Translations under genes and position numbers: made by a program
NCBI RefSeq assembly: GCF_000163295.1
Contig: NZ_GG700527.1
Span: 1,009,695-1,072,733 of the forward strand
Direction: 5' to 3'
From: Anaerococcus vaginalis ATCC 51170
GTDB lineage: Bacteria > Bacillota > Clostridia > Tissierellales > Peptoniphilaceae
Length of the DNA: 63,039 nucleotides
Part shown: positions 1 through 63,039 of the stretch, in pieces
Position numbering within the stretch: the stretch's first letter is position 1
Layout: every line of letters starts with the position of its first letter
The notes under the pieces: generated by a model
Told to the model about the DNA's origin: nothing
Databases searched by the model: none
What the model saw: only the letters and a program-made list of their open reading frames with translations

Positions 1-117
1 GCCCTTCAAGATTCATTCGGAACAGCTTGTAACGTAACAGGCGATGGAGCAATAGCTCTTATGGTTACAGGAATTTTTGATAGAGTTCCAAAAGATCATA
101 AAGAAATTGAAGAATAA
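1..117 (+). CDS. Dicarboxylate/amino acid:cation symporter, C-terminal fragment
   Basis: The gene enters from the left edge, and only its last 38 codons and stop are visible. The fragment reads ALQDSFGTACNVTGDGAIAL and then a short charged tail ending KEIEE. The D-x-x-G-T-x-x-N-V-T-G-D signature is the conserved substrate/cation-binding segment near the C-terminus of the DAACS (GltP/SstT) family of Na+- or H+-coupled dicarboxylate and amino acid importers in the inner membrane. Substrate cannot be judged from this piece. A strong hairpin follows directly, so it is the last gene of its transcript and converges on the NhaC gene. Confidence 0.75.
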   Translation, partial: ALQDSFGTACNVTGDGAIALMVTGIFDRVPKDHKEIEE

Positions 118-118
118 A

Positions 119-152
119 AAATAATGCTATACTTTTTGTATAGCATTATTTT
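119..152. terminator. Bidirectional intrinsic terminator
   Basis: A perfect 12-bp inverted repeat (121-132 with 138-149) has a 5-nt T loop. It is flanked by A on the left and a T run on the right, so it can terminate both the plus-strand symporter gene and the minus-strand nhaC gene, which stops at 185. Confidence 0.85.
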
Positions 153-184
153 TTTGAAAGAAAAGCTTATTTAAATGGAGGATT

Positions 185-1738
185 TTAAAATGAAATTTCA
201 GGAGCTTTTCCCTCTTTTCTTAATTTATTTAATTGATTAATTGCATATTCTTCTACTTCTTTTGGAGCATGAGCCTTCTTTTTCATTTTTGTTTTTCCAA
301 AAACATTTGTGTAAGATCCATCTGCCCAAAATATATTTCTTTTAAAATACGCTGTTAATAGAGCATATATTGGATTTATTAAATTTACAAATGCAAATGG
401 GAAATAATAAAGAGGATTTACTCCCAAAGTTTTCATTTGATAAGCTCCACAAGCTGTCCATGGAAACATAACTGCCCACAAAGTGCCTGCATCTTCTAAA
501 GTTCTTGATAGGAAATTTCTTGAAAGACCCATATCATCATATTTATCTTCATAAAGTGGAGCTGGAACTCCAATGCCTAAAAATTGATCACACATAGTTG
601 CATCGCAAAAAACTGAAGTTGCCATTGTTGTAAAAACAAGTCCACCAACTGAATTAATTTTTTCTTTTAAGTGAGCAAATAATTTTTCAACAACTCCAGA
701 TTTTTCTAAAGCCCCTCCAAAAGACACGGCTAATAAAATTAAATTTATAGTCCACATTTGATTATCCATTCCTCCCTTTGCCAATGCTTGATCAACAAAA
801 GCATTTCCTGTTTCAATATCTGGACCATAGTGTAAAATTGAAAAAATTTTAGCAAGAGATCTTGGCTGTTGAAAAATTAAAGAAAAAATAATGCCAACTA
901 CAACAGAAATCATTACACCAGCCAAGCCTTCAATTCTTAATACACAAACTAAAATTATAATTGCAATCGGAAGTAAGACCAATGGATTTAAATTAAAATT
1001 ATTTGCAAGAGAAGTTTTTATGCCTTCTGCAATTGTTGGATCATAATTAACAACATTTGCCCTAAGTCCCAAAATTGTATATAAAATTAAAGAAATTATA
1101 AAAACTGGACCAGTTGTAGAAATCATTGCAGTAACGTGATCAAACAAACCAGTTTTTGAAACACCAGCTGCAAGATTTGTAGTATCTGATAAAGGAGAAA
1201 ATTTATCTCCAATATAAGCACCAGAAATTACCATACCAGCACTAATCGCTGGATTAATTCCCATTCCCTTTCCTATTGTCATAAATGCAATTCCAATTGT
1301 TGCTGTTGCAGTCCAAGAAGATCCACAAGCAAGACTTACAATCGCCGTTATGATACAACCAATTGGCAAAAATAATTTTGGATTTAATAAATCAAGCCCA
1401 TAATAAATAAGAGCTGGAATTGTTCCACTTATCATAAAAGAAGAAACCAAAAGCCCAACAGTAAGTAAAATTAAAATTGCATCAAGAGTTGTGCTAATCC
1501 TATTAATCATTCCATTAATCATATCTTTAAAAGAATGACCGCAAATCATTCCAACCAAACAAGCAACAATTATTCCACAAATTAAAGGCATGTGTGCCCC
1601 ATCATAAATAGATTCAAATTTTCCATCAACTTTTTCTTTTGCAAAAGCAAATACATAAATCATCAAAGACACCATAGTTATAATCGGCAAAATCGCTTCA
1701 AAAAAACTAGGTAGCCTAATTGATTTTTCTTTTTTCAT
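185..1738 (-). CDS. nhaC: Na+/H+ antiporter, NhaC family
   Basis: An inner-membrane antiporter of about 517 residues with roughly 11-12 hydrophobic segments. It would exchange Na+ for H+ or act on a related organic couple. The family signature segments are present, including SLACGSSWTATATIG, GAYIGDKFSPLSDTTNLAAG and the late SVFCDATMCDQFLGI region. The reading frame opens five codons earlier at 1753. I place the start at 1738 because an AAAGGA Shine-Dalgarno sits six bases before that ATG, while the upstream ATG has none. The gene is monocistronic: its own TTGACA-type promoter lies upstream and a shared terminator downstream. NhaC relatives include malate/lactate antiporters (MleN), so the exact substrate is uncertain. 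Confidence 0.88.
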   Translation of the reverse strand: MKKEKSIRLPSFFEAILPIITMVSLMIYVFAFAKEKVDGKFESIYDGAHMPLICGIIVACLVGMICGHSFKDMINGMINRISTTLDAILILLTVGLLVSSFMISGTIPALIYYGLDLLNPKLFLPIGCIITAIVSLACGSSWTATATIGIAFMTIGKGMGINPAISAGMVISGAYIGDKFSPLSDTTNLAAGVSKTGLFDHVTAMISTTGPVFIISLILYTILGLRANVVNYDPTIAEGIKTSLANNFNLNPLVLLPIAIIILVCVLRIEGLAGVMISVVVGIIFSLIFQQPRSLAKIFSILHYGPDIETGNAFVDQALAKGGMDNQMWTINLILLAVSFGGALEKSGVVEKLFAHLKEKINSVGGLVFTTMATSVFCDATMCDQFLGIGVPAPLYEDKYDDMGLSRNFLSRTLEDAGTLWAVMFPWTACGAYQMKTLGVNPLYYFPFAFVNLINPIYALLTAYFKRNIFWADGSYTNVFGKTKMKKKAHAPKEVEEYAINQLNKLRKEGKAPEISF

Positions 1739-1781
1739 ATTAATTCCTTTCATAGTAAATTATATTTTATTATAATGCCTT

Positions 1782-1807
1782 GATAAAATTATATGTTAAA
1801 TTTTATC
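1782..1807. repeat. 9-bp perfect inverted repeat in the nhaC leader
   Basis: GATAAAATT (1782-1790) and AATTTTATC (1799-1807) are separated by 8 nt. They lie just downstream of the predicted nhaC -10 box, at or next to the transcription start. The position fits an operator or a small leader hairpin; no regulator can be named. Confidence 0.5.
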
Positions 1808-1815
1808 GTATAATT

Positions 1816-1844
1816 ATTTTACAATATCAAGAGCTTATTGTCAA
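1816..1844 (-). promoter_or_regulatory. Sigma-A type promoter for nhaC
   Basis: On the minus strand TTGACA (1839-1844) is followed after 17 nt by TAAAAT (1816-1821). Both boxes are near consensus with optimal spacing, about 80 nt upstream of the nhaC start. Confidence 0.75.
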
Positions 1845-1854
1845 TTTTGATTTT

Positions 1855-1893
1855 AATTATTTTATTTTATTATCTAGATAAAGTAAAATAATT
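1855..1893. repeat. Long AT-rich palindrome upstream of the nhaC promoter
   Basis: A 39-nt near-palindrome has 10-bp outer arms (1855-1864 and 1884-1893) and a perfect 12-bp core TTATCTAGATAA (1870-1881). It sits just upstream of the nhaC -35 box. It has no T tract suited to termination, so an upstream regulator site is more likely. The rest of the 1739-2141 gap is AT-rich with another imperfect inverted repeat (2003-2036) and no gene that I can see. Confidence 0.4.
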
Positions 1894-2063
1894 AAATCAT
1901 TTACTCCTCCAAATAAATGACTTAAAAATATTTTTATTTTAACAGGCAAGTTAAATTTTTAATATAAATAAGAATAAATTTTTTTCTCTTAAAAATTTCA
2001 GTAAGCTTTAAAAATTTTAAAAATTCTTAAAAGCTTTCAATTTATTTTATTTTTTGACTATTT

Positions 2064-2119
2064 GCATAAAAAAAGGACTATAGAAAAATTATTAATAATC
2101 ATAATTTACCTACAGTCCC
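2064..2119 (-). terminator. Terminator after the ABC exporter operon
   Basis: On the minus strand GGGACTGTAG (2110-2119) pairs with the segment at 2075-2083, with G-U pairs allowed. The loop is long and AT-rich with its own small inverted repeat, and a T7 run follows. It lies just past the DUF2871 gene stop and resembles several other terminators in this window. Confidence 0.75.
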
Positions 2120-2141
2120 TTTTAATTTTCATTTGTAATTT

Positions 2142-2555
2142 TTATTTTGCAATAGATTTTAAAGATTTAAATAAAAAGTAAAATGCTACTGCCATCAATA
2201 CGTGAAATACTCCTGCAATTCCTGAAATTGACATATTCATTGCTTTTGTCAATTGGCTTGCGTTAACTTGTGTTAGGCCTCTTACAAACATTGTAAGAGT
2301 TGTTCCTACTAGAGCAATGTTATAAACTTTATAAAATCTTGAAAAACTTTTTGTTTTTATTAAATCTTCTTTGTTGTAAGCGTAAGCTCCTATTATCAAA
2401 AATACTAACATTCCCAAAACTAAAACGTGAGGATGTACTTTTGAAAGACTTGTTAGTCCTGTAAATCCTTTAAATTTTGTATATTCTCTATAAAATACTC
2501 CTGCTATCAAGCCATAAATCATATAAAACATTGCTGTGTTAATAATTTTTTTCAT
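2142..2555 (-). CDS. DUF2871-family membrane protein
   Basis: A small integral membrane protein of 137 residues with four predicted transmembrane helices (about 5-25, 42-60, 76-95 and 108-131). Short polar loops include KVHPHVLVLGM, in which two histidines border the second helix. It resembles the DUF2871 family, which has no established function. It is the last gene of the MarR/ABC exporter operon, 12 nt after the second ABC subunit, with a good AAAAGGAG ribosome site. That linkage suggests a role in export or in the same stress response, but the sequence does not prove it. Confidence 0.75.
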   Translation of the reverse strand: MKKIINTAMFYMIYGLIAGVFYREYTKFKGFTGLTSLSKVHPHVLVLGMLVFLIIGAYAYNKEDLIKTKSFSRFYKVYNIALVGTTLTMFVRGLTQVNASQLTKAMNMSISGIAGVFHVLMAVAFYFLFKSLKSIAK

Positions 2556-2567
2556 TTATTTCTCCTT

Positions 2568-4601
2568 TTATAGACTAAATTGTGAATTGTAAAGATCAGC
2601 GTAGAATCCATTTTTTTCCATCAATTGTTCATGATTTCCTTGTTCAATTATATTTCCCTCATCCATTACCAAAATCAAATCTGCGTTTTTGATTGTTGAT
2701 AATCTGTGGGCAATTATAAATGATGTTCTTCCTTGTGCTAATTTATCCATTGCTTCTTGAACTAATTCTTCACTTCTTGTATCTACGTTTGATGTTGCTT
2801 CATCTAAAATCAAAAATGGTTTGTCATCGATCATAGCTCTTGCAATTGTAAGAAGTTGCCTTTGTCCTTGGGATACTGAATCGTCATCATCAATTTTTGA
2901 ATCCAATCCTTTTGGTAAAGTTTTTATAAAATGGTCTAAGCTTACAGATTTTATTACATTTTTTAATCTTTTTTCTGAAATATCTTTTCTATTAAATAAA
3001 ATATTTTCTCTAATTGTTCCTTTAAATAACCAAGTATCTTGCAAAACCATGGTAAATAAATCGTGGATGTTTTCTCTTTTTAAATCATTTATTGATTTTC
3101 CATCAATAATAATATCTCCCTTATTTATTTGGTAAAATTTCATTAAAAGATTTACCATAGTTGTTTTACCAGCTCCTGTTGGTCCAACTATTGCAACTTT
3201 TTGTCCTTTTTTAATATCAGCTGAAAAATTTGTAATAGTTGGTTTTTTATTTCCATCATAAGTAAATTCAACATTTTTAAATTCAATATTTCCTACAGAT
3301 TTTTGTGGATCTAAATATTCAGTTTTTTCTTTTTCATCATCCATTTCTTTTTCATCAAGAAATTCAAAAACTCTCTCACTACTTGCTGCTGTTGATTGAA
3401 TTGATGTCATAGCTTGTCCGATTTGTGAAAGTGGAGATGTAAATAATCTAACGTAAGACATAAAAGCAACAATTACTCCAAAAGTAATTTTCCCCTTTAT
3501 TGTCAAAACAGCCCCTACAATACAAATTGCAACGTAGCCCAAATTTCCAATAAAAATCATTAAAGGCATCATTAATCCTGACAAAAATTGACTCATCTGA
3601 TTTGCTTTATAAACATCATAATTAGCCTTATCAAATTTATCTAGAACATAATTTTTGGCATTGTATGATTTTACAATATTTAAACCGGAATAAACTTCTT
3701 CAATGTGTCCATTCAATTTTCCAAGTGATTTTTGTCGCATTGAAAAATATTTTTGACTTTTACCAATTATCAAAAACATAAATATAAAACCAAATGTGCT
3801 TGAAACAATTGCAGTTACTGCCATTTGCCAATTTGTGTAAAACATCATTATAATTGTTCCTAAAAATTGAACGATTGATGAGAAAAGACTTGCCAACGAT
3901 TGGTTCATTGATTGGGCAATTGTATCAACATCATTTGTAACTCTTGATAAAATATCTCCAACTGAATTTTTATCAAAAAATGTCAATGGCAGTCTATTAA
4001 TTTTTTCAGAAATTGAATTTCTTAGTTTTTTTGCAAATCTATTTGCAACTTCTGTCATTGAAATGGACTGGATAAAGGTAAAAAATGAGCTTATAAAATA
4101 TAAAAGCGCAACTACAATCGCAATATTTTTTATTTTTTCCAAATCCATTTTTGGTTCAATTACTTTTTTTATTGATTTTGGGAATGATTCCAATTTTTTT
4201 AGCTCTTTTAGCTGATCTTCTTTGGATAAATTTTTCATATCCATATTTTTTCCTTGGTTTTTTTGCATTATTTTTGCAAATTCCATTTGATCTTCTACAC
4301 TAATTTCAACTCCATCTATTGTTATTGAGACAAGACCTCTATTTTTCATTCCTTTTTGAATATTTTTAGCTATTGGTTCAATATTTTCTACTCTTGGTCT
4401 AATTCCAAGAGAAATTTCATCAACCATATCGGATAATTTATTTGGAGTAATTATTGTTAAAATTGAACCAAGGATAGCAAGCACAATGCTAAGTCCTATT
4501 AAAAATTTAAATTCTTTTAATTCTTTTGTTAATCTTTTTATTGATGACTTTAAATCTTTTGGTTTTTCAATTTTCCCTCTTACATTTCCATGTCTAGCCA
4601 T
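2568..4601 (-). CDS. Heterodimeric ABC exporter, catalytically complete subunit
   Basis: A fused transmembrane plus nucleotide-binding half-transporter of about 677 residues. A long hydrophilic insertion (about 55-155) lies between helices 1 and 2 on the outer face. The NBD has Walker A GPTGAGKTT (about 472), Q-loop LQDTW, a signature VSQGQ instead of LSGGQ (about 574), Walker B LILDEATS with the catalytic Glu (about 596), and H-loop IIAHR (about 628). The start at 4601 follows GAGGAGG; the GTG at 4619 lies inside that ribosome site and is rejected. It overlaps the upstream subunit by 8 nt, which fits translational coupling. The pair most likely exports drugs, lipids or peptides. The substrate is unknown. 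Confidence 0.92.
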   Translation of the reverse strand: MARHGNVRGKIEKPKDLKSSIKRLTKELKEFKFLIGLSIVLAILGSILTIITPNKLSDMVDEISLGIRPRVENIEPIAKNIQKGMKNRGLVSITIDGVEISVEDQMEFAKIMQKNQGKNMDMKNLSKEDQLKELKKLESFPKSIKKVIEPKMDLEKIKNIAIVVALLYFISSFFTFIQSISMTEVANRFAKKLRNSISEKINRLPLTFFDKNSVGDILSRVTNDVDTIAQSMNQSLASLFSSIVQFLGTIIMMFYTNWQMAVTAIVSSTFGFIFMFLIIGKSQKYFSMRQKSLGKLNGHIEEVYSGLNIVKSYNAKNYVLDKFDKANYDVYKANQMSQFLSGLMMPLMIFIGNLGYVAICIVGAVLTIKGKITFGVIVAFMSYVRLFTSPLSQIGQAMTSIQSTAASSERVFEFLDEKEMDDEKEKTEYLDPQKSVGNIEFKNVEFTYDGNKKPTITNFSADIKKGQKVAIVGPTGAGKTTMVNLLMKFYQINKGDIIIDGKSINDLKRENIHDLFTMVLQDTWLFKGTIRENILFNRKDISEKRLKNVIKSVSLDHFIKTLPKGLDSKIDDDDSVSQGQRQLLTIARAMIDDKPFLILDEATSNVDTRSEELVQEAMDKLAQGRTSFIIAHRLSTIKNADLILVMDEGNIIEQGNHEQLMEKNGFYADLYNSQFSL

Positions 4602-6354
4602 TATATAATTCCTCCTCACTTAGTTGGGATAAGGCAATTTCCCTATAAACATCACAGTTTTCTAATAATTCTTTGTGGCGTCCTTTTCCAACTATTTTTC
4701 CTTGATCTAAAACTATTATTTCATCTGCATTCATAATAGTTCCAATCCTTTGAGCAACTATTAATTTGGTAGAATTTTCTGTAGATTTTTTTAATTCATT
4801 TCTCAAAATCGCATCTGTTTTGTAATCAAGCGCTGAGAATGAATCATCGAAGATAAATATTTCAGGATCTTTTGCTATTGCTCTAGCAATAGATAATCTT
4901 TGTTTTTGTCCTCCAGAAATATTTGTACCACTTTGAGCTATCATAGATTTTTTGCCATCGTCCATTTTATTTACAAACTCACTTGCTTGAGCAATTTCTA
5001 ATGCCTTATCTATATCTTTATCACTAATTTCCTTTAATCCTTCTCCAAAATTTATATTATTTTCTATGCTTTCATTGAATAAAAATGCTTTTTGTGAAAC
5101 ATAGCCTAATTTATTATATAAATCTTTTAATGGATAATCTCTAACATCAATCCCATCTACTAAAATTTTTCCGCCACTTACATCGTAAAATCTTGGAATA
5201 AGATTTATCAAAGTAGATTTTCCTGACCCAGTTGAGCCGATAAAGGCAACAGTTTCTCCCCTATTTGCTGTAAAAGAAATATTTTCTAAAACTGCTTCTT
5301 CTGCATCAGGATATGAGAAATATACATTTTGAAATTCTACCTTACCTCTAATTCCATTATCTTTATAAGATTTTTTCCCATCTTCTATTTGAATTTTTGT
5401 ATTTAAAACTTCATTAATACGATCTGCTGATACATTTGCTCTTGGTAGCATCATAAAAATAAAGGCTAACATTAAAAATGACATAATAACTTGCATAGCA
5501 TAAGATGAAAATACAACCATATTTCCAAATAATTCAATTTTTTCTGCAATCATTGCCCCATCAATTAATCTTGAGCCAATAAAATAAATTGCCAAAGCCA
5601 AAAAATTCATTACAAAAAACATAATTGGCATCATTAAAGCAAACATTTTTTGGTTAAAAGTTTGTAAATTTGTCAAATCTGCATTTACTTCTTCAAATTT
5701 TTCTTCTTGATATTTTTCAGCATTAAAGGCTCTAATAACTCTAATTCCAATTAAATTTTCTCTAGTAACCCTATTTAATTTATCAATTAAATTTTGAACT
5801 AATTTAAATTTTGGAACTACAATCGCCATTATTATTCCTACAACAACCAATAAAAATACTACAGCAACGCTTGTAGCAGCTGACCATTGCCAGCTTTTAT
5901 CAAGAATTTTATTTATAGCCCAAATTGCAGTTATTGGCGATTTAATTAACATTTGTAAGCCCATAGCCAAAAACATTTGTACCTGGGTTATATCATTTGT
6001 ATTTCTTGTAATAAGGCTTGGCGTAGAAAATTCATTTATTTCCTCACTCGAAAAACTTGTAACCTTATCAAATAATTTTCTTCCAACATTTTTTGAAAAT
6101 CTGGCAGAAACCGTAGAAATCAAATAACCAGTAATAACAGCACTAAGCATTGAGCCAAAGGCGCAAGCCATCATGTAGCCACCGTATTTTAAAACTTCAT
6201 CAAGCTCACTTACTTCAGATTGAACCAACACCGTAATCTTTGACATATAATCAGGCATTTTCAAATCTAAATAAACTTGAAAGACAATAAAAATTATGGC
6301 TATTAAACCATAAATTATGTCTATTTTTTTCAAATTTTTAAATAATTTTATCAT
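4594..6354 (-). CDS. Heterodimeric ABC exporter, degenerate-site subunit
   Basis: A 586-residue half-transporter with six transmembrane helices followed by an NBD. Walker A GSTGSGKST (about 373) and signature ISGGQ (about 480) are canonical. Walker B ends IFIFDD, with Asp in place of the catalytic Glu, and the H-loop reads IVAQR, with Gln in place of His. This asymmetry is the hallmark of TM287/288- and BmrCD-type heterodimers, where one ATP site is hydrolytically weak. The complete partner is encoded immediately downstream. The start overlaps the end of the marR gene by 17 nt, so all three proteins are probably made from one message. Confidence 0.93.
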   Translation of the reverse strand: MIKLFKNLKKIDIIYGLIAIIFIVFQVYLDLKMPDYMSKITVLVQSEVSELDEVLKYGGYMMACAFGSMLSAVITGYLISTVSARFSKNVGRKLFDKVTSFSSEEINEFSTPSLITRNTNDITQVQMFLAMGLQMLIKSPITAIWAINKILDKSWQWSAATSVAVVFLLVVVGIIMAIVVPKFKLVQNLIDKLNRVTRENLIGIRVIRAFNAEKYQEEKFEEVNADLTNLQTFNQKMFALMMPIMFFVMNFLALAIYFIGSRLIDGAMIAEKIELFGNMVVFSSYAMQVIMSFLMLAFIFMMLPRANVSADRINEVLNTKIQIEDGKKSYKDNGIRGKVEFQNVYFSYPDAEEAVLENISFTANRGETVAFIGSTGSGKSTLINLIPRFYDVSGGKILVDGIDVRDYPLKDLYNKLGYVSQKAFLFNESIENNINFGEGLKEISDKDIDKALEIAQASEFVNKMDDGKKSMIAQSGTNISGGQKQRLSIARAIAKDPEIFIFDDSFSALDYKTDAILRNELKKSTENSTKLIVAQRIGTIMNADEIIVLDQGKIVGKGRHKELLENCDVYREIALSQLSEEELYNG

Positions 6355-6811
6355 TATTCATATCTCCATTATAATTTTCAATATTAATAATCATCTTATC
6401 AATAACATTACTAAATATTTCTAAATCTTTCTTTTCTATATCTTTTGTAGCTATCTTTTCAATATCTCTCAAGTGATTTAAACCTTTTTGATACCTTTTT
6501 ATAGCCAAATCTGTAAGAATAATTTTTTTAGATCTCAAATCCTTTTTATCAGTTTCTCTTACAATATATTTATTTGCTTCCATTTTTTTCAAAATATTCG
6601 ATATTGTAGCTCGTCTTAGATTGAGAACTTCTTCTAAATCTCTTTGAAAAACATCCCCTTCTTTATTTTCTATCAAATACGAAAAAATTTTTACTTGAGT
6701 TGGATTTGCTACATTAGAATGGTCGTGTTCTGCACAGTTTTTTAATTCTGACATTTTTCTAATCATACAAATATCCAAATCTTTTATTTTTTTTAAAATT
6801 CCTTCTTGCAA
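6338..6811 (-). CDS. MarR-family transcriptional regulator
   Basis: A winged-helix regulator of 157 residues. The recognition region QRDLEEVLNLRRATISNILKKMEANKYIVRE is typical, followed by a wing rich in KKDLRSKKI. It starts with TTG at 6811: a perfect AAGGAGG lies at the right distance and no in-frame ATG near it is as well placed. It heads the operon with the two ABC subunits and DUF2871. By family rule it represses its own operon and is released by a ligand or by substrate of the pump. The N-terminal stretch CMIRKMSELKNCAEH has two Cys that could sense redox or metal, but this is only a possibility. Confidence 0.9.
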   Translation of the reverse strand: MQEGILKKIKDLDICMIRKMSELKNCAEHDHSNVANPTQVKIFSYLIENKEGDVFQRDLEEVLNLRRATISNILKKMEANKYIVRETDKKDLRSKKIILTDLAIKRYQKGLNHLRDIEKIATKDIEKKDLEIFSNVIDKMIINIENYNGDMNNDKII

Positions 6812-6832
6812 AATTTCCTCCTTGACGAAAAA

Positions 6833-6860
6833 ATTATACTTTGAGAATTTTAATTGTCAA
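6833..6860 (-). promoter_or_regulatory. Promoter of the marR-ABC operon
   Basis: On the minus strand TTGACA (6855-6860), 16 nt, TATAAT (6833-6838). An imperfect AAAATT/AATTTT inverted repeat lies between and over the boxes and would be a natural place for MarR to bind. That last point is inference. Confidence 0.8.
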
Positions 6861-6880
6861 CTAGCTAACATTATTTTCAT

Positions 6881-6930
6881 TAAAATATCCACCCATACCT
6901 TTTAAATAATTTTCAAAAAATATAGGTGGA
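6881..6930 (-). terminator. Terminator after the thioesterase gene
   Basis: A ten-pair stem (6921-6930 with 6888-6897, one G-U pair) has a 23-nt loop and is followed by TATTTTAA on the minus strand. It begins a few bases past the thioesterase stop. Confidence 0.65.
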
Positions 6931-6936
6931 TTTATT

Positions 6937-7419
6937 TTACATATTATCTTTTACTTTAACTGCAACCATTTTTGCCTTTGCTCTAATTTCTCCTTTGGCT
7001 AACAATTCCATGTTAATAATTGCTTTTCTTTCGCCAATTTCTTCAAGCTTTGCTATTACTTCAATCTCTTCATTCATAGGAGTTGGTTTTTTAAAATCAA
7101 CTTCAAGTCTTGCTGTTATAAATCTTCCTATTAATGTATTTTCATCAAATTCCAATCCCTTGTTGATATGAGCAAAATAAGCTGCTGAAGCTGTGCCATG
7201 ACAATCAAAAATCATTGCAATCATTCCACCAAAAAGATTTTGAGGCACTCCACCCGTATACATTTCATTTGGAATAATTTTTGCCCTTACAGTTTTTTTA
7301 TCATCACTTGGGAAAGATTTTAAATGTAATCCCTTATCATTTTTTGGTCCACAACCCCAACAATGTTGAAATCTTTCGCCATAAGTTTCTTGTATAGAAA
7401 TTTTTTTTGCATCTTTCAT
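6937..7419 (-). CDS. PaaI-like hotdog-fold thioesterase
   Basis: 160 residues. The N-terminal motif HCWGCGPKNDKGLHLK and the following YTGGVPQNLFGGMIAMIFDCHGTASA match hotdog-fold proteins of the PaaI/YbgC type, where the GG-x-I/V segment precedes the central helix. The C-terminal half (ARLEVDFKKPTP, GEIRAKAKMVAVK) completes the hotdog sheet. These enzymes hydrolyse acyl-CoA or related thioesters in the cytosol; the substrate is unknown. It lies 9 nt after the HEALH-motif gene, has a clear AAGGAG site, and is followed by its own terminator, so the two form an operon. Confidence 0.8.
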   Translation of the reverse strand: MKDAKKISIQETYGERFQHCWGCGPKNDKGLHLKSFPSDDKKTVRAKIIPNEMYTGGVPQNLFGGMIAMIFDCHGTASAAYFAHINKGLEFDENTLIGRFITARLEVDFKKPTPMNEEIEVIAKLEEIGERKAIINMELLAKGEIRAKAKMVAVKVKDNM

Positions 7420-7428
7420 AAAATCTCC

Positions 7429-8469
7429 TTAATTTAAATTTTCTTTTATAATGCTATATAAACTTATATCTTTTTTACCCTTATTATTTAATTTTTCTTG
7501 CCAATTTTCAACTTCAATTTTATCAAAATATTGGCACAAAAGTGCTCCAGATTCGTAAACTATTTTTTCTCCGATTATACTTTGATTAATTTGTCCTTTT
7601 TTTATTGTTGGAACTATTTCATCAAATTTTACATTTTTAGTATTATCAAAATACAAAATCCCATAATCATATCCAACAATTTTTGCTGCTTTTATCGATA
7701 CATAATTTGCAGCTCCTTCCATTGTTTCTTCAAAAATTTCAGCTTGAATTTTTTCAGGATCAGTTTTTTCAAATCGTTCATCCATTACCTTCAAATATTC
7801 TTTACCCAAATTTTTTAAAATATTTACATCAGCATTTTCATCAAGAGCATTTTTAATTTTTCCTAAAATTTTATACTCCTTATCCAACAAATCCAATTCC
7901 TTATCATTGTAAGAATATCCCCTAAAAGTGATATTATCCCAATCTTTTTGCATATAATAATGCAAAGCCTCATGGCTTAGAAAAGGCAAAAAATGTAATG
8001 ATGAAAATTTTTTATTTATTGAATCTTTGTCATATTTTACATAAAAAATATTATCCCTTCCCAAAATTTTATAATTTTTATCTTTAGTATTAAAATTTCC
8101 AATTAAATACTCAAATCTTTTTGGATACAATTTAGAAATCCTATAAATATTTATTTTATCTTCTTTGGTCTTTATTTTTTTAGCAAAAATTGACTTTATA
8201 TTTTTATCCTTAGTAAGCAAATAAAAATTTCCTAGTACATTTTTATTGATTACTAATATATCCTTATCTTCAAGCCTATAATCTTTCCATAATTTTTCAT
8301 CACTTTCTTGAAATTTATTGTATTCTTGTATAACTTCCCTATCCAGTTTTGGCAAATTATCAAAATCAGTTTTCAAAAATTTATTTGTCCCTAAACTTAT
8401 AATAAAACCTATAAAAACAATTATCAAAATATATTTTAATTTTTTAAATTTTTTTTCTTTCTTTTTCAT
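7429..8469 (-). CDS. Membrane-anchored protein with a HEALH zinc-peptidase motif
   Basis: 346 residues that I cannot assign to a named family. A lysine-rich N-terminus and one transmembrane helix (about 12-30) give a type II anchor with the rest outside. PFLSHEALHYY carries a perfect HExxH (residues 166-170) at the end of a hydrophobic run. EETMEGAANYV (about 247-257) could supply the third, glutamate ligand of a gluzincin-like metallopeptidase. The spacing of about 80 residues is longer than in thermolysin but seen in other families. It is followed within 9 nt by the thioesterase gene. A protease role is inferred from the motif, not shown. Start: ATG after AAAGGATG. Confidence 0.6.
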   Translation of the reverse strand: MKKKEKKFKKLKYILIIVFIGFIISLGTNKFLKTDFDNLPKLDREVIQEYNKFQESDEKLWKDYRLEDKDILVINKNVLGNFYLLTKDKNIKSIFAKKIKTKEDKINIYRISKLYPKRFEYLIGNFNTKDKNYKILGRDNIFYVKYDKDSINKKFSSLHFLPFLSHEALHYYMQKDWDNITFRGYSYNDKELDLLDKEYKILGKIKNALDENADVNILKNLGKEYLKVMDERFEKTDPEKIQAEIFEETMEGAANYVSIKAAKIVGYDYGILYFDNTKNVKFDEIVPTIKKGQINQSIIGEKIVYESGALLCQYFDKIEVENWQEKLNNKGKKDISLYSIIKENLN

Positions 8470-8561
8470 ATTTTCATCCTTTTTTTAAGACTTAGCTTTG
8501 TTAAAACCTATTTTATATTACAAAAATTCCACAAAAAAATCAAAATTTTTTAAAATAAAGA

Positions 8562-8588
8562 AATAAAAAAGCATCTAAATACAGATGC
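8562..8588 (-). terminator. Terminator after the ProXp-ala-like gene
   Basis: GCATCT (8571-8576) and AGATGC (8583-8588) form a compact stem with a 6-nt loop. Six T follow on the minus strand. It lies directly past the stop at 8596. Confidence 0.8.
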
Positions 8589-8595
8589 CTTAAAA

Positions 8596-9084
8596 TTACA
8601 ATTCTATAATATTTACTTCATATCCTATATTATCCAAGTATTTGAACAAATCTTTTGTTTTTAAAAATAAAGTTTTTTCGTTTATATTTGGATGAAAAGT
8701 CATTATTTCTTCATCTACAATTTCTTTATCCATAAAAAATTTAATATCATGGTCTTCATTATTTAATAATCCAAAAGGAGAAACTGTTCCTGCTGGAAGT
8801 TTCATTTTTTCCATCAAAGAATTTTCAGATGCCATTTTTACTTTTTTTTCTCCAACTATATCTTTAAAACGATCCATATCTAATCTTTTATAATCATCCA
8901 ATATAACCAAATAAAAATTTTTCTTTTTTCTATCTGTCAAAAACATAGATTTAGTACGAACACCATCATGCCCTTCAATATATTTGTCAGCTTCTTCAGT
9001 TGTAAATGCAGGCGGATGATCAACTATTTTGAAATCTATTTCCAATTCCTTTAATTTATTTTCAACCATCTTATATTGATCCAT
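8596..9084 (-). CDS. YbaK/ProXp-ala-like aminoacyl-tRNA deacylase
   Basis: 162 residues, a free-standing editing domain of the YbaK/INS superfamily. The segments VDHPPAFTTEEADKYIEG, TKSMFLTDRKKKNFYLVILD and the late GTVSPFGLLN match the PrdX/ProXp-ala group, which hydrolyses Ala mischarged on tRNA-Pro. The conserved Lys in GVRTKSMFL and the GxxSPFG loop are both present. It is monocistronic, with AGGAGG before the ATG and a terminator after it. The window also encodes a ProS with what looks like an internal editing domain, so this gene may be a backup or act on a different mischarged tRNA. Function is inferred from family. Confidence 0.82.
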   Translation of the reverse strand: MDQYKMVENKLKELEIDFKIVDHPPAFTTEEADKYIEGHDGVRTKSMFLTDRKKKNFYLVILDDYKRLDMDRFKDIVGEKKVKMASENSLMEKMKLPAGTVSPFGLLNNEDHDIKFFMDKEIVDEEIMTFHPNINEKTLFLKTKDLFKYLDNIGYEVNIIEL

Positions 9085-9202
9085 TTTTTCCTCCTAATAA
9101 TTATTTTCCCTTACACATACTATACCCTTTAAAATTTTAGGCAAACTTTATGAAAATTAATTGAAAATTTAACAGTTATAAATATATTTAAATTTATCAA
9201 AA

Positions 9203-9230
9203 TAAAAAACCTTCAAATTAATGAAGGTTT
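9203..9230 (-). terminator. Terminator after apt
   Basis: A nine-pair stem (9207-9215 with 9222-9230) has a 6-nt loop and is followed by T residues on the minus strand. It starts within a few bases of the apt stop. Confidence 0.85.
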
Positions 9231-9234
9231 GGTT

Positions 9235-9753
9235 TTAATGATCGTATTCAATTAATGAAATCACTTTATAATCTTTCAATTCTTCTCTTGCTTTAAGGCT
9301 TGTAAGTTCTATCAAAAATTCTAAGCAAACTATTTCGCCACCAAGTGATTCTACCAATTTTGTACAGGCTTTTGCAGAGCCACCTGTTGCTATTAAATCA
9401 TCAACTATTACAACCTTATCCCCTTTATTCAAAGAGTCTTCGTGAATTTCTATTGTGCTTTGTCCGTATTCCAAATCATAAGACAAAGATTTTATTTCTC
9501 CTGGCAATTTTCCAGGTTTTCTAACTGGAATAAATCCTACATTCAATCTGTCAGCAAGTGCTGCTCCAAAAATAAATCCTCTAGATTCTATTCCAATAAT
9601 ATAATCAAAATCTAAATCTTTTAATTTTTCTGCCATAAGGTCAATTGTTTCTTTGTAAGCCTCTTTGTTTTTTAGAAGAGTTGTTATATCTTTAAATGAT
9701 ATTCCTTCTTTTGGGTAATCTTCAATTACTCTTATTGTTGATTTAATGTCCAT
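9235..9753 (-). CDS. apt: Adenine phosphoribosyltransferase
   Basis: 172 residues, the usual length. Apt joins adenine to PRPP to give AMP for purine salvage in the cytosol. The N-terminal IRVIEDYPKEGISFKDITTLL and the PRPP-binding loop KVVIVDDLIATGGSA (about 118-131) are both canonical, and IESRGFIFGAALADRL forms the adenine-side hood. In many Firmicutes apt is next to relA or recJ. Here it is the last gene of an operon with an LCP protein and a small-multidrug-export protein, 10 nt after the former. Its terminator follows at once. Confidence 0.96.
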   Translation of the reverse strand: MDIKSTIRVIEDYPKEGISFKDITTLLKNKEAYKETIDLMAEKLKDLDFDYIIGIESRGFIFGAALADRLNVGFIPVRKPGKLPGEIKSLSYDLEYGQSTIEIHEDSLNKGDKVVIVDDLIATGGSAKACTKLVESLGGEIVCLEFLIELTSLKAREELKDYKVISLIEYDH

Positions 9754-9763
9754 ATTTTCTCCT

Positions 9764-10669
9764 TTATTCTTCTAATAAATAATTATATAATATTTTATTT
9801 CTTATATCTATTGTTTTTTCATTATCTGGTATATAATAAGATATTCCATCAATCATATCTGGGTATCCTGGAATTGTTTGTGTATTTATTTGAGCATCAT
9901 CAATATTTCTAAATGCCCAAGCAAAAGATAAAATAGTTGACAAACTTATATTTGAATCCATGTTTGAACTTACTTTTGAAATTACACCAGGAATTTTTAT
10001 TATATTTTTTGGCTTTGTCATATTTTTTATAAATTGTACAACAAAATCTTGTTGGCAAGAAATTCTTCCCAAATCTGCATTTGCATAGCCTTTTCTAAAT
10101 CTACAATAATCAAGAGCTTGTTTTCCATTAAAATGATGAAGACCAGGTTCAATATTTTGAGCTGTTGCAATTTGGTCTGGAACATTTATATCCACTCCAC
10201 CAAGTGCATTAACCCCATCTTCTACTGCCTGAAAGCTAACTTCTGCATAATAATCTAAATCGATTGACAAGAAATTTCTTATAGTTTTTATTGTATCGTC
10301 CATACCACCATAAGAATGGGCAGCATTTATTTTATCCATATTACCATCTACATTAACTCTTGTATCTCTAGGAATAGAAATTATATCTATGGTTTTGTTT
10401 TCTTTGTTCATCAAAACAAGCATAAGTGTATCAGTTCTTGTACCAAATTTTTCCCCAGTTGCATCTACACCTGCAAAAACAAATAACAATTCATCTTTAT
10501 TTTTTTGCTCAATCTTGTTACCTTCTCCAAGATCACTTCCTGTAAAATTATTTTCATCTTTTATTATTTGTGATCCTATGAATCCTCTTACAAGTTGAAT
10601 TGCAAATAAAACTGTTAATCCCATTAAGATAATCAGTATTGCTTTTATAATTCTTTTTTTTATATTCAT
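9764..10669 (-). CDS. LytR-CpsA-Psr (LCP) family cell-wall ligase
   Basis: 301 residues: an N-terminal transmembrane helix (about 9-27), a short linker, then an extracellular LCP domain. The signature blocks TRTDTLMLVLMN, IDIISIPRDTRV, DKINAAHSYGG and LDYCRFRKG are all visible. They contain the Arg and Asp residues that bind polyprenyl-pyrophosphate. LCP enzymes transfer teichoic acid or other glycopolymers from lipid carriers to peptidoglycan. It lies 8 nt from the upstream small-multidrug-export gene, and AAGGAG precedes its ATG. The neighbouring LTA-synthase-like gene also makes envelope polymer. The polymer handled cannot be read from sequence. Confidence 0.93.
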   Translation of the reverse strand: MNIKKRIIKAILIILMGLTVLFAIQLVRGFIGSQIIKDENNFTGSDLGEGNKIEQKNKDELLFVFAGVDATGEKFGTRTDTLMLVLMNKENKTIDIISIPRDTRVNVDGNMDKINAAHSYGGMDDTIKTIRNFLSIDLDYYAEVSFQAVEDGVNALGGVDINVPDQIATAQNIEPGLHHFNGKQALDYCRFRKGYANADLGRISCQQDFVVQFIKNMTKPKNIIKIPGVISKVSSNMDSNISLSTILSFAWAFRNIDDAQINTQTIPGYPDMIDGISYYIPDNEKTIDIRNKILYNYLLEE

Positions 10670-10677
10670 ATTACTCC

Positions 10678-11151
10678 TTAAAAGAAAAAACTAGAAAAAG
10701 TATAAATAATTACTCCTGCAATTACATTTCCAACTGCTATTGTAATAAAAGATCTTTTTTTATTTAAGCCAAGAATTGATGCAATCAAAGATCCCATCCA
10801 AACTCCTGTTCCCGGCAAAGGAATTGCTACAAATAAAAATAAACCTAAATATTCATATTTTTTTATTTTTCCTTCTTTTTTCTCAGCCTTTTTCAAAGCC
10901 CAAGCTGCAATTTTTTTAAGTTTAGCATTATTTTTCATGTATGCAAAAATTGGCATAATCCATAATAGTATAAAAATTGCTGGAATAGTTGAACCAATAA
11001 TTGAATACAAATAAGCTTTAACTGGTTTAAATCCCATTGCAAGACCAACAGGAATTGAACCTTTTAACTCTATTAAAGGCAGCATGCTAATAATTATTAG
11101 GGCTATTTCATTTGAAAAACTTGATCTAATAAAATCTATTAGACTTTGCAT
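10678..11151 (-). CDS. Small multidrug export family membrane protein (COG2426)
   Basis: 157 residues with four or five hydrophobic helices. The segments MLPLIELKGSIPVGLAMG and FVAIPLPGTGVWMGSLIASILGLN carry the conserved ELKG and PLPGTG turns of the Sm_multidrug_ex family, a membrane group related in layout to DedA/VTT proteins. Despite the family name, a drug-export role is poorly supported. A polyprenyl-phosphate or other envelope role would fit its operon partner, the LCP ligase, but that is inference. It is first in the operon, with a TATAAT hexamer at 11182-11187 and a strong ribosome site. Confidence 0.8.
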   Translation of the reverse strand: MQSLIDFIRSSFSNEIALIIISMLPLIELKGSIPVGLAMGFKPVKAYLYSIIGSTIPAIFILLWIMPIFAYMKNNAKLKKIAAWALKKAEKKEGKIKKYEYLGLFLFVAIPLPGTGVWMGSLIASILGLNKKRSFITIAVGNVIAGVIIYTFSSFFF

Positions 11152-11181
11152 TGATTCTCCTTTTTAAATTCTTATGTAGCT

Positions 11182-11187
11182 ATTATA
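11182..11187 (-). promoter_or_regulatory. Probable -10 box of the COG2426-LCP-apt operon
   Basis: A perfect TATAAT lies on the minus strand about 30 nt upstream of the first gene. No good -35 hexamer is present at 16-18 nt, where the terminator of the LTA-synthase-like gene begins. The promoter is probable but incomplete by eye. Confidence 0.45.
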
Positions 11188-11205
11188 TCATATTAATTAA
11201 ACATG

Positions 11206-11238
11206 AAAAAACCGAAACCAAGATTTACTTGGTTTCGG
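11206..11238 (-). terminator. Terminator after the LTA-synthase-like gene
   Basis: A perfect 11-bp stem CCGAAACCAAG/CTTGGTTTCGG (11212-11222 and 11228-11238) with a 5-nt loop is followed by six T on the minus strand. Confidence 0.92.
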
Positions 11239-11244
11239 AAAATT

Positions 11245-13806
11245 TTATTTTGAAGCTTCATTAAAATATTTATTTGATTTTGTATCTTGCTTCATTTCAT
11301 AATAAATTAAGGAATTTAATTTATTATTTCTCTTTATAAATTCTTCATCTTTGCTTACTTCTTGACCTTCATTATTATATATTTGTTTAGTTGAAATAAT
11401 TGGATAATCCTTGTGCATATCTAACATATATTTTTGATATGCTGATAATTTAATTCCACCAGCTTTTTCTAATAAATATGGCATTAAGTAATTTACTGAT
11501 ATATTTACATCTTTATCCTCTTCAATATCATAATTTGCCCAAATAGTAAGAGGCGTATGGAAAACATCCTTATTTGTATAGTTATCATTTGAGTTTATTA
11601 ACTTCATAAATACATCGTAGTTTTGTGGTTGATGATCACCAAATATACAAAGTATTGTTGGTTCCTTATAAGATTTGAAGTATTCGATTAGATTTTTTAA
11701 ATCCTCATCAGATTTTTTTAGCAAGTTTACATAATGGCTTGCCCCTTGATCATCTCCATTATTTTCATTTAAAACTTTGATGCCTCCAGGAATATTTGAT
11801 GTATAACCACCATGATTTTGCATTGATACAAGATATGCAAAAAGTGGTTTGTCATCAGATTTATTTTCAAATTGCTCTTTTATTTTGTCATAAGCAACTG
11901 AATCTTTTAAAAATCCATTAGTTGATTCAAAATTATTTGGGTTTTGGTCATAATCTGGTAAAAATGCAATATTTTTAAATCCTAAATTTGGCCATGCTTC
12001 TTGTCTTGAATAATTTGTTGGTTTATTTGGATGAGTTATAAATGTTTCATAACCTTGGTTTTCCAAAATTCTTGCTACTGATGTGTGACCTTCTTTTACA
12101 TATTGTTGGAATGGATATGCTCCTAGTGGGAAAAATGTCAAAGGAACTGAAGTTAAAGTTTCGTATTCTGAATTTACTGTTCCTCCACCAAGAACTGAAA
12201 CATAAGCATTTCCTTGAATTGCATTTTCTTCTAAAGATCTTTGGAAAGCAATTGGATTTTCACTTAATTTTAAATTTCCTTTTCCATAATAATCAGCAAG
12301 AGCTTCAGATTGAATCATTACAATATTTGGTTTCTTATTATCTTTTGTTCCAATATCTTTGTTGTAATATTCTTCTAATGTATTTTCTACTTCTTTTTCA
12401 TCATAGCCTTTTGGCGCTGTAAGAATTTGGTTTGCAAAAATTCTATAAAAACTATATGGCGAACCTTCTACATAATAAGTTCTTGATGGTCTCCACAAGT
12501 TTACTCCAACTCCATTTTGCTTGATAAAATAATTTACGCTAACTACAGTAATCAATCCAAACATCGCACAATAACCAACAAGTTGTTTTGCATAAGACTT
12601 TTTGGAAATTGTAATTTTCCCTTCATTTATAGAAGAAACTACTAAAAGCCACAAGCTTGCAAGTGAAAATGCCATTAATGAATGTCCATTTAGTTGAATA
12701 ACTGTATCTTTTGCAACATCAGCTGCAACTCCAAGTGATCCCAAAAATGCTGGTATAAGAGGAGAATCTCTCAAAATATACAAGGCATCATTAGCAATAC
12801 CAAAAGCAATTGATAAAACTAAAATAAAAATCATTGAAAGTCTTTTTTTCCTAATTACAATATATATTAAAACTTGGATTAAGAATAAAATTAAAGCATT
12901 TATTAATATATAAATTACTTCCATTGAAGCAAAATTTGGATTGTAAGCTGATTCCAATATATAAAATGACATGAATGGATTTAAGATAAATAAAATCCAA
13001 TTTGTTATATCAAGTGCTCTTATATTTGATTTTCTCTTGTAAATACTTTTCATTCCAAGAGATGCCAAAAATACAATTGATATAAATCCTACCAAATCAT
13101 TATAAGTAAATGGTGCACGGAAGAAAGTAAAATAAATTTCATTATTTACATGATCTCTTAGTTTACTCAAACCATAAACAGATACACCAAAAACTAAAAA
13201 ATTCAAAATATAATCTTTACCTATGTATAAGATTTCTTTTTTCTTATTTTCCGCCTTTTCTATTCTTCTTATTAAGTTATAAATAAAGAATGAAAATAGA
13301 ACAATTGAGCCGATAAAAATTAATGTTTGCGTAAGAATTGATAAAAAGTCTGTGTAGTTAATATCTACGTATGACCTGTTATCAGATGAGCTAGCATACA
13401 TTGTCATTGTATGGTCTTTTAAATAAGTCATTACAGCTGTAGAATATTTTGGACTTGTTTCAAAATTTACTGTTAATTTATTAAACATCAATCTTGGACT
13501 AGGTTTAATACTTAATTTATTATCCTTGCTATAACCATTTGTTTGAATTGGATAGCCCGTTTTTGTATTTGCCTTTGTCCATCCTTTAATATCAACCTTG
13601 TTTAAGTCTAAAAGTTTATCTCCTTGATAAATCGAATTAATTTTAAAATTATTCGAATATTGGCTGCTAGGTTCCAATTGACTAATTTCAATTTTTTCGT
13701 TTGTATAAACTTTAAAAGAAAAATCTTCAATAAAGCTTTGAATAAAAAGCATTACAATCAAAGAAATTACAAACGAAGTAATTTTTAATTTTTTATTTTT
13801 ATTCAT
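11245..13806 (-). CDS. LTA synthase family protein (phosphoglycerol transferase type)
   Basis: 853 residues. One N-terminal helix, an extracytoplasmic stretch (about 30-150), then a block of about ten transmembrane helices (about 150-430) precede a sulfatase-fold domain outside the membrane. That domain has the metal-site start NIVMIQSEAL (about 498), the segment GGGTVNSEYETLTS (about 540-555) whose Thr is the likely nucleophile as in LtaS, and FGDHQP (about 722) with metal-binding Asp and His. It would transfer glycerol phosphate from phosphatidylglycerol to a growing polymer or glycolipid. It is longer than the LtaS of about 650 residues because of the N-terminal extension. It is monocistronic, with its own promoter and terminator. 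Confidence 0.85.
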   Translation of the reverse strand: MNKNKKLKITSFVISLIVMLFIQSFIEDFSFKVYTNEKIEISQLEPSSQYSNNFKINSIYQGDKLLDLNKVDIKGWTKANTKTGYPIQTNGYSKDNKLSIKPSPRLMFNKLTVNFETSPKYSTAVMTYLKDHTMTMYASSSDNRSYVDINYTDFLSILTQTLIFIGSIVLFSFFIYNLIRRIEKAENKKKEILYIGKDYILNFLVFGVSVYGLSKLRDHVNNEIYFTFFRAPFTYNDLVGFISIVFLASLGMKSIYKRKSNIRALDITNWILFILNPFMSFYILESAYNPNFASMEVIYILINALILFLIQVLIYIVIRKKRLSMIFILVLSIAFGIANDALYILRDSPLIPAFLGSLGVAADVAKDTVIQLNGHSLMAFSLASLWLLVVSSINEGKITISKKSYAKQLVGYCAMFGLITVVSVNYFIKQNGVGVNLWRPSRTYYVEGSPYSFYRIFANQILTAPKGYDEKEVENTLEEYYNKDIGTKDNKKPNIVMIQSEALADYYGKGNLKLSENPIAFQRSLEENAIQGNAYVSVLGGGTVNSEYETLTSVPLTFFPLGAYPFQQYVKEGHTSVARILENQGYETFITHPNKPTNYSRQEAWPNLGFKNIAFLPDYDQNPNNFESTNGFLKDSVAYDKIKEQFENKSDDKPLFAYLVSMQNHGGYTSNIPGGIKVLNENNGDDQGASHYVNLLKKSDEDLKNLIEYFKSYKEPTILCIFGDHQPQNYDVFMKLINSNDNYTNKDVFHTPLTIWANYDIEEDKDVNISVNYLMPYLLEKAGGIKLSAYQKYMLDMHKDYPIISTKQIYNNEGQEVSKDEEFIKRNNKLNSLIYYEMKQDTKSNKYFNEASK

Positions 13807-13877
13807 TTAATCCTCTCTTTTCTAATTGTGAATTTTTTATATATTTTATGTTAAATTAATGTAAATTTACCAATACA

Positions 13878-13906
13878 ATTATACATTATATCACAGATTA
13901 TGTAAA
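13878..13906 (-). promoter_or_regulatory. Promoter of the LTA-synthase-like gene
   Basis: TTTACA (13901-13906), 17 nt, TATAAT (13878-13883) on the minus strand. A second TATAAT overlaps at 13885-13890 without a matching -35. Confidence 0.7.
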
Positions 13907-13949
13907 TAAAATGTCTAATTTCAAAAATTTATTTTTAAATTTTTTTAAG

Positions 13950-13955
13950 TATAAT
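13950..13955 (+). promoter_or_regulatory. Probable -10 box of the decarboxylase-family gene
   Basis: TATAAT lies 25 nt before the start codon of the plus-strand gene. Upstream is a T-rich tract without a clear -35 box. AAAGGA at 13968-13973 is the ribosome site. Confidence 0.5.
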
Positions 13956-13979
13956 ATTGGATAAAAGAAAGGATTAAAA

Positions 13980-15320
13980 ATGTTAAATGAAAAATTAGAT
14001 GATTATTTAAAAGAAGATTATTATCCATTTGCTATGCCTGGACACAAAAGAAATAAAAATTTGTTAAATAAAAAAATTTCTTACGATAGAGATATAACGG
14101 AAATTAGAAATTTTGATAATTTGAATAATCCCCAAGGGCTCTTCAAAAAAATGGAAAATGAACTTGCTCATATCTATAAAGCTAATGATTTTATAATTTC
14201 AACTAACGGTTCAACCTGTGGAATTCTTGCATCATTAAGAGCTTTAACCCAAAAAAATAAAAATATTCTAGTCCAAAGAAATTCTCACAAATCTGTTTTT
14301 AATGCAATTGAGCTTTTTGATTTAAATGCAGATTTTTTAAAGGTAAAAATTGATGAAAATGATATGGCTTATGACATTGATTATGAGGATTTGAATGAAA
14401 AAATCGAAAAAAATTCTTATTCTTTGATTTTTCTTACTTCTCCTTCTTATGAGGGTTTTATGGTTGATTTAAAAAAGATTAAAGAAATAATAAAGGATAA
14501 AAATATTTTATTGCTTGTTGATATGGCGCATGGTTCTCATACAATCTTATCCGATTATGAAAATAATTTTTCCTACGACCTAGCTATTACATCTTTTCAC
14601 AAAAATTTATCAGCTTTAACTCCAGCTAGTGGCATTATTGTAAAAAATAAAAATATTGATATTAAAAATTTAAGACGAAATATGGCAATATTTCAAACAT
14701 CTTCCCCATCTTATTTAGTAAGTGGCTCAATTGATGATATGATTTCTAATTTTTCAAATTTTTATGGTCTGTGGGATAACTTATTGGAAAATTTAGCTAA
14801 TTTGTATAAAACTGATTTGAAAAATTTAAAATTTATCAATTATTCTTCTAAAGATATTTCAAAAATTATTATTTCTTGCAAAAATACAAATATTAACGGA
14901 AATGAGCTTTCTGATTTATTATATAAAGAAAAAATTGAAATTGAAATGGCAAGCCCAACTTATGTGATTTTGATTGCAAGTATTTTTGATAGGAAAGATG
15001 GATTTTTGAGACTAAAAAATGCCCTAGTTAAAATTGACAAGAATTTAAAATATAAAAAATCAAATTTTTCATTTGAATTTATTGAATGTGAAAAAAAACT
15101 TTCAATTAAAGAAGCTTTTTGCAAATATATTTCTTTGATTGATTTAGATAAATCTCAAGGAAAAATTTCTGCATCATATATTTATGCCTATCCACCAGGA
15201 ATCCCCCTTCTTATTCCTGGAGAAATTATTAATAAAAAAATTATTGACCAAATTAAATATCTTCAAAATATGGGAATTGATTTATCCTTGGAAAATTCTC
15301 ACATTCCTATTATCAATTGA
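13980..15320 (+). CDS. Orn/Lys/Arg decarboxylase family PLP enzyme
   Basis: 446 residues, a short single-module member of the group III pyridoxal-phosphate decarboxylases (YaaO/SpeA-like). YPFAMPGHKRN opens the domain, STNGSTCGILASLRAL holds the phosphate-binding turn, VDMAHGSH carries the Asp that contacts the PLP pyridine, and SFHKNLSALTPA gives the Schiff-base lysine. The C-terminal domain ends with ASYIYAYPPGIPLLIPGEII, typical of the family. Likely substrates are arginine, lysine or ornithine, giving polyamine precursors; which one cannot be read. A new promoter begins over its stop codon, so the SCIFF gene downstream has independent transcription. Confidence 0.85.
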   Translation: MLNEKLDDYLKEDYYPFAMPGHKRNKNLLNKKISYDRDITEIRNFDNLNNPQGLFKKMENELAHIYKANDFIISTNGSTCGILASLRALTQKNKNILVQRNSHKSVFNAIELFDLNADFLKVKIDENDMAYDIDYEDLNEKIEKNSYSLIFLTSPSYEGFMVDLKKIKEIIKDKNILLLVDMAHGSHTILSDYENNFSYDLAITSFHKNLSALTPASGIIVKNKNIDIKNLRRNMAIFQTSSPSYLVSGSIDDMISNFSNFYGLWDNLLENLANLYKTDLKNLKFINYSSKDISKIIISCKNTNINGNELSDLLYKEKIEIEMASPTYVILIASIFDRKDGFLRLKNALVKIDKNLKYKKSNFSFEFIECEKKLSIKEAFCKYISLIDLDKSQGKISASYIYAYPPGIPLLIPGEIINKKIIDQIKYLQNMGIDLSLENSHIPIIN

Positions 15321-15345
15321 CAAAAATTATCCATTTTGTTATTAT
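15317..15345 (+). promoter_or_regulatory. Promoter of the SCIFF gene scfA
   Basis: TTGACA (15317-15322), 17 nt, TATTAT (15340-15345). The -35 box contains the decarboxylase stop codon region. The start site would fall near 15352, leaving a short leader with AAAAGGAG. Confidence 0.78.
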
Positions 15346-15373
15346 GAATCTATAGGAAAAAGGAGATACATAT

Positions 15374-15523
15374 ATGAAAAGAATTATTACTTTAAATACA
15401 AGAAATCTTCACAAAAGCAAAAAAGATGGTGGCTGTGGCGAATGTCAAACATCTTGCCAATCAGCTTGCAAAACTTCTTGTGGAGTTGCTAACCAAGAAT
15501 GTGTTAACACAAAAAATAAATAA
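15374..15523 (+). CDS. scfA: SCIFF ranthipeptide precursor
   Basis: A 49-residue RiPP precursor. A basic leader MKRIITLNTRNLHKSKKD is followed by a core with exactly six cysteines (residues 21, 24, 28, 32, 36 and 43) and interspersed Thr/Ser. This is the 'six cysteines in forty-five residues' family of Clostridia. In characterised relatives the maturase joins Cys sulfur to a non-alpha carbon of an acceptor residue, giving thioether bridges (ranthipeptides). Published work links relatives to population-level control in Clostridium; the role here is unknown. The radical SAM maturase lies 66 nt downstream, separated by a terminator hairpin that overlaps this gene's stop codon. A strong AAAAGGAG precedes the ATG. 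Confidence 0.95.
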   Translation: MKRIITLNTRNLHKSKKDGGCGECQTSCQSACKTSCGVANQECVNTKNK

Positions 15524-15544
15524 GGGCAAGCCCCTTATTTTTTT
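15519..15544 (+). terminator. Intercistronic terminator between scfA and scfB
   Basis: AATAAGGG (15519-15526) pairs with CCCTTATT (15532-15539) around a 5-nt loop, and an uninterrupted T run extends to 15544. The left arm includes the scfA stop codon. It likely stops most transcripts after the precursor and lets a minority read into the maturase. Confidence 0.85.
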
Positions 15545-15589
15545 ATTGGATTAAATCCCAAGTATTTTACTATAAATTAAGGAGAAAAA

Positions 15590-16975
15590 ATGATACACCA
15601 ATATAAAGCAAAGGGTTATAATATTGTTTTGGATGTTTATTCCGGATCAGTTCATCTAGTTGATGAAATTTCTTACGATATTATAAGCCTATTAAATAAA
15701 AATAAAGAAAAATCTTACATAGAAAAAGAAATTAAAAATTTACATAATATAAATCAAGATCAATTTGACGAAGCTTATGAAGAAGTAAAAAGTTTAGTTA
15801 GCGAAAAAGTTTTATTTTCAGATGATGATTTTAAGGATTTAACCATTGATTTAGATAAAAGAAAAACTTATCTAAAGGCAATGTGCTTAAATGTAAGTCA
15901 TACTTGTAATCTTTCTTGTGAGTATTGTTTTGCAAAAGAAGGACGATACCATGGTCCTGAAGCAATTATGACAGATGAAGTTGCAAAAAGATCAATTGAT
16001 TTTCTTTTGGAAAATTCAGGATCTCATTTTAATTTGGATATTGATTTTTTTGGTGGAGAACCACTTTTAAATTGGGATTTGGTAAAAAATACCGTCAATT
16101 ATGCAAGAAGCAAGGAAAAAGAATTTAATAAACATTTTAATTTCACTTTAACCACAAATGGTATGCTTTTAGATGATGAAAAAATCGAATATCTAAATAA
16201 AAATATGAAAAATGTCGTTCTTTCTCTTGATGGAAGAAAAGAAAAACATGATGAATTTAGGAAAACTCATGATGGAAAAGGCTCATTTGATAAAATTGTT
16301 CCAAAATTTCAAAAATTAGTAAAAAATCGTGGCGACAAAGAATATTATATGAGAGGAACTTTTACAGCGAACAATTTAGATTTTACAGAAGATATAAAAA
16401 CATATTTAGATTTAGGCTTTAAAAGAACATCACTTGAGCCAGTTGTTGGAAATAATGAAGAGGATTACGCCCTAAAAGAAGAGCATCTTCCAAGAATTTT
16501 TGAAGAATATGAAAAACTTGCAGATATGTTAATAGAAGCAATCGACAAAGACGACAAATTTATTTTTTACCATTATATGATTGATTTAAACAATGGGCCT
16601 TGCGTTTACAAAAGAATTTCAGGTTGCGGCTCAGGATCAGAATATATGGCAGTAACCCCAACAGGAGATTTATATCCATGCCATCAATTTGTTGGAAATG
16701 ATGATTTCAAAATAGGAAATGTTTTTGAAGGAATTAAAAAACCAGAAATAATTAAGAATTTCAAAAAAAATAATTTATATAGCCAAGAAAAATGCAAAGA
16801 CTGCTGGGCACAAATGTATTGTTCAGGAGGCTGTGCAGCAAATAATTATAATGCAGGTGGCGATATAAATAAAATTTACGATTACGGATGTAAAGTTTTC
16901 AAAAAAAGAATAGAAATGGCGCTTGCCGTAAAAATACACGAATTTTTAAAAGAAAGTGAAAAAGAAAATGCATAA
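15590..16975 (+). CDS. scfB: SCIFF radical SAM maturase (SPASM-type)
   Basis: 461 residues. The N-terminal 80 or so residues (YNIVLDVYSGSVHLVDEISYDII) look like the RiPP recognition element that binds the precursor leader. The radical SAM core has CxxxCxxC at 106-113 (CNLSCEYC), then FFGGEPLLNW, the conserved GGEP motif. The C-terminal SPASM region has the cysteine series GPCVY, SGCGSG, YPCHQF, EKCKDCW, YCSGGC and YGCK, enough for two auxiliary [4Fe-4S] clusters. The enzyme installs thioether crosslinks in ScfA. It is preceded by GGAGAAAA, is not overlapped by other genes, and converges on comF with a shared terminator. Confidence 0.95.
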   Translation: MIHQYKAKGYNIVLDVYSGSVHLVDEISYDIISLLNKNKEKSYIEKEIKNLHNINQDQFDEAYEEVKSLVSEKVLFSDDDFKDLTIDLDKRKTYLKAMCLNVSHTCNLSCEYCFAKEGRYHGPEAIMTDEVAKRSIDFLLENSGSHFNLDIDFFGGEPLLNWDLVKNTVNYARSKEKEFNKHFNFTLTTNGMLLDDEKIEYLNKNMKNVVLSLDGRKEKHDEFRKTHDGKGSFDKIVPKFQKLVKNRGDKEYYMRGTFTANNLDFTEDIKTYLDLGFKRTSLEPVVGNNEEDYALKEEHLPRIFEEYEKLADMLIEAIDKDDKFIFYHYMIDLNNGPCVYKRISGCGSGSEYMAVTPTGDLYPCHQFVGNDDFKIGNVFEGIKKPEIIKNFKKNNLYSQEKCKDCWAQMYCSGGCAANNYNAGGDINKIYDYGCKVFKKRIEMALAVKIHEFLKESEKENA

Positions 16976-17006
16976 AAATAAGGTGCCCCCGCACCTTATT
17001 TTTTTA
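16975..17006. terminator. Bidirectional terminator between scfB and comF
   Basis: A perfect 12-bp stem (16975-16986 with 16991-17002) has a CCCC loop, A-rich on the left and T-rich on the right. Its left arm touches the scfB stop and its right arm contains the comF stop, so it serves both convergent genes. Confidence 0.92.
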
Positions 17007-17628
17007 CCTTATGACTTGATGCAAGGGCAAGAATTTCTATATTTTTTGGATTTGCCTTTTCAATTGTTCTTATAATTTCTTTCATAGTATTGGAACTTGT
17101 AATAATATCATCAAAAATCAAAACTTTTTTCCCAGTCAAATCTCCGTCAAATTCAAAAGAATTTTTTAAATTTTTTGCCCTTTCTTCTCTTGACAGTTTA
17201 TGTTGAGCCTTTGTGTTTTTTATTTTTTTTAAATTTTCTAAATATTTCATATAAGTTTCATCTATAAAATAATCACAAATAAGTTTTATGTGGTCAAATC
17301 CCCTATTAATTAAAACAGATTTTGATGAAGGCGTCGTAAGAATATAATCAAAATCATCCATAGATTTTTCCTTAATATAATCATATATCATTTGACCAAA
17401 AATTTTATAAAGGGAAGTATTTCTATTAAACTTAAAATCTCCAATCAAATGTGCCATAAAAGGATTATAAAAATACAAAACTCTAGCCTTATAATTTAAA
17501 ATTTCAAATTCATTGTCAACATAATCAAGCTTTGAAAGACAAGTTTTGCACAAAGAAAATTTTTCTTTTTCTTCATCTTTGCAAAAAAGACACAAATTAT
17601 CATCCAAAAACAAAAAATCTCCAATCAT
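16996..17628 (-). CDS. comF: ComF-family phosphoribosyltransferase-like protein
   Basis: 210 residues. An N-terminal zinc ribbon (Cys 13, 16, 27 and 30) precedes a phosphoribosyltransferase domain with the PRPP-loop-like KKVLIFDDIITSSNTM. ComF is a cytosolic factor needed for natural transformation in Firmicutes; it binds single-stranded DNA and the PriA helicase in studied species. The frame opens earlier at a TTG (17658). I chose the ATG at 17628 because it overlaps the recD2 stop as ATGA, a classic coupled start. It closes a minus-strand operon that begins near prmC. comEC elsewhere in the window is another DNA-uptake component. Confidence 0.85.
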   Translation of the reverse strand: MIGDFLFLDDNLCLFCKDEEKEKFSLCKTCLSKLDYVDNEFEILNYKARVLYFYNPFMAHLIGDFKFNRNTSLYKIFGQMIYDYIKEKSMDDFDYILTTPSSKSVLINRGFDHIKLICDYFIDETYMKYLENLKKIKNTKAQHKLSREERAKNLKNSFEFDGDLTGKKVLIFDDIITSSNTMKEIIRTIEKANPKNIEILALASSHKVKK

Positions 17629-19778
17629 TTTAACGTCTCTGATAATTCTTTTATCCAAAAACTTAAATTTGTAAGTCTTTTTGATTCGTTATTATTTCTA
17701 ACCATTTGTTTTAAAATTTTCTTTTCTCCAAGTAAAATCACTAATTTTTTTGCTCTTGTTATGGCAGTATACAATAAATTTCTGTTTAAAAGCATAAAAG
17801 ATGCTGGCATCATTGGAATTAATATGCAATCAAATTCAGAACCTTGAGATTTGTGAATTGTAATTGCATAAGATAAGTCCAAATCTTTAACATCTTCTTT
17901 TTTATAAGAAACAATATTTCCATCATAAAACTCTACTTTTAAACTTTCCATATTTTTATCAATATCAATAATTCTACCAATATCTCCATTATAAACGCCA
18001 TCATCAAAATCATCCGGATTTAAGCTTTCAAGTTCATAATTATTTCTAACTTGCATAACCTTATCACCTAATTTGAAAATTCTATTGTTAATTTTAATTA
18101 AATTAGGATTTTTATTTAATTCTTTTTGGCAAAGATCATTTATATTAACAATTCCCCACAAAGATTTTTTGCTAGGCGCAAGTATTTGAATGTCGTTAAT
18201 AGGATCAAGCTTATAGTAGTTAGGAAGTCTATTTTTTACCAAATCCAACAAATCGTTTTGAAAATTTTTTGAATTTGAATTAATAAAGAAAAAATCCTTA
18301 TTTTTTTGATTTAAAATTGGATATAGACCATCATTTATTCTGTGAGCATTTACAACAATATTGCTCTCTTTGGCCTGCCTAAATATTTTTTTAAGTTTTA
18401 CTGCTTTTATATCCGTATCCAAAATATCTTTCAAAACATTTCCTGCTCCAACACTTGGAAGTTGATTGTGATCTCCAACCAAAATTAAAGCGGTTTTTGA
18501 TGAAAGAGCTTTCAATAATTTATCCATTAATTTAATATCAATCATACTTGCCTCATCAAGGATTACATAATCGCAATCAAGAGTATTTTCCTCATTAAAT
18601 TCTGGAATCGGGCTTTCTGGTTTTATTCCTATTAGCCTATGAATTGTAAAAGCTACATTTTCTGTAGACTCTTGCATTCTTTTTGCAGCTCGTCCTGTAG
18701 GTGCTGCAAGATTAAATTTCAAATTATTTTCATTTAAAATATTACAAATAGCCTTTATTATTGTAGTTTTTCCAGTTCCAGGACCTCCAGTAATTACTAA
18801 AAGCATATTATTAAAAGCTTCTTTTATAGCAATTTCTTGTTCTTTTGAAAAAGCATCAAAGTCTTCATTTATTTTTACATCAAAAATATATTTTTCATTT
18901 TGAAGCCTAGAAAGATTTATTGCACATGATTTTTCTGCCTTATAAATATCTTTATCATATACAAATTCATCTTCTCCAATTTTTATAATTTGAATTTTTG
19001 ATTTTAAAAGATCTTCATTTATCTGTTCATTTATTTTATTTTTATCAACCTTAATCAAATCAAAAGTTTTATTCAATAAATCTTCTTTTTTTAAAGCACA
19101 AGACCCACTCATTTCTGCATCATTTTTTAAAATATAAGAAATGGCCGCTGAAATTCTAAATTTAGAATCATTTTTCATTTGCATATTCATAGCAATATTA
19201 TCAGCCATTACAAAACCAATTCCTGAAATATCTTCAGATAATTTATAAGGATTTGTCTTCACAATAGAAATCGTATTATCTCCATAAGCTTTGTAAATTT
19301 TATTTGATAAGTTAAAAGAAATATTTAAACCTTGAAGATATAACAAAGCCTCCCTACTATCTCTAGCATCAATAGTAGATTCTTTTATTTTTTCAAGTTT
19401 TTTCTTGCCAATTCCTTGAATAGATAAAAGTTTTTCAGTTTCATTAAAAACAACATCAATAGAATCATCTTTAAATTTTTCATAAATTAATTCAGCAGTT
19501 TTTTTGCCAATTGACTCAATATTTCCACTAGAAAGATAAGAAATAATTGCTTTCTTGCCTGAAGGTTTTTTTATCTTAGCACTTTCAACATTTATTTGCT
19601 CTCCATATTTGTCATGATAAATTAATTCGCCTTCAACAACAACTTGATCATTTTCATTAAAAAAAGGCATAATTCCAGTACAAGTTATAGGCGAGTCAGA
19701 AGTTTCTAAGGATAAAACCGTGTATCCATTTTCTTCATTTCTATAAATTATACTTTTAATTATGCCTTCAAATTTCAT
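17625..19778 (-). CDS. recD2: RecD2-type SF1B DNA helicase
   Basis: 717 residues. It has an OB-like N-terminal domain (FEGIIKSIIYRNEENGYTVLSLE), tandem helix-hairpin-helix motifs (about 80-180, including LLSIQGIGKKKLEKI), then the two RecA-like helicase domains with Walker A GGPGTGKTT (about 330), Walker B CDYVILDEASMID and the C-terminal SH3/UvrD-like LSYAITIHKSQGSEFD. RecD2 is a 5'-3' helicase found without RecBC and linked to replication-fork upkeep and mismatch repair. It starts two bases after the murA stop, with only a weak AGG ribosome site, so coupled translation is likely. Length is typical. Confidence 0.95.
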   Translation of the reverse strand: MKFEGIIKSIIYRNEENGYTVLSLETSDSPITCTGIMPFFNENDQVVVEGELIYHDKYGEQINVESAKIKKPSGKKAIISYLSSGNIESIGKKTAELIYEKFKDDSIDVVFNETEKLLSIQGIGKKKLEKIKESTIDARDSREALLYLQGLNISFNLSNKIYKAYGDNTISIVKTNPYKLSEDISGIGFVMADNIAMNMQMKNDSKFRISAAISYILKNDAEMSGSCALKKEDLLNKTFDLIKVDKNKINEQINEDLLKSKIQIIKIGEDEFVYDKDIYKAEKSCAINLSRLQNEKYIFDVKINEDFDAFSKEQEIAIKEAFNNMLLVITGGPGTGKTTIIKAICNILNENNLKFNLAAPTGRAAKRMQESTENVAFTIHRLIGIKPESPIPEFNEENTLDCDYVILDEASMIDIKLMDKLLKALSSKTALILVGDHNQLPSVGAGNVLKDILDTDIKAVKLKKIFRQAKESNIVVNAHRINDGLYPILNQKNKDFFFINSNSKNFQNDLLDLVKNRLPNYYKLDPINDIQILAPSKKSLWGIVNINDLCQKELNKNPNLIKINNRIFKLGDKVMQVRNNYELESLNPDDFDDGVYNGDIGRIIDIDKNMESLKVEFYDGNIVSYKKEDVKDLDLSYAITIHKSQGSEFDCILIPMMPASFMLLNRNLLYTAITRAKKLVILLGEKKILKQMVRNNNESKRLTNLSFWIKELSETLK

Positions 19779-19780
19779 TA

Positions 19781-21058
19781 TTAATTTACCTGTTTTCTTT
19801 CAATAAGAGCACCAAGTTTTGTAAACTTTTCAATCAAATCACTATATCCTCTATCAATATGATAAATATCAGATATTTTTGTCTCTCCATCAGCTACAAG
19901 TCCAGCAAGGATAAGAGCAGCTCCTGCTCTTAGATCTGTAGCTTTTACTTCTGCTCCATGAAGTTTATCAACTCCAACAATTACTGCCCTATTTCCTTCA
20001 GTAATTATTGCAGATCCCATTTTTTTAAGCTCATCAACGTGCATAAATCTGTTTTCAAAAACAGTTTCTACAACTGAAGATTCGCCATTGCATACTGTCA
20101 TTAATGCCATAAATTGAGATTGAACATCTGTAGGAAATCCAGGATATGGTAAAGTTTTAATACTTGTAGCTTTTAATTTTTTACAAGCTTTTACTCTAAT
20201 CATATCATCATCTTCAATTTCTTCTACCTTAGCACCAATTTCGATTAATTTTGCTATAACTGGTCTTATGTGAGAGCCCAAAACATTTTTAATTAAAATA
20301 TCTCCGCCAGTAATTGCAGCAGCTAACATATAAGTTGCGGCTTCTATTCTATCTGGAACAATTGTATGTCTTGTTCCTTTTAATTTTTCTACACCCTTAA
20401 TAATTATATTTGATGTACCTGCTCCAATTATATTTGCTCCCATTTTTGATAAAAACGATGCAAGATCTACAATTTCTGGTTCTTTTGCTGCATTTTCAAT
20501 TACAGTTTCTCCTTCTGCCATGGTAGCTGCCATCATAATATTTTCTGTTGCACCTACTGAAGGAAAATCCAGATAAATTACATTTCCTGTTAAACCATTT
20601 TTTGTTTTTGATGATATTTCTTCGTGATTCATTGTAGTTTGAGCACCTAAAGCTTCAAAACCTTTCAAATGCAAATCAATTGGTCTTTTTCCAATATTAC
20701 ATCCACCAGGAGCTTTTGTTACTGCGTGTCCAAATTTTGCAAGCAATGGACCCATAACTATAAAAGATGCTCTCATTTTATCCATCAATTCAAATGGTGT
20801 TTCAAATTTATCTACATTTGAAGAATCAATTCTAAGACTTGTATCTGTAATATATTCAACCTTAGCATTTAAACTTCTTAGTATTTCCACCATAACTTCT
20901 ATATCTTTTAATTTTGGCACTTCATCTAAAATAACTTCTTCGCTTGCCAAAAGACTTGCAGCAAGAATTGGAAGAGCAGAATTTTTTGCTCCAGAAATAT
21001 AAACTTCTCCCTTTAATGGTCCATTTTTTCTTACTACTAATATTTCTTCTTTACTCAT
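19781..21058 (-). CDS. murA: UDP-N-acetylglucosamine 1-carboxyvinyltransferase
   Basis: 425 residues, the first committed enzyme of peptidoglycan precursor synthesis; it adds enolpyruvate from PEP to UDP-GlcNAc. SGAKNSALPILAASLL holds the Lys-Asn pair at the substrate site. KAPGGCNIGKRPIDLHL holds the active Cys that fosfomycin alkylates (Cys rather than the resistant Asp). YPGFPTDVQSQFMALM is the late conserved loop. Ribosome site AAGGGG lies before ATG. It lies in a run between upp and recD2, away from the mur genes of the division cluster at the right end, as is common in Firmicutes. Whether a second murA copy exists cannot be seen from this window. Confidence 0.96.
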   Translation of the reverse strand: MSKEEILVVRKNGPLKGEVYISGAKNSALPILAASLLASEEVILDEVPKLKDIEVMVEILRSLNAKVEYITDTSLRIDSSNVDKFETPFELMDKMRASFIVMGPLLAKFGHAVTKAPGGCNIGKRPIDLHLKGFEALGAQTTMNHEEISSKTKNGLTGNVIYLDFPSVGATENIMMAATMAEGETVIENAAKEPEIVDLASFLSKMGANIIGAGTSNIIIKGVEKLKGTRHTIVPDRIEAATYMLAAAITGGDILIKNVLGSHIRPVIAKLIEIGAKVEEIEDDDMIRVKACKKLKATSIKTLPYPGFPTDVQSQFMALMTVCNGESSVVETVFENRFMHVDELKKMGSAIITEGNRAVIVGVDKLHGAEVKATDLRAGAALILAGLVADGETKISDIYHIDRGYSDLIEKFTKLGALIERKQVN

Positions 21059-21067
21059 AGTATCCCC

Positions 21068-21697
21068 TTATTTAGTACCAAACAACCTATCTCCAGCATC
21101 TCCAAGTCCTGGTACTATATAACAATCATCATTTAATTTTTCATCCAATTGAGCAATATAAATATCTACATCTGGATGTTCTTCTTGAACTTTTTTAATT
21201 CCTTCAGGTGCTGCAATTATATTTAATAATTTTAAAGAAGTGCATCCTTTTTCTTTTAATCTTTGGATGGCATCACAAGCTGAACCACCAGTTGCAAGCA
21301 TAGGATCAATTACTAGCATATCTCTTTTGTTAGAGTCTTTAGGAATTTTCAAATAATATTCTATAGGTTTCATTGTTTTTTCATCCCTATACATTCCTAT
21401 ATGACCAACTCTTGCTGCTGGGAAAACTTCAATTAATCCATCAACCATACCAAGACCTGCTCTAAGGATTGGAATAATTCCAAGTTTTTTTCCAGAAAGT
21501 CTATAACCTGTTGTTTTACAAATTGGTGTTTCTATATCATATTCTTCTAAAGTAAAATCCTTACTTGCTTCATAAGCTAAAAGAATTGTTATCTCTTTTA
21601 TAATTGATCTAAATTCATTAGAACCTGTATTCTTATCTCTTAAAATTGAAATTTTATGTTTGATCACTGGGTGATCCAAAATTGTTACTTTGCCCAT
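21068..21697 (-). CDS. upp: Uracil phosphoribosyltransferase
   Basis: 209 residues, the normal size. It converts uracil and PRPP to UMP for pyrimidine salvage. [23 protein letters not shown] is the family opening, and [18 protein letters not shown] is the PRPP-binding loop. [17 protein letters not shown] and the C-terminal [17 protein letters not shown], which contacts uracil, are intact. AAAGGAG precedes ATG. It sits 10 nt after the Sua5-type gene and 10 nt before murA in the same operon, and is likely co-expressed constitutively with them. Confidence 0.97.
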
Positions 21698-21707
21698 TAT
21701 TTCTCCT

Positions 21708-22745
21708 TTACAAATTAAAAATATTTCCAGATGCGGATTTTTTCATCCTATTCATTATACTCTTTCCAAGCCCAATGTCTTTAACTCCCTCAGCAAGAAT
21801 TATATCTACATTTTTTCTATCCAAATCTCTTAAAGCTTCAAAAAGAACATGGCTCATTTCTATTAAATTATCTTTATTTCCTAAAGAAAGTGTAGTAAAT
21901 GATGAAAATTTTTCAGTATCCTTATCAAAAACTAAAATCCCTACTTTTTTTCCTTCATTTTTATATTTTAACGCTAAATCTTTTATTTTTTCTACACTTT
22001 TATCTCCAACAAAAACTTTCATTTCTGCTTTTGGCGCATAATGTTTGTATTTTTGACCAGGAGATCTTGGAACTTTTGAATCGTCAACCAATGAATCATC
22101 CAAACATACATTTGGAATAAATTTTTTTATGTATTCATAAGTGTAATATCCTGGTCTTAATATACAAGGATTTTCCAAACTCATATCAATTACAGTTGAT
22201 TCAATTCCAATATCTGAACTTCCTCCATCAATTATCAGAGGAATTCTTCCGTTCATGTCATAATAAACATCTTTTGCATTTGTTGGGGAAGGTCTGCCAG
22301 AAATATTTGCTGAAGGTGCTGCAATAGGTGTATTACAATATTTTATAAACTCTCTTGCAAGTTTATCTTTTGGTCTTCTAACAGCAACTGTATCTCCTCC
22401 ACCTGTAATTATATCAGGAATTATTGAGCTTTTTTTAAGGATTACAGTAAGAGGACCTGGCCACAAATTTTTAATTAAAAATTTTGTCCTATCATCAACC
22501 TTTTCAACCAATTCATCAAGCTTATAATCTTCATCTATATGAAGAATCAATGGATTATCTTCTGGTCTATTTTTTGCCTTAAAAATTTTTTTAGCTGCTT
22601 TTGGATTTAATCCATCTGCTCCCAAACCATATACTGTTTCTGTGGGAAAAGCAACTAATTCTCCTTTTTTGATTATTTCAGCTGCATGGTTTAGGATATT
22701 TTCATCTATATTTTCTCTATCTATTTTCAATATCTCTGTTTGCAT
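21708..22745 (-). CDS. L-threonylcarbamoyladenylate synthase (Sua5 type)
   Basis: 345 residues, the long Sua5 form: a YrdC/TsaC domain (about 1-205) plus a C-terminal Sua5 domain. [34 protein letters not shown] is the diagnostic catalytic segment. It makes threonylcarbamoyl-AMP from Thr, bicarbonate and ATP for t6A37 on tRNAs that read ANN codons. mtaB at 35752, which methylthiolates t6A, is the later step on the same base. The start overlaps the CDF transporter gene by 29 nt without a strong ribosome site, so coupling is probable. The order prmC-prfA-(CDF)-sua5-upp is familiar in Clostridia. Confidence 0.94.
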
Positions 22746-23721
22746 TTTTTACTGACTTTCTTAATTTCTCAATTATTTTTTTGTTTTCTTCATTTTCTAT
22801 TAAGCAATAAGTTGGATCCATGTGTATGGTTATAGAAATATTTAACTCATTTAAAAGTCTAAGTTCAATATTTGTAACTGCTTGATGCATTATTCCTACA
22901 CTTATATTTGATGGAACTTCTACATCGCAACTTCCTACAAGCTTTCCTCTGCCATATTCATGAATTTTTAAATCGTGATAGCCATGGACAAAGTCACCAG
23001 AAAGAATTATTTCTTCAATTTTTTTATGAAGGTCTTTACTGATTCCTTTTCCCAATAACTTATCTATTGTATCTATAAACAAATCTAAACCTGGTTTAAA
23101 AACAATAATGGATAAAATTATACCCAAAAGTGCATCGAGGTTAAAACTTATATATTTTTGTATAATTACAGCAAAAATAATAGAAATTGTTGACAATATG
23201 TCATTTCTTGCATCTATCATTACTGCGTAATTTAATTTAGAATCTAGTTTTTTGTCTAAGTTTTTATTTAAAAAATAAATGTAAAATTTAAATCCTAAAG
23301 AAATAACAAGGATTATTATGCTAAGCTTAGAAAGTTTTGGTAAATTTCCTTCATAAAAGCTTTCTACAGAACTTGTAAATAGCAAAAATCCTACAAACAT
23401 AATAAGAATTGAAACCAAAAAACTTGCTATGTATTCACTCCTACCATGTCCGTAAGGATGGTTTGTATCTGCAGGTTTGCTACTTGCTTTTGCCCCAACC
23501 AAAGTAATTAAACTCGTAAGGGCATCGCTCATATTATTGAAAGCATCTCCCATTACTGCTGAAGAAGATGCAATTATTCCTATACTTATTTTTATTAAAA
23601 ACAAAAATATATTAATTAATATTCCAACTAAACCAGATAAAGAAATTAATTTTAATCTTACACTTTGTTTTTCAGTTGATTTATAATCTTTTACAAATCT
23701 TTTTGCAAGAATTTCAAACAA
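22717..23721 (-). CDS. Cation diffusion facilitator (CDF) transporter
   Basis: 334 residues with six predicted transmembrane helices (about 28-215) and a cytosolic C-terminal domain. Helix 2 carries the metal motif GDAFNNMSDALTS and the loop HPYGHGRSEY; helix 5 has MIDARNDILS, which supplies the second pair of metal Asp residues. CDF proteins export Zn2+, Mn2+, Fe2+ or Co2+ in exchange for protons. The D-D/D-D pattern is compatible with Mn2+ or Fe2+ exporters as well as Zn2+, so specificity is left open. It starts 1 nt from the prfA stop and overlaps the Sua5-type gene. A metal exporter in a translation operon is common in this lineage. Confidence 0.92.
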   Translation of the reverse strand: MFEILAKRFVKDYKSTEKQSVRLKLISLSGLVGILINIFLFLIKISIGIIASSSAVMGDAFNNMSDALTSLITLVGAKASSKPADTNHPYGHGRSEYIASFLVSILIMFVGFLLFTSSVESFYEGNLPKLSKLSIIILVISLGFKFYIYFLNKNLDKKLDSKLNYAVMIDARNDILSTISIIFAVIIQKYISFNLDALLGIILSIIVFKPGLDLFIDTIDKLLGKGISKDLHKKIEEIILSGDFVHGYHDLKIHEYGRGKLVGSCDVEVPSNISVGIMHQAVTNIELRLLNELNISITIHMDPTYCLIENEENKKIIEKLRKSVKNANRDIENR

Positions 23722-24795
23722 TTAGTCTTCTCCCATTGTCTTTAATTTTCTAGTTTGGTCTTCTGTTATCAAAGATTCTATCATCTCTTCAATATTTCCA
23801 TCTAAAAAATCATCTAATTGATAAATAGTTTTGTTTATCCTGTGATCTGTTATTCTTCCTTGTGGGTAATTGTAAGTTCTAATTCTTTCAGACCTATCTC
23901 CTGTTCCTACTTGAGATTTTCTGTTATCTGAAATTTCTTTTTGCCTTTTTTGCTCTTCTATTTCATATAGTCTTGCTCTTAAAACTCTCATTGCCTTATC
24001 TTTATTTTTAATTTGAGATTTTTCATCTTGGCAAGTTACTACAAGTCCTGTTGGAATGTGGGTTAGTCTTACAGCAGAATCTGTTGTATTTACACTTTGT
24101 CCACCGTTTCCACTTGACCTATAAACATCTGTTCTTATATCATTTGGATCGATTTTTATATCAACCTCATCAGCTTCTGGCAAAACAGCAACTGTCGCTG
24201 TTGAAGTGTGGATTCTTCCACCTGATTCTGTTTCTGGAACTCTTTGTACTCTGTGAACTCCAGATTCATATTTTAATTTTGAATAAGCACCTTCTCCTCT
24301 TACGATAAAAGTTGCTTCTTTCATTCCGCCGATTCCTTGACTTGATACATCAATATCTTCTGTTTTATATTTTTGTTTATCGGCATACATATGATACATT
24401 CTGTAAAGATTTCCAGCAAAAAGTCCAGCTTCTTCTCCACCAGCTCCTGCTCTAATTTCTACAATTACATCCTTGTGATCGTTAGGGTCAGTTGGTATAA
24501 GTAAAACTTTTAAATCTTCATTATATTTTTCAAGATTTTTTTTATTTTCATCAATTTCAGATTTCAAAAGATCAATCATTTCCTTATCATCAGCTTCTTT
24601 TAAAAGCTCAGTATTTTCATTAATCATATCTTCTGCAGATCTTATTTGATTGTATTTTTCAACAATTGGTTTTAATTGATTATATTCTCTTGAAACTTTT
24701 TTAAACCTTTCAGTATCAGATAAAACTTCAGGATCAGCAAGTTTTTTTTCTAATTCTTTGAAATTTTCTCTCATATGTTCTAGATTTTCTAACAT
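23722..24795 (-). CDS. prfA: Peptide chain release factor 1
   Basis: 357 residues. RF1 reads UAA and UAG and triggers peptide release in the ribosomal A site. VYRSSGNGGQSVNTTDSAVRLTH carries the GGQ tripeptide, whose Gln is the methylation target of PrmC, encoded just upstream in the operon. HRVQRVPETESGGRIHTSTATVAVLPE matches RF1 rather than RF2. N-terminal helices, then domain 2/4 and the domain 3 tail follow in the usual order. AAGGAGG precedes the ATG, and the gene is 9 nt from prmC. This coupling of factor and methyltransferase is widely conserved. Confidence 0.97.
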   Translation of the reverse strand: MLENLEHMRENFKELEKKLADPEVLSDTERFKKVSREYNQLKPIVEKYNQIRSAEDMINENTELLKEADDKEMIDLLKSEIDENKKNLEKYNEDLKVLLIPTDPNDHKDVIVEIRAGAGGEEAGLFAGNLYRMYHMYADKQKYKTEDIDVSSQGIGGMKEATFIVRGEGAYSKLKYESGVHRVQRVPETESGGRIHTSTATVAVLPEADEVDIKIDPNDIRTDVYRSSGNGGQSVNTTDSAVRLTHIPTGLVVTCQDEKSQIKNKDKAMRVLRARLYEIEEQKRQKEISDNRKSQVGTGDRSERIRTYNYPQGRITDHRINKTIYQLDDFLDGNIEEMIESLITEDQTRKLKTMGED

Positions 24796-24804
24796 ATATC
24801 CTCC

Positions 24805-25596
24805 TTAGATACAAGCTTTAATTATCCTATCAAAATCATTAAAATCCTTGTAGGATTTTATTTGTTTATATCCATATTCTTCTAATAAATTACTTATATA
24901 ATCTTTTTGATCATAACCTATCTCTAGATATATTTTACCATTTTTATTTAGAAAGTTTTTTGCATTTTTTATTATTTTCTTATAAAAATATAAACCATCT
25001 TCTCCACCATAAAGAGCATTTTGGGGTTCATAATATAATTTATTATCAAGTTTTTCAAAATCTTCCTTATTTATATAAGGTGGATTTGAGACTATTATAT
25101 CGAATTTTTCTTCAATATTTGAAAAAATATCACTTTCTTTAAATTCTACGTTATTAATATTTAACTTAATCTTATTTTCATTTGCAAGGTCTATGGCATT
25201 TTTTGATATATCTACTCCAATAATTTTAGAATCTTTTAGATTTTTTGAAAGAGCAAGAGAAATCGCTCCGCTTCCTGTGCCTATATCAAGAATTTTTTTA
25301 TTATTTGAATTATCATTAATTATAAGATCTACCAAAATTTCTGTTTCATACCTTGGTATTAAAGCTCTTTTATCTACTAATAAATCTAAACCATAAAAAT
25401 TCCACTTGCCAATTGCATATTGGAGTGGATAACCTTCATTTATTTTATCATTAATTATTTTTAATTCATTTTCTATTTTTTCATCTAAAGCTTCTTCTTT
25501 ATTAAGAAACAATAAATTTTTGTTTGTATTTAATAAATATGTAAGAGCAATAATCAAATCATTATTGTTTTTTTCTAAAATATCTTTAATTTTCAT
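24805..25596 (-). CDS. prmC: Release factor glutamine methyltransferase
   Basis: 263 residues, a class I SAM methyltransferase that modifies the Gln of the GGQ motif in RF1/RF2. The N-terminal helical domain is followed by ALIPRYETEILVDLII, the SAM loop KILDIGTGSGAISLAL, and the substrate motif FDIIVSNPPYINKED (NPPY). The start lacks a clear Shine-Dalgarno and lies just past the terminator hairpin of rpmE, so expression probably depends on read-through or on a promoter I cannot see. It heads the prmC-prfA-CDF-sua5-upp-murA-recD2-comF run. Confidence 0.95.
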   Translation of the reverse strand: MKIKDILEKNNNDLIIALTYLLNTNKNLLFLNKEEALDEKIENELKIINDKINEGYPLQYAIGKWNFYGLDLLVDKRALIPRYETEILVDLIINDNSNNKKILDIGTGSGAISLALSKNLKDSKIIGVDISKNAIDLANENKIKLNINNVEFKESDIFSNIEEKFDIIVSNPPYINKEDFEKLDNKLYYEPQNALYGGEDGLYFYKKIIKNAKNFLNKNGKIYLEIGYDQKDYISNLLEEYGYKQIKSYKDFNDFDRIIKACI

Positions 25597-25604
25597 AAAT
25601 ACAT

Positions 25605-25636
25605 ATAAAAAATAAGGTTAGAAACCTAACCTTATT
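25605..25636 (-). terminator. Terminator after rpmE
   Basis: An 11-bp perfect stem AATAAGGTTAG/CTAACCTTATT (25611-25621 with 25626-25636) has a 4-nt loop. TTTTT follows on the minus strand. The upstream arm contains the rpmE stop codon. It sits 9 nt before the prmC start and may limit read-through. Confidence 0.9.
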
Positions 25637-25838
25637 TATTTCTTCCATATTTTTTATTGAATTTTTCTACATTACCACCACGGTCAGAAAATCTTTGTTT
25701 TCCTGTATAAAATGGATGGCATTGTGAACATACTTCAACTTTGATTTCTTCTTCTGTTGAACCAACAGTGAATTCATTACCACATGATGTGCAAGTAACT
25801 TTTGCTTGGTGGTATTCTGGATGTAGTTCTTTTTTCAT
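25632..25838 (-). CDS. rpmE: 50S ribosomal protein L31 (zinc form)
   Basis: 68 residues. [19 protein letters not shown] opens the protein, and the CTSC...CSQC pairs make it the zinc-binding C+ form, which can serve as a zinc reserve. [10 protein letters not shown] is the family signature. The frame opens nine codons earlier, but the ATG at 25838 has AGAGGTG at the right distance and gives the standard N-terminus. It has its own TTGAAA/TATAAT promoter and terminator, so it is a short transcript inside the rho-prmC-prfA neighbourhood common in Firmicutes. Confidence 0.97.
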
Positions 25839-25877
25839 ATAAACACCTCTTCTTGTCTCTTTCAATAAGCAATAATG

Positions 25878-25906
25878 ATTATACCATAGGAATATTTATC
25901 TTTCAA
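25878..25906 (-). promoter_or_regulatory. Promoter of rpmE
   Basis: TTGAAA (25901-25906), 17 nt, TATAAT (25878-25883) on the minus strand. The -35 box includes the stop codon of the upstream TVP38-type gene. Confidence 0.8.
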
Positions 25907-26493
25907 GCAAAACTTTTAAATATTGTTTTAATTCCTAAAACAAGTCCCATCGAATAAATAAATATTGAAGGAGGCTTACAAAAAATAATTATTTTTACAA
26001 AAGTTATCAATTTCATATCAGTAAGTCCTGAAAAATAACACAAAAAATCATCAGGAGCTACTGGAAGTAAAATAGCCCAAGCAAAAAATTTATCATATTT
26101 TTCGTGATTTAACCACTTATCATATTTTTTAAAATTTTCTTCGCCAAAAATTGCAAGCACAACTTCTTTTCCAAAAAATCTAGAAATTAAAAATACTATA
26201 ATAGAACCAAGGCAAATGGAAATATAATTGTAAACAAAGCCCCACAAAGGTCCAAACATAACAACTCCAAAAGCTGTAGTAATTCCACCTGGTATAACTG
26301 GAATTATGATTTGGATTATTTGTAAAATCATAAAAATTAGTGGAGCCCAAATCCCATATTGTTGCAAAAATTTTTGAAGACTTGCAACTGATGTAAATAT
26401 TCCTAACTTATAACCCTTGTAGCCTAAGTAAATAGAAATTAAAATTATAAGAATACTTGTAATATTTATTATAGTTTTTGCTTTAACTTTCAT
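25903..26493 (-). CDS. TVP38/TMEM64 family membrane protein
   Basis: 196 residues, a DedA-superfamily (VTT domain) protein with about five or six hydrophobic segments. QIIQIIIPVIPGGITTAFGVVMFGPLWGFVYNYISICLGSIIVFLISRFFG carries the paired re-entrant helix pattern with PGG and the G-x-x-x-G/FG turns; ILLPVAPDDFLCYFSGLTDM is the second conserved half. Relatives are implicated in lipid or undecaprenyl-phosphate scrambling, but not proven for this subgroup. It lies between rho and rpmE. Start: ATG after AGGAATTTTT, with a modest ribosome site. Confidence 0.88.
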   Translation of the reverse strand: MKVKAKTIINITSILIILISIYLGYKGYKLGIFTSVASLQKFLQQYGIWAPLIFMILQIIQIIIPVIPGGITTAFGVVMFGPLWGFVYNYISICLGSIIVFLISRFFGKEVVLAIFGEENFKKYDKWLNHEKYDKFFAWAILLPVAPDDFLCYFSGLTDMKLITFVKIIIFCKPPSIFIYSMGLVLGIKTIFKSFA

Positions 26494-26551
26494 AAAAATT
26501 CCTAACTCAATTTATTACATCTTCATTATAACTTATATAATAAATTTATGG

Positions 26552-27907
26552 CTAATTTTTGTAAGTTTTATTTATAAGTTCTACAAATTCATCATTTGAT
26601 TTGCATTTTGCCATTAAATTAATTAATTCATTTGTGAAATCCATCTTATCTTTCATATCAGAATTTCTAAGTTTATAAACCGCCTCAAGCTCTTTGTTAC
26701 TCAATAATAAATTATCTTTTCTTGTTGATGATTTTTCTATATCAATGGCTGGGAAAATTCTTCTTTGCGCAAGTTTTCTATCAAGATGCAATTCCATATT
26801 ACCAGTTCCCTTAAATTCTTCATACACCATATCATCCATTCTTGATCCTGTATCGACAAGAGCTGTTGCAATAATTGTAAGAGATCCACCATTTTCTATA
26901 TTTCTTGCAGCTCCAAAAAATTTCTTTGGACCAATTAAAGCCAAAGGATCAAGTCCACCAGAAAGAGTTCTTCCTGATTGTGGTGTCATAATATTATAAG
27001 CCCTTGCAAGCCTTGTAATTGAATCTAATAAAATTACAACGTCTTTATTATCTTCTACAAGTCTTTTTGCTCTTTCAAGAACCATCTCTTGCATATAAAT
27101 ATGATTTTGAGGAGCCTTATCAAAAGTTGATGCTGCAACTTCTGTTCTTGTAAGCTCATTATCCTTATCTCTGTATTGATTTACAAATCTTTTAAAATCT
27201 GTAACTTCTTCTGGTCTTTCATCAATCAATAAAACCAAAATCTTTAAATCATCAAAGTTTTTTTCAAGAGCATATTCAATATCCTTAATCAAAGTAGTCT
27301 TACCAGCTTTTGGTTGAGATACAATAAGACCTCTTTGTCCTCTTCCTATAGGCGCAATAATATCTATTATTCTTTGAGAAATTTTATCTTTGCTTGTTTC
27401 AAGTTTTAATTTTTGATTTGGGTAAATTGGTGTGAGTGATTCAAAATTTGACCTATTAAAAGCATCTGCTGCCTTTAAGCCATTTACATCTGATACGAAA
27501 ATTAAGGGAGAAAATTTATCTTTATCTTTTTTTACTCTGGCAATTCCTTTAATAAAATCACCTGTTTTTAATCTAAACATTTTAACTTGTTTAGGAGAAA
27601 CATATATATCATCATTGCTAGATTCATAAAGCTCAGTTCTTAAAAATCCAAAACCATCTTCGTGAAGATCTAAGAGTCCTTCGCAATTAAATTTTTCTCC
27701 AAGATCAAAATTTTCATTTGAATCATCTAAATCATTGCTAGAACTTTCATTATTTTCGAAATTTTTACTATTGCTATATGCCTCTTTAATTATTTCTACA
27801 AGCTCATTTTTTCTGTAAGATGAAAGAGATTTAATCGAAAGATTTTTTCCAATTTCTCTTAATTCATCTAACTTTAGCTTATCTAAATCATTTATATTTA
27901 TATCCAT
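26552..27907 (-). CDS. rho: Transcription termination factor Rho
   Basis: 451 residues. It has an N-terminal Rho_N helical domain, an acidic/Asn-Ser linker (about 48-72), the cold-shock-like RNA-binding domain (FNCEGLLDLHEDGFGFLR), and the RecA-like motor with Walker A SQPKAGKTTL (about 195), VLLIDERPEEV, the Q-loop and the R-loop SGGLDPLALIGPKKFFGAARN. Rho ends RNA synthesis at sites lacking hairpins. The start codon follows AAAGGAATAAT. It is upstream of the rpmE/prmC/prfA block as in Bacillus. No clear intrinsic terminator follows the gene. Confidence 0.97.
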   Translation of the reverse strand: MDININDLDKLKLDELREIGKNLSIKSLSSYRKNELVEIIKEAYSNSKNFENNESSSNDLDDSNENFDLGEKFNCEGLLDLHEDGFGFLRTELYESSNDDIYVSPKQVKMFRLKTGDFIKGIARVKKDKDKFSPLIFVSDVNGLKAADAFNRSNFESLTPIYPNQKLKLETSKDKISQRIIDIIAPIGRGQRGLIVSQPKAGKTTLIKDIEYALEKNFDDLKILVLLIDERPEEVTDFKRFVNQYRDKDNELTRTEVAASTFDKAPQNHIYMQEMVLERAKRLVEDNKDVVILLDSITRLARAYNIMTPQSGRTLSGGLDPLALIGPKKFFGAARNIENGGSLTIIATALVDTGSRMDDMVYEEFKGTGNMELHLDRKLAQRRIFPAIDIEKSSTRKDNLLLSNKELEAVYKLRNSDMKDKMDFTNELINLMAKCKSNDEFVELINKTYKN

Positions 27908-27920
27908 ATTATTCCTTTAC

Positions 27921-27951
27921 AAATAAAAATATACGGAGCCAAAAGGCTCCG
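27921..27951 (-). terminator. Terminator after fba
   Basis: CGGAGCC/GGCTCCG stem (27934-27940 with 27945-27951) with a 4-nt loop, followed by TATATTTTTATTT on the minus strand, 10 nt after the fba stop. Confidence 0.85.
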
Positions 27952-27960
27952 ATTTTATTT

Positions 27961-28830
27961 TTATTTTTCTGCTGAATTTTCACATTCGAAAAATTCTATT
28001 TTTTCTCTAACCTTATCTTTGATTGCTTCAAAACCTGGTTTTAATACTTTTCTTGGGTCAAATCCCTTGCCAACTTTATCTTTACCTTCTTCAAAATATT
28101 TTCTTGTAGCTTCTGTAAATACTATTTGGCATTCAGTATTAATATTTATTTTTGAAACTCCTCTTTCGATAGCTTTTTTAACTTGTTCTTCTGGAATTCC
28201 TGTACCTCCGTGTAAAACTAGAGGAATTTTTCCAGCTGCTTCTTTGATTTCTTCAAGTCTTTTAAAATTAAGTCCTTGCCAATCTTCTGGATAAACTCCG
28301 TGAATATTTCCAATTCCTGCTGCTAAGAAATCAATGCCAAGTGATGCAACTTTTTTACATTCTTCAGGATCTGCTAATTCTCCTGCAGAAACAACTCCAT
28401 CTTCTTCTCCACCGATTCCACCAACTTCCGCTTCTACAGAAACATTTTTAGAATGACATAACTCAACAATTTCTTTTGTTTTTTCTATATTTTCATCTAT
28501 TGGTAGGCTTGAACCATCAAACATTATTGATGTAAATCCTGCATCTAGTGCTTTTTTAGCTCCTTCGTATGAACCATGGTCTAAGTGAAGGGCAACTGGT
28601 ACTGTGATATTTAAATCTTTATCAAGTCCTTCAACCATTTTACTAACTACATTAAATCCACCCATATATTTTGCAGCACCTTCTGATACTCCCAAAATAA
28701 CTGCTGATTTTTTTTCCTCACAAGCTTCAAGTATTGCCTTAGTCCATTCAAGGTTATTTATATTGAATTGTCCAATTCCATAACCATTTTCATAAGCCTT
28801 ATCTAACATTTCTTTTGCATTAACTAACAT
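27961..28830 (-). CDS. fba: Class II fructose-1,6-bisphosphate aldolase
   Basis: 289 residues, a zinc-dependent aldolase that cleaves fructose-1,6-bisphosphate to DHAP and glyceraldehyde-3-phosphate in glycolysis. VPVALHLDHGSYEGAKKALDAGFTSIMFDGSSLP holds the catalytic Asp and the first zinc His; VSVEAEVGGIGGEEDG, NIHGVY and LVLHGGTGIP supply the other zinc ligands and the phosphate loop. Tagatose-bisphosphate aldolase (GatY/KbaY) is a close relative, but the length and the glycolytic context favour Fba. It lies 9 nt from a thioredoxin-like gene and downstream of proS, with AAGGAG before ATG and its own terminator. Confidence 0.93.
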   Translation of the reverse strand: MLVNAKEMLDKAYENGYGIGQFNINNLEWTKAILEACEEKKSAVILGVSEGAAKYMGGFNVVSKMVEGLDKDLNITVPVALHLDHGSYEGAKKALDAGFTSIMFDGSSLPIDENIEKTKEIVELCHSKNVSVEAEVGGIGGEEDGVVSAGELADPEECKKVASLGIDFLAAGIGNIHGVYPEDWQGLNFKRLEEIKEAAGKIPLVLHGGTGIPEEQVKKAIERGVSKININTECQIVFTEATRKYFEEGKDKVGKGFDPRKVLKPGFEAIKDKVREKIEFFECENSAEK

Positions 28831-28839
28831 ATTTGCTCC

Positions 28840-29139
28840 TTAAATACTCCTTAATGAATTTATTATAAAATCATTTTCGTTTAGACTATCTTTAGTAATA
28901 GAAACTAAAGATGGTATTTGATTAATACCCAATTTTTTGATTAATTCCCTATTTTTATCGATGTCTATAATCATTTTTTTTATATTTTTATATGAGTCTT
29001 CTTCTTCTTTTAAAAAGTTTTTTTTCATTAAATTCGAAGAGCTTGACCAATTTGCATGAAATAGGGCTATTATTTTTTTATTATCAACTAATATCTTTTT
29101 TAAAAATTCTTTTGAAATTTTATAATCAACTATTTGCAT
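28840..29139 (-). CDS. Thioredoxin-fold protein without active-site cysteines
   Basis: 99 residues with the thioredoxin layout: a central strand IIALFHANW (23-31), helix, strand KKMIIDIDKNRELIKKLGI, cis-Pro turn INQIPSLVSI (Pro76). The WCGPC active site is replaced by WSSSS (31-35) and there is no Cys in the whole protein, so it cannot be a disulfide reductase. It may be a structural or regulatory thioredoxin-like subunit, or a gene losing function. It overlaps the proS stop by 10 nt (ATGCAAATAG) and is followed by fba after 9 nt. The family call rests on fold pattern and is moderate. Confidence 0.6.
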   Translation of the reverse strand: MQIVDYKISKEFLKKILVDNKKIIALFHANWSSSSNLMKKNFLKEEEDSYKNIKKMIIDIDKNRELIKKLGINQIPSLVSITKDSLNENDFIINSLRSI

Positions 29140-30848
29140 AAATCGTCTTTTATTGAAGATATAATTTTTTCGATAGCTTCATCTGTTGGCATCTTTAAAT
29201 TTTCCATATCAGATCTTTTTGAAAATTCTACCATATCATCTTTTGCATCTTTTCCTACAGTAATCCTATAAGGAACTCCAACCAAGTCTCTGTCATTAAA
29301 TTTAACTCCAGCTCTTTCTTTCCTATCATCAAGCATTACTTCAATGCCTGCATCTAATAATTTATTGTAGATTTTTTCTGCTATTTCTTTTTGCTCTTCA
29401 TTGTTTTTGTTTACAAGAGTTATCCAAGCTTCAAATGGAGCAACTTTTGTTGGCCAAATTATTCCATTTTCATCGTAATGTTGCTCAATAATTGCAGAAA
29501 TTGATCTTGTAATTCCTATTCCATAAGAGCCCATTATAAATGGTTTTTGTTTTCCATTTTCATCCAAGAAATAAGCCTCAAGGCTTTCAGAATATTTTGT
29601 TCCTAATTGGAAGATATTTCCTACTTCAATTCCTCGAGCAAGTTGAAGTTTTTCTTTTCCATCTTGTGAAAGATCTCCTTCTTTTGCTGTCAATAAATCT
29701 TCGCAAACTTCCCCATTAAAATCTCTCTTATAATTTGCATTTATATAATGGTGGTCAGTTTTATTTGCTCCAATTACCATATTTTTATATCTTGTAATTG
29801 ACTTATCAACAATAACTCTCACATCTTCTTTTAAATCTTTTGGACCAGTAAAACCAGGTTCTGCTCCAGTGATTTTTTTTATTGTTTCATCATCCATCAT
29901 TTCTATTTCATGTTCTGGGACTTGTAAATACGAAATTAATTTTGCCATATTCAATTCCCTATCTCCTGGAACAATAACAAGAACTGGTTCGCCTTTTACC
30001 AATAAATCTACAGCTTTGGCACATTTATTTTGTTCTATTTTTAGAAAATTTGAAACTTCTTCAATTGTTTTTGCATCTTTTGTTTCTACTAATTCTAATT
30101 CTTTTTCTTCTTCATTTTCGTCAATTTCTAGGAAAAATTTTGCAGATTCATCAGTTGCTGCATAATTTGAATTTTCTGTATAAAAAATTTCGCCTTCTCC
30201 TGTTTCTGCAAGTGCCATAAATTCGTGGCTTATATTTCCACCCATAGCTCCAGAATCTCCCTCAACAATTTTATAATCAAGGTCTAAGGCATCAAAAACT
30301 TCTACATAAGCATCCCACATTTTTTGGTAAGATTTTTTCAATCCTTCCATATCAACATCAAATGAATAAGCATCTTTCATTATAAAATCTCTTGACCTAT
30401 TTATTCCAAATCTTGGTCTTTTTTCATCCCTAAATTTTGAAACTATTTGGTACAAATTTAATGGAAGTTGCTTATATGAATTTAATTCGTCTTTAATTAA
30501 ATTTGTAAATTGTTCTTCGGCAGTTGGTCCAAGGCAAAATTCTCTGTCGTGTCTATCTTTTATTTTAAACATTTCCGGTCCAAAATTTTGCCATCTACCA
30601 GATTTTTCCCAAATATCTTTACTTTGTAATACTGATGTACTTACTTCTATAGAATCATATTTTTCCATAGATTTTCTTACAATATTTTCAATTTTATTTA
30701 TAACTTTCATTCCTAATGGCAAGTAGGAATAAACTCCTGATGAAGTTTTTCTAATAAAAGCTCCTCTTACCAAAAGCTTATGACTTTGTGTTTCTGCATC
30801 TTGAGGATCATCTCTTAATGTAGGCATATAATAATTCGATAATCTCAT
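29130..30848 (-). CDS. proS: Prolyl-tRNA synthetase with editing domain
   Basis: 572 residues, the bacterial-type ProRS. Class II motif 1 and the family opening LRDDPQDAETQSHKLLVRGAFIRKTSSGVYSYLPLG, motif 2 FRDEKRPRFGINRSRDFIMKDAYSFD, and motif 3 SYGIGITRSISAI are present. Between motifs 2 and 3 (about 220-400) is an INS/YbaK-type editing insertion (NKCAKAVDLLVKGEPVLVIVPGDRELNMAKL) that clears Ala-tRNA-Pro. A separate ProXp-ala-like protein at 8596 looks partly redundant. The C-terminal anticodon-binding domain is intact. No T-box leader is visible upstream; GGAGG precedes ATG. The gene leads an operon with the thioredoxin-like gene and fba. Confidence 0.97.
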   Translation of the reverse strand: MRLSNYYMPTLRDDPQDAETQSHKLLVRGAFIRKTSSGVYSYLPLGMKVINKIENIVRKSMEKYDSIEVSTSVLQSKDIWEKSGRWQNFGPEMFKIKDRHDREFCLGPTAEEQFTNLIKDELNSYKQLPLNLYQIVSKFRDEKRPRFGINRSRDFIMKDAYSFDVDMEGLKKSYQKMWDAYVEVFDALDLDYKIVEGDSGAMGGNISHEFMALAETGEGEIFYTENSNYAATDESAKFFLEIDENEEEKELELVETKDAKTIEEVSNFLKIEQNKCAKAVDLLVKGEPVLVIVPGDRELNMAKLISYLQVPEHEIEMMDDETIKKITGAEPGFTGPKDLKEDVRVIVDKSITRYKNMVIGANKTDHHYINANYKRDFNGEVCEDLLTAKEGDLSQDGKEKLQLARGIEVGNIFQLGTKYSESLEAYFLDENGKQKPFIMGSYGIGITRSISAIIEQHYDENGIIWPTKVAPFEAWITLVNKNNEEQKEIAEKIYNKLLDAGIEVMLDDRKERAGVKFNDRDLVGVPYRITVGKDAKDDMVEFSKRSDMENLKMPTDEAIEKIISSIKDDLCK

Positions 30849-30911
30849 TTATCCTCCACTTTTTAAATTTTTATCCTTAAAAATATTATCACACTTAGTT
30901 TTTTTAATCAA

Positions 30912-31403
30912 TTATTCTGCGATAGTAACTGTTTGAACTTCTTTGCCACAATTTGCGTCAAAATTTATTTCTGATAAAATATTTTCTTCCAAATTTGCAA
31001 CTATACATGGAGTTATAATTGATGGAACTTTATCTTTTATTTTTTCAATATCTACTGACAATACCTTATCGCCTTTTTTAACTATATCTCCAACTTTAAC
31101 ATGAGGAGTAAAGCCTTCGCCTTTTAATTCTACTGTTTCAAGTCCAAAATGTACTAATACTTCTAATCCTTCTTGTGTTTTTATTCCGATCGCATGGTAT
31201 CCTTCTGGTTGTAAAGTAACTTCTCCACTTACTGGAGCAAAAACTTCGCCATTTTCAGGTTCTACTGCAAATCCATCTCCAACCATTTTTTCTGCAAAAA
31301 CTGGATCTGGCACTTCTTCTAATTTTACAACTTTTCCTTTTACTGGACTTGCTATAGATACGATTTTTTCTTCCTTTTTTTTCTTTTTAAAAAAATCAAA
31401 CAT
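30912..31403 (-). CDS. crr: PTS glucose-type EIIA protein
   Basis: 163 residues, a free-standing EIIA of the Glc family. A lysine-rich head (MFDFFKKKKKEEK) precedes the domain. GYHAIGIK (His70) and VLVHFGLETVEL (His85) are the paired active-site histidines; His85 accepts phosphate from HPr. VKGKVVKLEEVPDPVFAEKMVGDG is the family signature. It would donate phosphate to an EIICB sugar permease not encoded here, so it is an orphan IIA. It starts right after the tex stop, with a ribosome site inside tex, so the two are co-expressed. The symbol crr is by homology; ptsG-linked names are also used. Confidence 0.92.
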   Translation of the reverse strand: MFDFFKKKKKEEKIVSIASPVKGKVVKLEEVPDPVFAEKMVGDGFAVEPENGEVFAPVSGEVTLQPEGYHAIGIKTQEGLEVLVHFGLETVELKGEGFTPHVKVGDIVKKGDKVLSVDIEKIKDKVPSIITPCIVANLEENILSEINFDANCGKEVQTVTIAE

Positions 31404-33494
31404 TTACTTCTCCTTTAAATTTTTCATTGACAAACCAATTCTTTCTCTTTTTTTGTCAATTTCTATTACTTTTACTTTTATTATATCAGAATTTGTAACA
31501 ATCTCATTTGGATCTTTTATAAATTTATCGCTCATATTTGATATATGAACAAGTCCATCAATTCCTACTCCAATATCAACAAAACAACCGAACTCTGTTA
31601 TATTTCTTACAGTTCCTTCCAAAATATCTCCCTCATTCAAATCATCTATTGATAAAATTTCACTTTTTGTAACAACTTCTGGAAGTTCATCTCTTGGATC
31701 ACGTCCTGGTTTTTTTAATTCTTCAATTATATCTTTTAAGGTTAAAACACCTACTTCAAGTTCGTCAGCACATTTTTCTAAATCAATTTCATCCAAATTA
31801 TAATCTACAAGTTTTTTTGCAATAACGTAGCTTTCTGGATGAACTGCTGTATTATCTAAAAAGTTTGAAGAGTCAGGAAATCTCAAAAATCCAGCTGCCA
31901 TCTTATAAGTTTTATCTCCAAGACCTTTAACTTTTTTTAAGTCTTTTCTTTCTTTTATCGCACCATTTTTAAAATCTTCTTCAATTCTTTTTGCAAGATT
32001 TAAATTTAATCCAGAAACATAAGATAATAATTTGTAAGATGCATTATTTATATTAACGCCAACTTCATTTACGCTATCTTCTACAACTTTTGAAAGCTCA
32101 TCGTCTAATTTTTTTTGATTTATATCATGTTGATATTGTCCAACGCCCAAATGTTTTGGATCAATTTTTACAAGCTCTGCCATAGGATCTTGAAGTCTTC
32201 TTGCCATTGAAACTGCACCTCTAATTGTAACATCAAGATTTGGAAATTCTTCTTCCCCAAGCTTTGATGCAGAATAAACAGAAGCTCCTGCTTCATTTAC
32301 AATTGCATAAGAAACACCATCAACTTCTTTTAATAATTTATTTACAACAATTTCAGTTTCCCTACTTGCAGTTGCATTTCCCAAAGCAATTATATCAACA
32401 TCGTATTTACTAATTAAATTTTTTAAAATCTCAATAGATTCTTTTTCTTTAGAGTGAGGTTTTACTGGATAAATTACAGCTTGATCTAAATATTTTCCGT
32501 GCTTATCAATAACAGCAACCTTACAACCTGTCCTAAAACCCGGATCAAGACCAATTATATTTTTATCTTTGATAGGTCTTTGTAAAATATATGGCTTCAG
32601 ATTTTTTGAAAAAACTTTAATTGATTCATTTTCGGCATTTTCTGTAAGCTTATTTTTTATTTCAGTTGTTATTGTAGGAATTAAAAGCCTTTTGTATGAA
32701 TCTTCAATAGCTTTTCTTATCAAAGATTCTGTATAATCATTGTTGGATTTGTAAAGATTTTTGATTAAAGTTAGATTGTAATTATCTGTAAATTCTAATT
32801 TTACAGTCAAATCATTATTTTTTTCTGCCCTATTTAAGGCTAAAATTTGAAAAGGCTTTAAATTTTTAATTTTTTCATCAAAATCATAATAATTTTCATA
32901 AATTAAATCTTCATCTTCTTTTTTTTCTGCCAAAATTCTTGCCCTAACAAGTCCATCTCTTCTAATTATATTTTTCGCCTCAATATTATTTGCAACATCT
33001 TCTGCCAAAATATCCAAAGATTTATTTATAGCATCAACTTCATCCTCTACGCCTTCTTTTATGTATTTTTTTGCAAGTTCAAGACCTTCTTCTTCACTTG
33101 TTGCATTCATCAAAATCTCATCCAAAAGCTCCATTAGACCAAGCTCTTTTGCCTTATCAGCTCTTGTTTTTCTTTTTTTCTTAAAAGGAGCATATATATC
33201 TTCAAGCTCAGTCAATGTTTTTGCCTTTTCAATTTTTTCTTTCAATTCATCATCAAGCTTTTCTTGATTTTCCAAAGAAGTAAGAATTTCTTCTTTTCTT
33301 TTTTCAAAATTTCTAAGCCTTGTAAGACCACTTTCAATATCTCTAATTTCAGTATCTTTTAAGCCACCAGTTTTTTCTTTTCTATATCTTGCAATGAAAG
33401 CAACAGTAGAGCCTTCATCCAATAATTTTATAACCTCATCGATACTTTTTTGATTAATATTCAATTCATCGGAAAGAATTTTTGATATTTCCAT
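31404..33494 (-). CDS. tex: Tex-family RNA-binding transcription accessory protein
   Basis: 696 residues. N-terminal helical domain, a YqgF-like RNase H fold (IIGLDPGFRTGCKVAVIDKHG), tandem helix-hairpin-helix (LLSYVSGLNLNLAKRI and KDLKKVKGLGDKTYKMAAGFLR), and a C-terminal S1 domain (GDILEGTVRNITEFGCFVDIGVGIDGLVHIS, about 622-690). Tex binds nucleic acid and is linked to transcription and RNA-processing steps; its exact role varies. Start ATG follows GAGGTAATA. It leads crr, which follows without a gap. A hairpin with a T run lies in its leader, between promoter and start, and could attenuate it. Confidence 0.95.
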   Translation of the reverse strand: MEISKILSDELNINQKSIDEVIKLLDEGSTVAFIARYRKEKTGGLKDTEIRDIESGLTRLRNFEKRKEEILTSLENQEKLDDELKEKIEKAKTLTELEDIYAPFKKKRKTRADKAKELGLMELLDEILMNATSEEEGLELAKKYIKEGVEDEVDAINKSLDILAEDVANNIEAKNIIRRDGLVRARILAEKKEDEDLIYENYYDFDEKIKNLKPFQILALNRAEKNNDLTVKLEFTDNYNLTLIKNLYKSNNDYTESLIRKAIEDSYKRLLIPTITTEIKNKLTENAENESIKVFSKNLKPYILQRPIKDKNIIGLDPGFRTGCKVAVIDKHGKYLDQAVIYPVKPHSKEKESIEILKNLISKYDVDIIALGNATASRETEIVVNKLLKEVDGVSYAIVNEAGASVYSASKLGEEEFPNLDVTIRGAVSMARRLQDPMAELVKIDPKHLGVGQYQHDINQKKLDDELSKVVEDSVNEVGVNINNASYKLLSYVSGLNLNLAKRIEEDFKNGAIKERKDLKKVKGLGDKTYKMAAGFLRFPDSSNFLDNTAVHPESYVIAKKLVDYNLDEIDLEKCADELEVGVLTLKDIIEELKKPGRDPRDELPEVVTKSEILSIDDLNEGDILEGTVRNITEFGCFVDIGVGIDGLVHISNMSDKFIKDPNEIVTNSDIIKVKVIEIDKKRERIGLSMKNLKEK

Positions 33495-33526
33495 TATTAC
33501 CTCACTAATTCAATCTAAAATCACAA

Positions 33527-33550
33527 AAATATAGGAGATTTCCTATATTT
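33527..33550. terminator. Terminator-like hairpin in the tex leader
   Basis: A ten-pair stem (33527-33536 with 33541-33550) with a 4-nt loop, followed by TTTTTG in the tex direction and TTTTTTAATT in the other. It lies between a predicted tex promoter and the tex start. It could be an attenuator or a terminator left from a lost gene. Confidence 0.55.
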
Positions 33551-33582
33551 TTTAATTAATATATTTCTTTAAATACAAATAT

Positions 33583-33611
33583 ACTATACCCTAATAGGTC
33601 ATTAATTCGAA
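33583..33611 (-). promoter_or_regulatory. Candidate promoter of tex-crr
   Basis: TTCGAA (33606-33611), 17 nt, TATAGT (33583-33588) on the minus strand. Transcription would start near 33576 and give a leader of about 80 nt containing the hairpin at 33527-33550. Confidence 0.45.
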
Positions 33612-33753
33612 AAAATAGAATATAATATTTAAGAATTATTAAAATTTGTGAAAGTAGTATAACTTTAAAACTTTTGCATTAGCTTTTAATCCAGTATGGT
33701 TAATATATAAATTCCTACAAATTTTTAATATAAAATATAAAAGGAGAAAGATT

Positions 33754-34242
33754 ATGAAGAAAAATAAAAAAATATTTTTATTAATTTCAGCTATTATAAT
33801 CATTAGTCTTAGTTTGATTTTTAAATATAAAACTAATAATGAAAAAGTAAAGACACCTAAACTTGATGAGATTAGTAGTATTACATTTATTAGAGTTATT
33901 AATGATAGAGGAGTTGAGAAAAGAGAAGTTTATAAAAAATCACATATAAATAAATTTTTAAATATAATAAAAGATTCAGAAAAAACAAAAAAGATAAGTA
34001 TTTCAAATTTCCCTGATAAAGAAGAATTTATTATAGTTACTTTCAAAATTAAAGATGGTGGTTTTATTATAAGCTCAATTTATGAAGAAAATAATAGTAT
34101 TTATTTTGAACAAGCTTTTAATGATATTTTTAAATTAAATTATAACGATAATTTATATTTACTGTTAGATAATATTTCCCAAGAAAATAATAAAGAAGAT
34201 ATTTCAGTAAATATTGAAGAGTTATTAGACAGTGACTTCTAA
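33754..34242 (+). CDS. Hypothetical protein with one N-terminal helix
   Basis: 162 residues that I do not recognise. A short basic head (MKKNKK) and a hydrophobic stretch (about 6-24) give either a signal anchor or an uncleaved signal. There is no lipobox cysteine; the protein has no Cys at all. The remaining residues are charged and look like a small extracellular alpha/beta domain (SSITFIRVINDRGVEKREVY, EEFIIVTFKIKDGGFIISSIYEEN), with an acidic C-terminus. The ribosome site AAAAGGAGAAAG is very good. It stands alone on the plus strand in a long AT-rich gap between tex and a minus-strand membrane protein, and no -35/-10 pair is convincing. Confidence 0.7.
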   Translation: MKKNKKIFLLISAIIIISLSLIFKYKTNNEKVKTPKLDEISSITFIRVINDRGVEKREVYKKSHINKFLNIIKDSEKTKKISISNFPDKEEFIIVTFKIKDGGFIISSIYEENNSIYFEQAFNDIFKLNYNDNLYLLLDNISQENNKEDISVNIEELLDSDF

Positions 34243-34281
34243 ATATTATTCTCCCTTTTTATATAGAATTTTTTACAAAAT

Positions 34282-34330
34282 AAAAAAGCTGGTGCAAAAC
34301 CATTATTGATTAATGATTTTTACCAGCTTT
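34282..34330 (-). terminator. Terminator after the 390-residue membrane protein
   Basis: AAAGCTGGT/ACCAGCTTT (34285-34293 with 34322-34330) encloses a second small inverted repeat. Six T follow on the minus strand. It could also serve the plus-strand gene that ends at 34242. Confidence 0.75.
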
Positions 34331-34333
34331 AAT

Positions 34334-35506
34334 TTAATTTTCTGTTATATAATTTATTTTATATTTTGGGAAATTCATAGAAATTGTTCTTCCTTGAAAT
34401 TCATTTCCAAATGACCTATCAAGCTCATATAGGTTTGATGGATCATAAAATACTACCTTTGAATTTTTTGCTTTTTGTGGAATCAAATCAAGTTGAAATT
34501 TATATTTTGACCTATTTTTTGAATAATCTAAAAGCAAATCAATAAATCTTCCATAATCATAATCATTGAAATTTTCAAATTCCAAATCAAGCTTGTATTC
34601 ATCATCTTGTCTAATATCAGCTTTACACTTGTCTGATTTATAAGATTTTTTCACTCCATCAGCCAAATTTGTAAGAGAAATCATTGTGATAAGTTTGCTG
34701 TTTTTGTCATTTATAAGATTGATTAAATCATTTTGATTCATTTTATCTCTAAAATCATATAAATTTATTTCTTCATTCACATTTTCATTTAGTTTTTTAT
34801 CTATATCCTTCAAATTTAATCTTTTTGTTTGAGTTTTTTCTAAATCATCCTCTACCTGTTCGTTTTCTTCTTTTTTCAAAACTTTTCTATCTGAATTTTT
34901 GCTTTTGTTTTGAGAATTTTTTCTAAAAGGAATATTTAAATCATCAAACCTCATTCTGCCTGTATTTCCCTTAAATGTATCAACTCTTTTATATGTATTA
35001 TATAAAGTTGTAAATACCATAAATAAAAAAGATAGGCTTGTAAGTAAATGTAAAATATTTTTATAAATTCCACCTCCAGGATTAAATACATTTAATAAAA
35101 GCATAATCAAAAATGGAAGTGAGCCTGTGTATGCGAAAAAACTTTTTATAGGATTTTTATCAGACTTTTGTTTTTTTACTGGATTTTTATCTTTAAAAAG
35201 TTCTTTTTTTCTCTTATTTTTCCTTATTCTTTTTATATTTTTATAGGCAAAAATAAAAAATCCCAAAGCATACAATATATTTATAATAAGCTTAATACTA
35301 GGATAATTTTGGTAAATATCTATCGGCAAAACCCTCATAATAAAATCGAAAATAAAGGTCATTACTAATAAAAATAAACCAGCCTTTATTAAAATTTTTG
35401 ATATTAAAAACAAAATAGCAAGTCCTAAAATTAAAACTATAATTACTAATGGCAAATTCATTTTGTTTAAAATATCATATATTCCATCATAATTTAAATT
35501 ATTCAT
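34334..35506 (-). CDS. Hypothetical multi-pass membrane protein
   Basis: 390 residues with no family I can name. The N-terminal half has about five hydrophobic helices (about 17-35, 38-55, 68-86, 127-145 and 150-168), broken by a lysine-rich loop (KNIKRIRKNKRKKELFKDK). The C-terminal half (about 180-390) is hydrophilic: a charged Lys/Asn/Glu linker (about 190-240), then a folded-looking domain LYDFRDKMNQNDLINLINDKNSKLITMISLTNL, probably cytosolic. It is monocistronic, between a terminator and the tRNA-Thr. It might be lineage-specific. Confidence 0.7.
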   Translation of the reverse strand: MNNLNYDGIYDILNKMNLPLVIIVLILGLAILFLISKILIKAGLFLLVMTFIFDFIMRVLPIDIYQNYPSIKLIINILYALGFFIFAYKNIKRIRKNKRKKELFKDKNPVKKQKSDKNPIKSFFAYTGSLPFLIMLLLNVFNPGGGIYKNILHLLTSLSFLFMVFTTLYNTYKRVDTFKGNTGRMRFDDLNIPFRKNSQNKSKNSDRKVLKKEENEQVEDDLEKTQTKRLNLKDIDKKLNENVNEEINLYDFRDKMNQNDLINLINDKNSKLITMISLTNLADGVKKSYKSDKCKADIRQDDEYKLDLEFENFNDYDYGRFIDLLLDYSKNRSKYKFQLDLIPQKAKNSKVVFYDPSNLYELDRSFGNEFQGRTISMNFPKYKINYITEN

Positions 35507-35563
35507 ATTACCACCTTTGAAATAATTATACCAAATATAAAAAAAAATTGAAATCTATCTATA

Positions 35564-35591
35564 TTGAATAAATTTTAAATTTTCGTATAAT
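35564..35591 (+). promoter_or_regulatory. Promoter of tRNA-Thr
   Basis: TTGAAT (35564-35569), 16 nt, TATAAT (35586-35591). The start would fall only about 5-8 nt before the mature tRNA end. Confidence 0.75.
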
Positions 35592-35601
35592 AAATTTATA
35601 T

Positions 35602-35677
35602 GCTGGAATAGCTCAATCGGTAGAGCAATTGTATCGTAAACAAAAGGTTGCGGGTTCAAGTCCTGTTTCCAGCTCCA
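35602..35677 (+). tRNA. tRNA-Thr (anticodon CGU)
   Basis: A 76-nt cloverleaf with CCA encoded. Acceptor GCTGGAA pairs with TTCCAGC, D arm GCTC/GAGC, T arm GCGGG/CCTGT with loop TTCAAGT, variable loop of five. The anticodon loop ATCGTAA gives CGT at positions 34-36, reading ACG. G1-C72, C2-G71, G35 and U36 fit threonine identity. Two oddities: the anticodon stem closes with an A27-A43 mismatch, leaving four AT-rich pairs, and base 32 is A rather than a pyrimidine. The discriminator is U. A strong promoter precedes it and a long bidirectional terminator follows. Confidence 0.88.
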
Positions 35678-35681
35678 AATA

Positions 35682-35738
35682 TAAAAAGGCTATTGCAAAA
35701 AATTATTTTTTTATAATTTTGCAATAGCCTTTTAAAAT
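35682..35738. terminator. Bidirectional terminator between tRNA-Thr and mtaB
   Basis: A 17-bp perfect stem (35684-35700 with 35717-35733) continues through AATTAT/ATAATT with a 2-nt bulge. It serves the tRNA on the plus strand and mtaB on the minus strand. It is the clearest member of a terminator family in this window with GGCTATTGCAA arms. Confidence 0.92.
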
Positions 35739-35751
35739 TTTTATAAAATTT

Positions 35752-37050
35752 TTAATCTACAATATCTCCAATCAAATAATCATCTATTCTTTGAGTTATT
35801 TTTACATTTTTTATTTCATTAATTTCTACTCTATCCTTGCTATGAACCCTTAAATAATTTGTAGAATATCCTGACCTATATCCATCAAGTTCTGTTTTTG
35901 TTTCAAATAAAACTGAAAGAGTTTTTCCAATTTGCTTATCTAAAAATTCATGAGAAATTTCTTTTTCAATTTCAGATAATTCCTTTGACCTACGTTTTTT
36001 AATGTTTCCATCAACTTGATTTTTCATACTAGCAGCCTTAGTTCCATCTCTTTTTGAATATTTGAAAAGATGAGTTTTTGAAAATTTAATATCTTTTACA
36101 AAGTTTTTAGTTTCTTCGTGATTTTTTTCGCTCTCATTTGGAAAACCTACAATTATATCAGTTGTAAGTCCTGCATTTGGAAAATATTCCCTAATCAAAT
36201 CTACTTTTTCTTTAAAAACTTTTGTGGTATATTTTCTATTCATTAATTTTAAAACATCATCAGAACCCGATTGTAGGGATAAATGAAAATGATCACAGGC
36301 TTTTTTTGTATCTTTCATTCTTTTTAAAAATTCCCTATCAATATGCCTTGGCTCCATTGATGATAATCTAATTCTTTCTATCCCATCAATTTTTGCAATG
36401 TGTTCAATTACATCTATTAATGAAATATCCAAATCAAAATCTTTTCCATAACTTGCAACATGAATTCCTGTAAGGACAATCTCCTTATAACCATTATCCC
36501 TAAGTCTTTTTGCCTCATCAATTATTGAAACCAAATCCCTTGATGCAATATTTCCTCTTGCATAAGGAATCAAACAATATGAGCAATACATATTGCAACC
36601 GTCTTGGATTTTTATATAAGCACGAGTCATATCAGCTTGATTTGAAATTTCCAAATCTTCAATTGCCTCTCCTATAGAAAATTCTTCTACATCTTCCATT
36701 TTTTCATTATTTTTAATGAAATTTTCACAAAGGTCAACCACTTCTTCTTTATTTCTAGATCCCAAAATAATATCAACGCCATCAATTTTTTTTACTTCAT
36801 CAGCCTTTACTTGTGAATAGCAACCAATAACTGCAATTACTGCATCTTTGTTTTCTTTTCTTGCTTTTGAAATAGTTTGTCTGGATTTTCTATCGCTCAT
36901 ATTTGTTACTGTGCAAGTATTTATAACATAAATATCAGCATTTTCTTCTTTTTTTTCAAATCCTCTTTTTTTGAATAATTCTTCTATAGCCTCTGATTCA
37001 TATTGGTTTACTTTGCATCCTAAAGTTTTTATATTAAATGTTTTTTTCAT
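35752..37050 (-). CDS. mtaB: tRNA t6A37 methylthiotransferase
   Basis: 432 residues, a radical SAM methylthiotransferase that converts t6A37 to ms2t6A37. The N-terminal UPF0004 domain (TLGCKVNQYESEAIEE, NTCTVTNMSDRKSRQ) binds one 4Fe-4S cluster through three Cys. The radical SAM motif CNMYCSYCLIPYARG follows, and the C-terminal TRAM domain (about 370-432) binds tRNA. It overlaps the dnaJ stop by 1 nt (TAATG), so it is the end of the heat-shock operon. Bacillus places prmA and rsmE between dnaJ and mtaB; here they are absent. The Sua5-type enzyme at 21708 supplies the earlier t6A step. Confidence 0.94.
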   Translation of the reverse strand: MKKTFNIKTLGCKVNQYESEAIEELFKKRGFEKKEENADIYVINTCTVTNMSDRKSRQTISKARKENKDAVIAVIGCYSQVKADEVKKIDGVDIILGSRNKEEVVDLCENFIKNNEKMEDVEEFSIGEAIEDLEISNQADMTRAYIKIQDGCNMYCSYCLIPYARGNIASRDLVSIIDEAKRLRDNGYKEIVLTGIHVASYGKDFDLDISLIDVIEHIAKIDGIERIRLSSMEPRHIDREFLKRMKDTKKACDHFHLSLQSGSDDVLKLMNRKYTTKVFKEKVDLIREYFPNAGLTTDIIVGFPNESEKNHEETKNFVKDIKFSKTHLFKYSKRDGTKAASMKNQVDGNIKKRRSKELSEIEKEISHEFLDKQIGKTLSVLFETKTELDGYRSGYSTNYLRVHSKDRVEINEIKNVKITQRIDDYLIGDIVD

Positions 37051-38162
37051 TAATCAAACAAATCCTTTAATTTTTCAAAAAAGTTCTTGTCTTCTTTTAC
37101 CTCATCGCCAGATATTTCAGCAAACTCTTTTAATTTTTCTTTTTGTTCTTTAGATAATTTTGTTGGAGTAATAACTTTTACATAGAAATAAAGATCTCCT
37201 TGTCTTTTAAATCTATCAGATTTTATTCCTTCATTTTTAATTCTAAATTTACTTCCTGTTTGAGTTCCTGCTGGGATATGATATTCTTGAGTTGTTGTAA
37301 GAGTAGGAACTTCTACATTTCCGCCCAAAGCTGCTGTTGCAAAAGAAATTGGCATCTCATAATAAATATCAAGTCCATCTCTTTTAAAAATTTCGTGTTC
37401 TTCAACTTTTAAAATTATATACAAATCTCCATAAGAACCACCATTTTCTCCAGCATTTCCCTTTCCAACAACTCTCATTACAGAATCATTTTCAACACCT
37501 GATGGTATATCAATTTTTATTTTTTCATTTTTAATTTTTCTTCCTGTTCCATGGCAATCTGGACATTTTTCTTCAATAATTTCTCCAGATCCATGGCAAT
37601 TATCACAAGTTGTTTGGCGAGAAACAGTTCCAAATGGAGTTTGGCTAATATTATTTATAACGCCCGTTCCATTACACTTAGGACAAGTTTTTATTTTACT
37701 TTCATCTTTTGCGCCTTTGCCGTTACAAGTTTCACATTCAACTTCTCTTCTTACTTGAATTTCTTTAGAAATTCCAAAAGCTGATTCTTTGAAAGTTAGC
37801 TTTACTACTTGTTGGATATCAGATCCTTTTCTGGGTCTTTTTCTGCTTTGACTTCTTCCTTGGGAGAATATATCTCCAAATATATCTCCAAATATATCTC
37901 CAAATCCACCAAAATCACCAGAAAATCCTCCAGCTCCGCCGTTTTCAAATGCAGCTGATCCGTAGGTATCGTATTGACGTTTTTTTTGTGGATCAGACAA
38001 GATTTCGTAAGCTTCAGATATTTCTTTAAATTTTTCTTGAGCCTCTTCGTCATCTGGATTTAAATCTGGATGATATTTTTTTGCAAGTTTCCTATATTTT
38101 CTTTTTAATTCAGAATCAGTGACATTTTTGTCAACTTCTAATAATTCATAAGGGTCTTTCAT
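37050..38162 (-). CDS. dnaJ: Chaperone protein DnaJ
   Basis: 370 residues, type I DnaJ. J domain with HPD (KYHPDLNPDDEEAQEKF, near residue 32), a Gly/Phe region (about 75-95) holding three GDIF units encoded by near-identical 12-nt repeats (about 37866-37904), four CxxCxGxG zinc repeats (about 140-210), and C-terminal substrate domains. It stimulates the DnaK ATPase and presents unfolded clients. Normal length. It has its own extended -10 promoter about 90 nt upstream and also lies past a weak terminator after dnaK, so it may be made from two messages. mtaB follows with a 1-nt overlap. Confidence 0.97.
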   Translation of the reverse strand: MKDPYELLEVDKNVTDSELKRKYRKLAKKYHPDLNPDDEEAQEKFKEISEAYEILSDPQKKRQYDTYGSAAFENGGAGGFSGDFGGFGDIFGDIFGDIFSQGRSQSRKRPRKGSDIQQVVKLTFKESAFGISKEIQVRREVECETCNGKGAKDESKIKTCPKCNGTGVINNISQTPFGTVSRQTTCDNCHGSGEIIEEKCPDCHGTGRKIKNEKIKIDIPSGVENDSVMRVVGKGNAGENGGSYGDLYIILKVEEHEIFKRDGLDIYYEMPISFATAALGGNVEVPTLTTTQEYHIPAGTQTGSKFRIKNEGIKSDRFKRQGDLYFYVKVITPTKLSKEQKEKLKEFAEISGDEVKEDKNFFEKLKDLFD

Positions 38163-38250
38163 TTATCCTCCAATATAAAAAAAATAAATTATTGCTAATT
38201 TATTTGTAGTATCTTAATTTATAATTTTATTTTTTTATCTAAGCTCAACT

Positions 38251-38259
38251 ATTATACCA
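38251..38259 (-). promoter_or_regulatory. Extended -10 promoter upstream of dnaJ
   Basis: TGGTATAAT on the minus strand lies about 90 nt upstream of the dnaJ start, with no good -35. It would allow dnaJ-mtaB transcription separate from dnaK. Confidence 0.5.
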
Positions 38260-38295
38260 CTTTGATAAAAAAATTAAATTATATTTTAAAATTTA

Positions 38296-38334
38296 AAATA
38301 AAAATAAAGAATAAGAAGCAAGGCTTCCTATTCT
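38296..38334 (-). terminator. Partial terminator between dnaK and dnaJ
   Basis: A 12-pair stem (38323-38334 with 38308-38319, one G-U) has a 3-nt loop. The tail TTATTTTTATTTT is interrupted by A, suggesting incomplete termination. It would lower dnaJ relative to dnaK. Confidence 0.7.
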
Positions 38335-38351
38335 TCAAATTTTATTTATTT

Positions 38352-40172
38352 TTATTCTTCATCGTCATCTACAACTTCATAATCAGCATCTACTACATCA
38401 TCGTCAGCTTTTCCAGCGTTTTGACCTTCTTGACTTGCTTGAGCGTTTTTATACATTGCTTCACTCATTGAGTAGATTTCTTGTTGTAGCGCTTCTGTTT
38501 TTGCTTTGATGTCTTCAGTATTGTCAGCTTTAATGCTAGCTTCAAGATCTTTGATTTTTTCTTCAATCTTATCTTTTTCGCTTCCTTCAACTTTTGCATC
38601 TTCAAGAGTTTTTCTTGCTTGGTAAACTAATGATTCAGCATTGTTTTTAACTTCAATACTTTCTTTTTTCTTTTTATCATCTTCAGCAAATTTTTCAGCT
38701 TCTTTTACTTTTTTATCTATTTCTTCATCAGTTAAGTTTGTTGATGATGTGATAGTGATTTTTTGTTCTTTTCCACTTCCTTGGTCTTTTGCAGATACAT
38801 TTACAATACCATTTGCATCGATATCAAATGTAACTTCTATTTGTGGAACTCCACGTCTTGCTGCAGGAATTCCTGTAAGTTGGAATCTTCCAAGTGTGGT
38901 ATTATCTGCTGCCATTTCTCTTTCACCTTGTACAACGTGAATATCTACATCAGTTTGTCCGTCTGCAGCTGTTGTAAAGATTTGAGATTTTTTAGTTGGA
39001 ATCGTTGTATTTCTTTCGATTAATTTTGTAGCAACTCCACCAAGAGTTTCAATTCCTAGTGAAAGTGGTGTAACATCAAGAAGTAATAAATCTTTAACTT
39101 CTCCTGTTAAAACTCCACCTTGAATTGCAGCACCAAGTGCAACACATTCGTCTGGATTTATATCTCTTTGTGGTTCTTTTCCAATTATATTTTTAACTAA
39201 ATCTTGAACTGCAGGAATTCTTGATGATCCACCTACAAGTAAAACTTTTTCTATATCGCTTGATGATAATGAAGCATCTTTTAATGCATCTTCAACTGGT
39301 TTTCTTGTTGCTTCAACAAGATCGTGAGTTAATTCATCAAATTTTGCTCTTGTAACTGTTAAGTCTAAGTGAACTGGTTGTCCATCTACTGCTGTAATAA
39401 ATGGTAAGTTTACATTTGTTGTTTTTGTTGATGATAATTCTTTTTTAGCTTTTTCAGCTGCATCTTTTAATCTTTGCATAGCTGTAAGATCTTTTGTTAA
39501 ATCAACGCCAGTTTCTTTTTTAAATTCAGCTGCTAAATATTCAACTAATCTATTATCGAAGTCATCTCCACCTAATTTATTGTTTCCTCTTGTAGATAAA
39601 ACTTCAAATACTCCATCGCCAACTTCTAGAATTGATACGTCGAATGTACCACCACCAAGGTCGTAAACCATAATTTTTGCTTGGTCAGTTTCTTTGTCCA
39701 TTCCATAAGCAAGGGCTGCTGCTGTTGGTTCGTTTATAATTCTTTTTACATTTAAGCCTGCAATTTTTCCAGCATCTTTTGTAGCTTGTCTTTGAGCATC
39801 TGTAAAGTAAGCAGGAACTGTTATTACTGCATCTGTTACTGTATCATTTAAATAACTTTCTGCATCTGATTTTAATTTTTGTAAAATCATTGCTGAAACT
39901 TCTTCTGGTGTGTAAGAATTTCCATCAATTTCATTTGTTTTAAAATCTGATCCCATTTCTCTTTTGATTGATGAGATTGTTCTATCTGGATTTGTTATTG
40001 CTTGTCTTTTTGCAGTTTCTCCTACAAGTCTTTCTCCATCTTTTGTAAATGCTACAACTGATGGTGTTGTTCTGTTTCCTTCAGTATTTGGGATTATTGT
40101 TGAATCCCCACCTTCCATAACGGCAACTGCTGAGTTTGTTGTTCCTAAATCAATTCCTATAATTTTTGCCAT
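38352..40172 (-). CDS. dnaK: Chaperone protein DnaK
   Basis: 606 residues, the Hsp70 of the cell. The ATPase domain starts [22 protein letters not shown], with [19 protein letters not shown] and [15 protein letters not shown]. The linker [19 protein letters not shown] leads to the substrate-binding domain, and the tail is acidic ([12 protein letters not shown]). It folds nascent and stressed proteins with DnaJ and GrpE. The gene is 11 nt from grpE with GGAGG before ATG and lies in the CIRCE-controlled operon. A partial terminator follows. Length and motifs are fully ordinary. Confidence 0.98.
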
Positions 40173-40183
40173 ATTAATTCCTC

Positions 40184-40720
40184 CTATTTTGCAACTTTAA
40201 CCATGCTTGGTCTTATAACTCTATCATTTAGTTTGTATCCTTTTTGATAGGTTTCTATAATATAATTTGATTTGAAATCTTCGTTTTCTTCTGTTTGAAA
40301 AGCGTGATGGAAGTTTGGATCAAATTCTACTCCATCAGATTCGATTTCTTCAAGTCCTTCTTTTTCCAAAACTTTCCACAAAGAATCTCTTGTCATCATT
40401 ATTCCTTTTACAAAAGAATCTTCGCTATCTTGATCTTTAAGCGCTCTATCAAAATTATCTAAAACTGGTAAAAGCTCTTCGATTAAATTTGATGAAGCAA
40501 ACTTTTTAAAATCTGCTCTTGCTTTTTCTTCTCTTTTTTTGAAATTTGTAAAATCCGCCAATAGTCTTTGGTATTTTTCTTTGAATTCATTCTCATCTTC
40601 TGATGAATCTTTTTCTACATTACCATCTTCATCAACTATTTCAGCATCAATTTCTTCTAGTTGTTCATCTATATTTTCTTCTTGTTCAACATTTTCATCA
40701 TGCTTTTTTTCATTGTCCAC
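40184..40720 (-). CDS. grpE: Nucleotide exchange factor GrpE
   Basis: 178 residues. An acidic, disordered head (about 1-45) precedes a long coiled coil and the beta-wing domain ([62 protein letters not shown]). It releases ADP from DnaK. Two GTG starts compete: 40729 has AAGG only three bases away, whereas 40720 has AGGTG six bases away, so I chose 40720. The gene follows hrcA with a short gap and precedes dnaK. Confidence 0.94.
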
Positions 40721-40737
40721 CTTAAACACCTACCTTA

Positions 40738-41736
40738 TTATTTGCTAAGTAAATCTGATATTAGTTTGATGTCAGAAATAACTTCCTTATAATCAATTCT
40801 TGTAAGTCCTATAATTCCAATTTGGCCTACAATGTCTTTGTCATAATTAAAATGTGAAGTTATGATTGTATTATCTTTCAATTCATTTATCTCATTTTCA
40901 TCACCAATAGTAATTTGTAATTCATTGTTGGAATTTTCAATCAATTCCCAAATCCTTTCCTTACTATCAAATATCTTAATAAACTCTCTAGCCTTAATTG
41001 GATCTTCAAATTCTTTGAAATTAAAAATATTGCCTAGTCCCTTTATAATAACTTCTTTTGTCAAATCACTTAAAGAATCATTATTGATTTTTTTCTCCAA
41101 AATATCTAACAAGTTTTCATATTTCTTAAAGCCAGAATTTTTGATTTTTTCAAAAATTTTTGCAAGGTCTTTTAAATTTTCACCTTCAATGTTTTGTTTT
41201 AAAGTCCTAGAAATTTCTATTAATTTTTCATCATCAATTTCTTCATTAATATAAATTCTATCGCTTATTAAACTTCCGTTATCATAAACAGCTATAAACA
41301 AAAGCATGTTAGGATTAATTTTTAAAAGTTCTAAATTTATGACTTTAGTAATATTATTTCTTATAGTGTAAGAAACAGCTGTAAGATTTGTCATTTTTGA
41401 AAGAAGTAGTGTTGCAGTCTCCACAATTTTTGAAACATTGCCATATCTTTTATCAAGAATTTTTTCTAAATTTTCATCTTCTTTTTCATTTAATGAATTT
41501 TCTAATAAATTATTTACATAAAGTCTGTAACCTTTATCAGATGGGTATCTTCCTCCCGATGTGTGAGCTTTTTCTAAAAGCCCCATTTTTTCAAGAGTGC
41601 TCATCTCATTTCTAATTGTTGCAGACGAAATATCTAGAGAATATTCATTAAGTAATGAATTTGAACCAATAGGCTCTCCAAGATTAACGTATGAGTTTAT
41701 AATGGAAAAGAGTATCATCTTCTTTCTCTCGTTCAT
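40738..41736 (-). CDS. hrcA: Heat-inducible transcription repressor HrcA
   Basis: 332 residues. A winged-helix head (ERKKMILFSIINSYVNLGEPIGSNSLLNEY, SSATIRNEMSTLEKMGLLEKAHTSGGRYPS) is followed by a GAF-like body. HrcA binds CIRCE and represses its own operon until GroEL is titrated by unfolded protein. The ATG at 41736 is preceded by GAGGTG; the GTG at 41757 lies within the CIRCE region and is rejected. A CIRCE operator lies immediately upstream at 41751-41777, so the operon is autoregulated. hemW precedes it and grpE follows, as in Bacillus. Confidence 0.97.
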   Translation of the reverse strand: MNERKKMILFSIINSYVNLGEPIGSNSLLNEYSLDISSATIRNEMSTLEKMGLLEKAHTSGGRYPSDKGYRLYVNNLLENSLNEKEDENLEKILDKRYGNVSKIVETATLLLSKMTNLTAVSYTIRNNITKVINLELLKINPNMLLFIAVYDNGSLISDRIYINEEIDDEKLIEISRTLKQNIEGENLKDLAKIFEKIKNSGFKKYENLLDILEKKINNDSLSDLTKEVIIKGLGNIFNFKEFEDPIKAREFIKIFDSKERIWELIENSNNELQITIGDENEINELKDNTIITSHFNYDKDIVGQIGIIGLTRIDYKEVISDIKLISDLLSK

Positions 41737-41750
41737 TATTTTCACCTCAT

Positions 41751-41777
41751 TTAGCACTCCAATTATCTGACTGCTAA
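41751..41777. promoter_or_regulatory. CIRCE operator (HrcA binding site)
   Basis: TTAGCACTC, 9 nt, GACTGCTAA. The consensus is TTAGCACTC-N9-GAGTGCTAA, so there is one mismatch in one arm. It begins 15 nt upstream of the hrcA start. Confidence 0.95.
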
Positions 41778-41781
41778 TTAT

Positions 41782-41809
41782 AATATACTAGGTAAATTTC
41801 TTTTTGCAA
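41782..41809 (-). promoter_or_regulatory. Promoter of the hrcA-grpE-dnaK operon
   Basis: TTGCAA (41804-41809), 16 nt, TATATT (41782-41787) on the minus strand; a TATAAT overlaps at 41777-41782. CIRCE covers the start site, the expected geometry for repression. The promoter overlaps the hemW stop. Confidence 0.6.
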
Positions 41810-41810
41810 G

Positions 41811-42935
41811 TTATATTATTTCAATAAAAAATTCATTTGATAAATCAAAACCCTTGTGAGTAAATCTAATCCTATCATCAATTTTAAAAAATCCAAGTTT
41901 CAAAAATTTTTCAACAGGCTCACTATACTTTTCTAATAAGGATTGCCCAAATATATTTTCAAATTCTTTTAAATTAATTCCAGAAGTTTCTCTTAATTTA
42001 AAAATTATATATTCTTTTTCCCTTTCATCTTTTGAAATAAATTCCCTAAATTCTATTGGAAATTTTCCTTCATTAATTAATTTTTCATATTTTACAAAAT
42101 TTTTTACGTTATTATATCTTACATTTGACAAAAATCCAGAAGCTCCAAGACCAAAGGCAAGGTATCCACCTTCTGACCAATATTTTTTATTGTGGTAAGA
42201 TTCAAATCCCTTTTTTGAAAAATTAGAAATTTCATATCTATCTAATCCTAAATTTTTTAAATATTTTTCTATATAAGAAAAAATATCTCTTTCCAAATCA
42301 TCATCCATAAGTTTAAGTTTATCTTTTTTATAAAGACTATAAAAATGTGAACCTTTTTCAAGAATTAAAGAATAATAAGATAAATGTTCTGGATTTATTT
42401 TTTTTATTATCTCCAAATCATTCTTTATAGAATCAAAATTTCCACCAGGCAGATTTAAAATCATATCTAAAGAAAGATTATCAAAACCTGCTTTTCTTAT
42501 ATTTTCTATATCTTTTAAGACAATTTCCTTATTATGGTCTCTACCAATTTTTTTTAAAACTTTATCATCAAAAGATTGGACACCAAGAGAAATTCTATTT
42601 ATTCCCAAGTTCTTGTAGGCTTTTAATTTCTCCAAAGTCAAAGAATTTGGATTTGCCTCAATTGTAAATTCTTTTACATTACTTAAATCAAAATTTTTCA
42701 AAATTTCTACAAGCTCATCTATATAATGATAATCTACGTAAGTTGGCGTACCTCCACCAATATAAATAGAATCGACTTCTACGTTCATATTTTTTTGGTA
42801 CAAGATTATTTCTTTTTTTAAATTTTCAAAATATGAAGCAATCCAAGATTCTAAATTTTGAAAGGCTGTAAAATCGCAGTAAAAGCATTTTTTCTTACAA
42901 AAAGGAATGTGAATATAGATTCCAATTTTTTCCAT
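41811..42935 (-). CDS. hemW: Radical SAM heme chaperone HemW (HemN-like)
   Basis: 374 residues. GIYIHIPFCKKKCFYCDFTAF has the radical SAM CxxxCxxC close to the N-terminus, then IYIGGGTPTYVDY, NRISLGVQSFDD and the HemN C-terminal domain. The C-x-x-x-C-x-x-C followed by F rather than HemN's extra Cys points to HemW, proposed to insert heme, rather than to coproporphyrinogen oxidase. The order lepA-hemW-hrcA is the usual Firmicute one. Here a 363-bp fold-back element separates it from lepA, so its transcription may not depend on lepA. AAGGAG precedes ATG. Confidence 0.9.
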   Translation of the reverse strand: MEKIGIYIHIPFCKKKCFYCDFTAFQNLESWIASYFENLKKEIILYQKNMNVEVDSIYIGGGTPTYVDYHYIDELVEILKNFDLSNVKEFTIEANPNSLTLEKLKAYKNLGINRISLGVQSFDDKVLKKIGRDHNKEIVLKDIENIRKAGFDNLSLDMILNLPGGNFDSIKNDLEIIKKINPEHLSYYSLILEKGSHFYSLYKKDKLKLMDDDLERDIFSYIEKYLKNLGLDRYEISNFSKKGFESYHNKKYWSEGGYLAFGLGASGFLSNVRYNNVKNFVKYEKLINEGKFPIEFREFISKDEREKEYIIFKLRETSGINLKEFENIFGQSLLEKYSEPVEKFLKLGFFKIDDRIRFTHKGFDLSNEFFIEII

Positions 42936-42960
42936 ATTTTCTCCTTAAATTTTTGCAAAT

Positions 42961-43327
42961 TAAAAGTTAGGACTTATCCTCACTTCAGATTGATAAAAGT
43001 ATTCAAAGCCTCACGCTAAGAATATCATACGGAAAAAATTGATTTGATTTCAAATTTTAAAATTCGTCAAAAATCGCACTCTATAAATTAAAGCTATGAT
43101 TAATTATCAAATATATTAAATTCAATTAAATTTAATTCTTTGTTTTATTCCGAGGGATAAATATTAAAATCGTGCCACTGGCACAATTTTAAGCTATTTA
43201 TCTATCATCGCTTTAGCGAGTTTGCGATTTTAGAATTTTAAAATTTAGAAATCTTCAATTTTTGAAGTTCGATATTCGTGCTTGAGGCTTTGTTACTATC
43301 TGATGTTAAGATTTATCCTAACTTTTA
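42961..43327. mobile_element. MITE-like fold-back element with TA ends
   Basis: A 363-bp non-coding element between lepA and hemW. Perfect ends TAAAAGTTAGGA (from 42961) and TCCTAACTTTTA (to 43327) are inverted and flanked by TA on both sides, like a target duplication. The inverted pairing continues inward, imperfectly, through AAAGCCTCA, GAATATC and then an AT-rich arm (43046-43065 with 43233-43253, and ATCGCA/TGCGAT). A central hairpin (43164-43177 with 43179-43192) has one mismatch. No ORF of note lies inside. The right TA plus the next base form the lepA stop codon. The TA duplication suggests an IS630/Tc1-mariner type enzyme; copies elsewhere are unknown. Confidence 0.65.
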
Positions 43328-45130
43328 TTCATCATCATATTTCAAAACAGCAAGGAAGGCATCTTGTGGAATTTGTACGCTTCCTAATTGTCTCATTCTC
43401 TTCTTTCCTTCTTTTTGTTTTTCTAAAAGTTTTTTCTTTCTTGATATATCTCCACCGTAGCATTTTGCAATTACATCTTTTCTCAAAGCTTTTACGGTTT
43501 CTCTTGCTATAACTTTTGAATCAATTGTTGCTTGAATTGGAATTGCAAATTGTTGTCTTGGAATTTGATCTTTCAATTTTTCGACAATTGATCTTCCCCT
43601 AGCATAGGCAAAATCTTTGTGAACAATTGTAGATAGAGCATCAACTTTATCTTCATTGATTTTTATATCAAGTTTTATTAGATTACTTTCTTCATAATCT
43701 ACAACTTCATAATCCAGTGATGCATATCCTTTTGATCTTGATTTTAAAGAATCAAAAAAGTTATAAATAACTTCGTTCAAAGGAATTTTATATTTTATTG
43801 AAACCCTATTTTCGTCAATATATGACATATCTATAAGATCTCCTCTTCTTGCTTGTGCAAGTTCCATTACAGGTCCTATATATTCTTTTGGAGTCATAAT
43901 TTCAGAAATTGTAATTGGCTCTTTAACATATTCAATTTCTGATGGTGGAGGAAAATCATTAGGATTTTCTAATTTTTTTTCTTCGTGTCCTTTTGTTTTT
44001 ACCTTATAAATTACTGATGGTGCTGTTGCGATTATATCTAAATCATATTCTCTTTCAAGTCTTGCTGTAATAATATCCATGTGCAAAAGACCTAAAAATC
44101 CACATCTTAATCCAACGCCTAGGGCTTGTGAATTTTCTTGTTCAAAAACTAAAGACGCATCATTTACTTGAAGCTTTTCCAAAGAATCTTTTAATTTGTT
44201 AAATGATTCTCCTTCAGCTGGATAAATTCCAGAATAAACCATTGGCAAAACTTCTTTGTAACCAGAAAGTGCTTTTTGTGTTGGATTATTTTTTAAGGTA
44301 ATTGTATCTCCAACTCTAGCATTTCTAATATCTTTTATGCTTGCTTCAATAAATCCTACATCTCCGCTTTTTAATTCTTTGGTTTCAATTCTATTTTTCA
44401 TAGTATATCCTACACCAGTTACTTCGTAGGATTTTCCACTTGCCATCATCAAAATTTCATCGCCTGCTTTTACACTGCCTTCAAAAATTCTAACATAGCA
44501 AATTACTCCCCTGTATGAATCATAATATGAATCAAAAATCAAAGCCTTTAATGGTTTGTCGTCATGATCTTCTGGGGCTGGAACATTTTCTATAATGTCT
44601 TCAAGTACATCTTCAATATTTAAACCAGTTTTTGCAGAAATCAAGGGAATATTTTCTGTATCAAGACCAATTTGATTTTCTATTTCTTCTTTTGTTTCTT
44701 CAACTCTTGCACTTTCAAGGTCAATTTTATTTAAAACTGGCAAAATTTCTAAATCTTGTTCAAGTGCAAGGTAAGTGTTTGCCAAAGTTTGAGCTTCAAC
44801 TCCTTGGGAAGCATCAACAACCAAAATTGCCCCTTCGCAAGCTTTGAGTGATCTTGAAACTTCATAAGTAAAGTCAACATGGCCTGGAGTATCAATCAAA
44901 TTTAAATCGTAAATTTTTCCATCATTAGCCTTGTATTTTAACTTTACTGATTTTAATTTTATGGTAATTCCTCTTTCTTGCTCAAGCTCCATGCTATCTA
45001 GCATTTGATCATTTATATCTCTTTTTGCAACAGACTCAGTTTTTTCTATAAGTCTATCTGCAAGAGTCGATTTTCCATGGTCAATATGAGCAATAATAGA
45101 GAAATTTCTAATATTCTCTTTTTTCTTCAT
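43325..45130 (-). CDS. lepA: Elongation factor 4 (LepA)
   Basis: 601 residues, the usual size. A translational GTPase with [14 protein letters not shown] (G1), [27 protein letters not shown], then the LepA-specific C-terminal domain ([40 protein letters not shown]). It acts on stalled or initiating ribosomes, though the exact role is debated. The start overlaps the lepB stop by 1 nt, so the two are coupled. The stop codon falls on the edge of the fold-back element: the last base of TAA is element sequence. Confidence 0.97.
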
Positions 45131-45678
45131 TATCTGTTTTCCTTATCTACAAATCCTATATCATAAATCGGGAAAAATCTTAAAAATGCGTGCCCTACAA
45201 TTTTTTCTTCGGAAATCGGACCAAAATTTCTTGAGTCATTGCTTGCATTTGGAAGTCTATTATCTCCCATAACAAAATATTCTCCTTCGCCAACTTCCCA
45301 AGATGAATTTTCATTTGTTGTTAGGGTTTCTTCGTTATTTATATAATTTTCTTCGTAGATTTCTCCGTTTACATACACATTTCCATCTTTTACTTCTATA
45401 TTATCTCCTGGCATACCAACTATTCTTTTTATATACAAAGTATCTTCTTGGTCTGGAGCATTAATTATTACAATATCTGCCCTATTATATCCCTTAAAAT
45501 GTTTTGAAACTTTGTCAACAAATAGCATATCGCCACTATGTAATGTATTTAGCATAGAATTTCCTTCAACTTTTGTTGCATCCATTATAAAAATCTTTAT
45601 AACAAAAGCAATTGCCAATGCCAAAAGTATTGTTTTTATCCAATCAAGAAATTCTAAATCATTAGATTTTTCTGTCAT
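45130..45678 (-). CDS. lepB: Signal peptidase I
   Basis: 182 residues. One N-terminal transmembrane helix (about 13-30) and an extracellular serine-lysine protease domain. [21 protein letters not shown] holds the catalytic Ser; [17 protein letters not shown] holds the general-base Lys; [19 protein letters not shown] is box E. It cleaves secretory signal peptides. It has its own TTGGAA/TATAAT promoter and overlaps lepA by 1 nt. In Bacillus the lepA-upstream slot carries gpr and spoIIP, sporulation genes, which are absent here. Confidence 0.95.
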
Positions 45679-45700
45679 ATAACACCTCTCTCATTTTATA

Positions 45701-45729
45701 ATTATAAACGAATATCTCAAAAGTTCCAA
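45701..45729 (-). promoter_or_regulatory. Promoter of lepB-lepA
   Basis: TTGGAA (45724-45729), 17 nt, TATAAT (45701-45706) on the minus strand, about 25 nt before the lepB start. Confidence 0.72.
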
Positions 45730-45758
45730 ATATTTTAATATTTAAAATTTATAAAGAT

Positions 45759-45787
45759 TTGTAATAAATATAGTTTTATGGTAAAAT
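45759..45787 (+). promoter_or_regulatory. Promoter of rpsT
   Basis: TTGTAA (45759-45764), 17 nt, TAAAAT (45782-45787), with TG one base before the -10 (extended -10). It is divergent from the lepB promoter, with 29 nt between the two -35 boxes. Confidence 0.7.
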
Positions 45788-45818
45788 AAATCAGTCGATA
45801 TAAATTGGGGGTGAAAAA

Positions 45819-46085
45819 ATGGCAAACATTAAATCAGCAATAAAAAGAATTGATGTAACAAGAAAACAAACTGCTAGAAATAAATCAGCAAAATCTGAAA
45901 TAAAAACTTATGTTAAAAAATTTGAAGAAGCTATTGCAAATAATGATAGCGAAAAAGCTAATGAACTTTTCAAAACTGTTGATAAAAAAGTAAAACAAGC
46001 AGCAGCTAAAAACATAATTCACAAAAATCAAGCTAGTAGAACAACTTCAAGATTAGCTAAAAAATTAAATTCATTAAACGCTTAA
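45819..46085 (+). CDS. rpsT: 30S ribosomal protein S20
   Basis: 88 residues, rich in Lys and Ala. MANIKSAIKRIDVTRKQTARNKSAKSEIKTYVKKFEEAI and the C-terminal KNIIHKNQASRTTSRLAKKLNSLNA are the standard S20 helices that bind 16S rRNA. GGGGGTG precedes the ATG. It is the one plus-strand ribosomal gene here and stands alone, between its own promoter and a long composite terminator. Its neighbour holA converges from the right, as in Bacillus, where comEC-holA/rpsT is the order. Confidence 0.98.
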   Translation: MANIKSAIKRIDVTRKQTARNKSAKSEIKTYVKKFEEAIANNDSEKANELFKTVDKKVKQAAAKNIIHKNQASRTTSRLAKKLNSLNA

Positions 46086-46087
46086 TT

Positions 46088-46152
46088 TTTAGTCGGTTCA
46101 TTCAAACTTGCGACTTAGAAAAGTCGCCAAGATTAGAATGAGTCGATTTTTT
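46088..46152 (+). terminator. Composite terminator after rpsT
   Basis: Outer 13-pair stem with G-U pairs (46091-46103 with 46136-46148) encloses a second hairpin CTTGCGACTT/AAGTCGC(C)AAG (46107-46116 with 46121-46131). T7 follows. It reaches the holA stop codon. Confidence 0.85.
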
Positions 46153-47165
46153 TATTTTGAGAATTTTTCTATAAAAATTAACATATTTAAATTCATATCA
46201 AAATCTTCACTTTTTTGTTTTAAGTCGCAAGTGTATAAAAAATCTTGCAAATCAAATAATTCATCCAAAGTAAAATTCCCAATAAAACTTTTATCTTTTC
46301 TAAGTTCAAAATTTGATATGCCCAAAGATTTTTGCATAAAGGAATCATTGTAAGAATCTTTTGATAAAATTTTTATTCCAATTAAATTTCTAATGTGTCT
46401 TACTAGCATATAGAAAATTTTAAATATTTCATCAATATCCTTTGCCATAAATAAATATGTATTCATAGCAGTTTTTGTATCCCTTTTTGACAGAGCATCT
46501 GTGAGATTAAAAATATTTAAATCTAAAACTTGGTCTAATTGGTCGTGAACATCTTCCAATAAAACCTCGCTTTTATCGGAATTTGCAATAATTTTATCAA
46601 CTGTATTTATAATTTCATAAAGGTCGATTTGTGAATTTTTATTTAAATATGAAAACCTATCAATTATTTCATTTATATAAGATTTTTTGATTTTTTTATT
46701 ATTTTTTACAAATCTTTTTCCAATAAAAGAAACAAGTTCATTATTATTTAGCCTATCAATTTCTACAACATTTCCATTTTTCTTGATTGCCTTGTAAAAT
46801 TTTCCTTTAAATACACTTTCATCAGATATTATTATTAATGTCAAAAAATCAGCTAAATTTTCTATATCTTCAATAATCAAATTACAAATTTCCTCATAAT
46901 CTTTTATATTATTTTTAGATAAGTCGATATTTCTCCAAATCACAACTTTTTTATCTTCCATTATTGGATATGTATCCATGGCAGTTTTTATGTCCTCAAG
47001 GCTTTTTTTGCCCTTAATTTCTATATAATTAAAGTCAGGAAAAGAAATTAAATCCTTAGCTTGATCTATAATTGTTTCTTTTAGATATTCTTCTTTTGAA
47101 TCGATTAGATAAATTCCCTTGCTTTTTTTTGAAAAAAGTTCAGTCATAAATTCCTTATAATTCAT
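46152..47165 (-). CDS. holA: DNA polymerase III subunit delta
   Basis: 337 residues. The clamp-loader delta subunit, which opens the beta sliding clamp. The N-terminal AAA-like segment (GIYLIDSKEEYLKETIIDQ), the middle ADFLTLIIISDESVFKGKFYKAIKKNGNVVEI and the C-terminal collar (VHDQLDQVLDLNIFNLTDALSKRDTKTAMNTYLFMAKD) fit the family, which is weakly conserved. It overlaps comEC by 4 nt (ATGA), the classic Firmicute coupling. It converges on rpsT. Confidence 0.93.
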   Translation of the reverse strand: MNYKEFMTELFSKKSKGIYLIDSKEEYLKETIIDQAKDLISFPDFNYIEIKGKKSLEDIKTAMDTYPIMEDKKVVIWRNIDLSKNNIKDYEEICNLIIEDIENLADFLTLIIISDESVFKGKFYKAIKKNGNVVEIDRLNNNELVSFIGKRFVKNNKKIKKSYINEIIDRFSYLNKNSQIDLYEIINTVDKIIANSDKSEVLLEDVHDQLDQVLDLNIFNLTDALSKRDTKTAMNTYLFMAKDIDEIFKIFYMLVRHIRNLIGIKILSKDSYNDSFMQKSLGISNFELRKDKSFIGNFTLDELFDLQDFLYTCDLKQKSEDFDMNLNMLIFIEKFSK

Positions 47166-49342
47166 CTAAAAAATCCTCCTTTCACATATTTTTTTACCTT
47201 AAATGAATTCTTGTAAAATTCTATCTTACAAAACCCATCTTTTTGAGTATTGTATATTTTAACATTTTTTAAATTATCTAAGACTTCTTTTGATGGGTGT
47301 CCATAAGTATTTTTTCTTCCAGCTGAAATTAAAGCGACTTGTGGACTTGTTTTATTTACAAATTCCTTTGAAGTTGAAAATCTTGAGCCATGATGGGAAA
47401 CTTTTAAAATATCAATATCTCTTGCAACTTTTTGTTCATACTCCATCGGCAAATCTCCCATAGTCAAAATTTTAAAATTATTTATCCTAATTAAAAGAGG
47501 CATAGAATTAGAATTTTCATCACCAGAAAAATTTTCTAAACATTCAACGCTAAAATTTTTTCCTTTGTAAATATTACCCTCTTTCATTTCCATAAAATTA
47601 TATTTTTCCCCTAGATTTTTATTATAAATATTAGAAATTACAGGACCAATTTCAAATTCATTTTTCAATTTTTCCAAAGCACCAGAATGATCCTTATCCT
47701 CATGAGATATAAAAACCGCCTTGATTTTTTTTACTCCTTTTGCCTTTAAAAAAGCTATAGCTATTTTTTCAGTTGATGAATAATTTTTGTACGAAACTTC
47801 CCCACAATCAAACAAATAAAAATCGCCCTTATCTTCCAAAATAAAAAAATCTCCCTGCCCTATATCAAGCATTTGATAGGAAATCGGCTTATTTTTATCT
47901 TTTACAATAGAAAAAATCACTATAATCATAGAAATCGCCAAAAATTTTTTTGCCCTAAGTTTTTTATTTTTAAATTTCACAAGTATAAACAAGAGTATTA
48001 AATAATAAAAACTAATTAAGATTGACTCTTTCGGAAAATCCAAGCCAAAAATTGTAAAATTACTCAAAAAATATGCTATATCCATGATAGATTTTATCAA
48101 AAAATCCAAAATAAAGAAAAAACCAGCTAAGAATCCGCCAAATATGGGATATAAAATAATTATCCCAAAAATTATGTACATACTTATAGAAAAAATTGGA
48201 ACAACCAAAAAATTCGCAAAAAAATTAAGCAAATTAAAATATCCATAATAGTAAATCACATGAAAAGCCAAAGTTATTTGCAAGCAAAGAATAAAAATTA
48301 TGTATTTTTTTAAATAAGAGAAATTTTTCCCCCTTACAAGTTTTGGATAAATCTCATAAATTGCAAATCCTGCCAAAAACGAAAGAATAAATCCAGAATT
48401 TAAAATTGCAAAAGGATTTGCAAATAAAATTAATAACATGGCTACAATGAGATTTTTTCCTGTATCCTTGCCTTTTTTTAGTAAAAATGCTAAATAAGAT
48501 AAAACGTATATAAATAAAACTCTCAAAACCGAAAATGGAAATGAAATTAAATAGGCATAAAATAAAGAAATTCCCAAAGAAATCGGATAAGCGTACTTGT
48601 AAGAAATATTTGCTTTTATCAATAAAAATATTAACAAAGCCATCAATAAATCAATGTGAAGACCAGAAACCGCAAAAATATGAGCTAAGCCTAATTTCGA
48701 AAGACCTTGCCTATATTCAAATCTATCCGAAAGAATAACAGCTTTTACAAAAGAAAAAGAATCCTTAGACAAATTTTTTTCAAACACCTTATTAATATAT
48801 TGGTTAAAATTTTTCTTGGTTTTTAAAAAAATAGAAGAAGATTCTCCCAATTTTTCAAAAGATTTTATATCAAGCTTGCTTTTTATTTTTTTAGATAATA
48901 AATACTTCCTATAAGAAAATAAATATGGATTGGTGTTTGTAGTAGGCATGGAAATATTGCAATTTGCCCTTAACCTATCACCTATTTCAAAATTTTTATC
49001 AGATATAAAAGTCGATTTTTCATCTATTTTTTTATCCATATTTTTTGCTTTTACATAATAAGTATAGAAATTATCGTTTTTAATTTTTTCAACAACAGTT
49101 AAATTTAAATCTAAATTATCATATTTTTCAAGCTTATAAAAATGAAAATTAAAAGACGCCAAAAAAATTCCAAGAGAAAATCCAAAAAACAAAAAAGAAA
49201 GAGAAGATTTTTTTACAAAAAGAAAAATTCCACATACAAATAAGCCTATAATCACAAACAAAAAATCATAAGCCTCAAAATAAGTGAAAATTCCTATACC
49301 AGATATTAAAGAAATAAGTAAAAAAAACAAATTTTTTCTCAT
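47162..49342 (-). CDS. comEC: DNA internalization competence protein ComEC/Rec2
   Basis: 726 residues, a polytopic channel thought to bring single-stranded DNA across the membrane. An N-terminal DUF4131/OB-like domain (about 60-170) is followed by the Competence domain with about ten helices (LGLAHIFAVSGLHIDLLMALLIFLL, about 210-480). A C-terminal metallo-beta-lactamase domain has HEDKDHSGALEKL (about 545) and SHHGSRFSTS (about 648). With comF, also in this window, this suggests natural-transformation machinery, but comEA and the pilus genes are not here. GGGAG precedes ATG. Confidence 0.95.
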   Translation of the reverse strand: MRKNLFFLLISLISGIGIFTYFEAYDFLFVIIGLFVCGIFLFVKKSSLSFLFFGFSLGIFLASFNFHFYKLEKYDNLDLNLTVVEKIKNDNFYTYYVKAKNMDKKIDEKSTFISDKNFEIGDRLRANCNISMPTTNTNPYLFSYRKYLLSKKIKSKLDIKSFEKLGESSSIFLKTKKNFNQYINKVFEKNLSKDSFSFVKAVILSDRFEYRQGLSKLGLAHIFAVSGLHIDLLMALLIFLLIKANISYKYAYPISLGISLFYAYLISFPFSVLRVLFIYVLSYLAFLLKKGKDTGKNLIVAMLLILFANPFAILNSGFILSFLAGFAIYEIYPKLVRGKNFSYLKKYIIFILCLQITLAFHVIYYYGYFNLLNFFANFLVVPIFSISMYIIFGIIILYPIFGGFLAGFFFILDFLIKSIMDIAYFLSNFTIFGLDFPKESILISFYYLILLFILVKFKNKKLRAKKFLAISMIIVIFSIVKDKNKPISYQMLDIGQGDFFILEDKGDFYLFDCGEVSYKNYSSTEKIAIAFLKAKGVKKIKAVFISHEDKDHSGALEKLKNEFEIGPVISNIYNKNLGEKYNFMEMKEGNIYKGKNFSVECLENFSGDENSNSMPLLIRINNFKILTMGDLPMEYEQKVARDIDILKVSHHGSRFSTSKEFVNKTSPQVALISAGRKNTYGHPSKEVLDNLKNVKIYNTQKDGFCKIEFYKNSFKVKKYVKGGFFR

Positions 49343-49358
49343 AAGATTCTCCCAATAT

Positions 49359-49378
49359 GATTATAACATATGATATAA
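49359..49378. promoter_or_regulatory. Overlapping divergent -10 boxes for comEC and the AlaX-like gene
   Basis: TATAAT on the minus strand (49359-49364, for comEC) and TATAAT on the plus strand (49373-49378, for the AlaX-like gene) lie 8 nt apart. Neither has a convincing -35, so both would be weak and may compete. Confidence 0.45.
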
Positions 49379-49396
49379 TAATTTAGAGGTAATTTT

Positions 49397-50143
49397 ATGA
49401 AGGATTTGTTATATATTAGTCATCCACAAATAAATCAAATAAGCGCCAAAATTGTAAAAAGAAAATACGAAGATGATACAACAAAAATAATTTTGGACAG
49501 GAGTATTTTTATGCCTAATTCTTCCTATTTATTAGATGAAAATCCAAAAATTTCGGAAAATGAGCTTTTGGATGTTGAGTTTATAAATGGAAATTTAGTT
49601 CATACAATAAAAAATAAACCCCAAAAATCATCTGTAATTCTTTCTTTAGACAAAAATACCAGAGAAAAAAATTTATCGTATAATACAGCTTTTTATATTT
49701 TTAAATCTCTGTTTGCTAAATTTTATAATAACAAGGAAGTTTCTTTAAAAATCAAAAATTCTTATGGGCAAATAAAAATTTCCAATTTCTATGATGATTT
49801 TATTGCCGATGATTTTTTGAAAATTTTTAATAAAATAATTGATTTGGGATTAAAAATAAATAAGGATAAAGATTTTGTTTGGATAAATGGTTTTGAACGA
49901 GAAAATAATTTTGGAGTTTATTTAAATAATACAAAAGATTTAGAAGGAATTTTTATTCTTTCTATAGAAAAAATCGAAAAAAATCTCTTTATTGATTTTA
50001 TAACAGGATCTGACTACAAAAATTTTACAAATAATAATATAGAAATAATTAATAATATTAAAAAAATATCTTTTGATGACTTAAATTCTTCTGAAAAAAT
50101 CAGAAAAATAATTTCACTTATTCAAAAATCTAGGTATAAATAA
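49397..50143 (+). CDS. Degenerate AlaX-like protein
   Basis: 248 residues. The opening LLYISHPQINQISAKIVKR, TTKIILDRSIFMPNSSYLLDENP, ELLDVEFINGNLVHTI and SVILSLDKNTREKNLSYNTAFYIFKS follow the strand order of AlaX-type trans-editing proteins, related to the AlaRS/ThrRS editing domain. The zinc HxxxH of that helix would fall at about 96-100, but here it reads NTAFY, and the GGGQPSD loop is absent. So it is unlikely to hydrolyse mischarged tRNA through that site. It might bind tRNA without catalysis, or be a decaying gene. The assignment rests on pattern and is moderate. The start follows GAGGTAA. Confidence 0.5.
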   Translation: MKDLLYISHPQINQISAKIVKRKYEDDTTKIILDRSIFMPNSSYLLDENPKISENELLDVEFINGNLVHTIKNKPQKSSVILSLDKNTREKNLSYNTAFYIFKSLFAKFYNNKEVSLKIKNSYGQIKISNFYDDFIADDFLKIFNKIIDLGLKINKDKDFVWINGFERENNFGVYLNNTKDLEGIFILSIEKIEKNLFIDFITGSDYKNFTNNNIEIINNIKKISFDDLNSSEKIRKIISLIQKSRYK

Positions 50144-50182
50144 AAGCTCTTGCATTAATTTTTTTGCAAGAGCCTTTTTTTT
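50142..50182. terminator. Bidirectional terminator between the AlaX-like gene and leuS
   Basis: GCTCTTGCA/TGCAAGAGC (50146-50154 with 50165-50173), flanked by A-rich and T-rich runs on both sides. The T run reaches the leuS stop at 50181. Confidence 0.9.
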
Positions 50183-52589
50183 ATTTTACAAGCAAGTTTA
50201 ATATTTTTCCTGGTACATATATTACCTTAAATATTTCCTTACCATCTATATTTTTTTGAATATTTTGATCATTTTCTGCAATTGTTACAGCTTCTTCTTG
50301 GTCTGCATCTTTTGCAATTTTTATTGTAGCCCTAACTTTTCCATTTACTTGAACAGGAAGTTCGATTGAATCATATTCAAGTTTACTTTCATCATAAGTT
50401 GGCCAGCTTGTTTCATTTAATTCGCCTTCAAAACCAATTTCTTCCCACAATTCTTCAGTTAAGTGAGGAGCAACTGGATTTAATAAAATCAAATAAGTTT
50501 TGAAATCTTTTTTTGTAATTTTTCCAATATTTCTCATTTCATTCAATAAGGTCATAAGTGAAGCTATTGCTGTATTATATTTTAATGATTCATAATCCTC
50601 AGAAACTTTTTTAATAGTTTGGTTAATTAAAATTTCAATTTCTTTTGTGTAAGAATCTCCATCTTCTACTAAATCGTAAAGATTAAATACTCTTTCCAAA
50701 TATTTTCTACAACCCTTAACCCCTTCATCTGACCATGGAGCTGTTGATCTAAAATCTCCAATGAACATTTCATAGCATCTTAGAGTATCTGCTCCATAAT
50801 CTCTTACAATATCATCAGGATTTACAACATTGCCTCTTGATTTTGACATTTTTTGATGGTCTTCTCCCAAAATCATTCCGTGAGAAGTTCTTTTTTGATA
50901 TGGTTCTTTTGTTGGAACTTTTCCTATATCATATAAAAATTTGTGCCAAAATCTTGAATATAATAAGTGAAGAGTTGTGTGTTCCATTCCACCATTGTAC
51001 CAATCAACTGGTGTGTAATAATCTAAACTTTCTTTGCTTGAAAGATCTTCATTATTATTTGGATCTGTATATCTTAAATAATACCAAGAAGATCCAGCCC
51101 ATTGCGGCATGGTGTCAGTTTCTCTTTTTGCTGGCTTTCCACAAATTGGACAAGTCGTATTTACAAATTCATCAATTTTTGAAAGTGGGCTTTCGCCATC
51201 ATCTGTTACTTCGTAAGATTCAACATCTGGTAATTTTATTGGAAGATTTTCTTCCTTTTCTGGAACCCATCCATGTTCCTCACAATAAATCATAGGGATT
51301 GGTTCTCCCCAATATCTTTGTCTAGAAAATACCCAATCTCTCAATTTATAATTTACCTTAGCAGATCCTAGATTTTTTTCTTCAACAAATTCTATCATTT
51401 TATTTTTAGCTTCTTCTACAGATAGACCATTTAGAAAATCGGAATTTATTAAAATCCCCTTATCAATTGAAGTTGTTGGTAAATTTTCATCGCCTGTATC
51501 AATTACTGGAACAATAGGCATATCAAATTTTTGTGCAAATTCAAAATCCCTATCATCGTGAGCAGGTACTGCCATTATAGCTCCTGTTCCATAAGAAATT
51601 AATACATAATCAGAAATCCAAATTGGAATTTCTTTTCCATTTATAGGATTTATTGCAGAAATTCCATCAAGCATTACGCCAGTTTTTTCTTTTGTAAGCT
51701 CACTTCTTTCAAAATCTGATTTTTTCTTTGCAAAATCTTGATATTCTTTTACATCATCCAAATTTTTAATTTCATCTTTAAATTCTTCAAGCATTGGATG
51801 TTCAGGAGCTATTACCATATAAGTTGCCCCAAAAATTGTATCAGGTCTTGTTGTGTAGACATTTAATTTGTAATCTTTATCTTTTAAAGAAAAATTAATT
51901 TCTGCCCCGTGGCTTCTTCCAATCCAATTTTTTTGTTGAGTTTTTATTTTTTCTTCATAATCAACTTCATCCAAATCATCAATAAGTCTATCGGCATATT
52001 CTGTGATTTTTAGCATCCATTGATTTTTAACCTTGTGAGTAACTTCAGACCCACATCTTTCACATTTTCCATCTACAACTTCTTCATTAGCAAGACCAAC
52101 CTTACAAGAAGGACACCAGTTTACTGGCATTTCTTTTTTGTAAGCTAGACCATGTTTATATAATTGAATGAAAATCCATTGAGTCCATTTGTAATAATTT
52201 GGATCTGTTGTATTTACTTCTTTGGACCAATCAAATGAAAATCCAATAGATTTCATTTGCGCTTTGAAATTTTCGATATTATTTTTTGTTACAATTGAAG
52301 GATGAATGTGATTTTTTATAGCATAATTTTCTGTAGGAAGTCCAAAAGCATCCCAGCCCATAGGATAAATTACATTTTCTCCTTGAAGTCTTCTTTTTCT
52401 TGCAACAATATCTAAAGCTGTGTATGGTCTTGGGTGGCCAACATGAAGACCTTGACCTGAAGGATAAGGAAATTCTACGAGTGGATAGAATTTTTTCTTA
52501 TTTTTATCAATTACTGATTTAAAAGTTTCATTTTCATCCCATTTTTTTTGCCATTTTTTTTCGATGGCATTTGGATTATATTCTCTCAT
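50181..52589 (-). CDS. leuS: Leucyl-tRNA synthetase
   Basis: 802 residues, a class I synthetase. HVGH at residues 49-52 (the HIGH motif), KMSKSRGN near 578, the CP1 editing insertion (about 220-390, including [14 protein letters not shown]), a zinc pair region ([22 protein letters not shown], near 160) and the C-terminal anticodon domain are all intact. It charges tRNA-Leu and clears mischarged Ile, Val or Met. Start ATG follows GGAG. asnS is 9 nt upstream and the pair is probably co-transcribed. No T-box is visible before asnS or leuS. Confidence 0.97.
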
Positions 52590-52598
52590 TTTTTCTCC

Positions 52599-53987
52599 TT
52601 AGTTTTTTGTTGCAAAAGATTTTACTGTTCTTGGGTAAGGGATTACGTCACGAATATTTTTCATTCCTGTAAGATACATTACTGCTCTTTCAAATCCAAG
52701 ACCATAACCTGAGTGAACTACTGTTCCATATTTTCTTAAATCTAAATAATTTTGATAATCTTCAAGTTTTAGTCCATTATCTTCCATAGATTTTACAAGC
52801 TCATCATATCTTTCTTCCCTTTGACTTCCACCAATTAATTCTCCTACAGCAGGAACTAACATATCAAAAGCTGCAACAGTTTTTCCATCTTCATTTCTTC
52901 TCATATAAAATGCCTTTATATCTTTTGGATAATCTGTAACAAAAACTGGACCATCAACTATTTTTTCTGATAAATATCTTTCATGCTCAGTTTGAAGATC
53001 CATTCCCCATTTTACAGGATATTCAAAATCAACATCAGCTTCTTGTAATTTTTCTATAGCCTCAGTATAAGTAATTCTTGCAAATTTTGCATCTTTAACT
53101 TTTGTAAGTCTTTCAATCAAAGTATCATCAACTCTTTCGTTGAAAAATTCAATTTCATCCTTACAATTTTCTAAAACAAAACTTATCATATATTTCATCA
53201 TATCTTCAGCCACATCCATGCACACATTATAATCTGCAAAAGCAATTTCTGGTTCAATCATCCAAAATTCCGCAGCGTGTCTTGGTGTGTTTGATTCTTC
53301 AGCCCTAAAAGTTGGACCAAAAGTATAAATATTAGATAAGGCAAGAGCATAATCTTCTGCCTCAAGTTGTCCTGAAACTGTTAAATAAGATTTTTTTCCA
53401 AAGAAATCTTTAGAATAATCAACTTTTCCATCCTTATTTAAATCTAATTTATCTAAATTTTGAGTGGTAACTTGGAACATTTCTCCAGCACCTTCTGTAT
53501 CAGATGCAGTAATTAATGGAGCATTTAAATAAATAAATCCTCTTTCTTGGAAAAATTTATGAAGAGCATAAGCAAGTTTTGATCTTAATCTAAAAACCGC
53601 CCTATAAGTATTAGTTCTAGCTCTTAAATGAGGAATAGTTCTCATATATTCAAGAGATTGTTTTTGTTTTTGAATAGGAAATTTCTCATCACTGTGACCT
53701 AAAACTTCTACAGATTTTGCTTGAAGTTCGTAGGCTTGTTTGGCATTATTTGTTTTTACAAGAATTCCTTTGATTTTTAATGAAGCTGAAAGATGTTCTT
53801 TTTGTAAATCTTCAAAATTTTCTAATTCTTTTCCAACAACAATTTGAAGGTTTTTAAAAATTGTTCCATCATTTAATTCTATAAAGCCGACATTTTTTGT
53901 AAATCGCGCCTGTCTAATCCATCCTTCAACTATAATTTCTTGGTCGATGTATTTTTCAACATCTTTTTTAATCTCTCTTAATTTCAT
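52599..53987 (-). CDS. asnS: Asparaginyl-tRNA synthetase
   Basis: 462 residues, a class IIb synthetase. It has an N-terminal OB-fold anticodon domain ([29 protein letters not shown]), motif 1 around [23 protein letters not shown], motif 2 [25 protein letters not shown], and motif 3 [22 protein letters not shown]. It charges tRNA-Asn directly. The start overlaps rarA by 20 nt; GAGG and AAGG both lie at usable distances. The order rarA-asnS-leuS is dense and on one strand. Confidence 0.96.
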
Positions 53988-55299
53988 CCTTATTTCCTCT
54001 CTTAATTTTTTCTAAACTTTCATTAAGTATTTTTTCGTAACCTATATTTTTTGGATTATAAAATTTTTCATCTACAAAGCCATCTGGAAGATAATCTTGT
54101 TTTACATATCCATCATAATCATGAGGGTATAAATAAGTATCTTTAACTAAATTTTTACTTCCTTTATAATGGGTATCTTTTAATTTATTTGGTACTTCCA
54201 AATCTTTTTCATTTTTTACAAAATCCATAGCCTTATTTACAGCAAGGTATGTAGAATTATTTTTCTTTGCTAAAGATAAATATATACAAGTCTCTGCCAA
54301 AATAATTCTTGCCTCTGGCATACCTACAGTATTAATTGCTGTAAAAGTATTTGTAGCAAGGCTTAAAGCGTATGGATCTGCAAGTGAAATATCTTCTGAT
54401 GCAAATATAATCATTCTTCTTGATATGAATTTTATATCTTCCCCGCTATTTAACATTTTTGCCAAATAATAAACCGCTGCATCAGGATCTGAGCCACGCA
54501 TAGATTTTATAAAAGCAGAAATAGTATCATAATGTCTATCTCCATCCCTATCATAAATAGAAATTTTCTTTTGGATAGAATTTATAATACTTTTTCGATC
54601 AACTACTATTATACCTTCTTTATCTTCTTGTGAAAATATTGCAATTTCTAATGCATTCAACAAGGCTCTACAATCCCCGTTAGAATATTTAACCAAAGTA
54701 TTTCTGGCATCATCATCAATTTTTATATTTTTATTTTGTAAAAGCCTATCTCGACTTAAAGCCATATCTATTAATTTTTTTAAATCATCATCTGTATGTG
54801 CTTTTAATTCAAATACATACATTCTAGAAATTAAAGCTTTATTTACTTCAAAATATGGATTTTCTGTTGTAGCTCCTATCAAAATAATTGTAGAATCTTC
54901 AACAAAAGGCAGTAAATAATCTTGTTGACTTTTATTAAATCTATGAATTTCGTCAATAAACAAAATAGTTTTTTTATTTTCAAATTTCAAATTATCTTTT
55001 GCAATTTGAATTTTTTTCTTTAAGTCGTTAATTCCACTAGCTACCGCAGAAACTTTTTCAAAAGCCATATTAGTTGAATTTGAAATAATTTTTGCAAGAG
55101 TAGTTTTGCCAACTCCTGGTGGTCCATAAAAAATAGAAGAATATATTCTATCAGATTTTATCATTCTTCTTAAAATTTTTCCTTCTCCTAGAAGATGATC
55201 TTGTCCTAAAAAATCTTCAATTTTTTCAGGTCTCATCCTGTCAGCTAATGGCGCAGACTTTTCTAGTTCTCTTAATTTATTTAATTCAAATAAGTCCAT
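53968..55299 (-). CDS. rarA: Replication-associated recombination protein RarA
   Basis: 443 residues, an AAA+ ATPase of the RarA/MgsA/WRNIP1 family. [22 protein letters not shown], Walker [17 protein letters not shown], Walker [19 protein letters not shown], sensor [16 protein letters not shown] and a C-terminal tetramerisation domain with the long helices. It acts on stalled or collapsed replication forks. The frame opens with a TTG at 55308, but the ATG at 55299 has GGAT at the right distance and the usual MDLFEL start. It follows a terminator after nrdR and overlaps asnS. Confidence 0.94.
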
Positions 55300-55314
55300 T
55301 TTATCCAATCTTTC

Positions 55315-55376
55315 AAAAAAAGGACTGTTGCAAAATGAATTTGTTTTTTGTCATTTTCATCTTGCAATAGCCCCTT
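55315..55376 (-). terminator. Terminator between nrdR and rarA
   Basis: A long imperfect stem of about 15 pairs, with one mismatch (55321-55335 with 55361-55376), has a large AT-rich loop and a T-rich tail on the minus strand. It belongs to the GGCTATTGCAA-type terminator family. Confidence 0.75.
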
Positions 55377-55383
55377 AAATTTT

Positions 55384-55839
55384 CTAATTTTTTTCTTTTA
55401 AATTTTTAATCTCTCTATAGAAACTCTCAACATCTTTAAATTCCCTATATACTGATGCAAATCTCACATAAGCTACAGGATCTAATTGTTTTAGATGCTC
55501 CATGACAAATTTTCCTATGGTAGTGGATGATACTTCCTTTTTACCAATATGATTTATAGAAACTTCTATATCATCTGCTATTTTTTCAATGTCTTCCATG
55601 CTTACAGGTCTTTTTTCGCAAGATTTTACAATTCCACTTATAAGTTTTGACCTATCAAAAGATTCTCTAGTATTATCTTTTTTTACAACCATTAAAGTTT
55701 GGTCTTCGTATCTTTCATAAGTTGAAAATCTTTTATTACAAGTTTGGCATAGTCTTCTTCTTCTAATAGCATGATTATCTTCTGTTGCTCTAGAGTCTAT
55801 AACTTTTGTATCATTTGAGTCACAATATGGACACTTCAT
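55384..55839 (-). CDS. nrdR: Transcriptional repressor NrdR
   Basis: 151 residues. An N-terminal zinc ribbon (Cys 3, 6, 31 and 34, with RRRRLC between) binds NrdR boxes, and an ATP-cone (about 49-139) senses ATP/dATP. It represses ribonucleotide reductase genes, which are not in this window. It sits 1 nt from ftsZ and ends the division cluster, an arrangement also seen in Clostridia. The ribosome site lies at the end of ftsZ. Confidence 0.96.
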   Translation of the reverse strand: MKCPYCDSNDTKVIDSRATEDNHAIRRRRLCQTCNKRFSTYERYEDQTLMVVKKDNTRESFDRSKLISGIVKSCEKRPVSMEDIEKIADDIEVSINHIGKKEVSSTTIGKFVMEHLKQLDPVAYVRFASVYREFKDVESFYREIKNLKEKN

Positions 55840-55840
55840 T

Positions 55841-56926
55841 TTATTTTAAGAAATCTGGAAGATCTATATCGTCAAATGGATTTGAAGAACTTTGTTTTTT
55901 TGGTGTTTGTCTTTGGCTAACACCTTGTGAAGATCTTCTGTTTTCTAAAACTTCTCTTCTTGTTTGATTGTCTTGATCAAATCCTGTGGCAATTACAGTA
56001 ATTTTAATGTCATCGCCCAATGATTCATCGCTTCCTACACCAAAAATTATATTTGCATCCGAATCAATGTGTTCTCTAATTAATTCTGCTGCTTCGTTTG
56101 CTTCCATTAAACCAACTTCTGCTGCAGTTACATTTAATAATACTGCGTTAGCTCCTTCAATTGATGTTTCAAGTAATGGAGAATTTACAGCTGCTTTTGC
56201 TGCATCTACCGCTCTGTTTTCTCCGCTTGCTCTACCAATTCCCATGTGAGCTATTCCTTGATCTGACATAATTGATTTAACATCGGCAAAATCAAGGTTG
56301 ATTACATTTGGTACAGCTATAAGTTCTGAAATACCACTTACAGCATCCATAAGTACTTGGTCAGCCATTTTAAATGCGTCTACCATTGATGTTCTTTTTT
56401 CTACAATTTGTAAAAGTCTATCATTTGGTATTGTAATTAATGTATCTACACATTCTTTTAAAGCTTCGATTCCACCTTCTGCAGATGTTTGTCTTTTTCT
56501 TCCTTCAAATGTGAAAGGACGAGTTACAACACCTACTGTAAGTATTCCTTGTTCTTTTGCTTTTCTTGCTACAACAGGGGCTGCTCCAGTACCAGTTCCA
56601 CCGCCCATTCCAGCAGTGATAAATACCATGTCTGCTCCCTTTAGTGATTCATCAATTTCAGATTCACTTTCTTCAGCAGCTTTTTCACCAATTTCAGGAT
56701 TAGCTCCAGCTCCAAGTCCTCTTGTAAGCTTTGCTCCTATTTGTAATTTGATGTCAGCATTCGCTTCATTTAAAGTTTGAAGGTCTGTATTTAATGCAAT
56801 AAATTCTACTCCAGAAAGGCCACCCTCTCTCATTCTACTTATAGCATTATTTCCGCCACCACCAACTCCTATTACTTTTATTTTGGCTAAGGCGTTATTT
56901 TCTACTTCCATGTTAATATTTGCCAT
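55841..56926 (-). CDS. ftsZ: Cell division protein FtsZ
   Basis: 361 residues. A tubulin-like GTPase with [32 protein letters not shown] (the G-box, near 103), [16 protein letters not shown] and a C-terminal conserved peptide ([15 protein letters not shown], the FtsA/SepF/ZipA docking tail). It forms the division ring. The frame opens six codons earlier; the ATG at 56926 has GGGGG at the right distance and the usual MANINMEV start. No ftsA precedes it, so the tail is probably bound by SepF or another anchor, which is not in the window. Confidence 0.97.
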
Positions 56927-56958
56927 CTTCATCCCCCGTTTCATTAAGATTAATATTT

Positions 56959-57753
56959 TTAATTATTTTCATCTTTTTCGTCAAGACTTTTTTCTTCAAC
57001 TTCAACTACTGGATTCTTACCCTTATCTAGGCTAATTGAATAAGCTTTTATTTTTTTATTTTCTATATCCTTTAAAACTGAATCAAGTAGTTTAAGTTTA
57101 TAATTATAATTTTTTAAATCTCCGAAATTAATCTGAATATCATTTATTATTATACCAATTTCATTATAGTTTTCCAAGTCTATTTCTTTTATGTCTTTAG
57201 CATATTTTAGCTTTTGAATAGAATCGATAAATTTTATTAGATTTTTATTATCTGTAAAATTTTTTCCAATCTCTGGTTTGTTTTTTATTCCTTTGATTTT
57301 TAGTAAATTATTATTATTTTCTTCATTTACTGTTTTATCTAAAACTTTTCCTGTATTTGCAATAACATAGCTATCCTTTTTGTATCTTGCAATCATATAA
57401 GGATATTCTTCTTTTACTCTTACAATAATTTTATCTGGAAGTTCTTTTTCTATTTTGGCACTTTTTATTATTTTTTCTTTTTTTAGATTTTCTATACTTT
57501 CTTTCTCATCGTATAAAATTATATTTGTTCCCATTGGATTATTTAATTTTGATAAAATTTGATCATTTGATAAAATTTTATTTCCCTTTATATATACTTG
57601 AGAGATTTTATAATAGTCATGCCTAAATAAATTAACAATTAATATTGCTGCGATTACTATTATTAAAAAAATCACAAAAAAAGGAGTAAATAATTTTTGT
57701 TTTCTTTTTAATTTTTTTCTTCCTTTATTTTTTTGTCTATTTTTTTTGCTCAT
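56959..57753 (-). CDS. ftsQ: Cell division protein FtsQ/DivIB
   Basis: 264 residues. A very basic cytoplasmic head ([18 protein letters not shown]), one transmembrane helix (about 25-44), a POTRA domain ([29 protein letters not shown]) and the beta domain follow in the family order, ending in an acidic tail. It bridges the FtsL/FtsB pair and the septal synthase. It lies between murG and ftsZ with 1- and 32-nt gaps. FtsQ orthologues are divergent; the POTRA plus position make this firm. Confidence 0.9.
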
Positions 57754-57754
57754 T

Positions 57755-58840
57755 TCACATACCCATAACTTTTTTTATCAAATCAAAAATTTCATCACTC
57801 GCATTAGGATTTTGTAATAAGCTTGCCTTCTCGCCCATTTCTTTTATTTTTTCTTTATCTTCTACAATATCAAGTATATTTTCATAGAGGATTTTGCCAT
57901 TTAATTCTTTTTCCAAAATCATTGAGCAAGCACCTTTTTTCAAATATGACCTTGCGTTATATTCTTGATGGTTTTCTGTTGTGTAGGCTTTTGGTATTAA
58001 AATTGATGCTTTTTTTAGATTTGATATTTCGCTTAAACTCATAGCCCCAGATGATGCTATTACTAAATCACTTACTGCATAAAATAAATCTATATTATCT
58101 ATATAAGAAAATGCCTTTATATATTCATTTTCTTTTGTGTTTTTAATAAATTCATCATAATTTTTTAATCCAGTTTGATGGAGCAAATAAAATTTTCCAT
58201 CCATAAATTCACTCATTTGTTTAACAGCATCATTTAAATATTTTGAACCATTAGAACCTCCAAAAGAAAAAACTACTGGTCTATCTTTTTTTATTCCTAA
58301 CTTGTTCAAATCTTCTTGACTATATGATGTATTAAAATTAGTTCTTACTGGATTTCCTGTTACATAAACATTTTTTTTATTTTTCAAATGTTTTTTTGCT
58401 TCTTCAAATGATATACAAACAAGGTCAACTTTGTTTGACAAAAATCTTGTAGTAACTCCTGGAAAAGAATTTGATTCATGTATCAAAGTTTTTATATTTT
58501 TCTTGCTTGCTTGATAGAGAATTGGAGCACAAACATAACCACCTGTTCCTATGACAAGATCTGGTTTAAATTCTTTGATTATTTTTTTTGCTTCTTTGAA
58601 ACCTCTTAAATTTGTCAAAAGAGATTTAAAAAGTCTTTTGGAAATTTTTCTTGGTAGACCCATTGCCTCAATAGCTCTAAATTTGTAACCATATTTATTT
58701 ACAATTCTTTTTTCTGGACCATCATTTAATCCCACATAAAGAATTTCCAAATCATCTATTTCTTCTTCTAATTTTTGGCACATGGCTATGGCTGGATAAA
58801 TATGTCCGCCAGTTCCACCGCCAGATACTATTACTCTCAT
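57755..58840 (-). CDS. murG: UDP-GlcNAc--undecaprenyl-PP-MurNAc-pentapeptide transferase
   Basis: 361 residues, a GT-B transferase that makes lipid II on the inner membrane face. VSGGGTGGHIYPAIAMCQKL opens the donor/acceptor cleft, LVIGTGGYVCAPILYQASKK and SNSFPGVTTRFLS follow, and FSFGGSNGSKYLND with SSGAMSLSEI form the UDP-GlcNAc side. Normal length. The start directly follows the murD stop (TAGATG). ftsW and murC, which usually flank murG in this cluster, are absent here. Confidence 0.97.
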   Translation of the reverse strand: MRVIVSGGGTGGHIYPAIAMCQKLEEEIDDLEILYVGLNDGPEKRIVNKYGYKFRAIEAMGLPRKISKRLFKSLLTNLRGFKEAKKIIKEFKPDLVIGTGGYVCAPILYQASKKNIKTLIHESNSFPGVTTRFLSNKVDLVCISFEEAKKHLKNKKNVYVTGNPVRTNFNTSYSQEDLNKLGIKKDRPVVFSFGGSNGSKYLNDAVKQMSEFMDGKFYLLHQTGLKNYDEFIKNTKENEYIKAFSYIDNIDLFYAVSDLVIASSGAMSLSEISNLKKASILIPKAYTTENHQEYNARSYLKKGACSMILEKELNGKILYENILDIVEDKEKIKEMGEKASLLQNPNASDEIFDLIKKVMGM

Positions 58841-60151
58841 CTAATCTTCCTTTTCTAAAACTCTATTTTTGAAGTCATCTCCTCTTTGCATGTAATTGTC
58901 ATACATTCCCCAACTAGCACTTGCAGGAGAGAGCAAAACCGTATCAAAATCTTTCATTATTTCAAAAGATTTATTCACAGCTTCTTTCATGTCATTTACT
59001 AAATAATAATTAATTTTATACTTCTCGCAAAGATTTTGTAAAATTTCTTTTGTTTGACCCATTAAAATCATAGTTTTTATTTTTTTCTTTGTATTTTTAA
59101 ATAAAGGTGTATAATCAATTTTTTTATCATAGCCACCTGCAATCAAAATAACATTTTTATCAAAACTATTTATTGCTTTTATTGCAGAATCTACATTAGT
59201 AGCCTTGGAATCATTGTAAAAAGATACATTTCTAATTTTTTTTACAAATTCAAGTCTATGATCAATAGCCTTAAAAGTTTTTGTATATTTTATAATTTCA
59301 TCAAGATCAAGTCCAAATAAATACAAGCAAAGTATAGCACAAGATACATTTAAAAGATTGTGATCTCCTACAATTTTTAAATCATCTCTTTTTAATAAAT
59401 AAATTTCTTTTTCATCTTTTAAATAAAGAGAGTCATCTTTCAAATATATTCCTCTTTGAACTTCTTCTTTTATAGAAAATTCGTATATTTTCGCTTTGAA
59501 TTTATTTTTGTTTTTCATTAAAATTTCATCATCATGATTAATGATAAGATAATCACTTTCATTTTGATTTATAGCAATTTTTAACTTATCTTCTATATAA
59601 TTTTCAAAAGATCCGTGCCAATCTATGTGATCTGGCGTAATATTTAAAATCCCTGCTATATGTGGCTTAAAAAATTTGGTATTGTGAAGTTGAAATGAAG
59701 AAATTTCTTCAACAAAAATCTCATCATTCTTATACATTTGCCACAAGATGCCTTCGCCAATATTTCCTACCCCAATAGCTTTTTTACCACTTTGATTTAA
59801 AATATGGCTAATAAGAGATGTGGTTGTTGTTTTGCCATTTGTTCCTGTAATTGCTATATTTTTTTTATCTTTAAAAAGTCTATATGATAATTCAATATCA
59901 GTAATTATCTCATTATTTTTTTCTAAATTTTTTATAATATCATCATCCGGTCTAATTCCAGGAGATTTTACTACAAAATCATATTTTTCTTCAATTTTAA
60001 TATCAGAAATAGGGCTATAATTATAGCCCTCTAATCTTTCATCAGTATTTTTATTTTTATCGAAAGTAAAAACTTCATAACCTAATTTGTCCAAAGTTTT
60101 TACTGTAGATATGCCTGTAATTCCTAAACCGTAAACTAAAACTTTTTTCAT
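58841..60151 (-). CDS. murD: UDP-MurNAc-L-Ala:D-Glu ligase
   Basis: 436 residues. Mur ligase with ITGTNGKTTTTSLISHIL (ATP loop, about 100), the central GILNITPDHIDWHGSFENYI and FYNDSKATNVDSAIKAINSF, and the late VLLSPASASWGMYDNYMQRGDDFKNRV, typical of MurD. It adds D-Glu to UDP-MurNAc-L-Ala. The start overlaps the mraY stop as ATGA. MurE and MurF, the next enzymes, are not in this cluster. Confidence 0.95.
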   Translation of the reverse strand: MKKVLVYGLGITGISTVKTLDKLGYEVFTFDKNKNTDERLEGYNYSPISDIKIEEKYDFVVKSPGIRPDDDIIKNLEKNNEIITDIELSYRLFKDKKNIAITGTNGKTTTTSLISHILNQSGKKAIGVGNIGEGILWQMYKNDEIFVEEISSFQLHNTKFFKPHIAGILNITPDHIDWHGSFENYIEDKLKIAINQNESDYLIINHDDEILMKNKNKFKAKIYEFSIKEEVQRGIYLKDDSLYLKDEKEIYLLKRDDLKIVGDHNLLNVSCAILCLYLFGLDLDEIIKYTKTFKAIDHRLEFVKKIRNVSFYNDSKATNVDSAIKAINSFDKNVILIAGGYDKKIDYTPLFKNTKKKIKTMILMGQTKEILQNLCEKYKINYYLVNDMKEAVNKSFEIMKDFDTVLLSPASASWGMYDNYMQRGDDFKNRVLEKED

Positions 60152-61098
60152 AATACTATCAATAAAGTAATCAAAGATAAAATTACTGATACTATTGTAA
60201 AACCAGTAACTATTTTTGGTTCTTTGTATCCTTTCAATTCATAATGATGGTGGATTGGAGTCATCAAAAATATTCTCTTTTTATTTCTAAATTTGTATGA
60301 GGCAACTTGAATTATTACACTTAAAGCCTCAGCCACATAAACTCCCCCAAGAATAATCAAAAATAAAGTCATTCCCATATTTATGGCAAGTCCAACTACA
60401 GCTCCACCGATTGCCATAGAACCTGTATCTCCCATAAATACACTTGCTGGATTTGAGTTATAAAATAAAAATCCTAAAACAGAACCAAGCATAATACTTG
60501 CAAACAATTCGTCTTCTATATTTTGACTTAAAATTATAAATGTTAAAAATACTGGAATAGAAACTTGAGTAGATAAACCATCTAGTCCATCAGTTAAATT
60601 TACAGCATTTGAAGTTCCAATCATAATAAACATCATTATAGGAATTCCTAAAATTGAAACATTTAATCTAATATCTGTAAAAGGAATCCACAATTTTGTT
60701 ATTGTATCATTTTGGAAAATAAAACATAAAATTGCAATTAAAAATGATAAAGCAACTTGAAGAATTATTTTTTGCTTAGCTGTTAATCCTAATGATCTTT
60801 TTAAAATTAATTTTCTAAAATCATCAATAAAACCTATAGCTCCAAATCCAAAAGTTGCTAACAATAATATAAAAGTTTTCATAGAAAAAGGAACAAATAT
60901 CAATGTCAAAACAAGTGCTGATATTAAAAATATAATACCACCCATAGTTGGCGTACCTGCTTTTCCATAATGACTTTTTGGTCCTTCTTGTCTAATATTT
61001 TGTCCAATATGACTTGATCTTAAAATTGGAATTATAATTTTTCCCAAAATCAAAGTTAATATTAAACTTATTAAAATAATTAAAATCGTATTTTTCAT
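60148..61098 (-). CDS. mraY: Phospho-MurNAc-pentapeptide transferase
   Basis: 316 residues, a ten-helix enzyme that makes lipid I from UDP-MurNAc-pentapeptide and undecaprenyl phosphate. GPKSHYGKAGTPTMGGIIFL is the N-terminal signature. Conserved catalytic segments GFIDDFRK, AVNLTDGLDGLSTQV and the loop PIHHHYELKGYKE are intact. It lies 5 nt from ftsL and overlaps murD. Length typical for Firmicutes. It is the first membrane step of the mur pathway. Confidence 0.97.
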   Translation of the reverse strand: MKNTILIILISLILTLILGKIIIPILRSSHIGQNIRQEGPKSHYGKAGTPTMGGIIFLISALVLTLIFVPFSMKTFILLLATFGFGAIGFIDDFRKLILKRSLGLTAKQKIILQVALSFLIAILCFIFQNDTITKLWIPFTDIRLNVSILGIPIMMFIMIGTSNAVNLTDGLDGLSTQVSIPVFLTFIILSQNIEDELFASIMLGSVLGFLFYNSNPASVFMGDTGSMAIGGAVVGLAINMGMTLFLIILGGVYVAEALSVIIQVASYKFRNKKRIFLMTPIHHHYELKGYKEPKIVTGFTIVSVILSLITLLIVL

Positions 61099-61103
61099 CT
61101 CTC

Positions 61104-61502
61104 CTACCTATCAATATTAAGATATACAACATTACCTTCATTTTCATAAATCATGCCAAGATTTTCCATCGCATATCTTTGAATTTCTTTCAAACTAACT
61201 GAATCTTCAAGATCACTATTTAATCTATCCCTTGTTAATTGATAAGATGTATATTGACTTTGTAATTTATTATACTCTTTTATTCTATTATTCAATTTAA
61301 TATAATTATGTAAAGAAATAAAACCCATAAAAATAAAAGATAAAAATAATAAAGCTAATATATTTCTCTTAAACTTCCTATCTTTTTTTTGAAGTTTATT
61401 ATATCTAAACTTGATATCATAAGAAGTTTGATCGTGCAAACTTAGCTTTAATTTTTTATTTAAATTTTTATTTATTTTTCTTTTTTTCAAAGCACTTGAC
61501 AT
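61104..61502 (-). CDS. ftsL: FtsL-like septum formation protein
   Basis: 132 residues. A long basic cytoplasmic head (about 1-60, Lys-rich), one transmembrane helix (about 59-79), then an extracytoplasmic coiled coil (NNRIKEYNKLQSQYTSYQLTRDRLNSDLEDSVSLKEIQRYAMENLGM). This is the FtsL/DivIC layout. The reading frame starts 11 codons earlier, but the ATG at 61502 is one base past the rsmH stop with GAGAGG inside rsmH. Position between rsmH and mraY is where ftsL lies in other Firmicutes. The penicillin-binding protein gene ftsI, usually next, is missing. Confidence 0.82.
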   Translation of the reverse strand: MSSALKKRKINKNLNKKLKLSLHDQTSYDIKFRYNKLQKKDRKFKRNILALLFLSFIFMGFISLHNYIKLNNRIKEYNKLQSQYTSYQLTRDRLNSDLEDSVSLKEIQRYAMENLGMIYENEGNVVYLNIDR

Positions 61503-61503
61503 A

Positions 61504-62424
61504 TCAAATCCTCTCACAAACTCTAAGCTTAGCACTATGAGACCTATTATTATTTTTCAATTCATCTTTGCTTGGCAAAATAGGTTTTTTGCTAATTAAT
61601 TTAACCTTTTTTTCATGATTGCAAACACAAACAGGAAAATCAGGTGGACAAATACATTTTTTACTCATCTCTTTAAATTTATTTTTAACGATCCTGTCTT
61701 CCAAAGAATGAAAAGTTATTACACATAATCTTCCATTTTTATTTAGACGATCAACTATTTTTTCTAAAGTATTTTCCAAAACTTCAAGCTCTCTATTAAC
61801 TTCAATTCTTAAAGCTTGGAATACTCTTTTTTCAGGATGAGCTTCACTAGTATTTACAGATTTCATAACAATATTTCGGAGTTGTAAAGTTGTATTAATT
61901 TCGTGCATTTTTCTGTAATCTACTATTGCTTTAGCAATTGTTTTGGAATATCTTTCCTCTCCATATTCAGAAAAAATTTTCCAAAGCTCATCCAAAGAGT
62001 AATCATTGACAATTTGTTTTGCTGTTAACTCATTATCTTTGTTCATCCTCATATCCAATGGACCGTCTTTCATATAAGAAAAACCTCTGTCACCATTATC
62101 AATTTGGTAAGAACTTACGCCAATATCCATCAAAGCGCCATCTATCCTATTAAAACCAGCTTCATCAAGAACATTTTCAATATTTTCAAAATTCTCATTA
62201 AAATATAAGACATTAGAAAAATCTTTCAAATTTTCTCTAGCTGCTTTGATAGCATCCTTATCTTGATCTAAGCCAATCAAAAGACCATTTGGTGATAATT
62301 TTTTTAAAATTTCTTTAGAATGGCCTCCCTTACCCAAAGTTAGGTCAGCATATATTCCATCTTCTTTTATATTTAAGTTTTCAATAGTTTCATTTAACAA
62401 AACTGATTTATGAGAAAATTCCAT
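61504..62424 (-). CDS. rsmH: 16S rRNA (cytosine1402-N4)-methyltransferase
   Basis: 306 residues, also called MraW. It methylates N4 of C1402 in 16S rRNA. EFSHKSVLLNETIENL, YADLTLGKGGHSKEIL (SAM loop), DGALMDIGVSSYQID, GDRGFSYMKDGPLDMRM and VNRELEVLENTL are the standard conserved blocks, and the CICPPDFPVCVCNHEKK tail supplies extra Cys. The start is one base past the mraZ stop, and the pair is co-transcribed. Confidence 0.97.
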   Translation of the reverse strand: MEFSHKSVLLNETIENLNIKEDGIYADLTLGKGGHSKEILKKLSPNGLLIGLDQDKDAIKAARENLKDFSNVLYFNENFENIENVLDEAGFNRIDGALMDIGVSSYQIDNGDRGFSYMKDGPLDMRMNKDNELTAKQIVNDYSLDELWKIFSEYGEERYSKTIAKAIVDYRKMHEINTTLQLRNIVMKSVNTSEAHPEKRVFQALRIEVNRELEVLENTLEKIVDRLNKNGRLCVITFHSLEDRIVKNKFKEMSKKCICPPDFPVCVCNHEKKVKLISKKPILPSKDELKNNNRSHSAKLRVCERI

Positions 62425-62425
62425 A

Positions 62426-62839
62426 TTACTGATCCATAATTTCTGATAAGTTCACTTCAACATCACCAATATAATCATTCCAATTATTCAAATCCCATAT
62501 TTCTATGTTTGAATTATTTCCGATTATAATAGCCTCTTTGCCTAAATTAGCATAGTCGCGTAATTGCTTATTTAATAAAACTCGCCCTTGTTTATCCAAA
62601 TAAGCCTTGATAGTGGAAGAAAAAAACAATCTTTTTATCGCCCTGTTGTTTTTGTTTTGGTAGGATAATTCTTCGTACTTTTTAGCACGTTTTTCAAATT
62701 CCTCAATAGTATACAAAACTAATGAGCGTTCTGGGCCCTTGGTTACATAAAATTCATTACCAAGATCATCTCTAAATTCACTTGGCATCATTATTCTATT
62801 TTTAGAATCTAATTTGTGAATGAATTCTCCTAAAAACAT
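62426..62839 (-). CDS. mraZ: Transcriptional regulator MraZ
   Basis: 137 residues with two SpoVT/AbrB-like half-domains. MFLGEFIHKLDSKNRIMMPSEFRDDL (first) and IKAYLDKQGRVLLNKQLRDYANL (second) have the DxKxR and DxQGR motifs. MraZ binds repeats of TGG upstream of its own operon and controls division genes. The ATG at 62839 has AAGGTGG close by; the reading frame opens earlier but that region overlaps the operator. Three TGG repeats at 10-bp spacing lie directly upstream. It leads the division cluster. Confidence 0.95.
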   Translation of the reverse strand: MFLGEFIHKLDSKNRIMMPSEFRDDLGNEFYVTKGPERSLVLYTIEEFEKRAKKYEELSYQNKNNRAIKRLFFSSTIKAYLDKQGRVLLNKQLRDYANLGKEAIIIGNNSNIEIWDLNNWNDYIGDVEVNLSEIMDQ

Positions 62840-62840
62840 G

Positions 62841-62865
62841 ACCCACCTTCTACCACTTATTTCCA
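62841..62865 (-). promoter_or_regulatory. MraZ operator, three TGG repeats
   Basis: On the minus strand TGGAA (62861-62865), TGGTA (62851-62855) and TGGGT (62841-62845) recur with an exact 10-bp period. This matches the MraZ box pattern of TGGGN direct repeats spaced by five. The last repeat overlaps the mraZ ribosome site. Confidence 0.82.
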
Positions 62866-62875
62866 CTTCACATAT

Positions 62876-62904
62876 ATTTTATACCAAAATCTGTAAATTG
62901 TAAA
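62876..62904 (-). promoter_or_regulatory. Promoter of the mraZ division cluster
   Basis: TTTACA (62899-62904), 17 nt, TAAAAT (62876-62881) on the minus strand. Another TTTACA lies at 62892-62897. The operator repeats begin about 10 nt downstream of the -10 box, at the start site. Confidence 0.65.
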
Positions 62905-62990
62905 GGATTAAAAATTTATTTTTTTAAAATTTTTTTGAAATTTTTAATTTTTTTTATATTTTTTAAAAAAAGTGGTTTGAATTCCCAAAA
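62905..62990. promoter_or_regulatory. Phased A/T tracts upstream of mraZ
   Basis: At least five T runs of 5-8 nt lie at about 62919, 62930, 62941, 62948 and 62959, roughly one per helix turn. This is typical of intrinsically curved DNA or an UP-like element. The stretch up to 62964 is almost pure A/T. Confidence 0.4.
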
Positions 62991-63002
62991 TAAAAATTTT
63001 AA

Positions 63003-63027
63003 ATAAAAAAAACAGCCGAAGCTGTTT
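63003..63027 (-). terminator. Terminator of the gene beyond the right edge
   Basis: AAACAGC/GCTGTTT (63010-63016 with 63021-63027) closes on a TTCG tetraloop on the minus strand. It is followed by eight T. It would end a minus-strand gene lying past the window edge, of which too little is visible to name. Confidence 0.9.
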
Positions 63028-63039
63028 CAGAATATCGAC

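Follow-up and report, generated by a model that had tools for sequence, protein, structure and literature searches.

The window, a 63,039-nucleotide stretch of the Anaerococcus vaginalis ATCC 51170 genome (G000), carries between hemW and lepA a fold-back element that is best explained, with a probability of roughly 0.87, as a non-autonomous MITE of an IS1182-family insertion sequence (IS), joined at the feet of the lepA terminator hairpin with duplication of the whole hairpin. An IS1182-derived MITE family that inserts in intrinsic terminators and duplicates the complete hairpin is well supported with respect to the family, the target and the duplication.

The gap lies between lepA (43325..45130, minus strand; 601-aa ORF), whose terminator was the insertion target, and its downstream neighbour hemW (41811..42935, minus strand; 374-aa ORF), which served as locus finder in the relatives. 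Read on the plus strand, it contains a hairpin, AAGTTAGGACTTATCCTCACTT (42964-42985), a core, CAGATTGATA...TTACTATCTG (42986-43302), and a second hairpin, ATGTTAAGATTTATCCTAACTT (43303-43324). The core is the 317-bp long form of the MITE (CAGA...TCTG), and its boundaries were placed by the family ends aligned in other copies and by the empty site. Its left terminal end (42986..43005, plus strand; family consensus CAGACTGTTGACAAAGTATA) and right terminal end (43283..43302, minus strand; family consensus, reverse strand, CAGAGCGTAGACAAACCCTC) are both decayed. An inner segment (43081..43209) is found in long copies only, the short copies matching query positions 1-120 and 250-367 alone; this segment resembles a separate repeat of the same genome with a hairpin around GTGCCAGTGGCAC, which was seen in tandem at L023 and L048 and within larger elements at L025, L028 and L029.

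The fold-back described in the earlier note was reproduced: positions 42950-43340 (391 nt) fold to -124.5 kcal/mol (z -13.6), and none of 100 shuffles (mean -62.7, sd 4.6) reached so low an energy. The statement that the element lacks a transposase gene also held, no transposase-like ORF being found within 42961-43327. A promoter scan returned one site against 2.8 expected, which is no excess, and a terminator scan listed the hairpin of the inner segment alone and neither lepA hairpin copy. The label "terminator" for the lepA hairpins is accordingly used on the basis of the stem, the A and T tracts, the gene 3' ends and the count of abutting stems given below. Read on the lepA strand, TTAATTT follows the hemW-side hairpin copy (42964-42985).

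The duplication was recognised from the empty site. In Anaerococcus obesiensis ph10 (G046, a same-species genome) the lepA-hemW gap measures 50 bp and holds one hairpin, which reads AAGTTAGGATAAGTCCTAACTT on the lepA strand, without the element. The two hairpins of the window match it as 22-bp target duplications, with one mismatch in 22 on the hemW side (42964..42985) and three in 22 on the lepA side (43303..43324). An empty allele, named in advance as the finding whose absence would speak against a mobile element, was thus at hand, and the mobile-element reading stands. The perfect 12-bp outer repeats (42961-42972 and 43316-43327) are real; they are the outer arms of the two lepA terminator hairpin copies and were mistaken for transposon ends. 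This bears directly on the proposal of an IS630/Tc1-mariner MITE with 12-bp ends TAAAAGTTAGGA and a TA target duplication, to which the perfect repeats and the flanking TA had pointed. The 12-bp sequence, however, is part of the lepA terminator: it occurs in the empty site as well, and other copies have a different sequence there; what the occupied allele gained is not TA but a second hairpin, a whole 22-bp stem-loop, and the ends of the family match those of an IS1182-family element at 18 of 20 positions, so that IS630-type transposition is highly improbable. Two further claims fell with the empty site. The lepA stop was said to have been preserved by a base of the element, but the identical TAA is found in G046, so the element did not rebuild it. 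Nor did the insertion split a lepA-hemW operon, since a terminator-like hairpin separates the two genes even in the empty site and lepA lies within the 1.5-kb hemW flank in only 7 of 30 hemW loci examined (a few of them possibly paralogues). The hairpins are also unlikely to be terminal terminators owned by the element. Most copies are indeed flanked by hairpins, but the hairpin sequence varies from site to site and equals that of the host's empty site; element ownership is refuted at seven sites with an empty allele and is hardly credible elsewhere. The arms of a duplicated terminator can mimic the inverted repeats of a transposon, which calls for caution.

The lepA locus was compared among the relatives. 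The site is also empty in A. porci (G023), G003 (A. vaginalis) has the window MITE in a short form whose ends are similarly unusual, a more diverged MITE copy occupies the gap in G001 and G013, and A. ihuae (G007) has a different MITE within the same lepA hairpin. The lepA terminator has probably been the target of more than one insertion. At the apparently common insertions the inner segment is distributed unevenly, the window copy being long and that of G003 short (L080/L084), and that of G001 long and that of G013 short (L085/L083); conversion between copies in place or mobility of the inner segment could be the cause. In G003 (L084) the open frame of hemW spans no more than 222 codons, and the gene looks frameshifted (blastn 85.8% over 1101 nt, three gap openings).

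For the lepA copy only, the empty state of G046 might be derived by precise loss through recombination between the hairpin copies rather than ancestral. G003 is more distant from ATCC 51170 in the last 1000 nt of lepA (91.1% identity) than is G046 (98.0%) and yet apparently shares the insertion of the window together with its unusual ends, which favours precise loss. Against this, G003 differs from ATCC 51170 at one position in the last 100 nt of lepA (G046 at none), and an interspecies transfer of the region is also possible. We regard precise loss at this locus as a plausible account with somewhat less than an even chance of being correct.

The copy catalogue was built from 113 candidate loci in seven Anaerococcus genomes, which were reduced to 101 without repeats and to 100 with a measurable core; removal of three with masked letters left 97 usable copies (73 short, 24 long). 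Among the matches listed, at least 100 MITE copies occupy 70 distinct sites in the seven genomes. The search of the host genome and its relatives proposed in the earlier note gave, for ATCC 51170 itself, 45 matches that resolved into 13 copies, mostly of 197-201 or 317-322 bp. A match at E 0.001 was obtained in 19 of the 41 genomes searched, weaker outside the seven-genome group. The elements are short, multicopy and devoid of a transposase gene, have inverted ends, are polymorphic between genomes and are accompanied by a target duplication, as expected of MITEs. The suggestion of a MITE moved in trans gains from the many copies, their polymorphism and the ends held in common with an IS, and is probably correct as judged from these sequence comparisons.

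Other elements of the same genome (L304-L310) share the CAGA..GACAAA ends, have interiors unrelated to the window MITE and, in several cases, similar border hairpins; no BLAST similarity to the window MITE was found among such elements at E 1e-5. Dissimilar interiors would be expected if nothing but the ends counted. These ends are carried by at least one further MITE family of this genome.

Duplication of the target was also assessed at the other copies. A joined-flank test of nine further copies of the host genome recovered a contiguous one-hairpin site in G046 for six and no contiguous site for three; three other copies have the same flanks and the element in both genomes. In 67 of the 97 copies the similarity between left and right flank reached the 99th percentile of mispaired flanks, the other 30 falling short of this 1% cut-off; the 95th percentile was reached in 76. 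The direct flank score was higher in 59 copies, the inverted score in 32 and the two were equal in six, a count that is blurred by palindromes. A Watson-Crick stem of at least six pairs abutted the element on one or both sides in 82 copies (left 72, right 57, both 47), compared with 191 of 2511 windows further away. The 15 copies without an abutting stem of six on either side include several that are decayed or have stems of five. Median folding energies of 26-nt segments were -6.9 kcal/mol on the left, -4.4 on the right and 0.0 far away. With an earlier stem measure, which allowed G-T pairs anywhere, no more than 22 of the 97 copies had passed the 99th percentile of shuffles at the left or the right; this measure is a poor null in AT-rich DNA and was replaced by the abutting Watson-Crick stem scored against distant windows. 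By the test used, none of 35 copies in G000 and G046 falls within an ORF of at least 80 codons, and a gene 3' end was found on the right side in all 34 copies of these genomes with a scorable right side. Individual sites deviate. At L037 the right hairpin copy is, in the loop, the reverse complement of the left, and the corresponding empty site (L272) has one orientation, so the loop was inverted during or after insertion; this inverted copy and the 32 of 97 inverted-higher scores are not predicted by simple duplication. The right flank of L041 has no clear hairpin copy.

A candidate source was found in an IS of the IS1182 family (group A). Its membership follows from the curated cut-off of model NF033551 (270 bits), which L112, L113 and L110 exceed with 435.5, 436.1 and 438.6 bits. 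G042 contains four copies of 1597 bp and G043 one of 1558 bp, all of which begin CAGACTGT.GACAAAGTAG; a fifth G042 copy could be read on one side alone. The five intact copies all stand between direct duplicates, each of them a whole hairpin, with lengths of 26 (one mismatch), 22, 25, 21 and 23 bp. The MITE consensus agrees with the ends of the IS (L112) at 18 of 20 positions left to left and 18 of 20 right to right, compared with 12 and 13 crosswise; these figures refer to the family consensus, the ends of the window copy being decayed. MITE and IS are alike at their ends only. Four less complete IS relatives do not have a clean hairpin pair: the two hairpins of L111 differ, the right end of L113 is gone, and at L114 and L115 just one end was recognised. 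No intact group A IS was found in the host genome, where the searches gave one DUF772 match, in a frame of 98 aa, and one DDE match that contains a stop. The genome does hold L051 (G000:C6:1799768-1802866), a decayed IS1182-family IS with MITE-type ends, its transposase in short broken frames, and a hairpin at either side, the two differing in sequence; intact relatives are present in other Anaerococcus. On this comparison of ends and targets, the IS1182-family element is the probable source of the MITE, and its transposase presumably moved it.

The MITEs are oriented with respect to genes. With long flanks, each of the 33 G000 and G046 copies that could be scored on both sides (35 examined) had a gene 3' end to its right, 23 of them lying between tandem and ten between convergent genes. 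With 380-nt flanks, the 70 distinct sites comprised 30 tandem in one sense, two tandem in the other, 21 convergent, one divergent and 16 with one side unscored; the right (GCGT) end was directed toward the upstream gene at 30 of the 32 tandem sites (binomial p 2.5e-7). Counted as single copies the ratio was 50 to 3, and one of the exceptions, L031, scored as divergent, conflicts with the long-flank scoring. Among ten IS copies examined, eight had the 3' end of an ORF at 20-34 nt from their left end, where the transposase starts, a longer antisense ORF being passed over in the scoring of L112 and L132; L051 had the ORF 3' end at the right, and L113 had no left ORF. The IS copies thus tend toward the opposite orientation. 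The bias of the MITEs may reflect biased insertion or selection. Because the IS copies lack it, it may have its origin in selection acting on the MITE rather than in the transposase.

The earlier note had also considered a large structured RNA, with conserved covariation as an argument against mobility. In 70 short copies, 99.1% of cells at 56 arm pairs were paired, 28 cells being compensatory, and none of 500 column shuffles was as high (mean 97.9%), in a control that ignores relatedness. The conserved pairing may reflect an added structural constraint and is no argument against mobility; it could arise from a constraint on the DNA fold, from one on RNA or from copying between the arms. A functional RNA, such as a 3'-UTR element or sRNA, as the main reason for the element's presence, with mobility in the past, would agree with this pairing and with the orientation relative to genes. 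Copying between arms or a DNA-fold constraint gives the same pairing signal, however, and the copies are polymorphic between genomes and located after unrelated genes; a search of Rfam 15 with 42900-43400 gave no match up to E = 1. Such a function is improbable as the main reason for presence. A single-copy structured RNA is ruled out by the many copies, their polymorphism and the same Rfam result.

Under the preferred reading of a MITE mobilised by an IS1182-family element, the transposase would act in trans on CAGA...GACAAA ends and would link these ends to both outer feet of an intrinsic terminator hairpin, perhaps extruded as hairpin or cruciform DNA; gap repair following such a strand transfer would then leave the whole hairpin on each side (22 bp here). 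Recognition of the target by shape and not by sequence implies no fixed duplication length, in line with the 21-26 bp of the intact IS copies. At lepA, the sequence shows that the hairpin on the lepA side has lost the T tract that would follow it in the direction of lepA transcription, whereas the copy next to hemW retains one. The lepA mRNA should therefore run through the MITE; transcripts would pass the first hairpin and the MITE and end at the second hairpin, and the insertion would be nearly neutral for the host. An element that copies a terminator on landing suggests a simple form of harm avoidance.

A broader scheme can be drawn, which we offer as doubtful. The transposase might gauge its target by the size and polarity of the folded terminator, copy the terminator so that host termination persists, and set the orientation of the MITE, perhaps through exposure of the hairpin during termination; two IS subgroups would then display duplication and replacement as outcomes of one structure-guided reaction. 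The second subgroup (group B; L119, L125, L126, L128, L133, L136, L139) consists of Anaerococcus IS1182 elements with a 519-aa transposase (L136, 293 bits on the family model, cut-off 270). These have no flanking hairpins, and an A tract and a T tract often lie at their borders. In L128 and L136, two of seven group B query sites that were aligned to empty relatives, the hairpin of the empty allele is absent from the occupied allele; the IS's own terminal hairpin stands ahead of the right border, followed in L136 by a T run. The L128 empty-site hairpin resembles an IS end and may be a relic, which would make L136 the sole clean case of hairpin loss. At the right border of L133 (G014) a group B element adjoins sequence resembling the window MITE family.

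The genus thus offers many natural cases in which IS1182-type elements are flanked by target duplications of hairpin length, next to a sister group in which the hairpin is lost, and a comparison of the two related enzymes would make structure-guided target choice testable. The window MITE resembles the prokaryotic MITEs of PMC10969869 in being small, AT-rich, intergenic and free of ORFs, with inverted ends and a stable fold; the passages of that source on terminators, stem-loops, IS1182 and target sites describe no terminator targeting with hairpin duplication. Within the open-access matches listed, in the parts consulted, no description of an IS or MITE that duplicates an entire terminator was found. 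Some novelty is taken away by PMC12056078, the relevant part of which describes IS1182-related transposases with or without target duplication that may recognise DNA structure, and by the 2015 review cited in the corresponding part of PMC4923244, according to which some IS1182 members target palindromes; one IS1182 element is listed with a 4-bp duplication in the section of PMC3281130 concerned. The closest known systems are IS1272 and TnSha1 of Staphylococcus, IS1182-family elements that, in the sections of PMC5678879 and PMC4923244 dealing with targets, insert in stem-loops without sequence consensus, often terminators, and hit them repeatedly. The Anaerococcus elements share the IS1182-family transposase, the stem-loop or terminator target and the repeated hits. 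According to the same sections, IS1272 deletes its target stem-loop and leaves no duplication, whereas the window MITE and the five IS copies have the whole stem-loop on both sides; replacement of the IS1272 type was seen in group B only, which belongs to the same family and genus as group A and loses the hairpin in the IS1272 mode. In the model of PMC5678879, joining at the 5' foot leads to duplication of the stem-loop and joining at the 3' foot to its deletion, duplication being a hypothetical branch (pathway b) presented with no actual case in that part of the Discussion. From their sequences, group A and the MITE family would fit the duplication branch of this model, and group B the deletion branch.
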